This document shows, piece by piece, positions 1-64,000 of a DNA stretch of 64,000 nucleotides. The notes beneath the pieces are model-generated. The model had not been told where the DNA came from and did no database searches. It was given only the letters and a program-made list of their open reading frames with translations. Numbering within the stretch: the stretch's first letter is position 1; each line of letters begins with the position of its first letter. This stretch comes from Shewanella sp. NFH-SH190041 (lineage in GTDB: Bacteria; Pseudomonadota; Gammaproteobacteria; Enterobacterales; Shewanellaceae): positions 1,240,001 through 1,304,000 of the forward strand of contig NZ_AP026070.1 in the NCBI RefSeq assembly GCF_024363255.1, written 5' to 3'. The translations under genes were made by a program, and so were the position numbers.

Positions 1-1758
1 ATCAGGTCGGTAACTGAGTTGTAGGGTGTCGGCGCGATAGTTGGTTTTATCCAGTGTCATCAACTGACTAAAATCACTGAATAGTAACACTGGGGATTCA
101 AACATGACCCGGTAGGCGTTACCTGTGGTTTCGTTGAACAGGTTTTGCTCACGACCGATACAGGTGGTGAGTGACATCACATGTTTTTCTCGCAGCGGAT
201 CGATGGCCGGGTTGGTGACCTGGGCAAACTTTTGCCGGAAATAATCATACAAACTGCGAGTGTGGCGAGATAACACTGCCATTGGCGTGTCATCTCCCAT
301 GGAGCCGGTTGCCTCTTCTCCCTTACTGGCTAATACCCAAATGATTTGCTCCAGTTCTTCACGGCTATAACCAAACAGCTTTTGAAATTGCAGCAGTGCT
401 TGGGGTGAGAACTCACTGTTGCCGTGCTGCGCTGACGGTACCTGGCTTGCTGGCGTGAGGGTTTGAGAGTTTTTAGCCATCCATTGCTTATAGGGATGAC
501 GGCGCTTGAGATCATTATCAATTTCAAATGACTGATACAGTCGACCATCTAAGGTATCGAGAACCAGTAATTCACCTGGGCCAACGCGGCCTTTTTCGAT
601 CACTTCATCCGGGCCATAATCCCAGATGCCGATTTCTGAGGCGAGGGTGAGGATCCTGTCTTTAGTGATGACATAACGGGAAGGGCGCAGCCCATTGCGG
701 TCCACCGCGCAGGCGGCATGGCGTCCATTGGTCATCACAATCCCCGCCGGGCCATCCCAAGGTTCCATATGCATGGAGTTAAAATCATAAAAGGCTTTAA
801 GATCATCATCCATTTCTGGATTGCTTTGCCATGCTGGCGGGATCAATAGTCGCATGGCTCGGTAGAGATCCATGCCCCCAGATAACAGCATTTCTAGCAT
901 ATTGTCCAAGGAAGATGAGTCTGAGCCGCTTTCGTTGACAAAGGGAGCCGCCTGCTGCAGGTCTGGCAACAGTGGGGAGTTGAATTTGTATGCTCTGGCT
1001 CTTGCCCATTGGCGGTTGCCGGTAATGGTATTAATTTCGCCATTATGGGCTAGATAACGAAATGGTTGGGCTAAAGGCCATTTGGGTGAAGTATTCGTCG
1101 AAAAACGCTGGTGAAACAGACAGATGGAACTTTGTAAACGAATATCTGCTAAGTCGAGATAAAAGGTCGGCAGGGTCGCAGGCATCATCAAGCCTTTATA
1201 GACAATCACCTGACCGGATAGGCTGGCAACATAAAAGTCCTTATCTTCAGTGAGTTGCTGCTCCAGCCGACGTCTGGCCATATATAAGCGGCGTTCTAAA
1301 TCTTTTTCTCGCCAGCCAATCGGAGAGTTGATCAGTACTTGGTATATACGGGGCAGTGTGTGACGGCCAATGGGCCCAAGGGCATCGGGATTGATAGGAA
1401 CTTTACGCCACCCTGCAATGCTGAGGGTTTCTTTTTCCAGTTCTTGTGCCAAGAGTTGTTGGGCATGTTCGGCTTTTGTGTCATCTTGGCTGAGAAATAA
1501 CATGCCAACGGCAAATTTACGGCTCAGATGCCAGTCATTTTCTGCCGCAATGGCGGTAAAAAATTTAACTGGCAGTTGCATCAGTAGGCCACAGCCATCA
1601 CCGGTTTCACCGTCAGCTGCGATACCGCCCCGGTGTTTCATTCGATCTAAACCATGGATAGCGGTACGAACAATGCGGTGACTGGGCTCACCGTCCATTT
1701 GGGCGATCAGGCCAAACCCACAGTTATCCCGTTCAAAACTAGGATGATACAGACTCAT
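1..1758 (-). CDS. gltB: Glutamate synthase large subunit (N-terminal part, cut by window edge)
   Basis: The reading frame is open from an ATG at 1758 to the window start without a stop (about 586 codons). It is the N-terminal third of GltB, which with GltD makes glutamate from glutamine and 2-oxoglutarate using NADPH in the cytoplasm. The start has a strong ribosome site (GGGAGG). Residues 12-19 read NCGFGLIA. In this family the Cys, here residue 13, becomes the N-terminal nucleophile of the glutaminase domain after a short propeptide is removed. Typical glutaminase motifs follow, such as HQRFSTNT, LAHNGEINT and the CAVDRNGLRP stretch. The remainder, with FMN and iron-sulfur sites, and probably gltD lie outside the window. 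Confidence 0.97.
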   Translation of the reverse strand, partial: MSLYHPSFERDNCGFGLIAQMDGEPSHRIVRTAIHGLDRMKHRGGIAADGETGDGCGLLMQLPVKFFTAIAAENDWHLSRKFAVGMLFLSQDDTKAEHAQQLLAQELEKETLSIAGWRKVPINPDALGPIGRHTLPRIYQVLINSPIGWREKDLERRLYMARRRLEQQLTEDKDFYVASLSGQVIVYKGLMMPATLPTFYLDLADIRLQSSICLFHQRFSTNTSPKWPLAQPFRYLAHNGEINTITGNRQWARARAYKFNSPLLPDLQQAAPFVNESGSDSSSLDNMLEMLLSGGMDLYRAMRLLIPPAWQSNPEMDDDLKAFYDFNSMHMEPWDGPAGIVMTNGRHAACAVDRNGLRPSRYVITKDRILTLASEIGIWDYGPDEVIEKGRVGPGELLVLDTLDGRLYQSFEIDNDLKRRHPYKQWMAKNSQTLTPASQVPSAQHGNSEFSPQALLQFQKLFGYSREELEQIIWVLASKGEEATGSMGDDTPMAVLSRHTRSLYDYFRQKFAQVTNPAIDPLREKHVMSLTTCIGREQNLFNETTGNAYRVMFESPVLLFSDFSQLMTLDKTNYRADTLQLSYRPD

Positions 1759-1864
1759 TGGACACCTCCCTGACAAAATCCCGTCCCTATGGTTCAGAGA
1801 CCATGCTTTGATACCACCTGAGGGAGCCTATTGACGCTTGCTATCGTTAGCGTCCGAGCCCATC

Positions 1865-1893
1865 AAATTATCCATTGCTCAATAAAACGTCAA
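1865..1893 (-). promoter_or_regulatory. Candidate sigma-70 promoter for gltB
   Basis: Read on the minus strand, a TTGACG box (1888-1893) is followed after exactly 17 bases by TAATTT (1865-1870). It lies about 100 bases upstream of the gltB start and points at it. The rest of the 413-base gap between gltB and the next gene is very AT-rich (about 1870-2040). I see no gene in it. The 68-codon open frame at 1831-2037 has the composition of AT-rich spacer. Confidence 0.5.
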
Positions 1894-2171
1894 TTTAAAA
1901 ATGATATTAAGTCATATTTTTTCACTTTTTATATAGATTGTTGGCTGGGTTTTACTAATGGTTTTGATTTTATCTATATGATAAATATAGATTATATTAC
2001 TCATGATGATAATTTTACTTTGTTTATAAAGTCATAAAATATGCATTTTTACCCAATCGTGGTATTGGTGATGTTTGTGACAAAAAGGTAAAACTTGCAG
2101 GTTGACCATGACGTATTGCGCTGCATTTTTTAAAATACCCCCCATTTTCTTCTGTCTGGCGGGATGTCGCT

Positions 2172-3164
2172 GTGGGACTAGATCAATACGTCAATACATT
2201 CGGGGCCGTGTGCAAAGCTAAATACGGTGCTCGGGTAAAGAAACTGACCATAGATGCCAAATTTACCTGTCCTAACCGGGATGGCACCCTAGGGCGCGGT
2301 GGTTGCACTTTTTGCAATGTGGCTTCTTTTAGTCATGAGATGGGCTCACCTTTGACCATTTCACAGCAGTTAGCCCAAGGCAAGGCTAGTTTGCAGGATA
2401 AACGTGCCCGTAAAGTCGGCAGTGCTAAAGGAATTTCAGATAAATATATTGCTTACTTTCAAGCGTATACCAGTACATATGATGAATATCAGTTGCTGAA
2501 ACAACGCTATGATGAAGCCATAATGGACGCGGATATTGTCGGGTTAAGTGTAGGGACCCGACCTGATTGTGTTCCGGATACTGTGCTGGATTTACTGCTG
2601 GATTATCAGCAGCAAGGGTTGGATGTTTGGTTGGAACTGGGACTGCAGACGGCTAATGATGTAACCTTGAAACGCATTAATCGTGGCCATGATTTTGCGG
2701 TTTATTTAGATACGGTTACCCGTGCAAGGCGGCGTGGGTTGAAAGTCTGTACTCACCTTATTCTTGGCTTGCCAGGTGAAGAGCACAGCGATTATATGCA
2801 CACGTTAGATAAGGTGCTGCAAGCTGGGGTTGACGGGTTGAAAATTCATCCACTTCATGTGGTAGAGGGCAGTACTATGGCAAAAGCTCTGCGGGCTGGG
2901 CGGATGTCGCTACTGACGCTGGAGGATTATGCGACCAGTGTTGGCGAGATGATTCGAACCATTCCTGCAGAGGTGATCCTCCACCGCGTAACAGCCTATG
3001 CGAAAAAACCTATGTTGCTGGGGCCGGATTGGTGCCAGTTTCGTTGGAATGGGCTGGTGGCGATTGTGGATAATTTGCGCCAGTTTGGGGGGCAGGGGTG
3101 TCATACGGCGCGGCCATTTATAACGGATTGCAACCTTGATAGTGAGATTTGTTCGCAGAAATAA
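2172..3164 (+). CDS. Radical SAM protein of the YhcC/TIGR01212 type
   Basis: A 330-residue protein with a GTG start. It has the hallmark of this radical SAM family, CPNRDGT followed by GGCTFCN: the three cluster cysteines are C33, C45 and C48, so the spacing is CX11CX2C instead of the usual CX3CX2C. The SAM-side motif GLPGEE and a typical C-terminal half (HRVTAYAKK, GPDWCQFRWNG) follow. The family resembles the Elp3 group, and its substrate is not established to my knowledge. The gene lies between gltB (divergent) and hptA. Length matches the family. The function beyond iron-sulfur/SAM chemistry is unknown. Confidence 0.9.
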   Translation: MGLDQYVNTFGAVCKAKYGARVKKLTIDAKFTCPNRDGTLGRGGCTFCNVASFSHEMGSPLTISQQLAQGKASLQDKRARKVGSAKGISDKYIAYFQAYTSTYDEYQLLKQRYDEAIMDADIVGLSVGTRPDCVPDTVLDLLLDYQQQGLDVWLELGLQTANDVTLKRINRGHDFAVYLDTVTRARRRGLKVCTHLILGLPGEEHSDYMHTLDKVLQAGVDGLKIHPLHVVEGSTMAKALRAGRMSLLTLEDYATSVGEMIRTIPAEVILHRVTAYAKKPMLLGPDWCQFRWNGLVAIVDNLRQFGGQGCHTARPFITDCNLDSEICSQK

Positions 3165-3436
3165 ACAACTGCATCTGCCTATGGCTATATGAGTAAAAAA
3201 TCCCAACAGTAAAAGTTATTAAAGTGTTAAGTTTTATTAAGTTTGTCTGAGTAGGGTTGTAACCAGTTGCGCAGCAGCGTTTAGTCGGTATGATGAGCGG
3301 TATTCATCGACTATCTGTTTTTTATTGTGATATCTGAATAAGCCGTCTGATGTTTATGTGAGGGATATATTCCTAACTTACGGTTTTTATTCAGATAAGT
3401 GCATTGGCTGATTTACCGTATTTGAGGGGGCCATCA

Positions 3437-3802
3437 ATGGCAACAACTAAACTGGACAATATTCTCGATCTGAACACCTTGGAGCAATACTGCAGTGCTA
3501 TCGGTGCCGGTACCTTGCTTAAAAGTGTAGTGTTATTTGAACAGTTGATGCCGGAATATGTTGCTAATTTGGTTAAGGCAGATGCTGCAGGGGAAAAAGA
3601 TACCTTGTGCGCAGAGGCACATAAATTTAAAGGTGCGGCAGGCTCTGTGGGGCTAAAACGGATCCAGCAGCATGCTCAGTTATTGCAGCATGGCGAAGCT
3701 TCTGATTGGCAAGAGATGCATGGGCGCTGGCTTAGTGTGATTGTGGAGCACGCCCAGTCTGATTTGGCCATGTTGAAAGATTACTTGGAAGCTAAGATCT
3801 AG
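3437..3802 (+). CDS. hptA: Stand-alone histidine phosphotransfer protein
   Basis: A 121-residue protein made of a single Hpt domain. HKFKGAAGSVG contains the phospho-accepting His (H62) and the conserved Lys and Gly of the four-helix bundle. The ATG at 3437 is chosen because GAGGGG lies just upstream. A longer frame begins with a TTG at 3404. In Shewanella the Arc sensor lacks its own Hpt domain, and a separate protein, HptA, passes phosphate to the regulator ArcA. This gene matches that protein in size and in its place next to the gltB/radical SAM pair. That it serves Arc here is an inference, because neither partner is in the window. Confidence 0.85.
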   Translation: MATTKLDNILDLNTLEQYCSAIGAGTLLKSVVLFEQLMPEYVANLVKADAAGEKDTLCAEAHKFKGAAGSVGLKRIQQHAQLLQHGEASDWQEMHGRWLSVIVEHAQSDLAMLKDYLEAKI

Positions 3803-3856
3803 TAACTGTCTATTTACCGTAACTGGTTTGCTGGCTGAGCAGTAAGCTGTAATAAA

Positions 3857-3893
3857 TGGCGCTGTGCCTATTTAGGCGCAAGCGTCATTTTTT
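3857..3893 (+). terminator. Rho-independent terminator after hptA
   Basis: An interrupted stem, TGGCGCT pairing with AGCGTCA plus an inner GCCT/AGGC, is followed by six T. The rest of the 376-base gap up to oxyR shows no gene; the short minus-strand frame at 3976-4170 is not convincing. Confidence 0.65.
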
Positions 3894-4178
3894 ATTTGTA
3901 CAGCTTGTCATGCTGGTGATGAGTTAATCTATTGGCGGCATGAGCTTGCTGTAAACCTGCAATCACTATGATGTATTAGCCACTGTGGTCATCGTCAGTG
4001 ATGATGGCGGTAAAACTGGTTTTAATTTGTACAACTGTTCGGTTTTTACCATTAGGCTGACCGAATTGTCCGATAAGAGTCACATTCCTATTGCCTAGAG
4101 CGCTTTGCGGTAAAGTGAAATATGGTAGAGTGCATACAGCAAAAAATTCGGTACTAAATGAGCAAGGCAATCGAATAA

Positions 4179-5084
4179 ATGAAACATTTACCGAGTCTGA
4201 AAAACCTTTTTTACCTGGTTAATCTGCATCAAGAACAGAATTTTAACCGGGCTGCTAAGGTTTGTCATGTCAGTCAATCAACCCTGTCCAGTGGGATTCA
4301 GAATCTGGAAGAGCAGCTGGGACACCAGCTTATTGAGCGGGATCATAAATCATTTATGTTTACTGCTATCGGCGAAGAAGTGGTACTGCGTTCACGTAAA
4401 CTGCTGACCGACGTTGATGATTTGGTGGAGTTGGTACGGAACCAGGGCGAGCCGATGACAGGCGAAATCCGTTTGGGTTGTATTCCTACCATTGCGCCGT
4501 TTCTGCTAAGCCGGGTGGTGCGCCATTGTCAGAGTCATTTTCCTAATTTGACGCTGTTATTAAAAGAAGATACAACAGATCGTTTGCTTGAGGCCTTAGG
4601 TAAAGGTGAGTTGGATCTGTTGCTATTAGCACTACCTGTTGACACCCGTGGTTATCACAGTATGAAAGTTGGGCTCGATCCTTTCAAAATGGTGGTGCAC
4701 AAAGATCTTCAGGGGGCATTTGTTGAGCCTGTGGATTATCAGATGTTGCCCGATGAGAGTATTTTCTTGTTGCAGAATGAGCACTGTATTACCGGGCATG
4801 CCATTAGTGCTTGTCAGTTACGTGACAGTGCGAAAGTGAATCCATTTGCTGCCACCAGTTTGCATACCTTGGTGCAGATGGTAAACAGTAAGCTGGGTAC
4901 TACCTTCTTACCGCAGATGGCGATTGATGCCGGGATCTTAAAAGACACTGATCTGAAAGTGATTAACCCGCCGGGAGAAGCCCCTTATCGGGATATTGGT
5001 TTGGTCTGGCGTCAAACTACTAGCCGTATTTCCACTTTCCGTACCTTAGGGTTGGAAATTGAGAAGTTATTGCAGGAAAAATAA
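4179..5084 (+). CDS. oxyR: Peroxide-sensing LysR-type regulator OxyR
   Basis: A 301-residue LysR-type protein with an N-terminal winged helix-turn-helix (SQSTLSSGIQNLEEQLG) and a substrate-type regulatory domain. The diagnostic feature is the pair of cysteines C203 and C212 in NEHCITGHAISACQL. They are nine residues apart, as are Cys199 and Cys208 of E. coli OxyR, which form the regulatory disulfide under peroxide. This separates it from other LysR proteins. It probably controls catalase and peroxidase genes elsewhere. A terminator follows directly, so it is transcribed alone. Confidence 0.92.
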   Translation: MKHLPSLKNLFYLVNLHQEQNFNRAAKVCHVSQSTLSSGIQNLEEQLGHQLIERDHKSFMFTAIGEEVVLRSRKLLTDVDDLVELVRNQGEPMTGEIRLGCIPTIAPFLLSRVVRHCQSHFPNLTLLLKEDTTDRLLEALGKGELDLLLLALPVDTRGYHSMKVGLDPFKMVVHKDLQGAFVEPVDYQMLPDESIFLLQNEHCITGHAISACQLRDSAKVNPFAATSLHTLVQMVNSKLGTTFLPQMAIDAGILKDTDLKVINPPGEAPYRDIGLVWRQTTSRISTFRTLGLEIEKLLQEK

Positions 5085-5104
5085 CCTGCCACTTTGTCGT
5101 TGCT

Positions 5105-5131
5105 AAAAAACCTCCTGCGGGAGGTTTTTTT
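5105..5131. terminator. Bidirectional rho-independent terminator, oxyR / cyaC
   Basis: CCTCC, a four-base loop and GGAGG are flanked by six A on the left and seven T on the right, so the hairpin can stop oxyR (plus). It may also serve cyaC (minus), which ends about 215 bases away. Confidence 0.85.
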
Positions 5132-5346
5132 GTTTTTACGCACTGAAGAAGAACCGGGAACAATGTACTTTATTTTGTGTGGCATTGTTTTACATTGCAT
5201 ACTACTAACGTGGTTAGCGGACTTTATTTCAGGTGCGCAGGTACTCAGCTAAAACAGCTGGACAGCCAAACCGTGGACATCAAATGGCTATAAATAGTTG
5301 GGTTGAGATTGTGGGTGGATGACAGTTAGTGAGGATGCTGATGCAA

Positions 5347-6417
5347 TCAGAGTTTGGGGGATACGCCGTAGACAATGGTGGAATGTTGTTTACCTTTGAG
5401 CTTGACCGGTCCCAAATTATGCAAATCATAACGACTGTCACTGCTATCGAGTCGAGCCGCTAGATTACCTGAGATCAGCATGCGTTGGCCGAGTGGATTA
5501 CACTGGTCTTGTAGTCTTGCCAAGGTGTTGAGCACATCGGAGAAGAAACTGATTTCCTGCTTGTGTACGCCAACCACCGCAGCAACAACCTGACCACAGT
5601 GCGCCGCCGCTTTGAATTTGGGTACAAAGCCATAATGCTCTTCAAAGTATTGGCGTTGCCAATTTAATTGTTGACTGAATTCAAAGTAAATGTTCATACA
5701 CCTATCATGAACAATACCTTCTTCTAGTGGCCAGTGGATCAGCACCGCATCGCCCATATAACGGTAAATTTCCGCTTCATTATTGGATACCGTATCGGCC
5801 AATAAACTAAAACTGTCTTGAATTAGGCGGCTAAAGCGGTAGTCACCTAAAGACTCAGCATGGGTCGTCGACGCCACCATATCCAGATATAGAAATAAAC
5901 GCTGTTCATATCTTGGCTTGTGGTATTTCCCCATACCAATATTCATCAGTACTCTGGGGCCAACCAATAACCCCATTTGCTCAATAAACGCGAGCCCAAC
6001 CCGCACTACCACCAAGTAAACGATTAACGCCTGAAATGAGGGGGTATAGAGAATGTGGACAGTGAGCATTTGCCTGAGGGTCGCCATATGATTTTCAATG
6101 GCCCACATATTCAAAAACTGGGTGATATAGGCCAGTGTTGTGGCCCCAAGCAGCAAAAACAGCCCTTTGAATATCACAGAGAAAACATAAGGAAGTCGGT
6201 TAATCGCTGAGAAGTCGGCGATAAGGTTGGATAACCAATGCAGACTGCCGAAGATGATCCCCATATAGATAGCCAGAGTGGCCAGATCTCCTGAGCCAAC
6301 GGCCCATTGGGGAAGATCCGGTGTCTGCGCGTAGCGGAAAAATACAAAGGCGGCCATGGAGGCCGTCCACGCTAGGATGGCAAACACCAGTTTTTTGGCC
6401 TGACGACTCGCTCTCAC
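5347..6417 (-). CDS. cyaC: Membrane-bound class III adenylate cyclase
   Basis: 356 residues. The N-terminal half has several hydrophobic membrane segments (about residues 8-27, 47-65, 75-100, 125-155). The C-terminal half is a class III cyclase domain. The two metal-binding aspartates are seen in FLYLDMVAST (D179) and RYMGDAVLIHW (D223), and the SDVLNTLARLQ stretch matches the usual VNxAARL transition-state motif. The product would be cAMP, which feeds CRP, a regulator of anaerobic respiration in Shewanella. A membrane class III cyclase called CyaC occurs in S. oneidensis, and this gene matches it in architecture and in its place between oxyR and mutH. It lies 222 bases downstream of mutH on the same strand. 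Confidence 0.85.
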   Translation of the reverse strand: MRASRQAKKLVFAILAWTASMAAFVFFRYAQTPDLPQWAVGSGDLATLAIYMGIIFGSLHWLSNLIADFSAINRLPYVFSVIFKGLFLLLGATTLAYITQFLNMWAIENHMATLRQMLTVHILYTPSFQALIVYLVVVRVGLAFIEQMGLLVGPRVLMNIGMGKYHKPRYEQRLFLYLDMVASTTHAESLGDYRFSRLIQDSFSLLADTVSNNEAEIYRYMGDAVLIHWPLEEGIVHDRCMNIYFEFSQQLNWQRQYFEEHYGFVPKFKAAAHCGQVVAAVVGVHKQEISFFSDVLNTLARLQDQCNPLGQRMLISGNLAARLDSSDSRYDLHNLGPVKLKGKQHSTIVYGVSPKL

Positions 6418-6639
6418 TGACTACTATTTACTCTGGAGGTGAAGCTGCTGCGAAGAGCAGTTAGTGTATTAATATCCCGATGTCTTTTCCAGCCGGTATT
6501 GTGATCTGTGTCAAGGTAAAGGCAGATGAAGTGCCGATTTTTGCATAATTTACCGGATTCTATGCCCAGAGCCATCAAAATCCGATGAAAATGCCGGAAT
6601 AATTGAAAAACCAACAAAAAGATCTGTTAAAGCTGTGAG

Positions 6640-7308
6640 TTAGCCAAAGGTTTTTGCCAAAATAGCGGCCGTAAATTGGGTTTTTAAATAAAAGCCTCTG
6701 GGGTTGGTAAGTCGGATACTGCCATCGGCAGCAATACATTCAGTCAGCACTCGGCTGTTAGCCGCTTTGGGACGAAGTTGTAAGACCTCGCCATGTCTGG
6801 CGGTGATTTTGTCTACTTGACCTGTCGCTATCATCTCCATTAATTCTTCCCAATCCTGTTGTAGTAGGGACAATTCCTGCGCATCAGGTTGCCATAAAAT
6901 CCCTGTGCCGATACAACGCTGTGCAATGGGGATGTGTCGCTCTCCCTGCACTGGGATCCAGAGTACCCGTTGTAATTTGTGATACACCAAACTTTGTTGC
7001 CATTGCATGCCCTGAATATTGGTGAGTGGTGTGACGCAGACATAAGTGGTTTCTAATGGTTTTCCCCGGCTATCGATGGGGATGGTTTTTAGCTCTACGC
7101 CTAGATGTAAAAAATCCTGCTCCGGTCTGGAGCCTGCCGTCGCCCCCAGTTCCAGTTCCAACAATTGCCCTATCCAGCCTTTATCGCGCCGAAGATCCTT
7201 TGGCACCGATAGTTGATGGGATTGTGCTAATTGGCCTAATGTCACTCCGGCAATGGCATCGACCCGCTGCATCAGTTCTTCTAGGCTGGCTGGCGGTGAA
7301 ATGGCCAT
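6640..7308 (-). CDS. mutH: DNA mismatch repair endonuclease MutH
   Basis: 222 residues, the usual length. The catalytic set of this endonuclease is intact: E51 in [13 protein letters not shown], then D65, E72 and K74 in [13 protein letters not shown]. The spacing D-x6-E-x-K is that of E. coli D70-E77-K79. MutH nicks the unmethylated strand at hemimethylated GATC when activated by MutS and MutL, so the host probably carries Dam methylase. The gene diverges from rppH across a long gap rich in DnaA boxes, and shares its strand with cyaC. Confidence 0.97.
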
Positions 7309-7654
7309 AGTGTTTCCTTATGCTTTGTTTCTGTTTGTATGATCCGGTCAACATCATGTTTCCGGCGGTGTTTGGAATTATATCAGTTGGGCGCTGATAT
7401 GGTGTTTATCCTGTTTATGGAGATAAAGTGGGAAATAGATAGGAATAAATTGCGTCAAGTTAGGCGATGAAAAAATAGCATGGTGGGTATGCTATTGCCG
7501 GTTGGTTAAAAAATAACCGCAAAATATGTATTAATCTAACGAGTGGCGTATTTTTTTTAAGTATTTGAATATAAACAATATAAATTTAAATTCATATTGA
7601 TGTATCTGCAATAAAAACAGTTACGCGCTGATTTCCCCTACCTTCCGCACATAG

Positions 7655-8052
7655 TTATCCACAGAATTATGGGATAACTGTATGGTGTTAATCACATTTT
7701 AGCTGGCTGATTTTTCTGTGTTGTTATAGAGACCGCGGATTTTTTGTGCCATCAGGCTTGACAATGTGAATAAGTGTTGGGCAGAGACAAATAAAAAGGC
7801 ATGGGTGAAAATTTATGCTTTTTGTTCTGCTTGTCGCCATATTAAGTTGAGTTTAATAAATATATTAATATAAATCAGTATCTTGCTCGTTGTTTGGCTT
7901 AAGTCACATTTTTTGCTTATCTGATTGAATGGCTGAAAAATACCATTGTTGTTGAGTTGCAAACAGAGTTATCCACAGATTTTGTGGATAATAATGACGA
8001 ACATTGCCCTTTGCTTGTTGATAAGCCTAGTTTGGAAATAGCTTTATCCAAA
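7655..8052. other. Cluster of DnaA boxes in the mutH-rppH gap (DARS2-like)
   Basis: Four exact matches to TTATNCACA lie here: 7655-7663 (plus), 7765-7773 (minus), 7969-7977 (plus) and 7983-7991 (minus). A TTATCCAAA box of the oriC R3 type is at 8044-8052. Near matches are at 7688-7696 (TTAATCACA) and 8016-8024. The boxes at 7969 and 7983 form a perfect inverted pair with a five-base spacer. The 827-base gap 7309-8135 holds no credible gene. E. coli carries a DnaA-reactivating sequence, DARS2, beside mutH. Likeness in position and box content suggests the same role here, but this is inference. Confidence 0.6.
7873..7885 (+). promoter_or_regulatory. IHF-site match within the DnaA-box region
   Basis: AATCAGTATCTTG fits the IHF consensus WATCARNNNNTTR at every defined position. 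A run of AT-rich sequence lies directly upstream (7855-7872), as is common at strong IHF sites. DARS2 of E. coli needs IHF and Fis, so an IHF site about 85 bases from the paired DnaA boxes fits that model. Confidence 0.45.
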
Positions 8053-8135
8053 AATCCGTTAAAAATAGAGGTTTGCTGCTATTGCTCCTTTGTGAAACAA
8101 TCGGGGCATTAAAATTTGTGTACTTTGGAGTCCAT

Positions 8136-8654
8136 GTGATTGATAGCGACGGCTTTCGCGCAAATGTGGGCATCATCATCTGTAATAAATTCGGTCAGGT
8201 CATGTGGGCCCGACGTTTCGGACAACATTCATGGCAATTCCCCCAAGGCGGAGTTGATGACGGCGAAACGCCAGAACAAGCTATGTATCGAGAGCTTTAT
8301 GAGGAAGTTGGGTTGAAGCCGGAACATGTGCAGATCCTGACCTCAACCCGCTCTTGGTTGCGTTATCGTTTGCCTAAGCGTTTGGTGCGTCAGGACAGTA
8401 AACCAGTCTGCATCGGTCAGAAGCAAAAGTGGTTTTTATTACAGTTGAAAAGCCAGGATCAGGCCATTGATTTAACCCTGTCTGGACATCCGGAATTTGA
8501 TGACTGGCGTTGGGTCAGTTATTGGTATCCGGTGCGTCAGGTAGTGTCATTCAAACGGGATGTGTACCGTAAAGTGATGAAAGAGTTTGCCGCCACGGCA
8601 CTGCCATTTCAGGTGCGGGAAAATCACCGACGGCGAACTAAACAACGTAACTGA
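8136..8654 (+). CDS. rppH: RNA pyrophosphohydrolase RppH (Nudix)
   Basis: 172 residues from a GTG start. It removes pyrophosphate from 5' triphosphorylated RNA and so starts mRNA decay. The Nudix box is complete ([22 protein letters not shown], residues about 38-59, with the RELYEE core). The start at 8136 is chosen because [12 protein letters not shown] aligns with the known N terminus (MIDDDGYRPNVG) and a TTTGGAG ribosome site sits 5 bases upstream. A frame open to 8073 only adds unrelated hydrophobic residues. ptsP follows 21 bases later, so the two are probably cotranscribed, as in enterics. Confidence 0.95.
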
Positions 8655-8675
8655 TTTCAAAAGGGGATTGAAACA

Positions 8676-10925
8676 GTGTTAACTACGCTCAGGGATATTA
8701 CACAGGCCGTGGCCGGTGCGGCCAGTCTAGAGGAGGCGTTAACACTGTTGGTTCGCCGGACCAACGCGGCGATGCAGACCCATTGCTGCTCTGTTTATCT
8801 GTTGGAGCAAGGGAAACTACTCCTGTCGGCTACAGATGGGTTAGCCAAATCTGCTGTAGGACAGGTGACCATATCATTAGGCGAGGGGCTGGTTGGTACA
8901 GTCGCCCAGCGCGGTGAATTACTCAATTTAGCTCAGGCGCAGTCTCACCCCCGCTTTAAAGTCTGTCCGGAAGTGGCAGAAGACGCATTTCAGGCCTTTT
9001 TGGCCGCCCCTATTATCTATCAGCAAAGATTACTTGGCGTGATCCTCGTGCAGCAGGAAGCGGCGCGCCAATTTAGTGAAGGGGAAGAAGCCTTTTTACT
9101 GACGCTAGCGGCCCAGTTAGCCATGGCGATTAATAATGTGCGCCGTAAGCGAGCACTTCCACATCCAGGGCAGCAGAGTGTGTTTCGTGGCACCTGTGCC
9201 AGTCGCGGAATTGCCATTGCTAAGGGATTGGTGCTGGGCGGGGAAATTTCGCTAGAACAAGCGCAGCAGCGTTGTGATGATATTACCGCAGAGCTGATGC
9301 GGCTCGAACAGGCGCTTAGCCGCAGTAAGGCGGCGCTAACCGCGCTATTACAGCGATTTGAACATAATGCTGATGATGAGGTCAGTAATATTGTTTCGGC
9401 GCTGATTATGCTGTTGGATGAGCAAAGTCTGGGCGGCGAGTATCTGCAAGAAGTACAGGCCGGGTGGCAAGCCGAGTCTGCGGTGAGTCGTGTTTCTATG
9501 CGTTATATCGCCCAGTTTGCGGCGATGGATGATGCGTATCTTAAAGAGCGGGCGCGGGATATTCGTGAACTGGGTCAACGGGTGCTGCGCCAGTTGATTG
9601 AACCGGGGAAAGTGCGCTTAGCACCGGATAAGCCGGTAATTTTAATTGCCAGGGAAGTGGATATTGGACTCTTAGTTGAGTTTCCGCAGCAAAAATTGGC
9701 AGGCATTGTCACTGAGTTAGGCGGCGTGAATGCTCATGTGGCGATTGTGGCTCGGGCTTTGGGGATCCCGGCACTGACAGGGGTTGAGGCGGTGCTAGAC
9801 GGGCTGGAGCCTGACACGTTAGAGCAGGTCGAGCTGGTGCTAAATGCCAGCCGAGGGCAGTTACTGATCGGGCCTTCCGCGGTCGTATTGCGAGAATACC
9901 GCGCCTTATTGGAGTCGGAAAAGGCGCTGGCTCGGCGTTATGCTGCAGAATTGACCTTACCGGCAGAAACATTGGATAAGCAGCGTATTCATTTGCATCT
10001 TAATGCCGGACTGATCAGTGGTATGGAGAATACCATTGCTGACGGGGCCGATGGTATCGGACTGTACCGGACGGAAATTCCCTTTATGCTGGAGCAGCGT
10101 TTTCCCAGCGAATCTGAACAGGTCAAAGTCTATCGTCAAGTACGCCGGGCGGTCGGTAGCCGACCGGTTGTGATGCGTACTTTGGATATTGGCGGCGATA
10201 AACCCTTGCCTTACTTCCCCATCAAGGAGGAAAATCCGTTCTTGGGGTGGCGTGGGATCCGGCTGTCATTAGATCATCCGGAATTATTCCTGGTACAGCT
10301 GCGGGCGATGATGCGGGCATTTTCCAGTGGCGGTAAGCTGTCGGTGCTTTTCCCTATGGTAAGCTCGGTGGCTGAAATTGATATGGCGCTGTGTTACTTC
10401 AATCAAGCTTTTGCTGAAGTAAAAGCTGAATTGGATGGTCAGCTATCTCGTCCCCGGGTTGGAATTATGCTCGAGGTGCCGGCATTGTTATATCAACTGC
10501 GTGAAGTGGCACTGCGGGTGGACTTTGTGTCAGTCGGTACCAATGATTTGACCCAATATCTGCTGGCGGTAGATCGCAATAACCCCAGTGTCAGCAGTCT
10601 GTTTGACAGTTTTCATCCCGCATTACTACGGGCGCTCCAGCGTGCCCGGTTTGACTGTGGACAATATGGATTGGATGTCAGTGTTTGCGGTGAGCTGGCC
10701 GGGGAACCCATGGGGGCACTGTTATTAGTGGCGATGGGGTATAGCCAATTAAGTATGAACCAGGACAGTTTGGCACGCATCAACTATCTGCTGCGACGGG
10801 TTTCTTGTGGTGAGCTGAGTAACTTGCTTGATATTGCTTTAGAGCAAGATGATGCCCAGGATGTTCGTGAGATTGTGCGGGAATATCTCGACTCTCGGCA
10901 CTTATTAACGCTGGTTAATCAATAA
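8676..10925 (+). CDS. ptsP: Phosphoenolpyruvate phosphotransferase PtsP (enzyme I-Ntr)
   Basis: 749 residues with a GTG start after AAGGGGAT. It is the first enzyme of the nitrogen-related phosphotransferase chain, taking phosphate from PEP to NPr. The order is a GAF domain (about 1-155), a linker helix bundle, then the enzyme I core. The phospho-His is H354 in GGVNAHVAIVARALGIPA, where other family members often have TSHAA. PEP-domain motifs are present: LYRTEIPFM, MRTLDIGGDKPLPYF, SVGTNDLTQYLLAVDRNN and the catalytic SVCGELAGEP. It follows rppH closely. GAF-domain sensing of glutamine is known for the E. coli protein. Confidence 0.96.
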   Translation: MLTTLRDITQAVAGAASLEEALTLLVRRTNAAMQTHCCSVYLLEQGKLLLSATDGLAKSAVGQVTISLGEGLVGTVAQRGELLNLAQAQSHPRFKVCPEVAEDAFQAFLAAPIIYQQRLLGVILVQQEAARQFSEGEEAFLLTLAAQLAMAINNVRRKRALPHPGQQSVFRGTCASRGIAIAKGLVLGGEISLEQAQQRCDDITAELMRLEQALSRSKAALTALLQRFEHNADDEVSNIVSALIMLLDEQSLGGEYLQEVQAGWQAESAVSRVSMRYIAQFAAMDDAYLKERARDIRELGQRVLRQLIEPGKVRLAPDKPVILIAREVDIGLLVEFPQQKLAGIVTELGGVNAHVAIVARALGIPALTGVEAVLDGLEPDTLEQVELVLNASRGQLLIGPSAVVLREYRALLESEKALARRYAAELTLPAETLDKQRIHLHLNAGLISGMENTIADGADGIGLYRTEIPFMLEQRFPSESEQVKVYRQVRRAVGSRPVVMRTLDIGGDKPLPYFPIKEENPFLGWRGIRLSLDHPELFLVQLRAMMRAFSSGGKLSVLFPMVSSVAEIDMALCYFNQAFAEVKAELDGQLSRPRVGIMLEVPALLYQLREVALRVDFVSVGTNDLTQYLLAVDRNNPSVSSLFDSFHPALLRALQRARFDCGQYGLDVSVCGELAGEPMGALLLVAMGYSQLSMNQDSLARINYLLRRVSCGELSNLLDIALEQDDAQDVREIVREYLDSRHLLTLVNQ

Positions 10926-10996
10926 GAACTGCCACTTAGGCAGATGATGACACCCAGAGCTTCAGTGTTATTTATGGGTGTAATTAAGGGATCGCC

Positions 10997-11797
10997 GTGG
11001 AAAATATTATCTGGGTGTTCAGCCTATGTCTGGGCCTTGGCGCGTTTGTCGGCTTTATGGCTGGTTTGCTGGGGATTGGCGGGGGGCTGATTATTGTACC
11101 TGCGTTGCTGTACCTATTACCTAAAGCTGGTATTACGGTTGCCCAACTCCCTCATATTGCGATTGCGACCTCCTTGGCAGCAATTATTCTCACTTCTTTT
11201 TCTTCCACCCGCGCACACCACAAACGTCAAAATATTGATTGGCATATTTTGCTGCGTATGTTGCCGGGCATTTTATGCGGGGCGCTGCTGTCTGGCTTTG
11301 TTGCTGAGCTGATTCCTGCCACCAGATTACAACAGGCTTTTGCTGTATTTGTGATGTTAATGGCGGTGCAGATGACTTTCCCGTTTCGGCCTGATGCGGG
11401 GCGCGCATTGCCGGGTAATATCGTCTTGTTTGCCATTACGCTGCTTATCGCTATGATAGCCGGCCTGATGGGGATTGGTGGCGGGGTACTTTTGGTGCCG
11501 TTTCTGAGTTGGTGCGGAATGCAGATGCGTTTTGCCGTCGGGGTATCTTCTGCGGTGGGGCTGTTTATCGCCTTGAGCGGCAGTCTCGGGTATATTGTTG
11601 CCGGTTGGGCCGTTCCCGGGTTACCCGTGGGGACGTTAGGGTATGTCTATCTGCCTGCGCTGGCTGGGATTGTGATGACATCAGTGTGGGCTGCGCCTTG
11701 GGGCGTTAAGGCGGCGAGTACCTGGCCAACGCCGGTGCTGAAAAAGATTTTTGCTTTGTTGTTATTGGTGATTGGCCTGAAGCTGATGCTGGGCTGA
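10997..11797 (+). CDS. TauE/SafE-family membrane permease
   Basis: 266 residues with about eight hydrophobic segments and the internal duplication typical of the family: GLLGIGGGLIIVPAL near residue 24 and GLMGIGGGVLLVPFLS near residue 157. Members are proposed to move sulfonates, sulfite or other small anions out of the cell; the substrate cannot be told from sequence. The start is a GTG at 10997. The gene lies between ptsP and lgt on the same strand. An inverted repeat ACACCC/GGGTGT (10950-10981) lies between ptsP and this gene but has a large loop. Confidence 0.85.
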   Translation: MENIIWVFSLCLGLGAFVGFMAGLLGIGGGLIIVPALLYLLPKAGITVAQLPHIAIATSLAAIILTSFSSTRAHHKRQNIDWHILLRMLPGILCGALLSGFVAELIPATRLQQAFAVFVMLMAVQMTFPFRPDAGRALPGNIVLFAITLLIAMIAGLMGIGGGVLLVPFLSWCGMQMRFAVGVSSAVGLFIALSGSLGYIVAGWAVPGLPVGTLGYVYLPALAGIVMTSVWAAPWGVKAASTWPTPVLKKIFALLLLVIGLKLMLG

Positions 11798-11842
11798 TTG
11801 TGGTGTTAAATTACCCGTTTTACGGGTTTGGTTGGAAGTTTT

Positions 11843-12649
11843 ATGGCGTTGACATATCCCCATATTGACCCGATTATCGTGTCATTCGGGCCTTTTCATA
11901 TTTTTGGTGAAAGCTTTGAGCCAGCACTACGCTGGTATGGCTTTATGTATCTGGTGGGATTTGTAGCCGCAATGTGGCTGTTAAACCGCTATGCCGACCG
12001 TTCGAAGGGGCTTTGGAATCGGGATCAGGTCTCTGATCTGCTGTTTTATGCCTTTCTTGGGGTGATCCTCGGGGGTCGTATTGGTTATGTGCTGTTTTAT
12101 AACTTTGATCTTTTCTTGGCTAACCCACTGTATCTGTTCAAAATCACCGAAGGTGGCATGTCGTTCCACGGTGGTATGATTGGTGTGATTTTGGCCATGT
12201 GGTACATTGCCCGCAAACAAGGTCGTACTTTTTTCCAGGTGGCGGATATGGTCGCACCTGTGGTACCGATTGGTTTGGGTGCTGGCCGGATCGGCAACTT
12301 TATCAATGGTGAGCTGTGGGGACGCGTGACTGATGTGCCTTGGGCCATGGTGTTTCCTAGTGGTGGGCCTTATCCACGTCATCCCTCTCAATTGTATGAA
12401 TTTGCATTGGAAGGTGTGGCGCTGTTCATTTTATTGAACTGGTACAAGCGTAAGCCGCATCAGGCCGGTGCCGTGTCCGGTATGTTCTTGGTCGGTTACG
12501 GAATTTTCCGTTGCTTGGTGGAGACAGTGCGCCAGCCTGATGCTCAGGTCGGTTTCTTCCTGAGCTATGTAACAATGGGACAGATTTTATCAATCCCTAT
12601 GATTTTGTTTGGTTTATATTTAATTTTTCGGAAGCAGGGTAATAACTGA
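11843..12649 (+). CDS. lgt: Prolipoprotein diacylglyceryl transferase
   Basis: 268 residues, about seven membrane helices. Lgt moves diacylglycerol from phosphatidylglycerol to the lipobox Cys of prolipoproteins in the inner membrane, the first step of lipoprotein maturation. The family signature [14 protein letters not shown] and the motif SFHGGMIG with its essential His are present, as is HPSQLYEF. The ATG at 11843 is preferred, with TTGGAAG upstream; a TTG at 11828 would add five residues. The last base of its stop is the first base of the thyA start (TGATG), so translation of the two is coupled. Confidence 0.96.
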
Positions 12650-13443
12650 TGCAACAATATTTGGACTTAATGCAGCACATTCTTGATAACGGCACTGAGA
12701 AATCAGACCGGACCGGGACAGGTACCCGCTCTGTGTTTGGCCATCAGATGCGGTTTGATTTGAATGAAGGCTTTCCTTTGGTGACCACCAAGAAATGCCA
12801 TCTGCGTTCCATCATTCATGAGTTGCTTTGGTTTTTGAAAGGCGAGACCAATATCAAGTATCTGCATGATAACAATGTCAGTATTTGGGATGAGTGGGCT
12901 GATGAAAATGGTGATTTGGGCCCAGTATATGGCGCGCAATGGCGCAGTTGGCCAACCCAGTCTGGCGACGCTATTGACCAGATAAGCCAGGTGATCGAGC
13001 AGATAAAAACGCAGCCAGACTCCCGTCGTTTGATTGTGTCAGCCTGGAATGTGGGTGAATTGGATAAGATGGCTTTGGCACCTTGCCATGCATTTTTCCA
13101 GTTCTATGTGGCCGACGGGAAATTGTCTTGTCAGCTGTATCAGCGCAGTTGTGATGTGTTTTTAGGACTGCCATTCAATATTGCTAGTTACGCCTTACTG
13201 ACCATGATGGTGGCGCAACAGTGTGATTTAGCACTGGGTGATTTTGTTTGGACTGGCGGTGATACTCATCTGTATTCCAACCATATGGAACAGACTGCGC
13301 TGCAATTGAGCCGTGAGCCTAAAGCATTACCTAAGATGACGATTCTGCGTAAACCTGAATCGATTTTTGACTATAAATTTGAAGATTTTGAGTTGACTGG
13401 ATACGAGCCTCATCCCCACATTAAGGCACCAGTCGCTATCTGA
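12649..13443 (+). CDS. thyA: Thymidylate synthase ThyA
   Basis: 264 residues, exactly the E. coli length. It methylates dUMP to dTMP using methylene-tetrahydrofolate. The nucleophile is C146 in [12 protein letters not shown]. Substrate-binding motifs [26 protein letters not shown] and GDTHLYSNH are intact. It overlaps lgt by one base, an arrangement conserved among enterics. Confidence 0.98.
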
Positions 13444-13536
13444 TCTCAGCAGGTTTCAGGGATGAACACCTCGGAAATTCCGATGTTTGAGGTAGAAACT
13501 TGCGATTTTTTAAAGAAATTGAATTTGGCTAGACTC

Positions 13537-13549
13537 ATCACATTGTGAT
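13537..13549. promoter_or_regulatory. Short perfect palindrome upstream of nhaA
   Basis: ATCACA, one T, then TGTGAT lies 16 bases before the nhaA start, close to its ribosome site. It could be an operator or the base of an mRNA hairpin. The half site resembles that of CRP (TGTGA) but the spacing is far too short for CRP. NhaR or another factor could bind, but nothing in the sequence proves it. Confidence 0.3.
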
Positions 13550-13564
13550 TTTTCGGAGTAGGTT

Positions 13565-14740
13565 ATGGAAAGGGCGATTAGAAATTTTTTAAGTCAGGAG
13601 TCGGCGGGGGGCATTTTACTGCTGATTGCAGTAGCATTTGCCATGCTGATGGCAAACTCCCCGTTATCCGGTCTGTATGAAGGATTTCTTGATACGCCTA
13701 TGCAGGTGCGCCTAGGCGCCTTGGATATTCACAAGCCCTTATTGCTGTGGATTAATGATGGTTTGATGGCGATTTTCTTCTTGCTGATTGGCCTAGAGGT
13801 GAAGCGTGAATTGCTGGAAGGGGCTCTTTCCAGTGTCGCGAAAGCCTCTTTACCTACCATCGCTGCGGTTGGTGGCATGCTGGTCCCTGCGGCGTTTTAT
13901 CTGCTGTTCAATATGGATGATCCTGTGACCCGCGCGGGTTGGGCAATTCCTGCCGCAACAGATATTGCCTTTGCATTAGGGATTATGGCGCTGTTGGGAA
14001 GCCGGGTGCCGGTGGCGCTGAAAGTATTTTTGCTGGCGCTTGCCATTATTGATGACTTGGGCGTGATTGTGATTATTGCCCTGTTTTATAGCAGTGATCT
14101 TTCCATGCTCAGTTTGGCTATTGCTGCTGTTGCTGTGTCAGGTTTATTTATTATGAACCGCCGCGGTATTACCGCACTTGCCCCATACGCTGTGATTGGC
14201 ACCATTCTTTGGGTTGCGGTATTGAAATCTGGGGTGCACGCCACCTTAGCCGGCGTCATTATCGCTTTTGCTATCCCGCTGCGAGGGAAAGATGGCAGCT
14301 CGCCTTCAGAGAGTCTTGAGCACAGTCTGCATCCTTGGAGCACCTTTATGATCCTGCCTATCTTTGCATTTGCCAACGCAGGGGTGCCGCTTGGGAATAT
14401 GAGTCTAGATACGTTGTTTTCGCCAGTGCCACTGGGGATCGCAACAGGTTTGCTGCTGGGTAAACCTATTGGCGTAATGCTGTTTAGTTATTTAGCGGTG
14501 AAGCTTAAGTTGGCTGAGTTGCCGGCCGGGATAAGCTGGCGGCATATTTTCCCAGTGGCAGTGATGTGCGGGATTGGTTTTACTATGTCGATGTTTATTG
14601 CTTCTCTGGCATTTGAACACGGCAGTAATAGCTATGGTGATCTGTCGCGACTGGGGATCCTTATGGGGTCTATGTTGGCCGCGGTAATCGGTTACCTGTG
14701 GTTGTCAAAAGTGCTACCGGAACAAGGAGAAAAAGAATGA
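13565..14740 (+). CDS. nhaA: Na+/H+ antiporter NhaA
   Basis: 391 residues with about 12 membrane segments. It exports Na+ or Li+ in exchange for two H+, and sets internal pH and salt tolerance. The ion-site residues keep E. coli numbering: D133 in [10 protein letters not shown] and D163/D164 in [12 protein letters not shown]. The start ATG follows a CGGAGTAGGTT ribosome site. The next gene overlaps its stop (ATGA), and the regulator gene nhaR lies one gene further on, so nhaA is likely controlled by NhaR as in E. coli. Confidence 0.97.
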
Positions 14741-15120
14741 AAAAACAACTTTTAGCTGTCACTTGCCTGGTGGGTTTTTCAGCGTTTGCTCAGGCAGATC
14801 CTCTCGCTGAATGTATTAAGGATGCCCGTACTCCGGTTTGCCAAGCTTATCTTGATGGTGTGGTGGATGGCGCACTAATGTACAAGCCTACTGCTGCAGG
14901 GGCGCGGTTGGAGACCAATGGTTATGAATCCCGTGCATTGAAATACCGTGGTGGTAAGCGTTATCAGGAAGCTAACCGTATGTTCTGTGCTGATCGTTTA
15001 CCGGATCGTGATGCGCTGGTCTTAGGTGTCACTGAGGCATTCAGTAGTGGTGAAATTCGTGATCGCGCAGCATTGGAACAAGCTGTAAAAGAGCTGTTGC
15101 ACTGCCAGCGATTGAATTAA
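14737..15120 (+). CDS. Small exported protein of unknown function between nhaA and nhaR
   Basis: 127 residues. The N terminus is a clear signal peptide ([20 protein letters not shown]) with likely cleavage after AQA, so the mature protein is periplasmic. It has four cysteines outside the signal ([16 protein letters not shown] and HCQRLN), suggesting disulfides. The ATG at 14737 overlaps the nhaA stop and has AAGGAG upstream, so it is translationally coupled to nhaA. The fold vaguely resembles small Rap1a/Tai-type exported proteins, but I do not recognise it securely. A role linked to sodium stress is only suggested by position. Confidence 0.8.
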
Positions 15121-15149
15121 TGCGAATTCGCTGTGGATTGGATAGACTG

Positions 15150-15176
15150 TAAACCGCTCATTTGAGCGGTTTTTTT
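15150..15176 (+). terminator. Terminator between the exported protein gene and nhaR
   Basis: AAACCGCTCA and TGAGCGGTTT pair around a short loop, followed by a T run that ends at 15176. The possible nhaR ATG at 15177 starts on the very next base. Confidence 0.85.
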
Positions 15177-15188
15177 ATGGATAACCCC

Positions 15189-16097
15189 ATGTCTCATCTC
15201 AACTATAACCACCTGTATTATTTTTGGATGGTCAAGCGTAAAGGCTCTGTCGTTAAGGCGGCTGATGCCTTGTGTCTGACGCCGCAGACAGTGACTGGCC
15301 AGATTAGGGCGTTGGAAGGGCGACTCAATGGCGAACTGTTTACCCGGGTTGGCCGTAATCTAGAGGCGACAGAGCTGGGGCAGCTGGTCTTTCGGTATGC
15401 AGATAAGATGTTTAACCTGAGTTACGAGCTAATGGATATCCTCAATTATCAGCAAGATGAATCGGTATTGTTTGAAGTGGGGATTGCTGATGCGCTGTCT
15501 AAAACCCTGTCCAGTCGTATTTTGTTGGCAGGTTTTCCCGATGATGGCAGTTTACATCTAGCATGCTATGAAGCGACCCATGAATTACTGATGAGTCGTT
15601 TACGGGAGCACAAATTGGATATGATTTTATCTGATTGTGCTGGCGGTTCGTTGCAGTATCCTGAAATCTTGTCGAAAAAATTGGGTGAATGTGGGATAGG
15701 TTTTTTTGCCGCCGGAGAAGTCCCTGGAGAGTTTCCCGCTTGCCTAGAGCAGGTGCCTTTGCTTATTCCTGGAAAGCGTACGTCTATGGGGCAGCAGTTA
15801 CATCGCTGGTTTGATGATAATGGCTTAAATGTGCGGATCTTAGGAGAGTTTGATGACTCAGCCATGATGAAGGCTTTCGGTTTTTTCCGGCAGGGGATTT
15901 TTGTGGCACCATCGATTTATAAACAAGATATCTTTGATCAAAATATTTCCCTCATTGGGGAGACCCATGAGGTGCGGCAGGAATATCATGTGATGTTTGC
16001 TGAGCGTATGATCCAGCATCCCGCATTAAAGCGGTTGCTCGCGACAGATTTTAGTGATTTGTTTGCAGGTAAAGACCCGGGGATCGCCGGGCTATAG
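15189..16097 (+). CDS. nhaR: LysR-type activator NhaR
   Basis: 302 residues. The N terminus MSHLNYNHLYYFW and the helix-turn-helix region with LTPQTVTGQIRALEGRLNGELF match NhaR of E. coli, which senses Na+ and activates nhaA. The ATG at 15189 is chosen from this alignment. An in-frame ATG at 15177 directly abuts the terminator T run, and a TTG further up would lie inside the hairpin. Neither ATG has a convincing ribosome site, which is odd. It is probably made at low level by read-through of the upstream terminator. Confidence 0.92.
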   Translation: MSHLNYNHLYYFWMVKRKGSVVKAADALCLTPQTVTGQIRALEGRLNGELFTRVGRNLEATELGQLVFRYADKMFNLSYELMDILNYQQDESVLFEVGIADALSKTLSSRILLAGFPDDGSLHLACYEATHELLMSRLREHKLDMILSDCAGGSLQYPEILSKKLGECGIGFFAAGEVPGEFPACLEQVPLLIPGKRTSMGQQLHRWFDDNGLNVRILGEFDDSAMMKAFGFFRQGIFVAPSIYKQDIFDQNISLIGETHEVRQEYHVMFAERMIQHPALKRLLATDFSDLFAGKDPGIAGL

Positions 16098-16144
16098 CAG
16101 AATAAATTGGCCACAGGGCCATGAAGAAAAGCAAGGAGTTGACT

Positions 16145-16396
16145 GTGTCTGAGCTGATGAGTTTGTCCCGGGTAAAATGGGCTTGTCGAAGAGGTATGCT
16201 CGAGTTAGATGTGTTGTTTGAGCCTTTTGTTAACCAGCACTATACAGGCTTAAATGAGCAGGATAAAGCCTGTTTTGTCCGTTTACTGTCCTGTGAGGAC
16301 CCAGAATTATTTGCCTGGTTTATGGGTCATGAAACTTGTCCGGATGCGGAGCTGGCGCAGATGGTGATTAAAGTGCGTGGTCGTGACGCAGCTTAA
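16145..16396 (+). CDS. sdhE: FAD assembly factor SdhE
   Basis: 83 residues from a GTG at 16145, chosen because AAGGAG lies 6 bases upstream; an ATG at 16121 would add eight residues. The family motif RGMLELD (RGxxE) used to bind the flavoprotein is present, followed by CFVRLLSCEDPELFAWFMGH. SdhE helps attach FAD covalently to succinate dehydrogenase and fumarate reductase. It is paired with the ygfX gene downstream, as in E. coli. Confidence 0.93.
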   Translation: MSELMSLSRVKWACRRGMLELDVLFEPFVNQHYTGLNEQDKACFVRLLSCEDPELFAWFMGHETCPDAELAQMVIKVRGRDAA

Positions 16397-16454
16397 TGAT
16401 ATTCCGTTGGGACGATATCGCGCCTGAGTATTGGGGCAAGAGGAGTTTTTGTTG

Positions 16455-16964
16455 ATGACATCAACGAAAACTTCATCAGGCCGGGCACTGTCGTTAAGTT
16501 CGGGGCGCTGTTTTTATCTTCGGGCATCAGCTTATCAATATAGAACGTTGGTCTTGCTGTATTTGCTGGGGGCCATGATAGTGATATTACTGTGCCCGAC
16601 TGACGTTGCTTTTATCTCCTCAGAGACCCTGACCGGGATATTGTGGCTGTTTGGCTTATGTTGGACATCTGTGTTGATCTGGCAGTGGGTTGCTTTACGG
16701 CATTGGCAGCACAGTATCACTTTGCTAGCGAGGCAAAAGCACGATAGTCAACCTCGGTTTTTACTTGATGGCATTGAAATGCAGTGTCACAAAACAAGCC
16801 GAGTGCTGCCTTGGTGTTCGCTACTATATTATCAGCAATATGATTTGCCCCAAGGTGAGCACATGGACTCTGGCAGAAAAAAGGTATTGTTAGTGTTTGC
16901 GGATATGCTCAGTGAGGACGATTATCGTTATTTATGTCGGTGGTTGCTGGACTCTGCACGTTAA
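16455..16964 (+). CDS. ygfX: YgfX-family membrane protein
   Basis: 169 residues with two adjacent membrane helices (about residues 30-70) and a soluble C-terminal part ending in a DDYRYLCRWLL-type motif. This is the YgfX (CptA) layout. The ATG at 16455 follows AAGAGGAG; a longer frame from 16431 lacks support. In enterics ygfX lies beside sdhE, as here. It has been described as a toxin-like inhibitor of cell division proteins, but that role is debated. The sequence is weakly conserved, so the call rests partly on position. Confidence 0.75.
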   Translation: MTSTKTSSGRALSLSSGRCFYLRASAYQYRTLVLLYLLGAMIVILLCPTDVAFISSETLTGILWLFGLCWTSVLIWQWVALRHWQHSITLLARQKHDSQPRFLLDGIEMQCHKTSRVLPWCSLLYYQQYDLPQGEHMDSGRKKVLLVFADMLSEDDYRYLCRWLLDSAR

Positions 16965-16998
16965 AACAATTGGCATAACAGTATGAATAACTGTAATG

Positions 16999-17028
16999 AA
17001 AAACGGCGCAATAGTGCGCCGTTTTTTT
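16999..17028. terminator. Bidirectional terminator between ygfX and nadB
   Basis: AACGGCGCA, the loop ATAG and TGCGCCGTT have A on the left and seven T on the right. It serves the two converging genes. Confidence 0.88.
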
Positions 17029-17063
17029 GTTGCCTGGCCTTGAGCGGCACATGAGCAAGCCGA

Positions 17064-18674
17064 TTAGTTTGGCTGCAGAATCGTTGGCTGAGGGTTATCC
17101 AGCTTTTCAGGATAATCCAGCGTGCAATGCAACCCGCGGCTTTCTTTGCGAGCCATGGCACAGCGGATAATCAATTCGGCAACTTGTACCAAGTTACGCA
17201 GTTCCAGTAGGTTGTTGCTCACACGGAAATTAGAGTAGTACTCATCAATTTCTTGTTGCAGCATCTGTACCCGGCGCAGCGCGCGCTCCAGCCGTTTGTC
17301 AGTACGGACAATCCCTACATAGTCCCACATAAAGAGGCGCAGTTCATGCCAGTTGTGGGCAATCACCACTTCTTCATCTGAGTTACAGACCTGGCTTTCA
17401 TCCCAGTGTGGTAATGGACCAGGTAGCGGGATTTTTTCCAGTTGACTGCTGATATCTTCTGCCGCAGCACGGGCAAACACCAAACACTCAAGCAGCGAAT
17501 TGCTGGCCAAGCGGTTGGCGCCGTGCAAGCCGGTGTACGCCACTTCACCGATAGCATATAAGCCGTTTAAGTCGGTTTGGCCATGCAGATCTGTCATTAC
17601 CCCACCACAGGTATAGTGGGCTGCCGGTACCACAGGGATAGGCTCTTTAGCCATATCAATCCCTAGGGCGAGACAACGTTGATAAATAGTGGGGAAATGT
17701 TTAACGATAAATTCTTTCGGCTTATGACTGATGTCTAAGAAGACACAGTCGGCTCCGAGGCGTTTCATTTCAAAGTCGATGGCGCGGGCAACAATATCCC
17801 GTGGTGCCAGTTCAGCACGTTCATCAAATTCAGGCATAAAACGGGTACCGTCCGGACGCTTGAGATAAGCGCCTTCACCACGCAGGGCTTCGGTCAACAG
17901 GAAGTTGCGAGCTTCAGGGTGATACAGACAGGTGGGATGAAACTGATTAAATTCCATATTGGCGACGCGACATCCTGCACGCCACGCCATGGCAATACCA
18001 TCGCCGCTGGCAATATCCGGGTTGGAGGTATACTGATACACCTTAGAGCTACCGCCTGTGGCCAGCACCACAAACCGAGCGCGGATAGTTTCTACATGTT
18101 CTTGCTGTCGGTTCCAGACATAAGCACCAATAACGCGGTTACCGCTACGGCCCAGTTTACGGGTCGTAATCAGGTCGATGGCATTATAGCGCTCGAGCAC
18201 GGTGATATTGGGATGGTGTAGAACGCGGTCTTGCAGGGTGAGTTGGACTTCTTTGCCGGTAGCATCTGCAGCGTGGAAAATCCGTCTGTGGCTGTGGCCA
18301 CCTTCCCGGGTCAGGTGATATGGCGCATTGGCTTGATCCTGACTGTTTTCCTCTTTATCAAAGGCAACGCCGGAATCAATTAGCCACTGCATGGCTGCCC
18401 GGGCATTGGTGGCGGTAAAGGTGACGGCGGTTTCGTCACACAGTCCAGCTCCAGCGACCAAGGTATCGGCGACATGGGAAGCGATAGTATCTTCATCTTC
18501 CTTGTAAACCGAGGCGATGCCGCCTTGAGCGTAGTAAGTGGAGCCTTCTGACAAAGGTCCTTTGGAGAGAAGAATAATCTTGGCATTATCGGCCAGCTGC
18601 AGTGCCAGTGTCAGACCAGCGGCACCACCACCGATAACCAGAATATCAGATTGGTGTTCAACTGCTTGTTTCAT
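17064..18674 (-). CDS. nadB: L-aspartate oxidase NadB
   Basis: 536 residues, family length. It oxidises L-aspartate to iminoaspartate with FAD, the first step of NAD synthesis. The FAD-binding [14 protein letters not shown] motif lies near the N terminus. [10 protein letters not shown] and [26 protein letters not shown] are typical of the succinate dehydrogenase/aspartate oxidase family, and the C-terminal helical part is complete. The gene diverges from rpoE, the same arrangement as in E. coli. Confidence 0.97.
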
Positions 18675-18754
18675 CGGGTATCATGATTGGTCTGAAGGTT
18701 CGACCATGGTAAACCATCTTTTCTATTTCGAACGTGATCTTTTTTTTAAGAACC

Positions 18755-18782
18755 AGAACTTTTTCTCGGAACTTGAGTCTAC
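18755..18782 (+). promoter_or_regulatory. Sigma-E-type promoter for rpoE-rseABC
   Basis: AGAACTT (18755-18761) is followed after 16 bases by TCTAC (18778-18782), close to the sigma-E consensus GGAACTT-N16-TCTRA, about 65 bases before the rpoE start. A second GGAACTT (18768-18774) sits just downstream but has no matching -10. Autoregulation of rpoE is known in related bacteria. Confidence 0.6.
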
Positions 18783-18846
18783 ATAGAGTAAGAATGATTC
18801 GAGCGACTGAAAAATCAGTAAGTTATATTGGGAGAAGTCGGCTCGG

Positions 18847-19425
18847 ATGAGTGGACAAATAAGTGATCAGCAACTCGTTGAACGGGTTCAGCATGGCGAT
18901 AAAAATGCATTTAACCTGCTGGTACATAAATATCAGGGGAAGGTGATCAACCTTATCGCGAGGTATGTCAGAAATCAGGCTGATGTAGCCGATGTCGCTC
19001 AGGAAGCGTTTATCAAAGCTTACCGGGCGTTGCCAAATTTTCGGGGTGAAAGTGCGTTTTACACTTGGCTGTATCGCATTGCGGTTAATACTGCGAAAAA
19101 TTATTTGGTATCACAGGGACGTCGGGCACCGGCTAATGATATCGATGTCGATGATGCTGAGTATTACGACGGCTCAGATGCGCTAAAGGAGTTTGATTCT
19201 CCTGAGCGATTGATGCTGTCAGATGAAATTAAAGCGGTGGTGTTTGAAACCCTTGAAACATTACCGGAAGAATTACGGATGGCAATTTCCCTACGGGAAC
19301 TCGATGGAATGAGCTACGAGGATATTGCTAATGTGATGGAATGCCCGGTCGGTACCGTGAGGTCTCGGATTTTTCGCGCCCGGGAAGCCATTGATAAAAA
19401 GCTCCAGCCGCTGCTGGAAAATTGA
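18847..19425 (+). CDS. rpoE: RNA polymerase sigma-E factor
   Basis: 192 residues, an ECF sigma factor. Region 2 contains DVAQEAFIKAYRALPNF and FYTWLYRIAVNTAKNYL; region 4 has the helix-turn-helix MSYEDIANVMECPVGTVRSRIFRAREA. It directs genes for outer membrane and periplasmic protein quality control. Its activity is held down by RseA and RseB encoded directly downstream, and it probably drives its own operon. Confidence 0.98.
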   Translation: MSGQISDQQLVERVQHGDKNAFNLLVHKYQGKVINLIARYVRNQADVADVAQEAFIKAYRALPNFRGESAFYTWLYRIAVNTAKNYLVSQGRRAPANDIDVDDAEYYDGSDALKEFDSPERLMLSDEIKAVVFETLETLPEELRMAISLRELDGMSYEDIANVMECPVGTVRSRIFRAREAIDKKLQPLLEN

Positions 19426-19443
19426 TAGTGAGACAGGTGAAAA

Positions 19444-20079
19444 ATGGATAAATTAGGTCAGGAGTGGGTCTCTGCCGCCGTCGATGGCGAGGTTGACGCT
19501 CAGGCTATGGCAGACTTGTCTGCTGATACCGGTTCCCACGATAAATGGCGCAATTACCATATGATTGGTGATGCCATGCGAGGTGAATTACCCGGTACGC
19601 TCAATTTGGATCTGTCAGCGCGTATTGCAGCAGCGATTGAAGATGAACCTGCTATTGTGGCGCCGAAGCGTCCAGTTCAAGCTAATGATATACCGCAGGT
19701 AGAGCAGCGTGTACAGAATGTTACTGCGGCAAAATCCAAAGTTGTCCCGCTGTTTAAACAGTTTGGTCAATATGCGATAGCGGCCAGTGTGGCCTTGGTT
19801 GCTGTGGTGGGGGTACAGAATTATACCCAGCCGGCAACAGGCGATACGGCGCCCATGCCGGTACTGTCAACCCGACCATTGCTGGGGACTGCATCGCCGG
19901 TGAGTTTGCAAACGGCACCATTGCAGCAGGCACAATCTCAAGGCGTGAGTAATGAGCAGGTTTATGAGCAGCGTCGTCGGCTGAATAATTATATTCAGGA
20001 TCATATGCTGCAACAGAGATTGAACAGCAATACAGTTTTGGAAGACAATCAGTTGGTCAGTCCTGAAACCGGTCGCTGA
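19444..20079 (+). CDS. rseA: Anti-sigma-E factor RseA
   Basis: 211 residues. The N-terminal cytoplasmic part (about 1-100) carries the sigma-binding helices (WVSAAVDGEVD, WRNYHMIGDAMRGE). One membrane helix follows at about residues 108-124, then a periplasmic tail rich in Gln and Thr that would bind RseB. Stress proteases cut it to free sigma-E. It starts 18 bases after rpoE. Confidence 0.94.
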   Translation: MDKLGQEWVSAAVDGEVDAQAMADLSADTGSHDKWRNYHMIGDAMRGELPGTLNLDLSARIAAAIEDEPAIVAPKRPVQANDIPQVEQRVQNVTAAKSKVVPLFKQFGQYAIAASVALVAVVGVQNYTQPATGDTAPMPVLSTRPLLGTASPVSLQTAPLQQAQSQGVSNEQVYEQRRRLNNYIQDHMLQQRLNSNTVLEDNQLVSPETGR

Positions 20080-20096
20080 TTGCACGAGGAATAAGT

Positions 20097-21029
20097 TTGC
20101 GTCTCATCCTTCTGGCCCTGTTGGCCGTTGTTTTTCCTGCCATGGCGCAGGAGGAGTTGTCCGCAAAAGCTTGGCTTGAACATATGAGCCAAGCGTTGCA
20201 GCAAAAACAATTCAAAGTTTCTATGATCCACCTGCAGGCGGATCATATTCGTCCCTTGGTTTATCTCCATGGTAAGGTGGATGGCCAAGATGTCGCCTTT
20301 CTTGAAGATCTGAATGGCCCACCGAAAAATGCAGTACGTATCGGCCATACTGTTACTTTCCTTGAACATGATCAGCCAGCTTATAGTGTCCGTTCCGACC
20401 GGATCCAGGGCGTTTGGCCCCCGGCTCTTGCGGGGAATATCACTGCATTAGAATCCGGATATGAATTTGTTCTGGGCGGTCGCAGTCGAATTGCTGGCCG
20501 ACCTGGTCAAATGGTGCGGATTATGCCTAAAGATGGCTCCCGTTATATCCATCAGGTATGGATAGATATGGAGAGCTTTTTGCCTCTGAAATATGATCTG
20601 CTGACCCAGGACAAACAGTTAATTGAGCAGGTGATGGCTGTTGAGTTAGTGGTGTTACCTGAAGCGCCCGCGCTGTTAAAAGAGGCCTTGCACCAAGATT
20701 GGCCTGCGGTAATGAATACCGCTGAGCGTGGCGATGGTCGTAATTGGCATTTCAGCTGGTTGCCTGATGGTTTTAAAGTGACGGTGCGGGATCATCATCG
20801 CCTTATCGGTAGTCATGAAGCCGTGGAGTATGTGGCGCTCAGTGATGGTTTGGCAAATGCCTCAGTGTATATTGCCCGGGCATCGGATACACCGCTGCCA
20901 GAAGAAGTGATTACTCGCAATGGGTTATCATTGGTAACAGAAATTAACGGTAACGCTGAAATTGTGGTAATGGGAAAACTGCCACCGGAAACACTGCGAC
21001 GGATCGCCCGCAGTTTAAGGTTGGATTAA
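20097..21029 (+). CDS. rseB: Periplasmic sigma-E regulator RseB
   Basis: 310 residues with a signal peptide (MRLILLALLAVVFPAMAQ). It binds the periplasmic tail of RseA and shields it from the DegS protease, and senses mislocalised lipoprotein or lipopolysaccharide signals. The two-domain MucB/RseB fold is supported by family-like stretches such as WIDMESFLPLKYDLL and WLPDGFKVT. The start is a TTG at 20097 with a GAGGAA site, which may limit its level. It lies 17 bases after rseA. Confidence 0.93.
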   Translation: MRLILLALLAVVFPAMAQEELSAKAWLEHMSQALQQKQFKVSMIHLQADHIRPLVYLHGKVDGQDVAFLEDLNGPPKNAVRIGHTVTFLEHDQPAYSVRSDRIQGVWPPALAGNITALESGYEFVLGGRSRIAGRPGQMVRIMPKDGSRYIHQVWIDMESFLPLKYDLLTQDKQLIEQVMAVELVVLPEAPALLKEALHQDWPAVMNTAERGDGRNWHFSWLPDGFKVTVRDHHRLIGSHEAVEYVALSDGLANASVYIARASDTPLPEEVITRNGLSLVTEINGNAEIVVMGKLPPETLRRIARSLRLD

Positions 21030-21033
21030 CGCT

Positions 21034-21507
21034 ATGATGGAGCAGGTTGCCCGAGTTATTGAGCAAGACGACAGCGGTTGGGTGATGGTTGAAGTAGAAA
21101 TGAAAAGTGCCTGCAGCCACTGCGCCAGCAGTGAAACCTGTGGGAGCGGGGCTATTGCTAAGGCATTTTCACCTAAGGTTCAGCGTTTTGCGTTACCCAC
21201 ATCCCGCCCTTGTCAGCCTGGTGATTTACTCAAACTGGGATTGCCTGAGTCTGTGTTACTGAAGGCGGCAGCGTTAGTGTATTTGTTACCGGTAGCTGGG
21301 TTATTGCTGGGTGGTTTAATCGGCCAAATGTTGCTAAATAATTTGGGTTTATCTCAAGATTGGATGGTGATGTTAGTGGCCTTTGCCGGCGCACTTGGCT
21401 GTTGGGGTATCGGGCGGCGCCGGGCGAAATTGCTGGAGCAGGGAGCGCAGCCAGTTATCCTGTCTTACTTAGGCAGTCAATTATCCTCATCCTCTGGCGG
21501 TGCCTGA
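21034..21507 (+). CDS. rseC: Membrane regulator RseC/MucC
   Basis: 157 residues. A cysteine cluster CSHCASSETCGSG (about residues 26-38) in the N-terminal soluble part is the family hallmark, followed by two membrane helices (about 80-100 and 105-128). RseC acts positively on sigma-E and, in some bacteria, is tied to reduction of SoxR and thiamine-related iron-sulfur chemistry. It is the last gene of the rpoE operon, four bases after rseB. Confidence 0.93.
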   Translation: MMEQVARVIEQDDSGWVMVEVEMKSACSHCASSETCGSGAIAKAFSPKVQRFALPTSRPCQPGDLLKLGLPESVLLKAAALVYLLPVAGLLLGGLIGQMLLNNLGLSQDWMVMLVAFAGALGCWGIGRRRAKLLEQGAQPVILSYLGSQLSSSSGGA

Positions 21508-21599
21508 CGTCGATGTCGCCAGTCTCTCCTGTTGCTTGTTCATTTAATTGTGCCTGTTGATGTGGGTTACAGCACTGTGACAAGCGGTGGCAAATGTGA

Positions 21600-21628
21600 T
21601 TGGTATTGCCCCCCTAATCAGGTACAAT
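21600..21628 (+). promoter_or_regulatory. Candidate sigma-70 promoter for lepA
   Basis: TTGGTA (21600-21605), a 17-base spacer and TACAAT (21623-21628) lie about 180 bases before lepA. The long leader up to 21805 shows no open frame of note. Confidence 0.5.
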
Positions 21629-21805
21629 TTCGCACCTTTAACGCGTATCCGTTTAATTTACCTTAGTCATTGCAGCACTGTACAACAGGTGCGAAATAGA
21701 GTGGATTACAGTCAAGGTACTGAATCACAATAGAAATCCTGTTAGATACTGTGCTTCTCAGTCAGTGAGTAAGCAATCAGTCAGAAAACCCGAGGGGTTT
21801 TAACA

Positions 21806-23620
21806 TTGAGTGAAAAGAAGTCCATGATTAATAAAAATATTCGCAACTTTTCAGTTATTGCGCATATTGACCACGGCAAATCCACTTTGTCCGACCGTCT
21901 TATCCAGGTATGTGGCGGCCTTACCGACCGTGAAATGGCTGAACAGGTGCTGGACTCGATGGATCTGGAACGTGAGCGTGGTATTACCATTAAAGCCCAG
22001 AGTGTGACTTTGGACTATCAAGCCAAAAATGGCGAAACCTACCAGCTGAACTTTATTGATACGCCGGGACACGTGGATTTCTCCTATGAAGTATCCCGTT
22101 CTCTGGCGGCCTGTGAAGGCGCGTTGCTGGTTGTCGATGCGGGTCAAGGGGTTGAAGCCCAGACCTTGGCAAACTGCTATACCGCGCTGGATATGGATCT
22201 GGAAGTGGTGCCAGTACTGAACAAAATCGACTTGCCTCAAGCTGAGCCTGAGCGAGTTGCCACTGAAATTGAAGATATTGTTGGCATTGAAGCCCATGAT
22301 GCGGTGCGCTGCTCGGCTAAAACCGGCGTGGGTATCGACGATGTGCTGGAAACTATTGTGGCTCAGATCCCGCCACCAGAAGGGGATACTGAAGCGCCAT
22401 TGCAGGCACTGATCATTGACTCTTGGTTTGACTCCTACCTTGGGGTTGTGTCTTTAGTCCGGATCAAAAACGGCAGCCTGAAAAAAGGCGACAAGTTTAA
22501 AGTGATGAGCACAGGTCAAACCTACAATGCTGATCGCGTCGGTATTTTTACGCCTAAGCGTAAGGATAAAGATGAACTGAAAACTGGCGAAGTAGGTTAT
22601 GTGATTGCCGGTATTAAGGAAATTCATGGAGCGCCAGTAGGGGATACCTTGACCCATGCGAAAAATGGTGCCGAGAAGCCACTGCCAGGATTCCAGAAAG
22701 CCAAACCTCAGGTATATGCCGGGGTGTTTACCATCTCAACGGATGATTATGAAAACTTCCGTGATGCGCTGAATAAACTGAGCTTGAACGATGCTTCCTT
22801 GCAGTTTGAGCCTGAAACCTCTTCAGCACTGGGTTTTGGTTTCCGTATTGGCTATTTGGGCCTGCTGCATATGGAAATTATTCAGGAGCGTCTGGAGCGG
22901 GAATATAACCTGGATCTCATCACTACTGCGCCAACGGTGGAATACGAAGTGGTGCTGACTAATGGCGAAACCGTTTATGTGGATAACCCATCGGATCTGC
23001 CGGCTCTGAATAATATTGCCGAAATGCGTGAGCCGATTGTGGAAGCCAACATTCTGGTACCAAAGGATTATCTGGGTAACGTTATCACGTTATGTGTGGA
23101 AAAACGTGGTATTCAAAAGAATATGGTGTACCACGGTAACCAAGTGGCATTGACCTATGATATTCCAGCCGCAGAAGTGGTAATGGACTTCTTTGACCGG
23201 TTGAAATCAACCAGCCGGGGTTATGCGTCATTGGAGTATAACTTTGTCCGCTTTGAGCCTGCAGATATGGTACGTTTGGATGTGTTGATCAACGGGGATC
23301 GCGTTGATGCACTGGCGATGATTATTCACCGCTCTAATATCCGTCACAAAGGTATTGCTCTGGTTGAAAAGATGAAAGAGCTTATTCCGCGGCAGATGTT
23401 TGATATTGCTATTCAGGCAGCAGTGGGCAGTCAGATTATTGCTCGCTCTACCGTAAAAGCCTTGCGTAAGGACGTTACCGCGAAATGTTATGGTGGTGAC
23501 GTATCCCGTAAGAAGAAACTGCTGCAAAAGCAGAAAGAGGGTAAAAAACGTATGAAACAACTGGGTAACGTAGAGGTGCCACAAGAGGCATTCTTGGCGG
23601 TACTAAAGTTGAATGATTAA
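21806..23620 (+). CDS. lepA: Ribosome-associated GTPase LepA (EF4)
   Basis: 604 residues from a TTG, or 598 from an in-frame ATG at 21824. The TTG has a strong site, GAGGGG, eight bases upstream. The ATG gives the length usual for the family and has only a weak site. GTPase motifs are [16 protein letters not shown] and NKIDLP, followed by EF-G-like domains and the LepA-specific C terminus ([18 protein letters not shown]). LepA acts on stalled or back-translocated ribosomes and in initiation. lepB follows, probably with some read-through of a weak hairpin. Confidence 0.96.
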
Positions 23621-23637
23621 GGTTTTTTTCCAATGTC

Positions 23638-23660
23638 GCGCCGCTTGAAGCGGCGCTTTA
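23638..23660 (+). terminator. Strong hairpin with weak T run between lepA and lepB
   Basis: GCGCCGC, the loop TTGAA and GCGGCGC are followed by TTTAGTT. The stem is stable but the T run is short, so partial termination is likely. Confidence 0.5.
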
Positions 23661-23773
23661 GTTAGTTTGACTTATCGCGTTAAAACACCGCTTTAGGATA
23701 ACTAACTAAAGCCGATTTCTATGGTCAGGGTGACCACTTTTTATCCGGATAGACGGCAGGAGTTTACAACAAT

Positions 23774-24688
23774 ATGGCAGCCTATTTTTCTCTCATTCTG
23801 GTGCTGGCGACACTGGCAACCGGGCTTATCTGGTTGTATGACATTATTTTTCTTGCTCCCAAGCGGCGTGAGAAACTGGCGCTGGCTCAGGCAAGTGGGG
23901 ATCTGACGCAGGATGCCAAAGAAAGCATTATGCGGGAATCTGTTGTGGTGGAAACCGCTCACTCAGTCTTCCCTGTGATTGCTTTTGTATTGGTGCTGCG
24001 CTCATTTATTTATGAGCCATTTCAAATTCCTTCCGGTTCAATGATGCCTACTCTACTGGTGGGTGACTTTATCTTGGTGGAGAAGTTCAGTTATGGATTG
24101 CGTGACCCAGTATGGCGTCACAAATTGGTGGAAACCGGTGAGCCAGCCCGTGGTGATGTAGTGGTGTTTAAGTATCCGGAAGATCCTCGGGTCGACTATA
24201 TCAAACGTGTGGTAGGCCTACCGGGCGACAAGATTATTTATCGTAATAAACAACTGTGGATCCAGCCTAAATGTACCGCGGATGAGAAAACCTGCCCAGG
24301 CCCGCAATTGGTACCGCGCACTGAAGTTAACAGTGGGGAGTTTTTCCAAGATGGCGTGCCGTTACTGCGTTATCAAGAGCAGTTAGGGAAAGTGACCCAT
24401 GACATTCTTATTAACCCGGCCCGGCCAGAGATGAGCCGTTATTACTACCACGAAGGAACATTGCCTATCGGTGAGTGGATTGTGCCTCAGGGGGAATATT
24501 TTGTTATGGGTGATAACCGGGATAATAGCCGTGACAGTCGTTTCTGGGGCTTTGTGCCGGAAGCGAACCTGGTGGGTAAAGCCGTGGCAATCTGGATCAG
24601 TTTTGAATTTGACCGCAGCCCATCCGATTGGTTGCCTACCTGGATCCCAACCGGGGTGAGATTCAATCGGATCGGCGCAATACAGTAA
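23774..24688 (+). CDS. lepB: Signal peptidase I
   Basis: 304 residues. Two N-terminal membrane helices (about 4-24 and 62-78) anchor a periplasmic protease that removes signal peptides. The catalytic Ser is S89 in [17 protein letters not shown] and the catalytic Lys is K144 in [12 protein letters not shown]; the spacing matches E. coli S91/K146. The box [12 protein letters not shown] is intact. rnc begins five bases after its stop. Confidence 0.97.
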
Positions 24689-24693
24689 TCAGT

Positions 24694-25374
24694 ATGGAAC
24701 CAATCAAGAATTTGAAGCGGCTGTGCCGCACTCTGGGTTATGAATTCACTAAAGTGGAGTTACTGACTCAGGCGTTGACCCACAGAAGTGCGGCCAATAA
24801 ACACAATGAGCGTCTGGAGTTTTTGGGAGATTCAATCCTCTCCATCGTGATTTCTGACGCCCTATATCACCAGTTTCCGAAAGCCACTGAAGGTGATTTA
24901 AGCCGGATGCGGGCGACCTTGGTGCGGGGTGATACTTTGGCGATTATCGCTCAAGAATTTAAATTGGGTGAGTATCTGCTGCTAGGGCCAGGTGAACTGA
25001 AAAGTGGCGGTCATCGTCGTGAATCAATTTTGGCCGATGCGGTAGAAGCGATTATCGGTGCTATCTATCTGGACTCTGATTTAGAGTGTTGCCGTAAACT
25101 GCTATTGCAGTGGTATGAGACCCGGTTGAAAGAAATTCAGCCCGGCATTAACCAGAAAGATGCGAAAACCCTGTTGCAGGAACACCTGCAGGGCTTCAAA
25201 AAACCACTGCCAGAGTATCAGGTAGTTAAGGTGGAAGGTGAAGCCCATGATCAAACCTTTACTGTAGAGTGCCGGGTTAAAGATCTGTCCCAGTCTGTTG
25301 TTGGTGTGGGCAGTTCCCGCCGTAAGGCTGAGCAGATGGCTGCCGCCCAGGTACTGGAGTTACTGAAGAAATGA
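24694..25374 (+). CDS. rnc: Ribonuclease III
   Basis: 226 residues from an ATG at 24694; a longer frame from 24628 lies inside lepB and is rejected. The catalytic motif [13 protein letters not shown] and the second acidic site ([18 protein letters not shown]) are present, with a C-terminal double-stranded RNA-binding domain ([13 protein letters not shown] to [10 protein letters not shown]). It processes rRNA and structured mRNAs. Its stop overlaps the era start (ATGA). Confidence 0.97.
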
Positions 25375-26384
25375 GTGAAAAAGACTTGCCTGAGCATCCA
25401 AATGCCCCGACCCAAGTGAATGAGCCGTCGCTGGATGAATTGCTGGCAAGGATGAATCAGGGCAGCCATTCCGGGCCACAGTATGATGTTACCTACTGTG
25501 GCATGGTCGCCATTGTTGGTCGGCCGAATGTGGGTAAATCAACCCTGCTGAACCGTCTGCTGGGGCAGAAAGTCAGTATTACTTCCCGTAAGCCGCAGAC
25601 TACCCGTCATCGTATTATGGGGATCCATACTGAAGGGCCTAGCCAGATTGTGTTCATTGATACACCTGGTTTGCATATTGATGAAAAGCGGGCAATCAAC
25701 CGGCTGATGAACCGTGCGGCAGCCAGCTCCTTGGCTGATGTGTCTATGGTGGTATTTGTGGTTGACGGCATGAATTGGACTGCCGACGATGATATGGTGC
25801 TGACCAAGCTGAGCCGCGGTGGCGAAGAACGTAAAATTGTACTGGCTATCAATAAGGTTGATCACATTAAGGATAAAGCGGCATTGTTTCCGTATTTAGA
25901 GGAAATGGCCAAGAAGTATCCTTTTGATGAGATCCTGCCGATTTCTGCCAAGCAGGGCACGAATGTGCAGCGCATTTTAGATTTGGCGACAGAAAGCCTG
26001 CCTGAATGTCCGTTTTACTTCCCAGATGATTATGTCACTGACCGTTCGCAGCGCTTTATGGCTTCTGAAATTGTGCGTGAAAAGCTGATGCGTTTCCTCG
26101 GCGATGAACTGCCCTATGATGCAACAGTGGAAATTGAGCAGTTTAAGATGATGGAAAACGGTGTTTACCAGATCAATGCTCTGATTCTTGTTGAACGCAG
26201 TGGTCAAAAACGCATGGTGATTGGTAATAAAGGCGAACGGATCCGCACTATTGCTACTGAAGCCCGTAAAGACATGGAAAAATTGTTTGATAACAAAGTA
26301 TTCCTTGAAGTCTGGGTGAAGGTGAAATCCGGCTGGGCCGATGACGAGCGCGCGTTGCGCAGTCTGGGTTACGGCGAAGATTGA
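25371..26384 (+). CDS. era: GTPase Era
   Basis: 337 residues. GTPase motifs are [18 protein letters not shown] and NKVD, and the KH RNA-binding domain has [13 protein letters not shown]. Era binds 16S rRNA and checks 30S assembly. It is about 35 residues longer than the E. coli protein because of an acidic, proline-containing N-terminal extension (residues 1-40) before the GTPase domain. The start overlaps rnc by four bases, and no internal start near residue 40 looks better. Confidence 0.97.
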
Positions 26385-26397
26385 TCCGGCGGTACTG

Positions 26398-27084
26398 ATG
26401 GAGCGGGGCTATGTGCTGCATCACCGGCCATACCGTGAAGCCAGTGTGATTGCCAATCTGCTGGTTGATGGTATAGGGCGGGTGGACGCTGTGGTGCGTC
26501 TTGGTAGTGGCCGCCGCTCACTTAAAAGTATCCTGCAGCCATTTCAGCCATTGATCTTTGTGGTCAGTGGACGACATGAGCTAAAAAGTCTGAGCCAGGT
26601 AGAAGCCATGGCTCCGGCTATTCCCTTAACCGGCCACAGCTTGTACGCCGGTTTCTACCTTAATGAAATCCTGATGCGTATTATCCACCATGGTGGTGAT
26701 GCGTTATTTTTCCCCTATCACCAAACCTTAATGGCTTTGGCTGATACATTTGCTGAAACGCCATTGCGATATTTTGAGTTATCGTTGCTCGAAGAATTAG
26801 GGGCGATGCCGTCACTAATACAGGATGGCCATGGTAATGCTCTGACTGCTGAGCTGCGCTATCAGCTATTAGCTGAACAAGGATTTTGGCCTGTGGTTGA
26901 TCATGTTTCCCGGGCATTTCATTATCCAGGGCAGAGCTTGATTAATCTCTGTCATCGTTGTTTAACCGCCGATGACCTCCCTGTGGCCAAGCGACTGATG
27001 CGACAATTGTTGCAGCCATTGCTGGGCGATAAACCGCTTCGTAGTCGCCAGCTTTTTATGGCGCAACAAGATACTCAGTGCTGA
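26398..27084 (+). CDS. recO: DNA repair protein RecO
   Basis: 228 residues from an ATG at 26398. The frame is open back to 26341 inside era, and the true start could be a non-ATG codon a little upstream. The N-terminal OB fold (GYVLHHRPYREASVIANLLVDGIGRVDAVVRLG) and the helical C-terminal domain fit RecO. It loads RecA on SSB-coated gaps with RecR. No ribosome site is clear, so translation may be coupled to era. Confidence 0.92.
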   Translation: MERGYVLHHRPYREASVIANLLVDGIGRVDAVVRLGSGRRSLKSILQPFQPLIFVVSGRHELKSLSQVEAMAPAIPLTGHSLYAGFYLNEILMRIIHHGGDALFFPYHQTLMALADTFAETPLRYFELSLLEELGAMPSLIQDGHGNALTAELRYQLLAEQGFWPVVDHVSRAFHYPGQSLINLCHRCLTADDLPVAKRLMRQLLQPLLGDKPLRSRQLFMAQQDTQC

Positions 27085-27179
27085 TTTTTTGCACGCCTTC
27101 ATACCTTTCTGCTGTATTTTCCGTACAATAATCCGGTTCTTATCTTCGCTATTACCCGATTTTCCACAAGGAGAGACTG

Positions 27180-27917
27180 ATGACCGGGATTTTGCTGGGC
27201 GTTAACATCGATCATATTGCAACTTTACGGCAGGCCAGGGGGACGGATTATCCGGATCCGATTCATGCCGCCGCTGTTGCGGAGCACGCTGGGGCTGATG
27301 GCATTACAGTGCATTTGCGGGAAGACCGGCGTCATATTATCGACCGGGATATTTATCTGTTAGCCAAAACACTAAAAACTCGGATGAATTTTGAATGTGC
27401 TATCACAGAAGAAATGCTGACCATTGCCTGTGATATTCAGCCTGCTTATGTCTGTCTGGTGCCGGAAAAACGTCAGGAGCTGACCACAGAAGGCGGATTG
27501 GATGTTGCTGGTCAGCAGAATAAGGTGCGGGATGCTGTTAGCCGCTTATCCGCTGTTGGTATTCAGGTTTCTCTGTTTATTGATGCCGATAAAGTGCAGA
27601 TTGATGCGGCACTTGCCTGCGGTGCGCCTGTCATTGAGATCCATACCGGCGGTTACGCTGATGCTAAGAGTGTTGATATTGAGGCACGCGAGTTGCGGCG
27701 GATCCAAGCTATGGCGGCATATGCTCATCAACAGGGACTCATTGTCAATGCCGGACATGGACTGCACTATCACAATGTGAAGGCAATTGCGGCAATTCCA
27801 GAGCTCTATGAACTGAATATTGGCCATGCCATTATCGCTCGGGCTGCTATCGATGGGTTAGATACAGCGGTGCGGGATATGAAAACGTTAATGCAGCAAG
27901 GGCGGCGTGGTTGTTAA
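27180..27917 (+). CDS. pdxJ: Pyridoxine 5'-phosphate synthase
   Basis: 245 residues. The active-site stretch [21 protein letters not shown] at the N terminus is diagnostic; [11 protein letters not shown] and NAGHGLHY are also present. It condenses 1-deoxyxylulose 5-phosphate with 3-amino-2-oxopropyl phosphate to make pyridoxine 5-phosphate. The start has a clear AAGGAGAG site. It precedes acpS, as in E. coli, but a degenerate mobile element separates them here. Confidence 0.97.
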
Positions 27918-27924
27918 TGACAAG

Positions 27925-28072
27925 TGGCCGTTGAGTTTTTAAGCTCGTTTTGCTACCTGATAAGCCGATAACGCATTAGAAGGGAGGCATAAACGCTGGG
28001 CAAAGGATTTGGTGAAATCTGGTTTATGCTTTGTTTTGAGTAAAATTCAATCGCAAAAGGTCAACAGACTCT
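27925..28072 (+). mobile_element. Degenerate, internally deleted copy of the 267-base inverted-repeat element
   Basis: Compared with the copy at 43856-44123 in the same orientation, the left end, the block CTACCTGATAAGCCGATAA with its flanks, and the right end AAAGGTCAACAGACTCTGG can be aligned. The middle is missing and many bases differ. It is an old, decayed insertion between pdxJ and acpS. Confidence 0.75.
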
Positions 28073-28076
28073 GGCG

Positions 28077-28082
28077 TATAAT
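28077..28082 (+). promoter_or_regulatory. Perfect -10 hexamer for acpS at the edge of the mobile element
   Basis: TATAAT begins five bases after the decayed element ends and 36 bases before the acpS start. No good -35 box is seen at 16-18 bases; the bases there belong to the element's terminal repeat. Confidence 0.4.
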
Positions 28083-28112
28083 GATTATCTTTCTGCAATT
28101 GGTTTAGAAGTT

Positions 28113-28490
28113 ATGGCAATCATAGGTTTAGGTACAGATATTGTTGAAATTGCCCGTATTGAACGACAGTTGGCGCATAGCGACCGATTAGCAAAACGCG
28201 TTTTGACCGATGATGAGTGGCAGCAGTTCTGTGCTACTAGCCAGCCAGCCCGTTTTTTAGCAAAACGTTTTGCCGCAAAAGAAGCTGCTGCTAAGGCACT
28301 TGGCTCTGGTATTGGCCGGGGCATTTCCTTTCAGCATTTTCATATCAGCAATAATGATTGGGGGGCACCTAAGCTGAGCTTTTCCGGTGGTGCAGCCGAG
28401 CGTTTGGAGTTGCTCGGGGGCTATCTTGGCCATATCACGATTGCTGATGAGCAGCACTATGCTGTAGCTACGGTGATTATTGAGTCTTAA
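28113..28490 (+). CDS. acpS: Holo-[acyl-carrier-protein] synthase
   Basis: 125 residues, family length. It attaches phosphopantetheine from CoA to apo-ACP. The two signature blocks, [15 protein letters not shown] with its metal-binding Asp and [18 protein letters not shown] with its Glu and Lys, are intact. It is followed by a strong terminator and separated from pdxJ by the decayed element. Confidence 0.97.
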
Positions 28491-28559
28491 TTGTGTGACC
28501 TTAGTTCAAGCTTCATGGTTACAGCCATTGGTTTGGTTACTCTGATAAGGCGTTATTTT

Positions 28560-28596
28560 AAAAAGGTTCACCGGCACTGTCGGTGAACCTTTTTTA
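28560..28596 (+). terminator. Strong rho-independent terminator after acpS
   Basis: AAAAAGGTTCACCG and CGGTGAACCTTTTTT pair around GCACTGT. The remaining part of the 518-base gap to 29008 shows no gene and no clear signal. Confidence 0.92.
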
Positions 28597-29008
28597 CAAG
28601 ATGACTTAACCCGCATCAATCCCATAGCAAACTTTCTTCTGCTTTTAGTTCTTTTATACCTGCGGCTTGGTTATCCGTGTCGTTCTGGTTGGGCTGATAT
28701 CTGGGATAGCCATTTTGTACTTATGCGCGTCATCGTCTGACGAACACTTCATTTGCGATAATGGCCTCGTTTAAATATCAGCGGTGGCAGATTGGTAATC
28801 GCTTTGATACGGTAACACTGACGTGTCGCTGTGCATAAAGCGTGTTTCATTGCTGAACGAGTTGGAATTTACGATATGTGACCCTATTCATTTGTTCAGG
28901 CAGATTAAGGCATTACACGATAAAAATAATGGATAACAGGCAATAGCAAGAGTTTGTTTACGACGGTCGTAGCTTAAAACGAAGGATATTTGATACAGGA
29001 GGTAAAAG

Positions 29009-29527
29009 ATGAAGTCTGTGGTGGAGCAATTGGCCCGTTATCAGAGTGTGCACTTAGACCGGCGAAATGTTATCACGCATATTATAGGTATTCCGCTGAT
29101 TATCTGGTCATTGTATTTGTTATTATCCATGGTGTCTTTGCTTACGCCTTGGGGAGGGATCAATCTGGCATTACTGCTGACTATAATAGTTCAGGGGTAT
29201 TATTTGCTGCTGCACCCGGGCTTGGCAATTGGCGTACTACTGTTTATTTTACCCGTGCTCTACAGTACCGCGATATTAGCGCATTGGCCGGGTGCTATTT
29301 GGCTTGCTGTTGTTATTTTTGTGCTTGGCTGGTTATTTCAACTTGTTGGCCATTTTTATGAGCAGGCTAAACCGGCTTTTATTGATGATATAAAGCAGCT
29401 GTTTATCGGGCCATTATTTTTAGTCGCAGAACTGTATTTTGCATTGGGATGGTGTACCTCTTTGCAACACGCTATACAGCCATTAGCCAGAACTTACCGT
29501 CAACAGCTTAATGCCACTGATATGTAA
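29009..29527 (+). CDS. DUF962 (Mpo1-like) membrane protein
   Basis: 172 residues with about four or five hydrophobic segments. The conserved histidine-bearing motifs of the DUF962/Mpo1 family are visible: HLDRRNVITHIIGIPL near the N terminus and GHFYEQAKPAF near residue 113. Yeast Mpo1 is an iron-dependent dioxygenase acting on 2-hydroxy fatty acids; a similar lipid oxidation role in bacteria is only an inference. The start follows an AGGAGGTAAAAG site. It stands alone downstream of the acpS terminator. Confidence 0.8.
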   Translation: MKSVVEQLARYQSVHLDRRNVITHIIGIPLIIWSLYLLLSMVSLLTPWGGINLALLLTIIVQGYYLLLHPGLAIGVLLFILPVLYSTAILAHWPGAIWLAVVIFVLGWLFQLVGHFYEQAKPAFIDDIKQLFIGPLFLVAELYFALGWCTSLQHAIQPLARTYRQQLNATDM

Positions 29528-29661
29528 TAAGCATTATTGATTAATTGGTTATGGCAGGCATTGAGAAAGATGTCAGCAAAGTAAGTTATTGCTTACTTCG
29601 CTTTATAAGCAGTATATATAGCTCTGAGATAATGAAATACCATTTGTTTGCTAGCTTAGTG

Positions 29662-30963
29662 TTAGGCAGAGGCTTCTTGCCGCACTTGACGGTAAAACGC
29701 AGGCATAATCCTAACGGTTTTGATCATATGACCACTGACTTCCACCACTTCTAGAGGATAACCGGCTAACCGCAGGCTAGTACTGGCTGAAGGAATTTCT
29801 TCCAAATATTCTAGGATAAGGCCATTAAGGGTTTTAGGGCCGTCAATGGGAAAATGCCAGTCCATTTCTTTATTGAGATCGCGGATATTGACGCTGGCCT
29901 CAACCAGATAACTGCCATCTTGCTGGGGAATAATGCCTTCACAGGCCGTGGGGAATGTGGAAGTGGTAAAGTCACCGACAATTTCTTCCAGAATATCTTC
30001 TAGAGTGACCAGTCCCTGCATATCACCATATTCATCGACTACCAGTGCGATCCGCTCTTTATTTTGTTTGAAATTACTCAATTGAACATTCAGGGGCGTA
30101 CCTTCTGGCACGTAGTAAATTTCTTTTACCGCCCGTAGCAGGGAGGATTTACTGAATTGATTTTTTGATTGTAAACGTAGTGCATCACGCAGATGAATAA
30201 AACCAACGGTATCATCAATGTTATCCCGGTAAACCAGCACCCGGGTATGCGGGCTTTGGATCACCTGGCGATTGATGGTTTTAAAATCGTCATTGACGTT
30301 AATGGCATAAATATCAGCCCGAGGCACCATAATATCTTCCACTGTGACCTTTTCTAGATCCAAAACTGACAGCAGCATTTCTTGGTGATTTTGTGGGATA
30401 AGCGCCCCCGCTTCATTAACAACGGTACGTAATTCTTCTTGGCTTAGGGCATCATTGGCACTAACGGTATGGATCCCCAATAATCGCAGAAATGCAGATG
30501 TGATTAGATTGGTGATTTTCACCAGTGGGCTAAGTAATTTGAGTAATAAACGCAGTAGTAGACTGGATGGGAATGCGACTCGCTCTGGATGTAGAGCTGC
30601 GATGGTTTTGGGGGTCACCTCAGCAAATACCAGTACTAATAGGGTTAATACGCCGGTAGCGATAGCCACCCCGAGATCACCAAAGAGTCGCATGCCTAAA
30701 ATAGTGGCAATGGCGGAGGCAAGGATATTAACCAAATTATTGCCGATAAGAATAAGCCCTATCAGCCGATCGGGACGTTCTAATAATTGTCTGGCGCGAA
30801 TGGCGCCTTTATGTCCCTGATTAGCAAGATGTCTAAGCCGGTAGCGGTTTAGACTCATCATGGCGGTTTCAGAGCCGGAGAAGTAGGCTGAAATTAACAG
30901 CAGTATGGCGAGGATGATCAGTAAAGTGGCGGTGGAGATCTCTTCCACTAATTGTGACTCCAT
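29662..30963 (-). CDS. CorC/HlyC-family membrane protein with CBS domains
   Basis: 433 residues. The order is a DUF21 membrane domain (about 1-170, with FSGSETAMMSLN), two CBS domains (about 200-320, including VEDIMVPRADIYAI), then a CorC/HlyC C-terminal domain with VDEYGDMQGLVTLEDILEEIVGD. Homologues (YfjD/CorB) affect Mg2+ or Co2+ transport. The ATG at 30963 gives the start; a TTG seven codons upstream is possible. It lies downstream of ypjD on the same strand and near ffh, as in E. coli, but a terminator hairpin separates it from ypjD. Confidence 0.9.
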   Translation of the reverse strand: MESQLVEEISTATLLIILAILLLISAYFSGSETAMMSLNRYRLRHLANQGHKGAIRARQLLERPDRLIGLILIGNNLVNILASAIATILGMRLFGDLGVAIATGVLTLLVLVFAEVTPKTIAALHPERVAFPSSLLLRLLLKLLSPLVKITNLITSAFLRLLGIHTVSANDALSQEELRTVVNEAGALIPQNHQEMLLSVLDLEKVTVEDIMVPRADIYAINVNDDFKTINRQVIQSPHTRVLVYRDNIDDTVGFIHLRDALRLQSKNQFSKSSLLRAVKEIYYVPEGTPLNVQLSNFKQNKERIALVVDEYGDMQGLVTLEDILEEIVGDFTTSTFPTACEGIIPQQDGSYLVEASVNIRDLNKEMDWHFPIDGPKTLNGLILEYLEEIPSASTSLRLAGYPLEVVEVSGHMIKTVRIMPAFYRQVRQEASA

Positions 30964-31020
30964 TCGGACTGATAAACTTAACAAATACCGGCTAAGCCAG
31001 CAGGTGTCAAGTCAGTGGGC

Positions 31021-31046
31021 AAAACCGGCAGGTTGCGACCTGCCGG
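31021..31046 (-). terminator. Terminator downstream of ypjD
   Basis: CCGGCAGGT, loop TGCG and ACCTGCCGG form a nine-pair stem; on the minus strand four T follow. It lies just upstream of the CorC-type gene. Confidence 0.65.
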
Positions 31047-31054
31047 CAGCGCTG

Positions 31055-31843
31055 TTAGCCGATGATCAACTCTTTGACAATGCGCGCCCCAAAATAAGCC
31101 AGTGACAGTAATACCGCCCCTGTTAAGGTGTAGATTACGGCCGTACGAATTTTGCAGCCAACGCGGTAATGCTGCCATAGCATCGCGACATAAACGGCCC
31201 AGGCAACGATGGAGAGAATCGCCTTATGGCCTTTTCCTTCACCGAACATATCTTCAAGGAAAATAAACCCTGTTGCGAGGGACAAACTGAGTAAGGCAAC
31301 ACCAATAATCACCAAGTGATAGAGTTGTTTTTCTACTGTCAGTAATGGCGGCATGGATGGGCTAAAAACCAATTGCTTGTTTTTCAGCCTTTTTTGGATT
31401 AATGCCAGCTGGATGGCATAGAGCGCCGCAATCATCAGTGCACTGTATGCCATCAGTGACAACACCACATGCACCAAGACTTCCGGATGGTTTTCAAAAT
31501 GCAGAATAAATTTCGGCGGGACTAGCCACAGCAGTGCGACAGACAGTATCGAGCAGGCATAGACGACCGGAACGACAACGATCACCTTTAGCCGGAACAT
31601 CAGCAGGGTAAAGCAGCAGGCGATAATCCAGTTTACCAGTGATATCACATTGGTAAGGCTGAAGTTTTGGCCGTAAGGGGTATAAAAGGCCTGATACAGG
31701 GCCAGGGCATGAAATACCACAGCCACCGCCGCGACAGCAGCCACCACCGGCCGGTTGGGACCATCAGCATGGAACAGGCGACTGGTCACCAGTACCAATG
31801 CGATGCAGTAGAAAATCATGGCTGAGGCAGAATAAATGACCAT
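31055..31843 (-). CDS. ypjD: Inner membrane protein YpjD (CcsA-like)
   Basis: 262 residues and about eight membrane helices. It belongs to the cytochrome c assembly (CcsA/CcmC-like) superfamily, but lacks a clear tryptophan-rich haem-handling motif. Position next to ffh and the CorC-type gene matches ypjD of E. coli. The function is not well known. Confidence 0.85.
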   Translation of the reverse strand: MVIYSASAMIFYCIALVLVTSRLFHADGPNRPVVAAVAAVAVVFHALALYQAFYTPYGQNFSLTNVISLVNWIIACCFTLLMFRLKVIVVVPVVYACSILSVALLWLVPPKFILHFENHPEVLVHVVLSLMAYSALMIAALYAIQLALIQKRLKNKQLVFSPSMPPLLTVEKQLYHLVIIGVALLSLSLATGFIFLEDMFGEGKGHKAILSIVAWAVYVAMLWQHYRVGCKIRTAVIYTLTGAVLLSLAYFGARIVKELIIG

Positions 31844-32104
31844 GGAATGTAAACCTATCTTCTCAGTTGAGTAGTGGACACAAGATGAGTAAATGACATT
31901 AATGGCGGTAGGATAACATGAGCATTTACTTTTTGGGCAGTGATACAGGTGGCAATTTTCAGCAGAATCTCGCCTGTATCAGGGTTTTATCCCAATCTAT
32001 CCCGTTGAAGGTTTCCCTGTGACGGTCAGGCAGTAGCTAATTATATCCGCCTCGCTATAATACAGGCCAATTATTGAAAAGCTTACAAGGTATTGCACAG
32101 GAAG

Positions 32105-33478
32105 ATGTTTGAGAACCTCACAGACAGGCTGTCGCGGACACTGAAAAATATCAGTGGCCGTGGCCGGTTAACTGAAGACAATATTAAGGAAACGCTGCGT
32201 GAAGTTCGGATGGCGCTGCTTGAGGCTGACGTTGCGCTTCCTGTGGTACGTGAATTTGTCAATGCCGTAAAAGAACGGGCTGTAGGGCAGGAAGTGACCA
32301 AGAGCCTCAGTCCGGGACAGGTCTTTATTAAGATTGTCCAAAGTGAGCTTGAAAAGGCCATAGGCGAGTCCAATGAAGCACTGGATTTAGCTGCGCAGCC
32401 TCCTGCGGTAATTATGATGGCGGGTCTGCAGGGTGCAGGTAAAACCACTTCTGTAGCGAAATTGGCCAAGTTCTTAACCGAACGCCAGAAAAAATCGGTA
32501 CTTGTCGTGAGTGCTGACGTTTATCGTCCTGCCGCGATTAAGCAGCTGGAGACGTTGGCGCAGGAAGTCAGTGTGGAGTTTTTCCCCTCTGATGTGAGCC
32601 AAAAGCCGATTGATATTGCCACAGCCGCTATTGCGCACGCCAAGCTGAAATTTATCGATGTCGTTATTCTTGATACCGCCGGCCGTCTGCATGTTGACGA
32701 AGCCATGATGGATGAAATCAAGGATCTGCATGCAGCAGCAGCACCGGTTGAAACACTGTTTGTGGTTGATGCCATGACAGGTCAGGATGCGGCCAATACA
32801 GCGAAAGCATTCAATGAGGCTTTGCCTCTGACCGGTGTCGTACTGACCAAAGTCGATGGTGATGCCCGTGGTGGTGCGGCGCTGTCTATTCGTCATATCA
32901 CCGGCAAGCCGATTAAATTTTTAGGTGTAGGTGAAAAAACTGATGCGCTGGAGCCATTCCACCCAGACCGAGTGGCTTCCCGAATTCTGGGCATGGGTGA
33001 TGTACTGTCTCTGATCGAGCAAGTTGAGCGCGGCGTTGACAAAGACAAAGCCATGAAATTGGCTTCTAAAGTTAAATCCGGCGGTAATTTCGATCTGGAG
33101 GACTTTAAAGAACAGCTGCAACAGATGAAAAACATGGGCGGTATGATGGGGATGCTGGAAAAGCTACCCGGTATCGGCCAGTTGCCGCCGGATGCTATGG
33201 CGCAGATCCAAAACGGCAAAATGACTGGGCAGATGGAAGCCATTATTAATTCCATGACGCCAGCTGAGCGTCGCAACCCGGATATTATCAAAGGCTCACG
33301 TAAGCGCCGTATCGCGGCGGGTTCTGGTACTCAAATCCAAGATGTTAATCGTCTGCTGAAACAGTTTACTCAGATGCAGAAGATGATGAAGAAGATGTCT
33401 GGTAAAGGCGGCATGCAGAAGATGATGCGTGGTATGCGCGGCATGATGCCTCCTGGGATGAAATTCCCTGGCCGGTAA
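32105..33478 (+). CDS. ffh: Signal recognition particle protein Ffh
   Basis: 457 residues from an ATG at 32105, chosen because MFENLTDRLSRTLKNISGRGRL aligns with the E. coli start; a TTG four codons earlier is also open. The NG domain has GLQGAGKTTSVAKLAK, DTAGRLHVDE and TKVDGDARGGAALS. The methionine-rich M domain follows (residues about 325-457) and binds signal peptides and 4.5S RNA. A good -10 box, TATAAT at 32056-32061, lies upstream without a clear -35. The gap 31844-32104 holds nothing else obvious. Confidence 0.97.
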   Translation: MFENLTDRLSRTLKNISGRGRLTEDNIKETLREVRMALLEADVALPVVREFVNAVKERAVGQEVTKSLSPGQVFIKIVQSELEKAIGESNEALDLAAQPPAVIMMAGLQGAGKTTSVAKLAKFLTERQKKSVLVVSADVYRPAAIKQLETLAQEVSVEFFPSDVSQKPIDIATAAIAHAKLKFIDVVILDTAGRLHVDEAMMDEIKDLHAAAAPVETLFVVDAMTGQDAANTAKAFNEALPLTGVVLTKVDGDARGGAALSIRHITGKPIKFLGVGEKTDALEPFHPDRVASRILGMGDVLSLIEQVERGVDKDKAMKLASKVKSGGNFDLEDFKEQLQQMKNMGGMMGMLEKLPGIGQLPPDAMAQIQNGKMTGQMEAIINSMTPAERRNPDIIKGSRKRRIAAGSGTQIQDVNRLLKQFTQMQKMMKKMSGKGGMQKMMRGMRGMMPPGMKFPGR

Positions 33479-33595
33479 TTTATTTTTCGCTATTTTTCAC
33501 TGCAAGGTACTTGATTTTAAGGGCTTTGCAGTATGATATCGGCAAGATTGACCGAACAAGTTATCACCGGGCGCTGTAAAATTCGACAGTCTCGG

Positions 33596-33623
33596 TTGCA
33601 TTAGCTGAAAAGTCAGGTAAAAT
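33596..33623 (+). promoter_or_regulatory. Candidate promoter for the rpsP operon
   Basis: TTGCAT (33596-33601), a 16-base spacer and TAAAAT (33618-33623) lie about 90 bases before rpsP, just upstream of the leader hairpin. The -10 is good and the -35 weak. Confidence 0.4.
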
Positions 33624-33639
33624 CTTCCGGCTTTCTATG

Positions 33640-33680
33640 CTGGAACTCTATTGCGAACACGGGGTTCCAGTTTTTATTTT
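33640..33680 (+). terminator. Attenuator-like hairpin in the rpsP leader
   Basis: CTGGAAC (33640-33646) and GTTCCAG (33664-33670) pair around a 17-base loop and are followed by TTTTTATTTT. The whole has the shape of an intrinsic terminator, placed between the promoter candidate and the rpsP start, so it could control read-through into the operon. Confidence 0.6.
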
Positions 33681-33715
33681 TGCTTCAATGCAAATCATTA
33701 GAGGATTGAAAACGC

Positions 33716-33967
33716 ATGGTTACCATTCGTTTAGCTCGTGGTGGCGCTAAAAAGCGTCCTTTCTACAACATCGTAGTTGCTGACAGCCGCAACGCCCGTG
33801 ACGGTCGTTTCATCGAACGCATCGGTTTCTTCAACCCACTGGCTCGTGGTCAGGAAGAGACTCTGCGTCTGGATCTGGACCGTATTGAGCACTGGGTTGC
33901 CAACGGTGCAGCAACTACTGATCGTGTAGCAAAACTGATCAAAGACGCTCGTAAAGCAGCTGCTTAA
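33716..33967 (+). CDS. rpsP: 30S ribosomal protein S16
   Basis: 83 residues. The start [20 protein letters not shown] and [10 protein letters not shown] are diagnostic. It is the first gene of the conserved order rpsP-rimM-trmD-rplS, behind a GAGGATTG ribosome site. Confidence 0.99.
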
Positions 33968-33987
33968 TAGCGTAAAGGTATAGCTTG

Positions 33988-34518
33988 ATGAGCAGTAACC
34001 AACAGCCTGTAGTTCTGGGCAAAATTGGCTCCAGCTACGGCGTTAAAGGTTGGATGAAGATCACCGCTTATACCGAATCATTGGAAGGTATTTTTGACTA
34101 TGCTCCCTGGTTGATCAACGAACAGGGAAAATGGCGTGAAATCAACGTAAAGCAGTGGCGTTTTCATGGTAAGGCAGTGATTGCCGAGCTGGAAGGCGTG
34201 ACTGACCGGGATCAGGCTCAGGCGCTTGCAAACTGTGAGATTGCCATCCTCCCCGGGCAGATGGATGCACTGCCAGCAGACGAGTTCTACTGGCGTGATC
34301 TTATTGGCTGTGCGGTGGTGAACACTAAAGGCTATAACATGGGCAGTGTTGATCAGATTCTGGAAACAGGGTCTAACGATGTGCTGATGGTTAAAGCCAA
34401 TGCCAAAGATGCCTTTGGCAAAGGGGAACGTTTGATTCCCTTTGTTACCGGACAATTCATCCTTGAGGTGGATTTGCAGGCCAAACAGATTTTAGTGGAT
34501 TGGGATCCGGACTTTTAA
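33988..34518 (+). CDS. rimM: 16S rRNA processing protein RimM
   Basis: 176 residues from an ATG at 33988 with AAAGG upstream; a TTG one codon earlier is possible. The N-terminal domain opens with [17 protein letters not shown]. The PRC-barrel domain holds [13 protein letters not shown] and RLIPFV. RimM binds S19 and helps mature the 3' domain of 16S rRNA. Confidence 0.97.
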
Positions 34519-34533
34519 GTCGAGGTACAACAT

Positions 34534-35295
34534 ATGTGGTTAGGGGTTGTTACCCTGTTTCCCGAGATGTTTCGTGCCATTAGCGATTTCGGAGTTACGG
34601 GTCGGGCCGTGAAAAACGGTCTGCTGGAGTTGCAAACGTGGAATCCGCGTGATTTCACCTATGATCGACACAATACTGTGGATGACCGGCCTTATGGTGG
34701 TGGTCCCGGGATGTTGATGATGGTGCAACCTTTACGTGATGCTATCCATGCTGCCAAAGCGGCAGCAGGTGACGGCGCGAAAGTGATTTATCTGTCTCCT
34801 CAGGGGCGCAAGCTGACTCAGCGTGGCGCCGGTGAGCTGGCAAAATCACAGAAACTGATTTTGGTGTGTGGTCGCTACGAAGGTATTGACGAGCGCATCA
34901 TTCAGACTGAAGTGGACGAAGAGTGGTCGGTAGGTGATTACGTGCTTTCGGGCGGCGAATTACCCGCAATGACCCTTATCGATGCGGTGTCCAGACTGGT
35001 TCCCGGCGTGCTGGGAAAACAGGCTAGTGCAGAGCAGGATTCCTTCTCTGATGGTTTACTGGATTGTCCCCACTACACGCGTCCGGAGTGCCTGGATGGG
35101 CATGATGTACCAGATGTGCTGCTGAGCGGCAACCACGAAGAAATTAGACGCTGGCGTCTGAAGCAGAGTCTGGGTAGGACATTGCTGCGGCGGCCAGAAT
35201 TATTTGAAAATCTAGCTCTGACTGACGAACAAAAAAGACTGTTAGCTCAGTTCGTCACTGAAAGTGACGAGTCGGCCAAGTCGAAGCTCAGTTAA
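34534..35295 (+). CDS. trmD: tRNA (guanine-N1)-methyltransferase TrmD
   Basis: 253 residues. It methylates G37 of tRNAs to prevent frameshifting. The SAM-binding trefoil-knot motifs [12 protein letters not shown] and [20 protein letters not shown] are intact, as is [14 protein letters not shown]. It lies 15 bases after rimM. Confidence 0.98.
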
Positions 35296-35313
35296 ATCTA
35301 GAACGGAGTATTT

Positions 35314-35664
35314 ATGAACAACATCATTAAGATGCTCAACGATGAGCAAATGAAAAAAGACGTACCAGCGTTCGGTGCTGGTGATACTGTTATCGTACAG
35401 GTACGTGTTAAAGAAGGTGAAAAAGAGCGTCTGCAGGCGTTTGAAGGTGTGGTTATCGCTAAGCGTAACCGTGGTCTGCACTCTGCTTTCACTGTTCGTA
35501 AGATCTCTAATGGCGAAGGTGTTGAGCGTTCTTTCCAGACTCACAGCCCAGCTATCGCCGGTATTGAAGTGAAGCGTCGTGGCCGCGTTCGTCGCGCCAA
35601 GCTGTACTATCTACGTGAGCGTTCAGGTAAGTCTGCACGTATCCGTGAAAAGCTGGCTAAGTAA
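35314..35664 (+). CDS. rplS: 50S ribosomal protein L19
   Basis: 116 residues. [19 protein letters not shown] and [11 protein letters not shown] are typical of L19. It is the last gene of the rpsP operon and is followed by a clear terminator. Confidence 0.99.
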
Positions 35665-35708
35665 TCACTTAGTTCGCTGTACAAATAAGACGTTAAGTGT
35701 TCGCACGA

Positions 35709-35736
35709 AGACCCGCCCATGTGGCGGGTTTTTGTT
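35709..35736 (+). terminator. Terminator of the rpsP operon
   Basis: ACCCGCC, loop CATGT and GGCGGGT are followed by TTTTTGTTT. Confidence 0.9.
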
Positions 35737-36041
35737 TATCTGCTTCATGGTCAACCTGCGAACTTAAGTTCTTTGCATGTCATCTGGACTGGAGCGGCAT
35801 ATTATCGGGGCGACATTGGGAGGCGTCACATTATTTCAGCTAAGTTGGCTAGCACACTAAATACTTCTAGATGAATGATGGCTACATAAGGTTTCTATCA
35901 TTTATCAAATTTTATGCCCTGAGGATTAACTAAGATTGTGGCATGAATGAAAAAAGGTTTGATATTGGGGTTGGTTTAATATTAATGTAATGGCGTAACG
36001 TTACAGTGGTGCGATGGTGCTGCTTATACGTTTGGGGCCGG

Positions 36042-36058
36042 CCGAGGAATTGCCTCGG
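36042..36058 (+). promoter_or_regulatory. Hairpin in the aroF leader
   Basis: CCGAGG, loop AATTG and CCTCGG lie about 30 bases before the aroF start, without a T run. A palindrome GTAACGTTAC lies at 35995-36004. These are the only notable signals in the 425-base gap 35665-36089, apart from the terminator after rplS; they may take part in control of aroF-tyrA. Confidence 0.35.
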
Positions 36059-36089
36059 GCGTAAAGACATCTTTAGTTAGGTTACTGTT

Positions 36090-37181
36090 ATGGCGAAAGA
36101 AACATTAAACAACCTTCATATTTGCGCGGAAAAAGTACTGATTACCCCAGATGAGTTGAAGATCGCATTGCCCATGTCTGCAAAGGCGACAGCGTTTGTA
36201 CGTCGAGCTCGCCAAACCGTTGCTGATATTGTCCATAAACGGGACCATCGCCTGTTAGTGGTCGCCGGTCCCTGCTCTATTCATGATCTTGTAGCAGCAA
36301 AGCAGTATGCGCGGCAGTTGAAACAGCTGCATGATGAATTAAACCAGTCATTTTATATTTTGATGCGGGTCTATTTTGAGAAGCCCAGAACTACCGTAGG
36401 GTGGAAAGGGATGATCAATGATCCAGATATGGATGGCTCGTTTGATGTGGAAAAAGGGTTAAAACAGGCTCGTGAGTTGATGCTGTATCTGGCTGAGCTG
36501 GAGTTGCCGGTGGCGACTGAAGCATTAGATCCTATCAGCCCTCAATATTTATCAGAGTTAGTTAGCTGGGCTGCAATTGGTGCACGCACGACTGAGTCTC
36601 AGACGCATAGGGAGATGGCTTCGGGCCTGTCGATGCCGGTAGGGTTTAAAAATGGAACGGATGGTAAATTAGCAGTGGCGATCAATGCATTGCAGGCGGC
36701 TGCCAGTGGCCACAGTTTTATGGGCATCAATACTCAGGGGCAAGTGGCATTATTGCAAACGAAGGGAAATCCGGATGGCCATGTCATTTTGCGTGGTGGG
36801 ATAGAGCCTAATTATGATGCCCAAAGTATTGCTAGTGCGGAGCAACAATTACACGATGCTGGCTTGAATGCCAGATTAGTGGTGGATTGTAGTCATGGTA
36901 ATTCGGCAAAAGATCATCGGCGTCAGTTGCCCGTATTTCGGGAGATGATGGCGCAGATTGCTGCTGGGAATTGCTCAGTTATCGGACTGATGTTGGAAAG
37001 TCACCTCAATGAAGGACAGCAAGGGACGGATAAACCATTAGCTTCTTTAGCCTATGGTGTATCTGTGACTGATGCTTGTATCAATTGGGTCGATACTGAA
37101 CAGTTGCTGCGCGATGGAGCGGCACAATTGGCTTCAGTTTTACCTGGTCGCTTTGCTATGCTGAAAGCTGCAAATAGCTGA
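36090..37181 (+). CDS. aroF: 3-deoxy-7-phosphoheptulonate synthase (DAHP synthase)
   Basis: 363 residues, a type I-alpha DAHP synthase. It joins PEP and erythrose 4-phosphate to open the shikimate pathway. Active-site stretches are VVAGPCSIHD, MRVYFEKPRTTVGWKG, GARTTESQTHREMASG, PVGFKNGTDG and DCSHGNSAKDH. It is paired with tyrA 15 bases downstream, as for the tyrosine-sensitive isoenzyme AroF of E. coli, so tyrosine feedback is likely but not shown. Confidence 0.93.
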   Translation: MAKETLNNLHICAEKVLITPDELKIALPMSAKATAFVRRARQTVADIVHKRDHRLLVVAGPCSIHDLVAAKQYARQLKQLHDELNQSFYILMRVYFEKPRTTVGWKGMINDPDMDGSFDVEKGLKQARELMLYLAELELPVATEALDPISPQYLSELVSWAAIGARTTESQTHREMASGLSMPVGFKNGTDGKLAVAINALQAAASGHSFMGINTQGQVALLQTKGNPDGHVILRGGIEPNYDAQSIASAEQQLHDAGLNARLVVDCSHGNSAKDHRRQLPVFREMMAQIAAGNCSVIGLMLESHLNEGQQGTDKPLASLAYGVSVTDACINWVDTEQLLRDGAAQLASVLPGRFAMLKAANS

Positions 37182-37196
37182 TTTCACGGTGCCTTT

Positions 37197-38339
37197 ATGA
37201 CAGAAAAATATTCGCAAGAGCTGACGCAGTTGCGCGGCAGTATCGATAAAGTCGATCAAGCACTACTAGGGCTTATCCGTGAACGGCTGGATTTAGTCGC
37301 TCGGGTTGGCGCGGTAAAACATCAGGCCGGGTTACCCATTTATGATCCGCAGCGTGAAGCCAGTATGCTGGCTCGCCGACGGGAAGAGGCAACAGCATTA
37401 GGTATTTCCCCTCAGTTGATTGAAGATATATTGCGGCGCTTGATGCGTGAGTCTTACCTTAATGAAAAAGATGTTGGTTTTAAACAGATAAATCCAGCTT
37501 TGGGGCCGGTGGTGATTATTGGTGGGCAGGGAGCCTTAGGGCAATTATTTGCTCAGATGCTGTTATTGTCCGGGTATCAGGTTCGTCTACTGGATAAAGA
37601 TGATTGGCATAATGCTGACGCCTTGTTGGCGGGGGCTGGTTTGGTGTTGATCAGTGTCCCTATCAGTATTACTTGCGATCTTATCCGGACCCGTTTGGGG
37701 AATTTGCCAGCAGATTGTATTTTAGCGGATCTTACCTCTGTGAAAGCCGAGCCATTGGCAGCCATGTTGGCAGCCCATCAAGGCCCTGTCGTAGGGTTAC
37801 ATCCTATGTTTGGCCCAGATGTTGGCAGTTTTGCGAAACAGGTGGTAGTGGTGTGCCATGGCCGGGAACCTGCGCAATATCAGTGGCTGTTGGATCAGAT
37901 GGTGATATGGGGTGCAAGCTTAGTGGATGCTGCGGCTGACCGTCATGATAATGCGATGCAATTGGTCCAAGCCATGCGACATTTTTCGACCTTTGTTTAT
38001 GGGCTTAATCTTTGTCGGGAGCAAGCTGATTTATCTCATTTGCTGACATTTAGCTCGCCAATTTACCGTTTAGAGCTCGCCATGGTAGGGCGTTTATTTG
38101 CCCAGAGTCCAGAGTTGTATGCGGATATTATTTTTGCTCAGCAGGATAGTTTGGATGTGATTAGTCGTTATCTGGATAACTATCGGCAGGCTTTAGAGCT
38201 ACTTCAGCAGGGAGACCGAGCCGGCTTTATTCAGTGGTTTGAGGATGTATCGAGTTGGTTTGGCAGTTTTGCTCCTCAGTTTAGGGAAGAGAGCCGAACC
38301 ATGTTGCAGTCGGTCAATGATATGAAATCATCGGCTTGA
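37197..38339 (+). CDS. tyrA: Chorismate mutase / prephenate dehydrogenase (T-protein)
   Basis: 380 residues. An N-terminal AroQ-type chorismate mutase (about 1-90: [30 protein letters not shown] and [10 protein letters not shown]) is followed by an NAD-binding prephenate dehydrogenase domain ([18 protein letters not shown]) with a helical C-terminal part. It makes 4-hydroxyphenylpyruvate for tyrosine. It forms an operon with aroF. Confidence 0.96.
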
Positions 38340-38506
38340 GGAGCGGACATTATTAGTTTTTGATTTGCGGTCTATTTCAGTTTTTAACCTTGGTATCGCA
38401 TTGGGATATTGCACTCTGGCTGAAGCGAACGTATTGTTAATACATAAAGGGCATAACTGTCATAACATGCGGTTCTCTCCATGAGAAACAGATGAGCGGA
38501 GGAGCT

Positions 38507-38839
38507 ATGGATTTGAGTTCCACAGGAAATATGCTGCCCGAAGATGTCAGTCCGGCACACTTGATGTATGGCATGATGTCAGCATTTGCATTAGCGTTTA
38601 TTCCCGTGCTGCTAGCACTGGTGATTAATTTCTCTCAGCACGGTAGTGGCGCTGTGATGCGTAGCCATATTAAATGGCAACGTTGGTCTATGTTGGTATT
38701 TTTATCTCTCAGTATTCTGGCTTGGTTGTTACCTCAGGGGTGGATGGGGCTGGGAGTCTTTGGCGTTGCGGTAGTTTGGTTTGTTCACCGAATCATCAAA
38801 GGCTGGATGGCATTGGCTGATGGTATCTGTATGGCTTAA
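38507..38839 (+). CDS. Small membrane protein of unknown function
   Basis: 110 residues from the ATG at 38507, which has GGAGGAG directly before it. An ATG at 38492 would add five residues, and the choice is not firm. There are three hydrophobic segments (about 22-42, 63-80 and 82-98). SHIKWQRWSM and HRIIKGWMALADG recall DUF4870-type small membrane proteins, but I cannot assign it. It lies between tyrA and the pheA terminator, and a link with aromatic amino acids is not implied. Confidence 0.75.
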   Translation: MDLSSTGNMLPEDVSPAHLMYGMMSAFALAFIPVLLALVINFSQHGSGAVMRSHIKWQRWSMLVFLSLSILAWLLPQGWMGLGVFGVAVVWFVHRIIKGWMALADGICMA

Positions 38840-38847
38840 TATTTCCG

Positions 38848-38878
38848 TTAAAAAAGGCGCCGATTGGCGCCTTTTTTA
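38848..38878. terminator. Bidirectional terminator between the small membrane protein gene and pheA
   Basis: AAGGCGCC, loop GATT and GGCGCCTT are flanked by A and T runs on either side. Confidence 0.85.
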
Positions 38879-38960
38879 TGTCGGTTATCCCGTCCTGAAA
38901 TAGGTTGATACTTGTTTTCCCATTCAAACTGCAACGGCATTGTAACAAGCTGGTGTTGGC

Positions 38961-40811
38961 TCAGCGGTATAGCTTGCTGATCTGTTGTCGATGCTGTTGT
39001 TGCGGCTGACAGGGGATTATCAGCCCATTAGCGCTAAGCTCTTTTGGCAGTAATGGACTGTCTTTAGGGGCTTTGACAATGACTGGACAGGGTAATGTTG
39101 TCTGTAATCGTTGCAGTTGAATAATATCCAGCACTTTTTTACCGCTACGGGTTTCATCGCCTGCTTCACATAGGACAATACTTTGATTGCCTGCTTGCCG
39201 AAGTGTATCAAGGGATTGGGTTAATGCAGCAATACTTGCATCTGGATGACGCTCCAGTATTACTGGCAGAGTTTGAGCCCCAGCACAGTTGAGCAATTCA
39301 TTATCAAACATGGCTGAGCCAGTAAGATAAAGCATTTCAGCAGGCAATGGCTGGCTAAGAGAATCCACTGAGCAAAGGGCGGCGATAGGCGCAAGTTGGC
39401 TGTCAGTTAATTGTTGTGCCAAGGTGGCGCTCAGATCGGCTGCAGGGACAATTACGCCCTGGAATCCTTGCTCTCGTAGCGTCTTGAACCAATTGAGTTG
39501 CGCATCATGCTGCTGTAGCTGATGCAATTCAGCTAAGGCAACCGGGTGATCTTGACCTAAGGTGAGATGCTGAGTTTGAATTTGAACCGGTGCCGTTGTC
39601 ATTTGACCATCGGTTTTGGAGGTATCCGGCTCTATTAATAATTGCTTTTGACTTAACTGTGTTGGTGCAACAGTCTCACAAGGATAACAGCCTAATACTT
39701 TGATAAAGCGGGTTAAATTGGCCAGTTCACTGAGTACATCTCGCATATTGACCGCATCAATATTGGCATCTATATCCAAATAGAACATTTCTTCCCAAGG
39801 GGTACCGGCAATGGGGCGAGATTCTAGTTTGGTCATATTGAGTTGATATTTTTTTAATACCAGCAGCGCATCAACTAAGGCACCAGGTTTATGGCCTGTG
39901 GCCATAATCAAGGTTGTTTTAGCCGGTACCTGCTCAGGGACATGGATTGCCTTACGGGCGACGACAATAAAACGACTCTGATTAATCTGCTGATTGGCCA
40001 GATTATCTTTCAGTACCTCCAGCCCATATAACGCACCGCCTTGAGCACTGCCGATGGCCGCAATATCCATACGCTCATTTTGCATGACGGCTTCCATCGC
40101 TGCAGCACTGGAAGCGCAATAGGCTAATGCCAGCTCAGGTTGCTGGCTTAAATAACGGCTGCATTGGCTGATAGGTTGAGGATGGGCATATAACTTAGTG
40201 ATATGGCTAAGTTGTGTTCCGGGTTTGCCCAATAGGCAGTGGCCAACATCAATGGTTGTTTCACCAACAATAGCCAGCCGGGTATGTTGCAATAGATCAT
40301 AAACTTCATTAATCGAGCCGGATGAGGTGTTTTCTATCGGTAAAAAACCAAAGTCAGCATGGCCAGACTCTACCGAGCGGATAATATCATCAAAGCTCTT
40401 ACAGCCTAGCTCCACCATAGAAAATTGGCGCCGCTGACAGTAACGGCTGGCAGCAAGATGAGAATAGGAGCCTTTAGCGCCAAGGTAGGCGATACAGTAT
40501 TGCTGTTTGTCCGTATCAGGATTGGCCTGTTGCTGTAAAAATGCCTGCTGATTTAATACCGAATCTTCAATAATGGTCTGATACAGGCTAAGCACAAAAT
40601 GGGCATCTAACCCTTGTTCTCGCCCCTGGCTCACCAGTCTCGCTAAAAGCTCTTTTTCCCGCTCGGTATCTCGGATAGGGCGGATATCAATCGCTTTGCT
40701 GCGGGCGACATCCAATGCCAGCGTCCGGCGCTTGGCCAGCAGTGCCAGCATATCTTTATCTACTTGGCTGATGGCGGTGCGGAGCTGGCTTAACGCCGGT
40801 GGTTTTTCCAT
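38961..40811 (-). CDS. pheA: Chorismate mutase / prephenate dehydratase with an extra C-terminal DAHP-synthase-like domain
   Basis: 616 residues, against about 386 in E. coli. The chorismate mutase part (1-90) keeps R11, R28, K39, D48, E52 and Q88 at E. coli numbering. The prephenate dehydratase part (about 103-285) ends with SRF at 279-281, where most members have TRF. The ACT domain (about 298-375) has the Phe-binding motifs GALV and ESRP. A linker and about 200 extra residues follow (410-616). Their second half resembles a type I-beta DAHP synthase barrel (NELLNCAGAQTLPVILER, SIVLCEAG, KKVLDI, PCPVIVK), but expected active-site residues are absent (CEAG for CERG, no DVTH motif). Transcription starts at a leader with a Phe-rich peptide. 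Confidence 0.95.
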   Translation of the reverse strand: MEKPPALSQLRTAISQVDKDMLALLAKRRTLALDVARSKAIDIRPIRDTEREKELLARLVSQGREQGLDAHFVLSLYQTIIEDSVLNQQAFLQQQANPDTDKQQYCIAYLGAKGSYSHLAASRYCQRRQFSMVELGCKSFDDIIRSVESGHADFGFLPIENTSSGSINEVYDLLQHTRLAIVGETTIDVGHCLLGKPGTQLSHITKLYAHPQPISQCSRYLSQQPELALAYCASSAAAMEAVMQNERMDIAAIGSAQGGALYGLEVLKDNLANQQINQSRFIVVARKAIHVPEQVPAKTTLIMATGHKPGALVDALLVLKKYQLNMTKLESRPIAGTPWEEMFYLDIDANIDAVNMRDVLSELANLTRFIKVLGCYPCETVAPTQLSQKQLLIEPDTSKTDGQMTTAPVQIQTQHLTLGQDHPVALAELHQLQQHDAQLNWFKTLREQGFQGVIVPAADLSATLAQQLTDSQLAPIAALCSVDSLSQPLPAEMLYLTGSAMFDNELLNCAGAQTLPVILERHPDASIAALTQSLDTLRQAGNQSIVLCEAGDETRSGKKVLDIIQLQRLQTTLPCPVIVKAPKDSPLLPKELSANGLIIPCQPQQQHRQQISKLYR

Positions 40812-40830
40812 AGTAACCTCGGGAATATCA

Positions 40831-40857
40831 TAAAAAAGCCTCCTTAAGTGGAGGCTG
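40831..40857 (-). terminator. pheA attenuator terminator
   Basis: On the minus strand AGCCTCC and GGAGGCT pair around six bases and are followed by six T, ending about 20 bases before the pheA start. An alternative pairing of GCCTC and GAGGC in the segment over the end of pheL could compete with it, as expected for attenuation. Confidence 0.88.
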
Positions 40858-40890
40858 GTTTTACTTTCTTCAGGATAAGCCTAAACCGCC

Positions 40891-40947
40891 TCAATCAACG
40901 CAGAGGCTAAAAAAGAAAGTAAATGAAAGCATGTGATCTTTATTCAT
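40891..40947 (-). CDS. pheL: phe operon leader peptide
   Basis: An 18-codon frame reading MNKDHMLSFTFFFSLCVD, with four Phe codons in five positions (FTFFF), directly before an intrinsic terminator and pheA. Ribosome stalling at Phe codons when Phe-tRNA is scarce would favour read-through, as in E. coli pheL. The first ATG lies almost at the expected transcript start, so it may be leaderless; alternatively the ATG at residue 6 (40932) starts a 13-residue peptide. Confidence 0.85.
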   Translation of the reverse strand: MNKDHMLSFTFFFSLCVD

Positions 40948-40955
40948 AGCCTCAA

Positions 40956-40984
40956 AAGGTAAGGGGTGAGACTGGTAGTGTCAA
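40956..40984 (-). promoter_or_regulatory. Sigma-70 promoter of pheL-pheA
   Basis: Minus strand: perfect TTGACA (40979-40984), a 17-base spacer and TACCTT (40956-40961), immediately before the leader peptide. Confidence 0.7.
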
Positions 40985-41031
40985 TGAAAATTCGGGGATG
41001 ACTGCTGGTGCTTATTCTTAAAGTTAAAACC

Positions 41032-41058
41032 ATAAAGCACGCATAATGCGTGCTTTAT
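41032..41058 (-). terminator. Terminator after raiA
   Basis: AAAGCACGCA and TGCGTGCTTT pair around TAA; on the minus strand the following sequence is TATGGTTTTAAC, a broken T run. Confidence 0.65.
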
Positions 41059-41081
41059 TACCCCGAGATAACACACTGGTA

Positions 41082-41435
41082 TTATGCCAGGCTTTCCTGT
41101 TGCTCAATCTCTTCTGAGTCAGTTTCAGGATGCTCTGGTTTATCTGCAAAACGTTTAGCTTCATCTTTATGGGCTAAGCGGTTTAATTGCTTTTCCAGTT
41201 TCTGCCCCATGGCATTGATGGCGTTATACAGGTTTTCGTGTTTGGCTTGAGCAAATAATTCCCCCTGAGGCACTTTGACACTGGCTTCAATTTTGAACAG
41301 AGGTTTTTCTTCGCTGATAATGACGTGGGGATTAATCAGATGTATATCATAGCGTTCGAGTTTTGCCAGACGGCTTTCAACACGTTCGCGAATGGGTGCG
41401 GTAACTTCAAGGTGCTTACTGGTGATCTTTAGCAT
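41082..41435 (-). CDS. raiA: Ribosome-associated inhibitor RaiA (HPF family)
   Basis: 117 residues. MLKITSKHLEVTAPIRERVESRLAKLERYDIHLINPHVIIS matches RaiA/YfiA, which binds the 30S decoding site and silences ribosomes in stationary phase or cold. The acidic C-terminal tail (ETDSEEIEQQE) is like that of RaiA and unlike the short Hpf. Its place upstream of pheA is the same as in E. coli. The 310-base gap 41436-41745 upstream holds no gene; its promoter could not be pinned down. Confidence 0.95.
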   Translation of the reverse strand: MLKITSKHLEVTAPIRERVESRLAKLERYDIHLINPHVIISEEKPLFKIEASVKVPQGELFAQAKHENLYNAINAMGQKLEKQLNRLAHKDEAKRFADKPEHPETDSEEIEQQESLA

Positions 41436-41745
41436 ATAGAGGACCTTCTGTTGTTTCCCTGAATTCAGACTAACAAGAATTGCTCAGTAAGTCGTGATTT
41501 AGATCGCAATAATTTGCCAATGTTACACTGTGTGAAGATAATTTGGGCACTTGGCATAATTTTGCTCAAAAGGTTGTTTTTTGCTTGTTATTGTGTGAAG
41601 GCAACGTCATATTTGATGGGATGAGCTGTCGCAGCTTTAGTGTCAATTCATGTAAATTCGATTATTTTCTCGCTCCCCATCCATTAAAATTCGCAGTAAT
41701 AATTTGCCTGTTATCTGTTGTAGACTCATTAAATAAGGATGATTT

Positions 41746-42411
41746 ATGGGCCGTAACGTTAAGGTGTGGGATATCCCGACTCGCATATTTCACTGGCTAA
41801 TGGTTGTGCTATTGGCATTACTTTGGTGGAGTGCTGAGCAGGGCGAAATGGAATGGCACATGATATCGGCTTATGTGTTGGCCGGTTTATTATTGTTTCG
41901 TATTATTTGGGGCGTTTGGGGCAGCCAAACCGCGCGATTTACTGATTTTGTTGTCAGTCCTGCTAATGTGTGGCGATACACTAAAACATTACCCCGTCAG
42001 GGGATTATACCGCATCATGGGCATAATCCATTGGGTGGCTATATGGTGATAGTGTTGCTGTTGGTTATGACTACGCAGTTTACGACCGGTTTATTTGCCA
42101 CAGACGATATTTTTACCGAAGGGCCGTTATATGCCTGGGTGAGTTCCGATACGTCAGCAATATTAACTTGGTTGCACAAAAATAATTTCAATCTGATTTT
42201 ATTCTTAGCCAGCGTGCATGTGTTAGCTGTATTGGTACATGTAGGTAAAGGCGATAAATTACTGCCTGCGATGGTAACAGGTTACCGTCGAGATGGTTGT
42301 GCAAGACAGCTATTTTTTAAATCACTTTGGCAGGCTGCTTTATTATTTGGCTTAATTGCTGTGGGTCTTGGCTATTACTTAATTTGGCCTTTGATACTTC
42401 AGTTAGTTTAA
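41746..42411 (+). CDS. Cytochrome b561-type membrane protein
   Basis: 221 residues, four to five membrane helices. Haem-ligand histidines appear as RIFHWLM near the N terminus, HMIS in helix 2 and the pair in ASVHVLAVLVHVGKGD near residue 165, the pattern of bacterial b-type cytochromes of this family. The start follows AAGGAT. A cytochrome c prime gene converges with it, and b561 and c prime genes often occur together. It probably passes electrons between quinol and the periplasmic c-type protein. Confidence 0.9.
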   Translation: MGRNVKVWDIPTRIFHWLMVVLLALLWWSAEQGEMEWHMISAYVLAGLLLFRIIWGVWGSQTARFTDFVVSPANVWRYTKTLPRQGIIPHHGHNPLGGYMVIVLLLVMTTQFTTGLFATDDIFTEGPLYAWVSSDTSAILTWLHKNNFNLILFLASVHVLAVLVHVGKGDKLLPAMVTGYRRDGCARQLFFKSLWQAALLFGLIAVGLGYYLIWPLILQLV

Positions 42412-42479
42412 GCGGTGAAAATAATTGAATGACGTCGAGTTTGACCGATATTGATTGAGTGTGTGCGATAACACAGCAT

Positions 42480-42512
42480 CAGGCAATCCCTGTTTGTATT
42501 GGGATTGCCTGT
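42480..42512. terminator. Bidirectional terminator between cytochrome b561 and cytochrome c prime genes
   Basis: AGGCAATCCC and GGGATTGCCT form a perfect ten-pair stem with a ten-base loop; only short T runs follow on either side. Confidence 0.7.
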
Positions 42513-42533
42513 TGAATGACCTAACTGTGATAA

Positions 42534-42980
42534 TCAGTCTTTTTTAAATTGGTTATGGCAACTTTTACAGTTTTTAGCGGTAGTGCCAAAGGCTTTTTTG
42601 ATTGCTTTTTTATTGCCTTGAGTTGCAACTTGGGCAAGTTCAGCGCTATCAAGTTGGAATTGTTTCATTTTATTGTCAAATTCTCCACGATTTTGCCAAA
42701 TATTAGCCTTGGCATCAGAGTCTTTGGCTGAATTAGGAATAAAACCTTCTAACGGCAGTTTAGATAGGGCTGCAACATTGGCGGCGCGCATAGCAAATAC
42801 ATTGGCATCAAAAGGTGTTTTGCCTTTCATCATATCGCCCATATCGGCGAAATTATGATAAATCAGGCTAAAAGCCGCCTGACGATAGTCAATGGCATCA
42901 TCAATATCTTTAAAGTCACGAGCCTGAACCACAGGGCTTATCCCTGCCGCGATGAGTATGGATAACAGGATTTTTTTCAT
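42534..42980 (-). CDS. Cytochrome c prime
   Basis: 148 residues from the ATG at 42980; a longer frame to 43055 would hide the signal peptide. MKKILLSILIAAGISPVVQA is a signal peptide for export. The single haem site CKSCH lies at the extreme C terminus, as in the four-helix cytochrome c prime family, which binds NO. It faces the cytochrome b561 gene, its likely redox partner. Confidence 0.92.
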   Translation of the reverse strand: MKKILLSILIAAGISPVVQARDFKDIDDAIDYRQAAFSLIYHNFADMGDMMKGKTPFDANVFAMRAANVAALSKLPLEGFIPNSAKDSDAKANIWQNRGEFDNKMKQFQLDSAELAQVATQGNKKAIKKAFGTTAKNCKSCHNQFKKD

Positions 42981-43168
42981 TGTTATTCTCACAGTGGTTG
43001 GATGATTAATGAACGCATGTATCTTACCTGTAGCGTTTTGTGAAATAACAGTCATTATTTGTCAATAAATGTATTTGCTTGCTTTATCTTTTGCTTAACC
43101 ATGACACTGCATTGGCGTGTGCCGCTGAAACCGATAAAATAATGCAGTTTAATTTCGAAGTGAGATAA

Positions 43169-43450
43169 GTGATTATGCGGGCTGGCTGGGATTTAGTTTT
43201 GGATAAAGTGTTGAGTCATCCGCAATTGGATGAACTGGAATGCCTGTTTCAACTGTTGCTGACAGAAGATGAGCGCAGTGCTGTTGCCGGTAGATTGAAG
43301 GTGTTTCAGTTGTTGTTGGAAGGGCAGATGAGTCAGCGGCAGATCGCCAGCGAGTATGAGGTCAGTATTGCAACCATTACCCGCTGTTCTAATTACCTGA
43401 AGAATATGTCTGCTGAGCGCCGGGCTGCCATTACAGCACTTATTCTGTAA
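43169..43450 (+). CDS. trpR: Trp operon repressor TrpR
   Basis: 93 residues from a GTG at 43169, or 91 from an ATG at 43175. The core LLLTEDERSAVAGRLKVFQLLLEGQMSQRQIASEYEVSIATITRCSNYLK matches TrpR, including the helix-turn-helix with ATITRCSN, where E. coli has ATITRGSN. It binds tryptophan and represses trp and related genes. It is shorter at both ends than the E. coli protein. Confidence 0.93.
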   Translation: MIMRAGWDLVLDKVLSHPQLDELECLFQLLLTEDERSAVAGRLKVFQLLLEGQMSQRQIASEYEVSIATITRCSNYLKNMSAERRAAITALIL

Positions 43451-43457
43451 CCGAGCT

Positions 43458-43817
43458 TTAATAATGGGTATGACGACGAAATTGCTGTCGGCTTAACCAA
43501 ATACGCAGGGCATAACACAATAATGCAATGGCAGTTATTTGTAGCCAAGTTTGATGGCTGAGTTTGAGAGTAAACAGAGCGATCCCAAAATACAGATAGG
43601 GCAAGAATTCATACAGCCCTTTTGGTAGACCACAGCGACGACGCGTTAAGGGATCTGTTCGTCGATTAGCTGAGCGTAGAATCAGAATATAACTGGCAAT
43701 AATGAAAATGAGTAACGCGAAAGCCAGAGCGATAGGAGCCTGTAAGCTCAGTAAACAGATGATGCTCAGCACCAGATAAGCATAGGGTAGCGTTTCATAT
43801 AAAGGACGGTTGATCAT
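43458..43817 (-). CDS. Small membrane protein with a duplicated LYE-LPY motif
   Basis: 119 residues, three to four membrane helices, not recognised. The two halves begin alike: RPLYETLPYAYLVLS (residues 4-18) and KGLYEFLPYLYFGIA (66-80), indicating an internal duplication. The ATG at 43817 is chosen because AGGTGAGG lies just upstream. The frame stays open upstream only because it runs through a mobile element at 43856-44123, so the longer 200-codon frame is spurious. It converges with trpR. Confidence 0.75.
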   Translation of the reverse strand: MINRPLYETLPYAYLVLSIICLLSLQAPIALAFALLIFIIASYILILRSANRRTDPLTRRRCGLPKGLYEFLPYLYFGIALFTLKLSHQTWLQITAIALLCYALRIWLSRQQFRRHTHY

Positions 43818-43855
43818 AACCTCACCTATTGGCGTAGCAAAAATATTATGTTTCT

Positions 43856-44123
43856 TAGGGGCTGTTGACCTTTTAAGTTTGTTTTTGCAGCGATTTGAGG
43901 ATGCTTTATACAAGGCAGAGGGTTTGATAGGTAGTTGCGCTACCTGATAAGCCGATAACGCAGTAGAAAGGAGCCTCAAACGCTGCCCAAAGGGTTCGGC
44001 TAAAAGCGTTTTACTCTTTGTTGAGCGGTTCTTGCTTAGAATAACTAGGCGACAAACCACTCGCCGCGATTAAAACGCTTTTATCTCGAACAAAATTTAA
44101 TCATGAAAGGTCAACAGACCCTA
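43856..44123 (-). mobile_element. Intact 268-base inverted-repeat element (MITE-like), copy next to slyD
   Basis: Its ends are inverted repeats: TAGGGGCTGTTGACCTTT on the left and the complement of AAAGGTCAACAGACCCTA on the right. It has no transposase. It is nearly identical, in opposite orientation, to 61775-62041. Both ends are bordered by TA, which may be a target duplication. It lies 39 bases upstream of the small membrane protein start. A 67-codon frame inside (starting VCRLVILSKNRSTK) is shared by both copies and is probably not a gene. Confidence 0.88.
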
Positions 44124-44187
44124 GCATAGATAATTTTTGTACTTAAAAAGATAGGGTTAAGCCATTTCTCATGCCTTGGTTGTAATA

Positions 44188-44216
44188 AAAAACGCGCCGA
44201 GTGGCGCGTTTTTCTG
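44188..44216 (-). terminator. slyD terminator
   Basis: AAAAACGCGCC, loop GAGT and GGCGCGTTTTT, with T runs on both strands. Confidence 0.88.
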
Positions 44217-44232
44217 ACAAGCTTAGCTGGGA

Positions 44233-44817
44233 TTAGTGGCAGCCACAGCCACCTTTTTCTTCCCCGCCACAGCAGCTGCCTTTTTCTTCGCCGCAGCAAC
44301 CGCCTTCTTCACCTTCGCCGCCACAGCAACCGCCATGATCGCCGCAGCCACCGTGGGCATGCAGGTGACCGTGAGCAATTTCTTCTTCAGTTGCTTCACG
44401 GACGTCAACCACTTCAACGTGGAATACCAAGGCTTGGCCAGCCATTGGGTGGTTACCGTCAACGATAACAGTGTCATCTTTTACTTCAGTAACCTGAACT
44501 GGACGTTGACCCATTTCAGTTTCAGCAATAAAACGCATACCTGGAACGATATCTTCGATATCGCCAAATGCACTCAGGGGAACTTCCTGACGCAGACCGT
44601 CATGGTATGGGCCATAGGCGTCTTCAGCTTCAACGGTTACATCGATGATATCGCCGGCAGATTTGCCTTCCAGTGCGTTTTCCAGACCTGGGATCAGGTT
44701 GTTGGCACCATGCAGGTAAGCCATTGGCTGCATATCAAAAGAGCTTTCCAGCACCTCGCCTTGTTGGTTGCTCAGGCGGTAATGGATGCTTGGAACAGTG
44801 TGTTGAGAGATTTTCAT
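44233..44817 (-). CDS. slyD: Peptidyl-prolyl isomerase and metallochaperone SlyD
   Basis: 194 residues from the ATG at 44817 with GGAGAC upstream. An FKBP-type isomerase domain with the inserted chaperone flap occupies about 1-150 (YLHGANNLIPGLENALEG, DAYGPYHD). The tail from about residue 150 is very rich in His, Cys and Gly (HGHLHAHGGCGDHGGCC and repeats of CCG), the nickel-binding region used in hydrogenase maturation. An equally long antisense frame is a shadow of this repeat-rich tail. Confidence 0.96.
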   Translation of the reverse strand: MKISQHTVPSIHYRLSNQQGEVLESSFDMQPMAYLHGANNLIPGLENALEGKSAGDIIDVTVEAEDAYGPYHDGLRQEVPLSAFGDIEDIVPGMRFIAETEMGQRPVQVTEVKDDTVIVDGNHPMAGQALVFHVEVVDVREATEEEIAHGHLHAHGGCGDHGGCCGGEGEEGGCCGEEKGSCCGGEEKGGCGCH

Positions 44818-45133
44818 TGATGTCTCCAATCTGAATTTGCGCGGCATCATACCCCGTATTGCACACCTTGGCGATGGCCATTCTCACCTTCTGTTAAATA
44901 ATGCACAGCTTTTAACCTTTGCCTTGGATAGCGGTTATATATTCGCCCTTGCGATAAAAAAACAGTGCAGCACCGCAGGAAGGGAAAATAGGCATTGGTA
45001 ATAGGATGTTTTGTTGGGTAAGGATAAAAACAGACCGATGAGTTTTACTGCTGAAAGTTTATATGTAATCGCACAACAATAAGTGGGAAAACGGTGTTTT
45101 TAGTGTCAGGTTAAATATTATCCATATTCCGGG

Positions 45134-45163
45134 TTGACAAGATTGATTGTTTCACGCGATTCT
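45134..45163 (+). promoter_or_regulatory. Weak candidate promoter of the thr operon
   Basis: TTGACA (45134-45139) is perfect, but the -10 (GATTCT at 18 bases, 45158-45163) is poor. It is the only fair candidate in the 447-base gap between slyD and thrL, which otherwise holds no gene. Confidence 0.35.
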
Positions 45164-45264
45164 GTAGAGGTATTTTTAGTTGCTGCTCCAATTGCTGACA
45201 GTAGTTAGCTGTTGGAATAGTGAATTTGTTGTAGTAGGCAACAGTTTATACCACAGGGTTTATT

Positions 45265-45336
45265 ATGTTCCGTCAGTCAATTTGTGTGATTACCACCATG
45301 ACTACCACCACTATTACCAGAGTGGGGGCGGGCTGA
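45265..45336 (+). CDS. thrL: thr operon leader peptide
   Basis: A 23-residue frame beginning [12 protein letters not shown] and continuing [11 protein letters not shown], so seven Thr and three Ile codons lie in a short span. It ends 24 bases before an intrinsic terminator and thrA. The Thr/Ile-rich core and the GAG ending resemble ThrL of E. coli. Stalling on Thr or Ile codons would allow read-through. Confidence 0.88.
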
Positions 45337-45360
45337 TTTTACCCTGAAAAACGAATTTAA

Positions 45361-45395
45361 CAAAAAGCCCGCTCCCTCCAAGGAGCGGGCTTTTT
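45361..45395 (+). terminator. thr operon attenuator terminator
   Basis: AGCCCGCTCC and GGAGCGGGCT pair with a six-base loop, followed by TTTTT. It lies between thrL and thrA. Confidence 0.9.
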
Positions 45396-45430
45396 GTTAC
45401 TTGGCGTGGGGCGTAATAGGGAGATATTCA

Positions 45431-48091
45431 ATGAAAGTGATGAAATTTGGCGGCTCTTCACTGGCCAATGCAGATCGTTTTGTCGCTGTGGCAGGATTGA
45501 TAGCTAAGCAAGCAGCACAACAACCTGTGGCTGTGGTGCTGTCAGCGCCCGCAGGTGTTACCAATATTTTGATTGATCTATTACAGCAAGCCTGTGAGGG
45601 ACAGGATGTCAACGCTCCACTGACGCAATTGGGCGAATTATTTATGGGGCTAGCCCAGCCGCTGACCGCTGATTTGAACGCTGTCAGCCCCGCTGACAGT
45701 CGTGGCAGAAATGCGACTGAAGACTATGTTGCAGAAAAAAGCAGTTACCTTAGTGAGGGGCGGTTAGCATTATGGCATCAGGCCGTTGCTCAGCAGGTCA
45801 GTCGCTGGCAAGCGCTGCTGACAGGTTGTGCACTGCTTAATGCATGTCCTGATGAAGTCTATGCCAAAGTGGTCACTGCCGCAGAAGGGTTGTCAGTCGC
45901 GTTGATGGCGCAGTTGTTGCTGTCTCAACAGGAATTGCAGGAGCAGACAGTGGATGGCAGTAGCAGGTTAGTCGCCGCTAACAGCACTGATGCGCAGGCA
46001 TCTGACTCTCTATCAGTGGGGATTTTATCGCCCGTGCAAGTATTGCGGGCAACAGGCTCGGTCAGAGAGGCGGTGGTGGATATTCCTGCTAGTCGTCAAG
46101 CGATGGCTGATATTGCCTTAGATGATCATCAAATATGGTTAATGCCAGGATTTAGCGCGGGGAATGAATCCGCTGAAGTGATGTGTCTGGGGCGAAATGG
46201 TTCTGATTATTCTGCTGCCGTACTTGCGGCTTGCTTAGCCGCTGAACGTTGTGAAATTTGGACTGATGTTGATGGGGTATTTAATACCGATCCCCGTTTA
46301 GTGGCTGATGCCAGATTGCTCGATAGTCTGAGTTATCAGGAGGCCATGGAACTGTCTTATTTCGGTGCTAAGGTGTTGCATCCAAAAACCATTGCGCCCA
46401 TTGCCCAGTACCAGATTCCCTGTGTGATAAAAAATACTTTTAATCCTGCCGCACCCGGTACGCGGATTTGTCATGCACCGATGTTGGACAGTCAAGCTGC
46501 CGCTGATCCGCAAGCATCATCTGTTCGGCGAGAAGATCGGGTCAAAGCCATTTCTAATTTGGATAACCAGACCATGTTCGCGGTATCAGGTCCTGGTATG
46601 AAGGGGATGGTAGGGATGGCCAGTCGGGTATTAGGAGCCATTGCCCGCATTGGGGTATCAGTGTCTCTTATTACTCAGAGTTCATCGGAATACAGCATTA
46701 GTTTCTGTGTCGCATCGGCTAATGCCAAGCGGGTTGCCCGTTCTTTGCAACAGGAATTTGAGCTGGAATTAAGTTCAGAATTGTTAGAGCCGCTGCAGAT
46801 GCAACATCAGCTCGCCATTGTTTCTCTGATAGGTGACGGTATGAAAACCCATAAAGGGGTTGCCGCAGGCTTTTTTCAAGCGTTAGCCCAAGCTGGCGCG
46901 AATATTGTTGCCTTGGCTCAGGGCTCGTCTGAGCGCTCGATTTCCGCTGTGATCCATCAACGCCGGGTACCTCGTGCAATTCGTGCCTGTCATCAGAAAT
47001 TTTTTGATGTGCAGCGTTATCTGGATATTTTTCTGGTGGGGTGTGGCAATGTTGGTGCCGGGCTGTTGGCGCAGATCCATCAGCAACAAGCGATTTTGCA
47101 GCAGGAGCATATTAGTCTGCGCGTTTGTGGCTTAGCTAATTCTAAAACCATGTTACTCGATGATGAGGGTATCGAGCTGGATAACTGGCGTGATGCCCTT
47201 GGCCACTGTCAGCAGCCGGTATGTTTAGACACATTGTTGGCATTTGTAAAATCCCGTCAATTACTTAACCCTGTACTGGTAGATTGCACTTCAGATGAAC
47301 ACTTGGCGGGTCGGTATGTGGATATTTTTTCCGCCGGGCTTCATGTGGTCACGCCGAATAAAAAAGCCAATACCCGCGATTATGATTATTACCAAGCGCT
47401 GCGGCGCACCGCACTGCAGCACAGACGTCGGTTTTTATATGAAACAACAGTCGGCGCTGGGCTACCAGTGATTGAAAATCTGCAAAAGCTGCTGTTATCC
47501 GGTGATCGACTACAGCGTTTCAGTGGCATTTTATCCGGCTCTCTATCCTACATTTTCGGCATGCTTGAGCAGGGCATGACCTTGTCAGCAGCAACCGCGG
47601 TAGCAAGGGAGAAATGCTTTACTGAGCCTGATCCCCGCGATGATCTCAGCGGGATGGATGTGGCAAGAAAAGTGCTGATCTTGGCCCGTGAAGCGGGGAT
47701 GGCTTTGGAACTTGAAGATATTCAGGTGGATGCCGTGTTGCCGCCACAGTTTGATGCCGGTGGAAACGTGGATGAATTTATGGCTCGGCTCGCACAAGCG
47801 GATGATTGGATGGCACAAAAGGTGGCGGCCGCTGCGGCCGAAGGCAAGGTGTTACGCTATGTGGGTGAAATCGATGAGCAAGGAGGGCGAGTCACTATGG
47901 CAGCTGTCGGGCCAGATGATCCACTCTTTACTGTGCGCGGTGGGGAAAATGCGTTGGCATTTTATAGCCGTTATTATCAGCCCGTACCATTTGTGCTGCG
48001 CGGGTATGGCGCAGGGACGGCGGTAACCGCTGCGGGGACTTTTGCAGATGTACTGCGGACATTAAATTGGGAGCGGGAGGTGAGTCTGTGA
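45431..48091 (+). CDS. thrA: Aspartokinase I / homoserine dehydrogenase I
   Basis: 886 residues from the ATG at 45431 with AGGGAG upstream; a frame ten codons longer starts over the attenuator and is rejected. The aspartokinase domain has [17 protein letters not shown] and [19 protein letters not shown] domains ([37 protein letters not shown]) follow, then the homoserine dehydrogenase domain ([37 protein letters not shown]). It is about 65 residues longer than in E. coli, mostly from insertions in the kinase domain between residues about 75 and 220. It starts the threonine branch and is likely inhibited by threonine. Confidence 0.97.
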
Positions 48092-49038
48092 GTGTAGAAG
48101 TTTATGCCCCAGCATCCATGGGCAATATCAGTGTTGGATTTGATTTGCTGGGGGCGGCTTTAGCGCCGCTTAATGGCGAGTTATTGGGCGATAAAGTGCG
48201 AGCTGAGCGTTGTGCTACCGGACTACATTTGACGGTCAGCGGCCCCTATGCTGAGCGACTACCAAGTGCTGTGGAAGACAATATTGTTTGGCAATGTGCT
48301 GCTTTTTTCCTGCAGCAACAAGGAATTCAGGCTGGCGTACGGCTACATCTGGATAAACAATTACCGGTCGGCAGTGGGCTTGGCTCTAGCGCCAGCTCTG
48401 TGGTTGCAGCATTATCGGCAATGAATCAATTGTTTGGTGAACCCTTAGCGCCACAGGCATTGTTACACTTGATGGGGCGGTTTGAGGGTCAGATCAGTGG
48501 CGCTGTCCATTACGATAATGTGGCGCCTTGTTTTCTTGGTGGCATGCAGTTAATGCTACCTCAAGCTTCCCATCATGCTCAGCCACAGCGGTTATGCGAG
48601 CCGTTACCTTTATTTAAACATTGGTACTGGGTCGTGGCTTATTCCGGACTATCACTCTCCACGGCCAAGATGCGGGCATTATTGCCGCAAGGTTATGATC
48701 GGACGACCTGTATTGAGTTTGGTCGTTATCTGGCAGGGTTTATTCATGCTTGTTACCGTGGGGATGAAGAACTGGCGTTGACTTGCCTGAAAGATGTGTT
48801 GGCTGAGCCTTATCGGGCTGATGCCATTCCTGGTTTTACTGGCGCTAAAGCCGCGTTATCTGCTTTAGGCGTTGATGTTTGCGGCATCTCAGGTAGTGGG
48901 CCGACACTTTTTGCCATATGCCGTGATGAAGCTCAGGCGGAGCAGGCGGCAGATTGGCTGGGTAAGCATTATCTGCAGTCAGAAGGCGGCTTTGTCCGTA
49001 TCTGTCAATTGGATCATCAGGGCGCCAGAGTGGTGTGA
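48088..49038 (+). CDS. thrB: Homoserine kinase
   Basis: 316 residues from a GTG at 48088 that overlaps the thrA stop (GTGA) and has GGGAGG seven bases upstream. The start [22 protein letters not shown] and the GHMP-kinase ATP motif [18 protein letters not shown] are diagnostic, with [10 protein letters not shown] near the end. It phosphorylates homoserine for ThrC. Confidence 0.97.
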
Positions 49039-49061
49039 TGGTAATAAAAGAAGGATAAATC

Positions 49062-50369
49062 ATGCAGTTGTATAACTTAGCACAGCCATCACAACAGGTT
49101 AGTTTTTCTCAGGCCGTAATGTTGGGATTAGGCCAAGGCCGGGGGTTGTTTTTTCCCAGTGCCATTCCGGTGGTCGCAGATATTCATGCGTTGCTGGCAA
49201 TGCCGTTCGTGGCGCGAAGTCAGGAAATCATTCATCTGTGGCTTGGGGATGAAATTCCTCGACATATCACTGATGCATGGGTTGCTGAGGCATTTAACTT
49301 TCCGTTGCCGCTAGTGGCGGTTGATCCCCAGCGTTGGGCTCTGGAGCTGTTTCATGGCCCGACCTTGGCATTTAAAGATTTTGGTGCTCGCTTTATGGCG
49401 CGATGTATTGATTATTTGGCCGGGAAACAGGCGGATGGTCAAGCTCAGGCACCATTAACCATTCTGACGGCGACCTCTGGAGATACCGGTGCTGCAGTTG
49501 CTGATGCCTTTTACGGGCTGGAACAGGTACAGGTTGTGGTGCTTTATCCTCAAGGGAAAATCAGTGCGCTACAAGAGAAAATGTTCGCCACCCTTGATGG
49601 AAATATCCATGCACTGGCCGTTGACGGGGATTTTGATGCTTGTCAGGCGCTGGTGAAACAGGCTTTTGATGATGACGGGCTACGCGAAGATATTGCACTT
49701 AATTCGGCGAACTCAATTAACATTAGTCGGCTGCTGGCTCAGATTTGTTATTACTTTGAGGCCGTTGCTGCACTTCGAGCTCTGCATCCGGACCAAGAGA
49801 CCGTTATTGCTGTGCCAAGCGGTAATTTTGGCAACCTGACAGCTGGTTTACTTGCCCGGGTTATGGGGTTACCGGTGACACGTTTTATTGCTGCCACCAA
49901 TAGCAATGATACGGTACCGCGCTTTTTAGCCGATGGTCATTGGCAGGTGCATCCGACCCAGGCCACGATGTCAAATGCCATGGATGTTGCTGATCCCAGT
50001 AACTGGCCCCGGGCCGCCACACTTTTAGCCTCAAATGCGGGTGCAATGTTGTCAGCCTGTAGTCTGACAGAAGCAGCAACTCGCGAAGCGATGCAGCAAT
50101 TGCTGAGTGTTGGATATCAGTCTGAGCCCCATGGTGCAATAGCCGCGGCGGCATTATCTCAGTCGTTGACGAAAAATGAACGCGGGATCTTTTTGGCGAC
50201 GGCTCATCCAGCCAAATTTAAGGATGTGGTAGACCGTGAGCTGGCACTGAATTTACCTTTGCCGCCGGCGCTGCAGCAGGTTGCAGATAAACCGCTACTT
50301 TCAACGCCCTTAGCTGCTGATTACCCCGCGCTGAAGAAAATATTACAGAGTTTACATGGGGTTCAGTGA
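49062..50369 (+). CDS. thrC: Threonine synthase
   Basis: 435 residues. The pyridoxal-phosphate Lys lies in HGPTLAFKDFGARF. TATSGDTGAAVADAFY and VPSGNFGNLTAGLLA are typical of the family. It converts O-phosphohomoserine to threonine. It is the last gene of the operon, 23 bases after thrB, with AGAAGGAT before its start. No strong terminator is seen after it. Confidence 0.97.
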   Translation: MQLYNLAQPSQQVSFSQAVMLGLGQGRGLFFPSAIPVVADIHALLAMPFVARSQEIIHLWLGDEIPRHITDAWVAEAFNFPLPLVAVDPQRWALELFHGPTLAFKDFGARFMARCIDYLAGKQADGQAQAPLTILTATSGDTGAAVADAFYGLEQVQVVVLYPQGKISALQEKMFATLDGNIHALAVDGDFDACQALVKQAFDDDGLREDIALNSANSINISRLLAQICYYFEAVAALRALHPDQETVIAVPSGNFGNLTAGLLARVMGLPVTRFIAATNSNDTVPRFLADGHWQVHPTQATMSNAMDVADPSNWPRAATLLASNAGAMLSACSLTEAATREAMQQLLSVGYQSEPHGAIAAAALSQSLTKNERGIFLATAHPAKFKDVVDRELALNLPLPPALQQVADKPLLSTPLAADYPALKKILQSLHGVQ

Positions 50370-50503
50370 GGCGCACTGTTGTGGACTTTGGTGGTGATAT
50401 AAGCCATTTGGCTAGGTCTGATTAATCAGTGAGCAGTTTAAGGCTTAAGATGGAGTCTGATGAAACGTAGCATTTGAGTCAGACCCATCAGAGTTTACTG
50501 TGA

Positions 50504-51385
50504 TTAAACGGCTTGAACTGTTGTTGCCCACTGGCGTAGCGTCGCAATTTCTTCTGGCCAAATTTCCGGGCGAATAGTTTCCAGTATGAGGGGGATGCCC
50601 CGGCTCCAAGGTTGACTAACAATATAAGCGAAGCCGTGATGCCCAATCTCGCCTACACCGATACTGTCATGTCTGTCGACACGACTATTAAGGGGATTTT
50701 TACTGTCGTTAAGATGCATACCTTTTAGGTATTGCAGCCCGACTGTGCGATCAAACTGTTGAAAACTGGCCTGACAGGCTGCCTCTGAACGCAGATCATA
50801 GCCTGCTGTGAACATATGACAGGTATCTAGGCATACGCCCACCCGACTTTTATCTTCCACACCATCAATAATTTGGGCCAATTGTTCAAAGCTATGTCCC
50901 AGATTTGAGCCTTGTCCGGCGGTATTTTCTATGACTGCGGTGACGCCTTGTGTTTCAGCCAATGCCAGATTAATGGAGTCACTGATGCGTTGTAGACAGT
51001 CATCAATACTGATTTTTTTCAGATGACTACCCGGATGGAAATTTAGCAATGTCAGACCAAGTTGCTCACAACGTTGCATTTCAGCAATAAAGGCGCGACG
51101 CGACTTTTCTAACCCAGTTGTTTCTGGATGGCCAAGATTTATCAGATAGCTGTCATGGGGCAGAATTTGTGCTGCATTAAAACCATATTGATCACAGGCT
51201 TGTTGAAAAGCCGCTATTTCACTTGCTTGCAATGGCGCATGCTCCCAACGGCGCTGATTGCGGGTAAATAGCGCAAAAGCTGTGGCACCTATATTGGCTG
51301 CGTTTTTTGGCGCATTGGCAATACCGCCTGCAGCACTGACATGGGCGCCGAGATAAAGTGGCATTGTGGTGTGATTGACACTCAT
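50504..51385 (-). CDS. nfo: Endonuclease IV
   Basis: 293 residues from the ATG at 51385; an ATG at 51364 ([14 protein letters not shown]) is closest to the E. coli start, and a longer frame reaches 51448. Zinc-site motifs [49 protein letters not shown] and HLNDSK are all present. It cuts DNA at abasic sites and at oxidised 3' ends. It diverges from the kinase gene. Confidence 0.96.
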
Positions 51386-51465
51386 ATAAAGATGTCTTGC
51401 TCCCTTTGACAGGTGATTGATATCTATCGCAACTACTGGGCATCGCACCGTGACTGAGTTGGACT

Positions 51466-53565
51466 ATGCTTAAGTTCGAAGCATTGATTGACGGAACTTA
51501 TGGAATGGACTCTAACGCTTTTCAGGCTGTAGCTCAATCGGCCGATTATGACCCTTTTGCCCGAGTATTAGCTGAATTGGGGCAACTACAAGCTAAATTT
51601 ATTCAGGGTGAAGATGTATTACTTCCTATCTGCCGTACATTAGGGGAATTAAGTGGTGCCTCAGCTGTTGTGTTAGTGCAGGCAGGTCAAGTCGCTGATG
51701 AAGAAATGCCTGAGTCTGCGGCTTGCTGGTGTCAGGACCCTGTACGTTATATTCCTTTGTGGAAAGAGCTCAGACAGTGGCCTTTTGCCCATCAACAGCC
51801 GTTGGTGCACTGCTGGGGGGCGTATGTTGTGTGGCCTGCAGGTGAGCAGAATATGATGATTTTTTTCCGCGATGTGACCGATGGTTGGCTGGAATTTTTG
51901 ATGGAGCAGTCTGCTTTGTTATCCGATATTACCATGGGCATGTTGTTACCTCAGACTCAGCAGTGGCGCCAGGTCAATACTAGTTCTCAATTGTCTGGCT
52001 ACGATACTCAGATGTTTCGCTCAGTGGTGAGTAATAGTGAAGACCTGATTCTGGTATTGAGCCGAGACAGCGAATCAGATACCCGCACCAATATCATTTA
52101 TGCCAATGCAGCCTCTACTGCCATTACGCTGTTTCCCCGTAGTCAACTTCTTGGTCGTTCAGTTCAGAGTCTCTTTGCCGACAGCCCAGATGCTGGAGTG
52201 GAGCAGTTGGCCTTGCTCGAGGCGATTGCCGGTAACCGGGAATATGATGGTGAGATTTGGGTTACCCGGGCGGATGGTGAACGGGCACTACTGCATATTC
52301 ATATGGTGGAGTTAGAGCAGCAGGAGCAGGGGCGGTTATTTGCTTTGGTTGGGCGTGATCGAACCGAGCAGAAAAAAATGCAGTTAGTGATGGCTCGAAC
52401 CCAGAAAATGCAGGCTATTGGTCAGTTGGTTGGCGGGATTGCACATGATTTCAATAATATCCTTGGTGTGCTGAAAGGCAATATGGAGCTGATGCAGCTG
52501 AAAAACCGAGATGACAAATTGGAGAAATACCTGGATACCGCATTTAAAGCTTGTCAACGCGGGACTGATTTAACTCGTCGTTTGTTGCAGTTCTCCCGTC
52601 AAGAGCAGTTCAATGCTTGCAACTGTGATGTGAATGAAATTATTGGCGGACTGGAGGATCTGTTCTCTAAGTCTCTGACGAGTAGTATTAATCTGACTGC
52701 TGATTTGGCGTCAGCGTTACCACCAATTTGGGTGGACCGGGGAGATTTTGAGGATGCGCTGTTGAACCTTGCCATTAATGCTAGGGATGCGATGGAAGGG
52801 GAAGGGGAGTTGATTATTCGTACTGGCGCGGAGCAAATGAGCGGGGTATTGCCTGGCGCTGGCGGTAATACTGTCATGGAAAAAGGGCTCTATGTGTGGA
52901 TTTCCATCATTGATAATGGCAGTGGCATTCCTCCCCATTTACTGGAAAAAATCTATGAGCCTTTTTTTTCCACCAAAGACAAAAGTAAAGGCACTGGCTT
53001 GGGCTTAGCTATGGTTTATGGTTTTGTTAAGCGTTCCAATGGTTATATGAGCGTACTCAGTACGGGGCCTTGTGGTACTGAGTTTCGGCTTTGGTTTCCC
53101 GTATCCAAAAACGACCAGCCTGCAACGACCAAGGTTCACCCGCAGCGTCAGAGCCGTCAGGTTAAAGTCGCGGAGAAAAAGAAAGCCATAGTGGTGGATG
53201 ATGAAATAGAGTTATTGGATGTATTGGGCGATTTTTGCGAGATATTGGGGATTGAGGTGGAAGCATATAGTGATCCCCGTGAAGTCAGTGCTCGCTATGC
53301 CAGTGGTGGCTGTGATGCCGATATTCTCATTACCGATGTACTTATGCCTGGGGGGATTAATGGCTATGAGTTAGCCAATATTTTACAGGCAAGTAATAAG
53401 GATATAAAAGTCATGCTTATTTCCGGATTTATTCACGATATTGGCATCAGTAAGCAGGAGGAGATGCCTTACCAGGTGTTGAATAAGCCGTTTGATTTAC
53501 CCAGTTTTACCCAAGCACTAATGCAAACAGGGATTCAGTTTAATGAAAAAGAGGGAACGCAATGA
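51466..53565 (+). CDS. Hybrid sensor histidine kinase with PAS and receiver domains
   Basis: 699 residues, no obvious membrane helix, so probably cytoplasmic. An unassigned N-terminal sensor region (about 30-165, possibly GAF-like) is followed by a PAS domain (about 183-300), the dimerisation box with H327 in GGIAHDFNNILG, and the ATPase domain (LLNLAINARDAM, DNGSGIP, GTGLGLAMV). A C-terminal receiver has D578/D579, phospho-acceptor D624 in LITDVLMPGG and K674. An in-frame ATG at 51505 is an alternative start. Its stop overlaps the next gene (ATGA), so the two act as a pair. The signal is unknown. Confidence 0.9.
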   Translation: MLKFEALIDGTYGMDSNAFQAVAQSADYDPFARVLAELGQLQAKFIQGEDVLLPICRTLGELSGASAVVLVQAGQVADEEMPESAACWCQDPVRYIPLWKELRQWPFAHQQPLVHCWGAYVVWPAGEQNMMIFFRDVTDGWLEFLMEQSALLSDITMGMLLPQTQQWRQVNTSSQLSGYDTQMFRSVVSNSEDLILVLSRDSESDTRTNIIYANAASTAITLFPRSQLLGRSVQSLFADSPDAGVEQLALLEAIAGNREYDGEIWVTRADGERALLHIHMVELEQQEQGRLFALVGRDRTEQKKMQLVMARTQKMQAIGQLVGGIAHDFNNILGVLKGNMELMQLKNRDDKLEKYLDTAFKACQRGTDLTRRLLQFSRQEQFNACNCDVNEIIGGLEDLFSKSLTSSINLTADLASALPPIWVDRGDFEDALLNLAINARDAMEGEGELIIRTGAEQMSGVLPGAGGNTVMEKGLYVWISIIDNGSGIPPHLLEKIYEPFFSTKDKSKGTGLGLAMVYGFVKRSNGYMSVLSTGPCGTEFRLWFPVSKNDQPATTKVHPQRQSRQVKVAEKKKAIVVDDEIELLDVLGDFCEILGIEVEAYSDPREVSARYASGGCDADILITDVLMPGGINGYELANILQASNKDIKVMLISGFIHDIGISKQEEMPYQVLNKPFDLPSFTQALMQTGIQFNEKEGTQ

Positions 53566-54656
53566 GCCAGCAAAGTGTATGGATTGTCGATGATGATAGT
53601 GATTATTGCCAGTTGATCAGGGAGGTGTTGAGTGATGATTATGATGTCTCCGTCTATCCGGATGCCAGACAATATCAAGATGCGTTATTTGATGCTCATC
53701 CAGATGTGATTTTGATGGATATAAATCTGCCAGATGTGGATGGTATTAGCCTTTGCCAAGAGTTGATTAGTAATGGGACTAATAGCTCGGTGATGTTTGT
53801 CTCAGGGATGGATACCTTAGATGAAAGGCTACGGGCATATGAAGCCGGTGGGGTGGACTTTATTGCGAAACCATTTGAGCTTAAAGAGTTGGTGGCTAAA
53901 ACCAATGCAGTAGCAGGATATCAGGCGCGAAAACGCATGTTGATGCAGTCAGAAAGTATGTCGCGGGATATGGCTTTTCAGTCGATGACGGAGTCATCCC
54001 AATATGGCAGTGTGATGCAGTTTTTTCGCCAATGTTTTCTTTGCAGCAGTTATGAGGAGTTAGCAAAAGCGTTTTTCGATCTAATGGAGCAGCTTAATCT
54101 AAATACTTGTTTGAAATTCCGTTTACAGGAACCTCTGTATTTTGTACCGGAAAATGCGGCGATTAGCCCGATTGAGTCTAATATCTTTGATTTACTCGAT
54201 ACCCGTGGGCGTTTGTATGATTTTGGTTCGCGGACTATTTGTAATGACAAACATGTCTCATTTCTAATTAAAAATATGCCGCTTGATGATGAGGTGCTCT
54301 ATGGCCGGCTACGCGATGTGATTGCTGTTGTGGTTGAAGGGCTAGAAGCGCGAGTGCTTGATATTCAGCATCAGCAGACCTTGCAGATGGTTATTGATCG
54401 TATTCAGAATCTGCTGGAAGGAATTAAAGGGTCGATTGAAGAAAATGATAAGCGGTTTAGCTCGGCGCTGACCAATATCACTACAGATATCCGCACCAGC
54501 TTTCATGTGTTGGATATGACATTGGAGCAAGAAGAGTATTTTTCATCGCTTGTAGAGCGGCACCTTAAAGAAGCAAACTCAGCTGGGGATGCATTTGTTC
54601 GTTTGCAGCGTTCGTTGAACTCGGTTATGGCAGAGGTGAATCGAGGTAATCAATGA
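53562..54656 (+). CDS. Response regulator with an unassigned C-terminal region
   Basis: 364 residues. The receiver (1-120) has D10/D11, acceptor D53 in VILMDINLPD and the Lys in FIAKPFE. The remaining 240 residues show no DNA-binding, cyclase or GGDEF/EAL motif. They contain a possible GAF-like middle (about 150-265) and a long helical, likely coiled-coil part (about 268-364). It overlaps the hybrid kinase gene by four bases. Output by protein contact is the simplest guess. No closely related name is known to me. Confidence 0.88.
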   Translation: MSQQSVWIVDDDSDYCQLIREVLSDDYDVSVYPDARQYQDALFDAHPDVILMDINLPDVDGISLCQELISNGTNSSVMFVSGMDTLDERLRAYEAGGVDFIAKPFELKELVAKTNAVAGYQARKRMLMQSESMSRDMAFQSMTESSQYGSVMQFFRQCFLCSSYEELAKAFFDLMEQLNLNTCLKFRLQEPLYFVPENAAISPIESNIFDLLDTRGRLYDFGSRTICNDKHVSFLIKNMPLDDEVLYGRLRDVIAVVVEGLEARVLDIQHQQTLQMVIDRIQNLLEGIKGSIEENDKRFSSALTNITTDIRTSFHVLDMTLEQEEYFSSLVERHLKEANSAGDAFVRLQRSLNSVMAEVNRGNQ

Positions 54657-54746
54657 GCGAAATTGCGTTAGTGTGAAGCTGATACTGTGACGCACTAGGC
54701 TGTGAATAGGTGTGAGCTTTAGCCTGTATGCTTATCAATCGGTCAC

Positions 54747-54785
54747 TAAAAAGCCCCGTTATCCTGATGGAACGGGGCCTTTATT
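54747..54785 (+). terminator. Terminator after the kinase/regulator pair
   Basis: AAGCCCCGTT and AACGGGGCCTT pair around ATCCTGATGG, followed by TTATTATTT. Confidence 0.8.
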
Positions 54786-54915
54786 ATTTGCCTATCACCT
54801 AGTGTTATTTCTCAACCTAAGCTGGTTTGACATAGCGGACCATCGGATGATGGGGGTATGTCTGTCTGCAGCCAAAGTTAATAACGATTACACGTGGCAA
54901 CTAGCGTTATGGAGG

Positions 54916-55098
54916 TTATAAAATACTGTCGATATCGTAATCTAAACTGCCATCAATATCCTGCAGCTCTTTAAGTAGCCGCTTTTTATCGTTGAGAGCT
55001 TCAATTTCACGCCATTTGCGTTTTTTCCCTGAGCTTCTGCTGCGGGAAGGTTTTTCGACGACCGAATCCAGTGCACTACCATAATCCAATCGATCCAT
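54916..55098 (-). CDS. Small DUF3545-type protein
   Basis: 60 residues, highly charged, with a basic centre (SRSRSSGKKRKWREIE) and an acidic C terminus (DIDGSLDYDIDSIL). It matches the small DUF3545 family found next to pgi in Shewanella and Vibrio relatives. CAGGAGGTCGCC before the ATG is an excellent ribosome site, which supports it as a real gene. The function is unknown; the basic centre could contact nucleic acid. Confidence 0.82.
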   Translation of the reverse strand: MDRLDYGSALDSVVEKPSRSRSSGKKRKWREIEALNDKKRLLKELQDIDGSLDYDIDSIL

Positions 55099-55327
55099 GG
55101 CGACCTCCTGTGTGTTTTATGTCTTGTCAGCATTGTTGATACCATAATCCACAAAAATGATGCAATAAAAATGTTTCATAAAAGTTAAATTTTAAGGTTT
55201 TGAGCACAAAATCTTATGCTGAGCTGTATAGGAATGTCAGAGGAATATCGTGTTTCTTGGGCGTTGATGGCCAGCGGGGGGAAGTTATTTAAAATAAATT
55301 TTTATGCAAGCGCCATTAAAATGGTAA

Positions 55328-55356
55328 TAAAAAAGCCGGCAATGCCGGCTTTTTTC
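55328..55356 (-). terminator. Terminator after pgi
   Basis: AAAAAGCCGGC and GCCGGCTTTTTT pair around a very short loop, with T runs on both strands. Confidence 0.88.
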
Positions 55357-55366
55357 GAGGAGTCGT

Positions 55367-57004
55367 CTAGATATTACCTTTGCGGAACAGATTAATCAGC
55401 CCATTGCTGGAGGCATCAAGTTCAGTGGCATCCTGCGGTGCAGCCAAGCGAGCTAATACATCATTACCTAGTGTCTTACCCAGCTCAACGCCCCACTGAT
55501 CAAAGGAGTTGATATCCCAAATTGCACCTTGAACAAAGGTGCGGTGTTCATACAGTGCAATCAGTGCCCCTAAAGTTGCCGGGGTGAGCTTATCCATCAA
55601 AATGGTATTACTCGGTTTATTGCCAGTCATAACTTTATGTTTGGCAATCAGCTCCTTATCTTTGGCATCCAAGGTCGATGAGGATAATTCTGCCAGGGCT
55701 TCAGACAAGGTTCGACCTTGCATGAGGGCTTGAGTTTGACCAAAACAGTTGGAAGCCAGTTGGGCATGATGCTCACCCAGAGGATTATGGCTTTGCAGCG
55801 GCAGAATAAAATCTGCTGGGATCAGTGCCGTTCCTTGGTGGATCAACTGATGATAGGCATGCTGACCATTAGTGCCCTCTCCACCCCATATGACAGGTCC
55901 AGTGGCGTAATCCACATCCTCACCAGCCAAGGTGACATGTTTACCATTACTTTCCATATCCAATTGCTGGAAATAGGCTGGTAGACCACGCAAGTAGTGA
56001 TCGTAAGTCAGTACCACATGGGACTGAGCCTGATGGAAGTTGCTGTACAGTACTGACAGCAGCCCCATAATAACAGGCATATTGGCATTGAGTGGAGCAG
56101 AGGCAAAGTGGTTATCCATGTTTCTGGCACCTTGCAACAAGGCGCGGAAATTATCCATGCCAATCATCACTGCAATAGGTAACCCAATGGCAGACCACAG
56201 CGAATAGCGACCACCAACCCAGTCCCACATTGGGAAAATATTAGCGGCATCAATACCAAATTCTGTTGCTTTAACCACATTAGATGTTACAGCCACAAAA
56301 TGTTTGGCGATGTCTTGCTGACTGCCACCGGCACGGATAAACCAATCTTTGGCACTGAGAGTATTAGTCAGGGTTTCTTGGGTACCGAATGATTTGGATG
56401 ACATGATAAACAGAGTTGTTTCATGATCCAATTTAGCCAGTTTTTCGCTAATGGCTGTGCCATCAACATTAGCCACATAATGGCAGCGCAGATGCTCTGT
56501 CCAGTATGGCTTTAATGCTTCGGAGACAATTTTGGGCCCTAAAAAAGAGCCGCCGATACCGATACTGACAACATCTGTAATGGTTTTACCGGTATATCCC
56601 TGCCAGCGCCCTTCTCGTAATGCACCAACAAATTCTGCCATTTTTGCCAAAGTTTGTTGTACTTCAGGTACCACATTAACGCCATCGACACGAATGTCTG
56701 CGCTAGCTTCGGCTCGCAGAGCGGTATGCAATACCGCTCTGTGTTCCGTAGTGTTGATAATCTCACCTTGGAACATGGCCTTTACTTTATTGCTTAAACC
56801 GGTTTCTTCAGCCAGTTGTAGCAATAGAGACCAAGTTTTGTCATCTACTCGGTTTTTAGAATAATCAAGAAATAACCCTGCGGCCTGCAGTGACATGTCA
56901 TCAAAACGGCCCGGATGTTGTGCAAACAGTTCACGCATATGCGCAACCTGTTGGCTGTGTTCAGCCAAAGCTTGCCAAGCTTTGGTTTGCGTCAGTAACG
57001 GCAT
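55367..57004 (-). CDS. pgi: Glucose-6-phosphate isomerase
   Basis: 545 residues, family length. Signatures [46 protein letters not shown] (catalytic Glu and His) and [12 protein letters not shown] are intact. It interconverts glucose 6-phosphate and fructose 6-phosphate. It follows tal at 19 bases, so both are probably one operon. Confidence 0.98.
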
Positions 57005-57023
57005 ATTTGCTCTCCTTCAGCAA

Positions 57024-57980
57024 TTACTTCTGCAGACGAGTTTGCAGCATAGCTTCAAGTTTGCCCTGATCAATTGCAAAGTTGCGAATACCTTCGGCCA
57101 ATTTTTCAACGGCCATTGCATCTTGGTTCAGTTCCCAACGGAATTCAGCTTCGCTCATCATGGCGCCTGGTGCAGTCACAGTGTGGTTATTGACCAGTTT
57201 TGCCGTTACTGCTGTGGTGCTATTGGCTAATTCTTCCAACAAAGATGGGCCAATGGTTAAGCGATCGCAGCCGGCCAGTTCCAAGATTTCGCCGGTATTA
57301 CGGAAGCTGGCTCCCATAACAACAGTTTTATAACCATGCTGTTTGTAGTAGTTATAGATTTCGGTAACTGAAATTACACCTGGATCTTGCTCCGCAGTGT
57401 AATCGGTACCTGTGTCTTTTTTATACCAGTCTAAGATACGACCAACGAAAGGTGAGATCAGGTAAACACCGGCCTCTGCACAGGCTCTGGCTTGGGCGAA
57501 GCTGAACAGCAGGGTCAGGTTACAGTTGATACCTTCTAGTTCCAGTTCTCGAGCCGCGCAGATACCTTCCCAAGTTGATGCCAGTTTGATCAGAATACGT
57601 GATTTATCAATACCAGCTTCTTGATACAGACGTACCAGTTTATGGGCCTTGGCAATGGAACCTTGCTGATCGAATGATAGACGGGCATCGACTTCGGTAG
57701 AAATGCGGCCAGGAATAGTTTTCAGAATTTCAACACCGATATTGACGGCTAATTTGTCCCCCGCATCTTCAATTTGCTGAGCCAGATCTTGGCTTTGAGA
57801 TTTTGCCCAGTTAATTGCATCATCAATTAAGCCTGTATATTCGGGAATTTGGGCGGCTTTTAACACCAGAGACGGGTTGGTCGTAGCATCTTCCGGCGCA
57901 TAGCGTTTGATTGCTTCAATATCACCGGTATCCGCAACAATAGTCGTCAGGGATTTCAGTTGCTCTAAGGTATTGGCCAT
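57024..57980 (-). CDS. tal: Transaldolase
   Basis: 318 residues from the ATG at 57980 with GAAGGA upstream; the longer frame to 58016 is rejected. The Schiff-base Lys is K132 in [12 protein letters not shown], the same number as in E. coli. [21 protein letters not shown] and [10 protein letters not shown] are also typical. It belongs to the non-oxidative pentose phosphate pathway, upstream of pgi. Confidence 0.98.
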
Positions 57981-58947
57981 GGAAAAATATCCTTCTCTGT
58001 TACTGCATGATTTCAAAGAAAAGCTGACCCGTGGTCAGGCGATTCCTGTCTTACTTTTCAACCACAACTGAAAGTAAACAACAAAGAGTTGATGACTCAA
58101 GCATGGCAAGATATTCAGTGTGGTCATCTGGTTAAGCCGCTAAAGGCTTATTACTCCGAGGCGTACAGTGTAAACTTTGCAATGGGAAATGGGCAGGATA
58201 ATTTTGTTAATTTAATCGGCTTTTACTCGTTATGCTGAATTTGCTTTTTTTTTGGTAAAAAACTTACTAAATCATGGTGGATGTCGCACAGTAAAAACAG
58301 TTATTTCTGATGTGGTTAGCTCTAATCTAGTGGCCAGGAAATGCTGCTCATATCATGCGGGAGTGTCTGAGTTGAATTGCGCTGATTTCTGACCATAATT
58401 CGGACCACGGATATAAGACCATTAAGTTATATCGCTATTCTGTGATATAATCTGCAGCTCTATCGCATAATGCTGGAAGAATTTGCAGCTAATGCCATGA
58501 TTTCATGGGTTGTTCATGAAATATCTACGATTAAGCGAGGTAAAGGCTATCCTGATTGCGTATTTGCTGAAATATTGAGGTGATTGTTGTATTTTGGCGC
58601 GCAAGGTCATTAAGTTTTACCTGAACTGCTAGTCAACTGTTACTAAATTCATGTATTTATAACGTGTGATTTTTGAAAAAATGCACCCTATGGTGTTTTT
58701 TTGTGTAACTTTTATGTCTGTTAAATGGTTAATTGCGAGATGGATCACGCGGATTTTTAAAATCCATGTGCTATTTTGCTCTACCGAATGCGGCACCCTT
58801 ACCACAGTTATTGGTACGGCAGGATAAATTCGAAAAGAAAACGCCGCCATTCACGCTTTTTTAACAGGAAGGATTTCATTCATTTCAAACTTTTATCAGG
58901 TCAGTAATGATTCGCTAAAGGTTTGTGACGGGAAGAAGTAAAACGAT
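57981..58947. other. Gene-free gap between tal and the alanine symporter
   Basis: Nearly 970 bases without a credible gene. Two inverted repeats stand out: TTATATC/GATATAA around ten bases (58427-58450), and TTTCATG/CATGAAA around seven bases (58501-58521). A terminator-like hairpin lies at 58672-58703. The stretch must hold the tal and symporter promoters and could hide a small RNA. Confidence 0.5.
58672..58703. terminator. Terminator-like hairpin in the gap upstream of the symporter gene
   Basis: CACC and GGTG around CTAT, embedded between AAAAAA and TTTTTTT. It is symmetric and could stop transcription either way. No gene ends nearby, so it may end a small RNA. Confidence 0.5.
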
Positions 58948-60396
58948 ATGTTAGAGACAACAGTTAATTTCCTGAACGCATTGCTATGGGGTAAGTTACT
59001 GGTTTATGGCCTAGTTGGGGCCGGACTGTACTTCACCATCAGATTGGCGTTCATCCAGTTAACCTATTTTAAGCATTCCATCAAAGTGATGACCATGAGT
59101 CGTCAGGGATGTGAGAGTGGCTTGTCCTCTTTCCAGGTTTTCTGTACCAGTATGGCGGCTCGAGTGGGTGCGGGTAATATGGCTGGTGTGGCCGTGGCGA
59201 TTGGTGCTGGTGGCCCTGGTGCGGTGTTTTGGATGTGGCTAATCGCCATGTTAGGTATGGCGACTGCGATGGTTGAATCTACCTTAGCCCAAGTGTACAA
59301 AACGCGCGATCATGATAATCAGTTCCGTGGTGGTCCTGCTTATTACATGGAAAAAGGGTTAGGGCAGCGTTGGATGGGAATGTTGTTTTCAGTATTCCTG
59401 ATCATCGCATTTGGATTGGTCTTTAACGCAGTACAAGCGAACACTATCACAGGTGCTATGGACGTTGTCTTCAGTGTTAGTCCACTGTATATGGGCATTT
59501 TCCTTGTCATTACTTCGGCATTTGTCATTGTCGGCGGTTTACGCAAAGTCGCTAAAGTCTCCGAAATCGTCGTTCCGATTATGGCTGTAGCTTATATTTT
59601 GATTGCATTTGTGATTGTTGCGTCAAATATTGAGCAGCTGCCAGGCATCTTAATGCTGATTATTAAAAGTGCATTTGGCTGGCAGGAAGTGGCTGCCGGT
59701 GGTGTGGCTTATACTGTGGCGCAGGCGATGCAGTCAGGTATTGCTCGAGGCCTATTTTCAAACGAAGCTGGTATGGGCTCTGCTGCCAACGTTGCTGCCA
59801 GTGCTTCCCCAAATCCGAATCACCCCGCATCTCAGGGTTTTGTTCAGATGATCGGCGTGTTTTCTGACACTATTGTTATCTGTACGGCCACTGCGGCGAT
59901 CATTTTACTGTCTGGTGATGTGACATCTGGCAGTGATGGTATCAAGATGACGATCAGTGCTATGACTGGACATGTTGGTACTTGGGGCGGTGCATTTGTG
60001 GCAATTGCTATTCTGCTATTCTGCTTTACCTCGATTATTGCTAATTACTCGTATGCTGAAACAAACGTACTGTTTTTGTCTGGTAACAGCCGTAAAGTTT
60101 TGCCGCTGTTCCGCGTATGTGTATTGGGCATGGTGATGTTTGGCGCCGTTGCCAAGATTGATTTGGTATGGAATCTGGCCGACGTATCTATGGGGCTTAT
60201 GGCAACAGTGAATATTATTGCCTTAGTGCTGTTGTCCGGTTTAGCGATTCGGGTTATCAATGATTACCGGGATCAAATTAAAGCCGGTAAGGTACCTGAG
60301 TTTGATCGCAGTAAGTTTCCTGAATTGCAGGAGCAGGTTAGTGAAGATATCTGGCCGGATTTAAGCCCTAATGAGGCTGAGCAGATTAAATCTTAA
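58948..60396 (+). CDS. Sodium:alanine symporter (AGCS family)
   Basis: 482 residues with about ten membrane helices. The family stretch STLAQVYKTRD and the N-terminal FCTSMAARVGAGNMAGVAVAIGAGGPGAVFWMW region are diagnostic, as is GLFSNEAGMGSAANVAASA. It imports alanine or glycine with Na+. It stands alone, followed by a terminator. Confidence 0.95.
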   Translation: MLETTVNFLNALLWGKLLVYGLVGAGLYFTIRLAFIQLTYFKHSIKVMTMSRQGCESGLSSFQVFCTSMAARVGAGNMAGVAVAIGAGGPGAVFWMWLIAMLGMATAMVESTLAQVYKTRDHDNQFRGGPAYYMEKGLGQRWMGMLFSVFLIIAFGLVFNAVQANTITGAMDVVFSVSPLYMGIFLVITSAFVIVGGLRKVAKVSEIVVPIMAVAYILIAFVIVASNIEQLPGILMLIIKSAFGWQEVAAGGVAYTVAQAMQSGIARGLFSNEAGMGSAANVAASASPNPNHPASQGFVQMIGVFSDTIVICTATAAIILLSGDVTSGSDGIKMTISAMTGHVGTWGGAFVAIAILLFCFTSIIANYSYAETNVLFLSGNSRKVLPLFRVCVLGMVMFGAVAKIDLVWNLADVSMGLMATVNIIALVLLSGLAIRVINDYRDQIKAGKVPEFDRSKFPELQEQVSEDIWPDLSPNEAEQIKS

Positions 60397-60430
60397 TATT
60401 GGTGCATAGCCAATAACGGTTGAGACAATC

Positions 60431-60463
60431 TTAAAAACTACGCTATTTGGCGTGGTTTTTTTT
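60431..60463 (+). terminator. Terminator after the symporter gene
   Basis: AACTACGC pairs with GCGTGGTT (one G-T pair) around a short loop, then eight T. Confidence 0.8.
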
Positions 60464-60611
60464 ATATCGATCAGTATGATATTTGTTATTAACACCGCGT
60501 TTATCTGCAAATGAAAAATGCTGATATAGCGTTATATCCCCAGAGATGAGTAGCTAGTGGTATAGGGATATTGACGCCGATTCATTGTATTAATATCAAG
60601 GAGATTGGAGC

Positions 60612-61385
60612 ATGTTGATCGTGATTTCACCGGCTAAAACGTTGGATTATGAGCATCCTGCTGGAACTGAGCAGTTTTCGCTACCGACATTATTGGAACA
60701 AAGTCAGGTATTGATAGATGTTTGTCGAACTATGACTCCTGCTCAGATCGCTTCGTTGATGAAAGTTAGCGATAAAATTGCTGGATTAAATGCGGCTCGT
60801 TTTGCCCAGTGGCAAGCAGAGTTTACCCCAGAGAATGCTAAACAGGCGATATACGCTTTTCGTGGTGATGTGTACACAGGGTTAGATGCTGACTCGATGG
60901 AGGCTGTACAGTTGTCCTATGCACAGCAACATCTACGCATCCTATCCGGGCTATATGGTTTATTAAAGCCGTTGGATCTAATGCAGCCATATCGCTTGGA
61001 GATGGGGACAAGCTTGGCAAATCCAAGGGGGAAAAACTTATATATGTTCTGGGGCGATATCATTACTGATGCGATTAATGATGCCTTAGCGCAGCAGGGA
61101 GATGATATTTTAGTTAACTTGGCATCTAATGAATATTTTAAAGCAGTGAAGCCGAGCAAGATCCAGGGCCAAATTATTTCCCCTATTTTTAAAGATTATA
61201 AAAATGGGCAATATAAAGTCATCAGTTTCTATGCTAAAAAAGCGCGTGGTTTGATGAGTCGATACATCATTGATAATCATATCAAAACAGTGGATGAATT
61301 AACTCAGTTTGATGTTGATGGTTATTATTACAGCCCCGAGTTATCTACATCTGCAGCGCCATTGTTTTTGCGTGATGGGCAATAA
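60612..61385 (+). CDS. yaaA: Peroxide stress protein YaaA
   Basis: 257 residues. [54 protein letters not shown] and [13 protein letters not shown] mark the YaaA/DUF328 family. In E. coli it is induced by OxyR and lowers intracellular free iron during peroxide stress, which fits with oxyR being present in this genome. The start follows AAGGAGATTGGAGC. Confidence 0.96.
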
Positions 61386-61774
61386 CAAGGCTTCATTGTT
61401 ATGACTATGACTCACGGATGAGCAATATTGCTGAGGCGATTCTTCAATGTATGACTTGCATTTAATAGTTACAGCATGTGTGTTATGAGCTGAGTGTATT
61501 GTACATAAATTGAGATGTTTGTTGTCTTTATGCTTCATCTCAGAGCTTCTATGCCCATGCTCAAGGGGGAGGATAACCGAAATGGGACGATATAAGAACC
61601 AATCTTCTTTATAGGTTTCGTTATCTTAGCGGTTAATTTTGTTAGCAATGATCAAGCATCATCTAGATGTTTTTGACTTAACTCATAGTGAATTTGCTCA
61701 ATTTTAGCCACGAGAGAGTGATTGCAACACTGACAGCATATCAATGATTTCTCTGTTTTCTTCCGTCAAGTCCT

Positions 61775-62041
61775 TAGGGGCTGTTGACGTTTCGTGATTA
61801 AATTTTGTTCGAGATAAAGCGTTTTAATCGCGGCGAGTGGTTTGCCGCCTAGTTATTCTAAGCAAGAACCGCTCAACAAAGCGTAAAACGCTTTTGGCCG
61901 AACCCTGCGGGCAGCGTTTGAGGCTCCTTTCTACTGCGTTATCGGCTTATCAGGTGGCGCAACTACCTATCAAAGCCTCTGCCTGGTATAAAGCATCCTC
62001 AAATCGCTGCAAAAACAAACTTGAAAGGTCAACAGACCCTA
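61775..62041 (+). mobile_element. Intact 267-base inverted-repeat element (MITE-like), copy near yaaA
   Basis: Ends TAGGGGCTGTTGACGTTT and AAAGGTCAACAGACCCTA are inverted repeats. The internal sequence is nearly identical to the complement of 43856-44123. No transposase is encoded; a 75-codon frame starting at 61837 is the shared non-coding frame. The flanking parts of the long gap 61386-62650 show no intact gene. Confidence 0.88.
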
Positions 62042-62180
62042 GACATTATCAAGTGAACATGTGACTTAGGTAAATACTTCTGAGCTGGCTCAGCCCCAGA
62101 GTTGGAGCAAATGTTGTTTCATTACCCTGTGCATGTCATTGAGCACAATTACGCACCTAATACTGGTGATTCTCTTTATA

Positions 62181-62345
62181 TCAGGGTTCTAGAGCCTTTA
62201 AATGCTCAAATGCTGGTCGTAAGTCGGTATTAAGCTGTGCAAAAGCATAACAGACGCGCTGATAACGTAAGGGTTCTCTTGCTTGCCGACGGCATGCTTT
62301 AGTTTGTCGGTGATCTAGGTTGCTCAATCCTATTGCATTGAGGTT
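62181..62345 (-). other. Possible remnant of a coding sequence
   Basis: The minus strand is open for about 54 codons ending at a TGA (62181-62183), with a protein-like composition (LDHRQTKACRRQAREPLR, FEHLKALEP) but no ATG and a stop just upstream. I do not recognise it. It may be the decayed end of a gene lost when mobile DNA entered this gap. Confidence 0.25.
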
Positions 62346-62650
62346 TTATGTTGGTGATGCGGCTTTTTATTTGACTGCGGTTAGAAACCATTACCATGAG
62401 CGAGTAGTAATCGCTTTGCTACATTTTGATTTTTAAAAGAGGCATTTTCTTATTAGGCAAAGGAGAGCAGGTAGGATAGCAGTCAAATTAAGCGGCTGAA
62501 TATGTTAGTTTTCATCAGAATTAATGAATAGTTTTACATACATCCCATTTTTAAAAACAATCTAGTAAAAAGTGTGGTTTATGTCCCGACTCAATCTGTA
62601 AGGCGGGGCTATATTAGGTTCGGGGTTTGTATTAGGAGAAATAGCTCGTC

Positions 62651-62947
62651 ATGAATATCGAATTAATGCAACAACGAGCAGATCACGCTGTCGTACTTTT
62701 AAAAGCGCTAGCCAATGAGCGCCGTTTATTTATTTTGTGTTACCTGCTAAATGAAGGTGAGATGTGCGTTGGAGAGATGAATAAAAAACTGGGTTTAAGC
62801 CAGTCCGCGTTATCTCAGCACTTAGCTTGGTTACGTAAAGATAATTTAGTTACGACTCGCAAGGAAGCTCAAACTGTTTACTATTCACTGAAAAGTGAAG
62901 AGGTAAAAGCTGTCATTCAATTACTGCATGATATGTACAGTCGTTAA
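62651..62947 (+). CDS. hlyU: HlyU-like ArsR-family regulator
   Basis: 98 residues. VVLLKALANERRLFILCYLL, LSQSALSQHLAWLRKDNLV and TRKEAQTVYYSL closely match HlyU of Vibrio and the SqrR/BigR sulfide sensors, a winged-helix dimer. The first redox Cys is kept (C30, in FILCYLL), with another at C39. The usual second Cys near the C terminus, in LYC, is a Ser here (LLHDMYSR), so the family's Cys-Cys switch cannot form in the usual way. It has no obvious operon partner and lies between two mobile sequences. Confidence 0.85.
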   Translation: MNIELMQQRADHAVVLLKALANERRLFILCYLLNEGEMCVGEMNKKLGLSQSALSQHLAWLRKDNLVTTRKEAQTVYYSLKSEEVKAVIQLLHDMYSR

Positions 62948-63208
62948 CTTTGTATATATTTGCAACTCAGAAACTTGGTCGTCATTACTGGTTTGTTTTA
63001 TTGAATGGTGGGTACTGTAGCGGCAATGATTGGGCTTAAACTGTGTGGGCGAGTCTGATAAATTATCTTTTTGGTATTTGTTTAGTTTGCAGTAAGTACT
63101 GTTTGAAGCATTTATCGGTTGATATCATTTGTCGCCGGTAAATGCTTTTGTATTTAAAATAAATAGAATAGTTAAAAGACAATAATGTTACATGCCTATG
63201 CACTTTGC

Positions 63209-64000
63209 TCAGCATGAGTTCATAGGTGAATGAAAAATAGCTATATTTAACAGCCGCATAGGAATTTGTTTTTCTATTCTTCTGCGATTAAAACGATAAA
63301 TGAACTCATTGAGGTATTCCTGTACATATTTTTTGGATATTCCGTGGAATGTGCCCTGAATAAATGTTTTCAGGTTGCTAATGGCGATATGTACCCACGG
63401 GAGCCACTCATCAACCAATTCTTTCGGCGTCACTCTGGCTTCGTGATGCTGGGTTTTATCAATGATAGTCAATGCACGTAGCCCATCTGAGCGAACATAT
63501 TGATTGGGGAGAATATGCGCTTGCACAAATTGCTCGACACTTTGGTGGCTGATACGGTTAACAGCCTGCATGGCAATATAGCCGGCTCGTTCACCTTGGG
63601 TTTCAACGGCCACAATTATCGGTGTTTTCCCTGCCGCGCCTCGACCACGTTTACCTTTTTGTTTGCCGCCAACCAAGCAATCATCCAATTCTATGTTGCC
63701 AGATAACCAATACAGTCTGTCTCTGTGCCCCATTGCGATACGCAATTTTTTCAGTATCAACCTTGCCGTTCGCCAGTTAACTTCAATGAGCTTTTTGAGC
63801 CGTAATGCTGATATTCCGCCTTTGTCTGACCCTATAAAATAAATGGCCGTAAACCATTTAGACAGCGGGATATGCGTGCCGTGAAACAGCGTGTCAGATG
63901 TCACGGATGTTTGCTTATGGCACTGACAGCATTCATAAAGCTCACGGGTATGGATTTGATAGGCTTGACGATGACCACATTTAGGGCAGATAAATCCATC
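63209..64000 (-). CDS. IS1595-family transposase (5' end beyond the window)
   Basis: The frame runs from 63209 to the window edge with at least 264 codons. The edge part encodes an N-terminal zinc ribbon (ICPKCGHRQAYQ and CCQCHKQ), followed by TSDTLFHGTHIPLSKWFTAIYFI. Catalytic acidic residues are in IELDDCLVGGKQKGKRG and YVRSDGLRAL, with HIAISNLKTFIQGTFHGIS and EFIYRFNRR toward the end, the IS1595 (ISXO2-like) pattern. It appears intact. The terminal inverted repeats were not identified and one end is outside the window. Confidence 0.9.
   Translation of the reverse strand, partial: DGFICPKCGHRQAYQIHTRELYECCQCHKQTSVTSDTLFHGTHIPLSKWFTAIYFIGSDKGGISALRLKKLIEVNWRTARLILKKLRIAMGHRDRLYWLSGNIELDDCLVGGKQKGKRGRGAAGKTPIIVAVETQGERAGYIAMQAVNRISHQSVEQFVQAHILPNQYVRSDGLRALTIIDKTQHHEARVTPKELVDEWLPWVHIAISNLKTFIQGTFHGISKKYVQEYLNEFIYRFNRRRIEKQIPMRLLNIAIFHSPMNSC

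Follow-up and report, generated by a model that had tools for sequence, protein, structure and literature searches.

The pheA gene in the window analysed here, a stretch of 64,000 nucleotides from Shewanella sp. NFH-SH190041, encodes a PheA whose C-terminal tail is supported as a fused, catalytically dead (β/α)8 barrel of the type I-beta DAHP synthase (DAHPS) kind by sequence profiles, by its predicted fold and by a series of relatives running from intact to degenerate. A fused, inactive domain of this kind had been proposed by eye in a first-pass annotation of the same DNA, and the three lines of evidence uphold that proposal. We consider it fairly probable that a former DAHP synthase, now retired, has been kept in this tail as a non-catalytic module acting in cis.

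The gene occupies 38961..40811 on the minus strand and encodes 616 residues, the length given in the annotation. Its chorismate mutase (CM) domain, residues 10-89 (40545..40784, minus strand), scores 67.1 bits against Pfam CM_2 (PF01817; cut-off 27 bits) and 93 bits against NCBIfam CM_P_1 (cut-off 73.7), and its prephenate dehydratase (PDT) domain, residues 107-287 (39951..40493, minus strand), scores 194.4 bits against PF00800 (cut-off 25.2). A probable ACT domain at about residues 297-377 (39681..39923, minus strand) is suggested by the strand/helix pattern of the full-length model and by GALV (310-313) and ESRP (330-333), which we take to be Phe-binding motifs; the Pfam ACT match (E 0.2) is below cut-off. 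A putatively disordered linker of residues 393-408 (39588..39635, minus strand; pLDDT below 50 in the full-length model) leads to the tail, which spans about residues 409-616 (38964..39587, minus strand). The annotation had placed the extra domain at 38961-40190, a span that corresponds to residues 208-616 and is thus too wide.

The CM, PDT and probable ACT domains, the leader peptide and the tyrA/aroF/raiA-like neighbourhood are common to the window and the E. coli-type P-protein (PRK10622). PheA of E. coli has 386 residues and ends approximately at the start of the linker, whereas the window protein is 230 residues longer and scores 535.4 bits against the PRK10622 equivalog model, below its cut-off of 577. 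Upstream of pheA lies a PheL-like, Phe-rich leader peptide, MNKDHMLSFTFFFSLCVD (40891..40947, minus strand), followed by a candidate terminator hairpin recognized by eye; the Rfam Phe_leader match at 40830-40942 is weak (29.4 bits, E 0.005; gathering score 55). A raiA-like ORF, named by eye (41082-41435), lies on the upstream side of the leader, and aroF (36090-37181), convergent with pheA, ends about 1.8 kb from the pheA end, close to the annotated distance of about 2 kb. Apart from one 115-aa ORF, the genes follow the E. coli order: raiA-like ORF, leader, pheA, then tyrA and aroF, both convergent with it. Because gene order and leader match, the locus is the usual one for pheA, with the tail as an addition. 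The 115-aa ORF (38492-38839, plus strand) contains hydrophobic stretches and lies between tyrA and pheA, where none is annotated at the E. coli locus.

The annotation had also pointed to SRF in place of TRF in the dehydratase. SRF is indeed present at residues 279-281, but it carries no special weight: with near-copies included, the motif reads SRF in 58 of 101 fused proteins (TRF in 40, SRY in 1, not found in 2) and in 16 of the 29 unfused proteins collected. A special meaning of SRF was therefore rejected, as it is frequent with and without the fusion. One genome of the genus (G003, L029 and L039) has pheA split into two frames within the dehydratase part, and these two frames were left out of the counts.

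Pfam DAHP_synth_1 (PF00793) matches the whole PheA at residues 503-579 with 17.6 bits (E 0.0019) and the tail alone with 19.9 bits (E 0.00038), both below its cut-off of 25.5. The tail alone also matches the NCBIfam models PRK08673 (30.2 bits, E 2.5e-7), PRK12595 (26.9 bits, E 2.1e-6) and TIGR01361 (26.7 bits against a cut-off of 267.75), all far below cut-offs, and PRK12595 on the whole protein reaches 49 bits of its 279-bit cut-off, with the CM part contributing. In a sequence comparison with the PDB, type I-beta DAHP synthases rank first for the tail (5j6f, E 6.6e-5; 3nvt, E 2.6e-4). Since the Pfam, NCBIfam and PDB matches agree, the likeness is beyond chance, and the by-eye alignment of residues 500-582 with type I-beta enzymes holds. 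The tail is confidently predicted to form a (β/α)8 barrel of the DAHPS/KDO8PS kind, to which DAHP synthases are the closest structures in the PDB, and the profiles show no match to an unrelated family; the pTM of the full-length model (0.57) does not fix the placement of the barrel relative to the rest of PheA. With type I-beta DAHPS (PF00793; 3pg8 and 1rzm of Thermotoga, 3nvt of Listeria, 5j6f of Geobacillus) the tail shares the barrel and remnants of GNQQ..LCE, LDL and HLP, but it lacks GPC, KPRT, LKRG, CERG, DPSH and EVHP and scores below the profile cut-offs. The CM-DAHPS fusion of the Bacillus/Listeria type (PRK12595) likewise carries CM and type I-beta DAHPS on one chain, but is not known to have PDT or ACT between them.

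In alignment with intact relatives, all six of these motifs, presumably the metal and substrate motifs of type I-beta DAHPS, are changed or absent in the window tail, as the annotation had claimed for the catalytic residues. The KPRT loop is deleted, EVHP is lost, and the stretch aligned to DPSH reads VKAPK. GNQSIVLCEAG, residues 541-551 (39159..39191, minus strand), is a remnant of GNQQV(I/M)LCERG in which CEAG replaces CERG by an Arg-to-Ala change, and it stands where the annotation had placed it, as does LPCPVIVK at residues 573-580. Glu520 (39252..39254, minus strand) aligns with the LKRG lysine, which we take to belong to the PEP site of intact enzymes, and the adjoining Arg521 is kept. 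Most of these changes are almost fixed in the genus. Among 67 distinct Shewanella tails, a few of them from close proteins outside named species, 66 have Glu in place of the LKRG lysine and 66 retain the adjoining Arg; all 67 carry Ser or Ala instead of the CERG Arg; and at DPSH, 64 have Asn for the Asp, where the window has Lys, and 51 have Tyr for the His. No Shewanella row of the motif alignment has a GPC motif or a KPRT loop. Agarivorans-type relatives and the protein P0015 share both the Glu and the Asn, suggesting a common first step. The window tail itself is among the shorter copies and departs from genus-conserved positions at N503D, N522H, Q544S, H574P and N580K. Taken as a set, ten former ligand positions showed no significant excess of conservation over tail columns drawn at random (mean entropy 1.20 versus 1.66, fraction 0.067).

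The fusion extends far beyond Shewanella. Among 247 genomes of the window's order, the tail is matched within an open frame of at least 639 codons in at least 46, from at least 8 of 27 families, as counted by hand from the matches listed, a count that very decayed tails could escape. As lower bounds, fused genes occur in 19/19 genomes of family f1, 12/12 of f9 (including Agarivorans, Aliagarivorans and Alginatibacterium), 3/3 of f14, 3/4 of f12, 1/2 of f10, 5/17 of f25, 2/7 of f20 and 1/5 of f15. The fused members of f25 are Oceanimonas, Zobellella and Oceanisphaera, and nine Aeromonas species are unfused; many families of the order show no trace of the fusion among the matches listed. Intact DAHPS motifs are found within the order in three genomes (G036, G081 and G100), and a fourth (G042) is mostly intact, with GPC and KPRT lost. 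When proteins were searched with an Agarivorans tail, 113 of the best 120 of 1400 matched at least five of eight motif patterns by hand count, and the named proteins among those 120 were mostly from Ignavibacteria, Melioribacteraceae or Bacteroidota. Further intact fusions occur in a Planctomycetota MAG (L124), a Deltaproteobacteria MAG (L134) and the alphaproteobacterium Iodidimonas muriae (L118). In a second Planctomycetota MAG (L184) the fused DAHPS domain is degenerate, which likely represents an independent loss of catalysis in a distant phylum. The sampled genomes thus give a series from intact fused enzyme through half-changed forms and a conserved dead barrel to complete absence. In the class-level sample outside the order, PheA rows reaching E 1e-40 share 30-38% identity with the fused query; the 13 class-level PheA rows placed on the trees are unfused, and the sample also holds a few long open frames, e.g. 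in G436 and G437. One genome of the window's family but another genus (G052; L056 and L069) carries a decayed PheA tail together with a stand-alone intact type I-beta DAHPS.

A branch of the DAHPS tree with support 100/99 divides 24 fused domains from 35 stand-alone type I-beta enzymes (20 from the order, 14 from the class and 1 from the phylum), and the same split was obtained with 32 or 33 stand-alone rows. This tree covers the less diverged domains; left off as too diverged were L051, whose branch exceeds 5 changes per column, and the tails of f1, f10, f12 and f25, Shewanella and the window among them. For the window barrel, membership in the four-domain fusion is supported by the PheA-core tree and by gene layout. 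The PheA-core tree separates the PheA of the order, E. coli included, together with the fused PheA of other phyla from ordinary gammaproteobacterial PheA (100/100). Within it, fused and unfused proteins are interleaved with 9 changes; its deep forks are weakly supported and its sampling is partial. A single clade of the order's unfused PheA was rejected with the full set (p-AU 1.8e-6) and with a reduced set lacking 12 mostly long-branched rows and four others (p-AU 0.027), and with the latter a single fused clade was rejected as well (p-AU 0.007). Intact and degenerate states change at least four times among fused rows, which makes repeated loss of catalysis probable. The simplest reading, which the trees support, is one fusion followed by several deletions and several active-site deaths; some whole-gene transfer between phyla is likely in addition.

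Instead, DAHPS cassettes might have been fused several times, or fused genes transferred, and the unfused PheA of E. coli might never have had a tail. Fused genes are patchy across distant phyla, and in L201 and L203 pheA directly adjoins a stand-alone type I-beta gene, a possible and easy source of a fusion. However, the stand-alone neighbours in L201 and L203 fall among the stand-alone enzymes in the 100/99 split, and the reduced core tree rejects both the fused and the unfused clade, which leaves this origin doubtful. L201 and L203 belong to a set of other gammaproteobacteria in which the two genes are near each other on the same strand (L200, L201, L202, L203, L220 and L227).

Under the single-fusion reading, a four-domain enzyme (CM, PDT, ACT and type I-beta DAHPS) would have arisen, probably once, so that the entry reaction of the pathway, its Phe branch and an ACT domain shared one polypeptide. 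Other DAHPS genes may then have made the fused synthase redundant in the lineage of the window's order. Among 28 genomes searched, none of the 16 with a degenerate tail lacks a further PF00793 gene above cut-off in an open frame of at least 341 codons. In genome G000, length alone separates the other PF00793 genes into three of DAHPS size (355-366 codons) and one of KDO8PS size (287). Other DAHPS-sized genes would permit the loss of catalysis in the tail. A genome with the fused synthase as its sole DAHPS would prove that the synthase is active, but each of 15 genomes with a fused gene (14 with an intact fused synthase, and L184 with a degenerate one) had another PF00793 gene, some of these KDO8PS-sized, or a type II gene, so the activity of the fused synthase is not proven in this way. 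Several families, among them those of E. coli, Vibrio relatives and Aeromonas, would have deleted the barrel, whereas in Shewanella and some others it would have lost catalysis but stayed on PheA as a non-catalytic module. There it likely works in cis, keeping PheA assembled or in its Phe-inhibited state, perhaps with a contact through the former pocket as rebuilt by the Lys-to-Glu and Asp-to-Asn changes.

We give such a structural or allosteric role in cis the most weight and binding in trans the second place. In the latter case the barrel would bind a stand-alone DAHPS or another shikimate enzyme and thereby couple the entry of the pathway to its branch point. The annotation, too, had suggested that the domain could bind AroF, or else a ligand. 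G000 offers three possible DAHPS-sized partners besides the fused gene, and complexes of DAHPS with CM are described, as in Mycobacterium (PMC10520331, PMC4281200 and PMC7762937). Against this, the number of possible partners varies, with one DAHPS-sized gene in each of four f9 genomes and three in each of three Shewanella genomes, counts that cover PF00793 genes alone. The possible stand-alone partners, moreover, are presumably type I-alpha enzymes, another subfamily. On balance, binding in trans seems unlikely.

Retention of the tail bears on whether it has any function at all. pheA was found in all 129 genomes of the genus, with a single open frame of 622-716 codons in 128 of them, the exception being the split gene of G003. 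One gene (G316) has one stop within the matched stretch; in another (G332) the frame is open and the query match is limited to residues 1-408, so its tail has diverged. By the Nei-Gojobori method (own script; 23 usable of 1035 pairs from 46 rows, with the window's own branch outside), dN/dS of the genus tail had a median of 0.040 and a maximum of 0.109, and that of the core a median of 0.015; ten disjoint pairs gave tail values of 0 to 0.097. Elsewhere, tail values were 0.16-0.25 in f25 (Oceanimonas and kin; 6 pairs) and 0.089 in f12 (1 pair), and f9 yielded no pair that could be used. The tail is thus under purifying selection in the genus, with dN/dS far below 1, which points to a non-catalytic task; low values could, however, also come from selection against nothing more than misfolding of the translated tail. 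A tail decaying without function, as the S. oneidensis tail was described in PMC1173090, would fit its faster evolution than the PheA core, its absence from many families of the order, and a window copy that is among the shorter ones and off the genus consensus. The low dN/dS, the one long frame in nearly all genomes, the almost fixed derived residues and the confidently predicted fold make such decay quite improbable. The retained predicted fold and the near-fixed Glu-Arg pair in the old pocket might speak for catalysis of some kind, either leftover DAHP synthesis or a reaction new to the barrel. This is highly improbable given that GPC and the KPRT loop are gone from all Shewanella alignment rows and that, of 67 tails, only 2 retain the DPSH His and none the CERG Arg.

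The retired-synthase reading places this series of dead barrels in a classic feedback-regulated pathway. In PMC1173090 (2005), an aroA-I-beta 'pseudogene' is described on S. oneidensis aroQ-pheA, its origin is called unknown, and the figure on the enteric lineage enters the fusion as one event. It is the same fusion in one species, and our results argue against the pseudogene reading given there; retention under selection, wide spread and intact relatives are added here. The Shewanella enzymes treated in PMC10520331 are exported CM-CDT fusions, distinct from the PheA tail. Within the portions of the open-access literature covered, the Shewanella pheA fusion was found in PMC1173090 alone, and nothing was found on an intact fusion, on selective retention or on a descent of E. 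coli PheA from the fusion.

The window tail is apparently a degraded copy of the enzyme that opens the pathway, though one that still serves a purpose, and the existence of relatives whose tail is intact hints that the usual PheA of E. coli may once have carried one. More broadly, and more tentatively, the bifunctional PheA of E. coli and of the whole order may descend from a trifunctional CM-PDT-ACT-DAHPS enzyme, whose DAHPS part would have been deleted several times and elsewhere have become, more than once, a selected pseudoenzyme with a rebuilt pocket controlling Phe synthesis. If this ancestry holds, the short P-protein form of E. coli is secondary.
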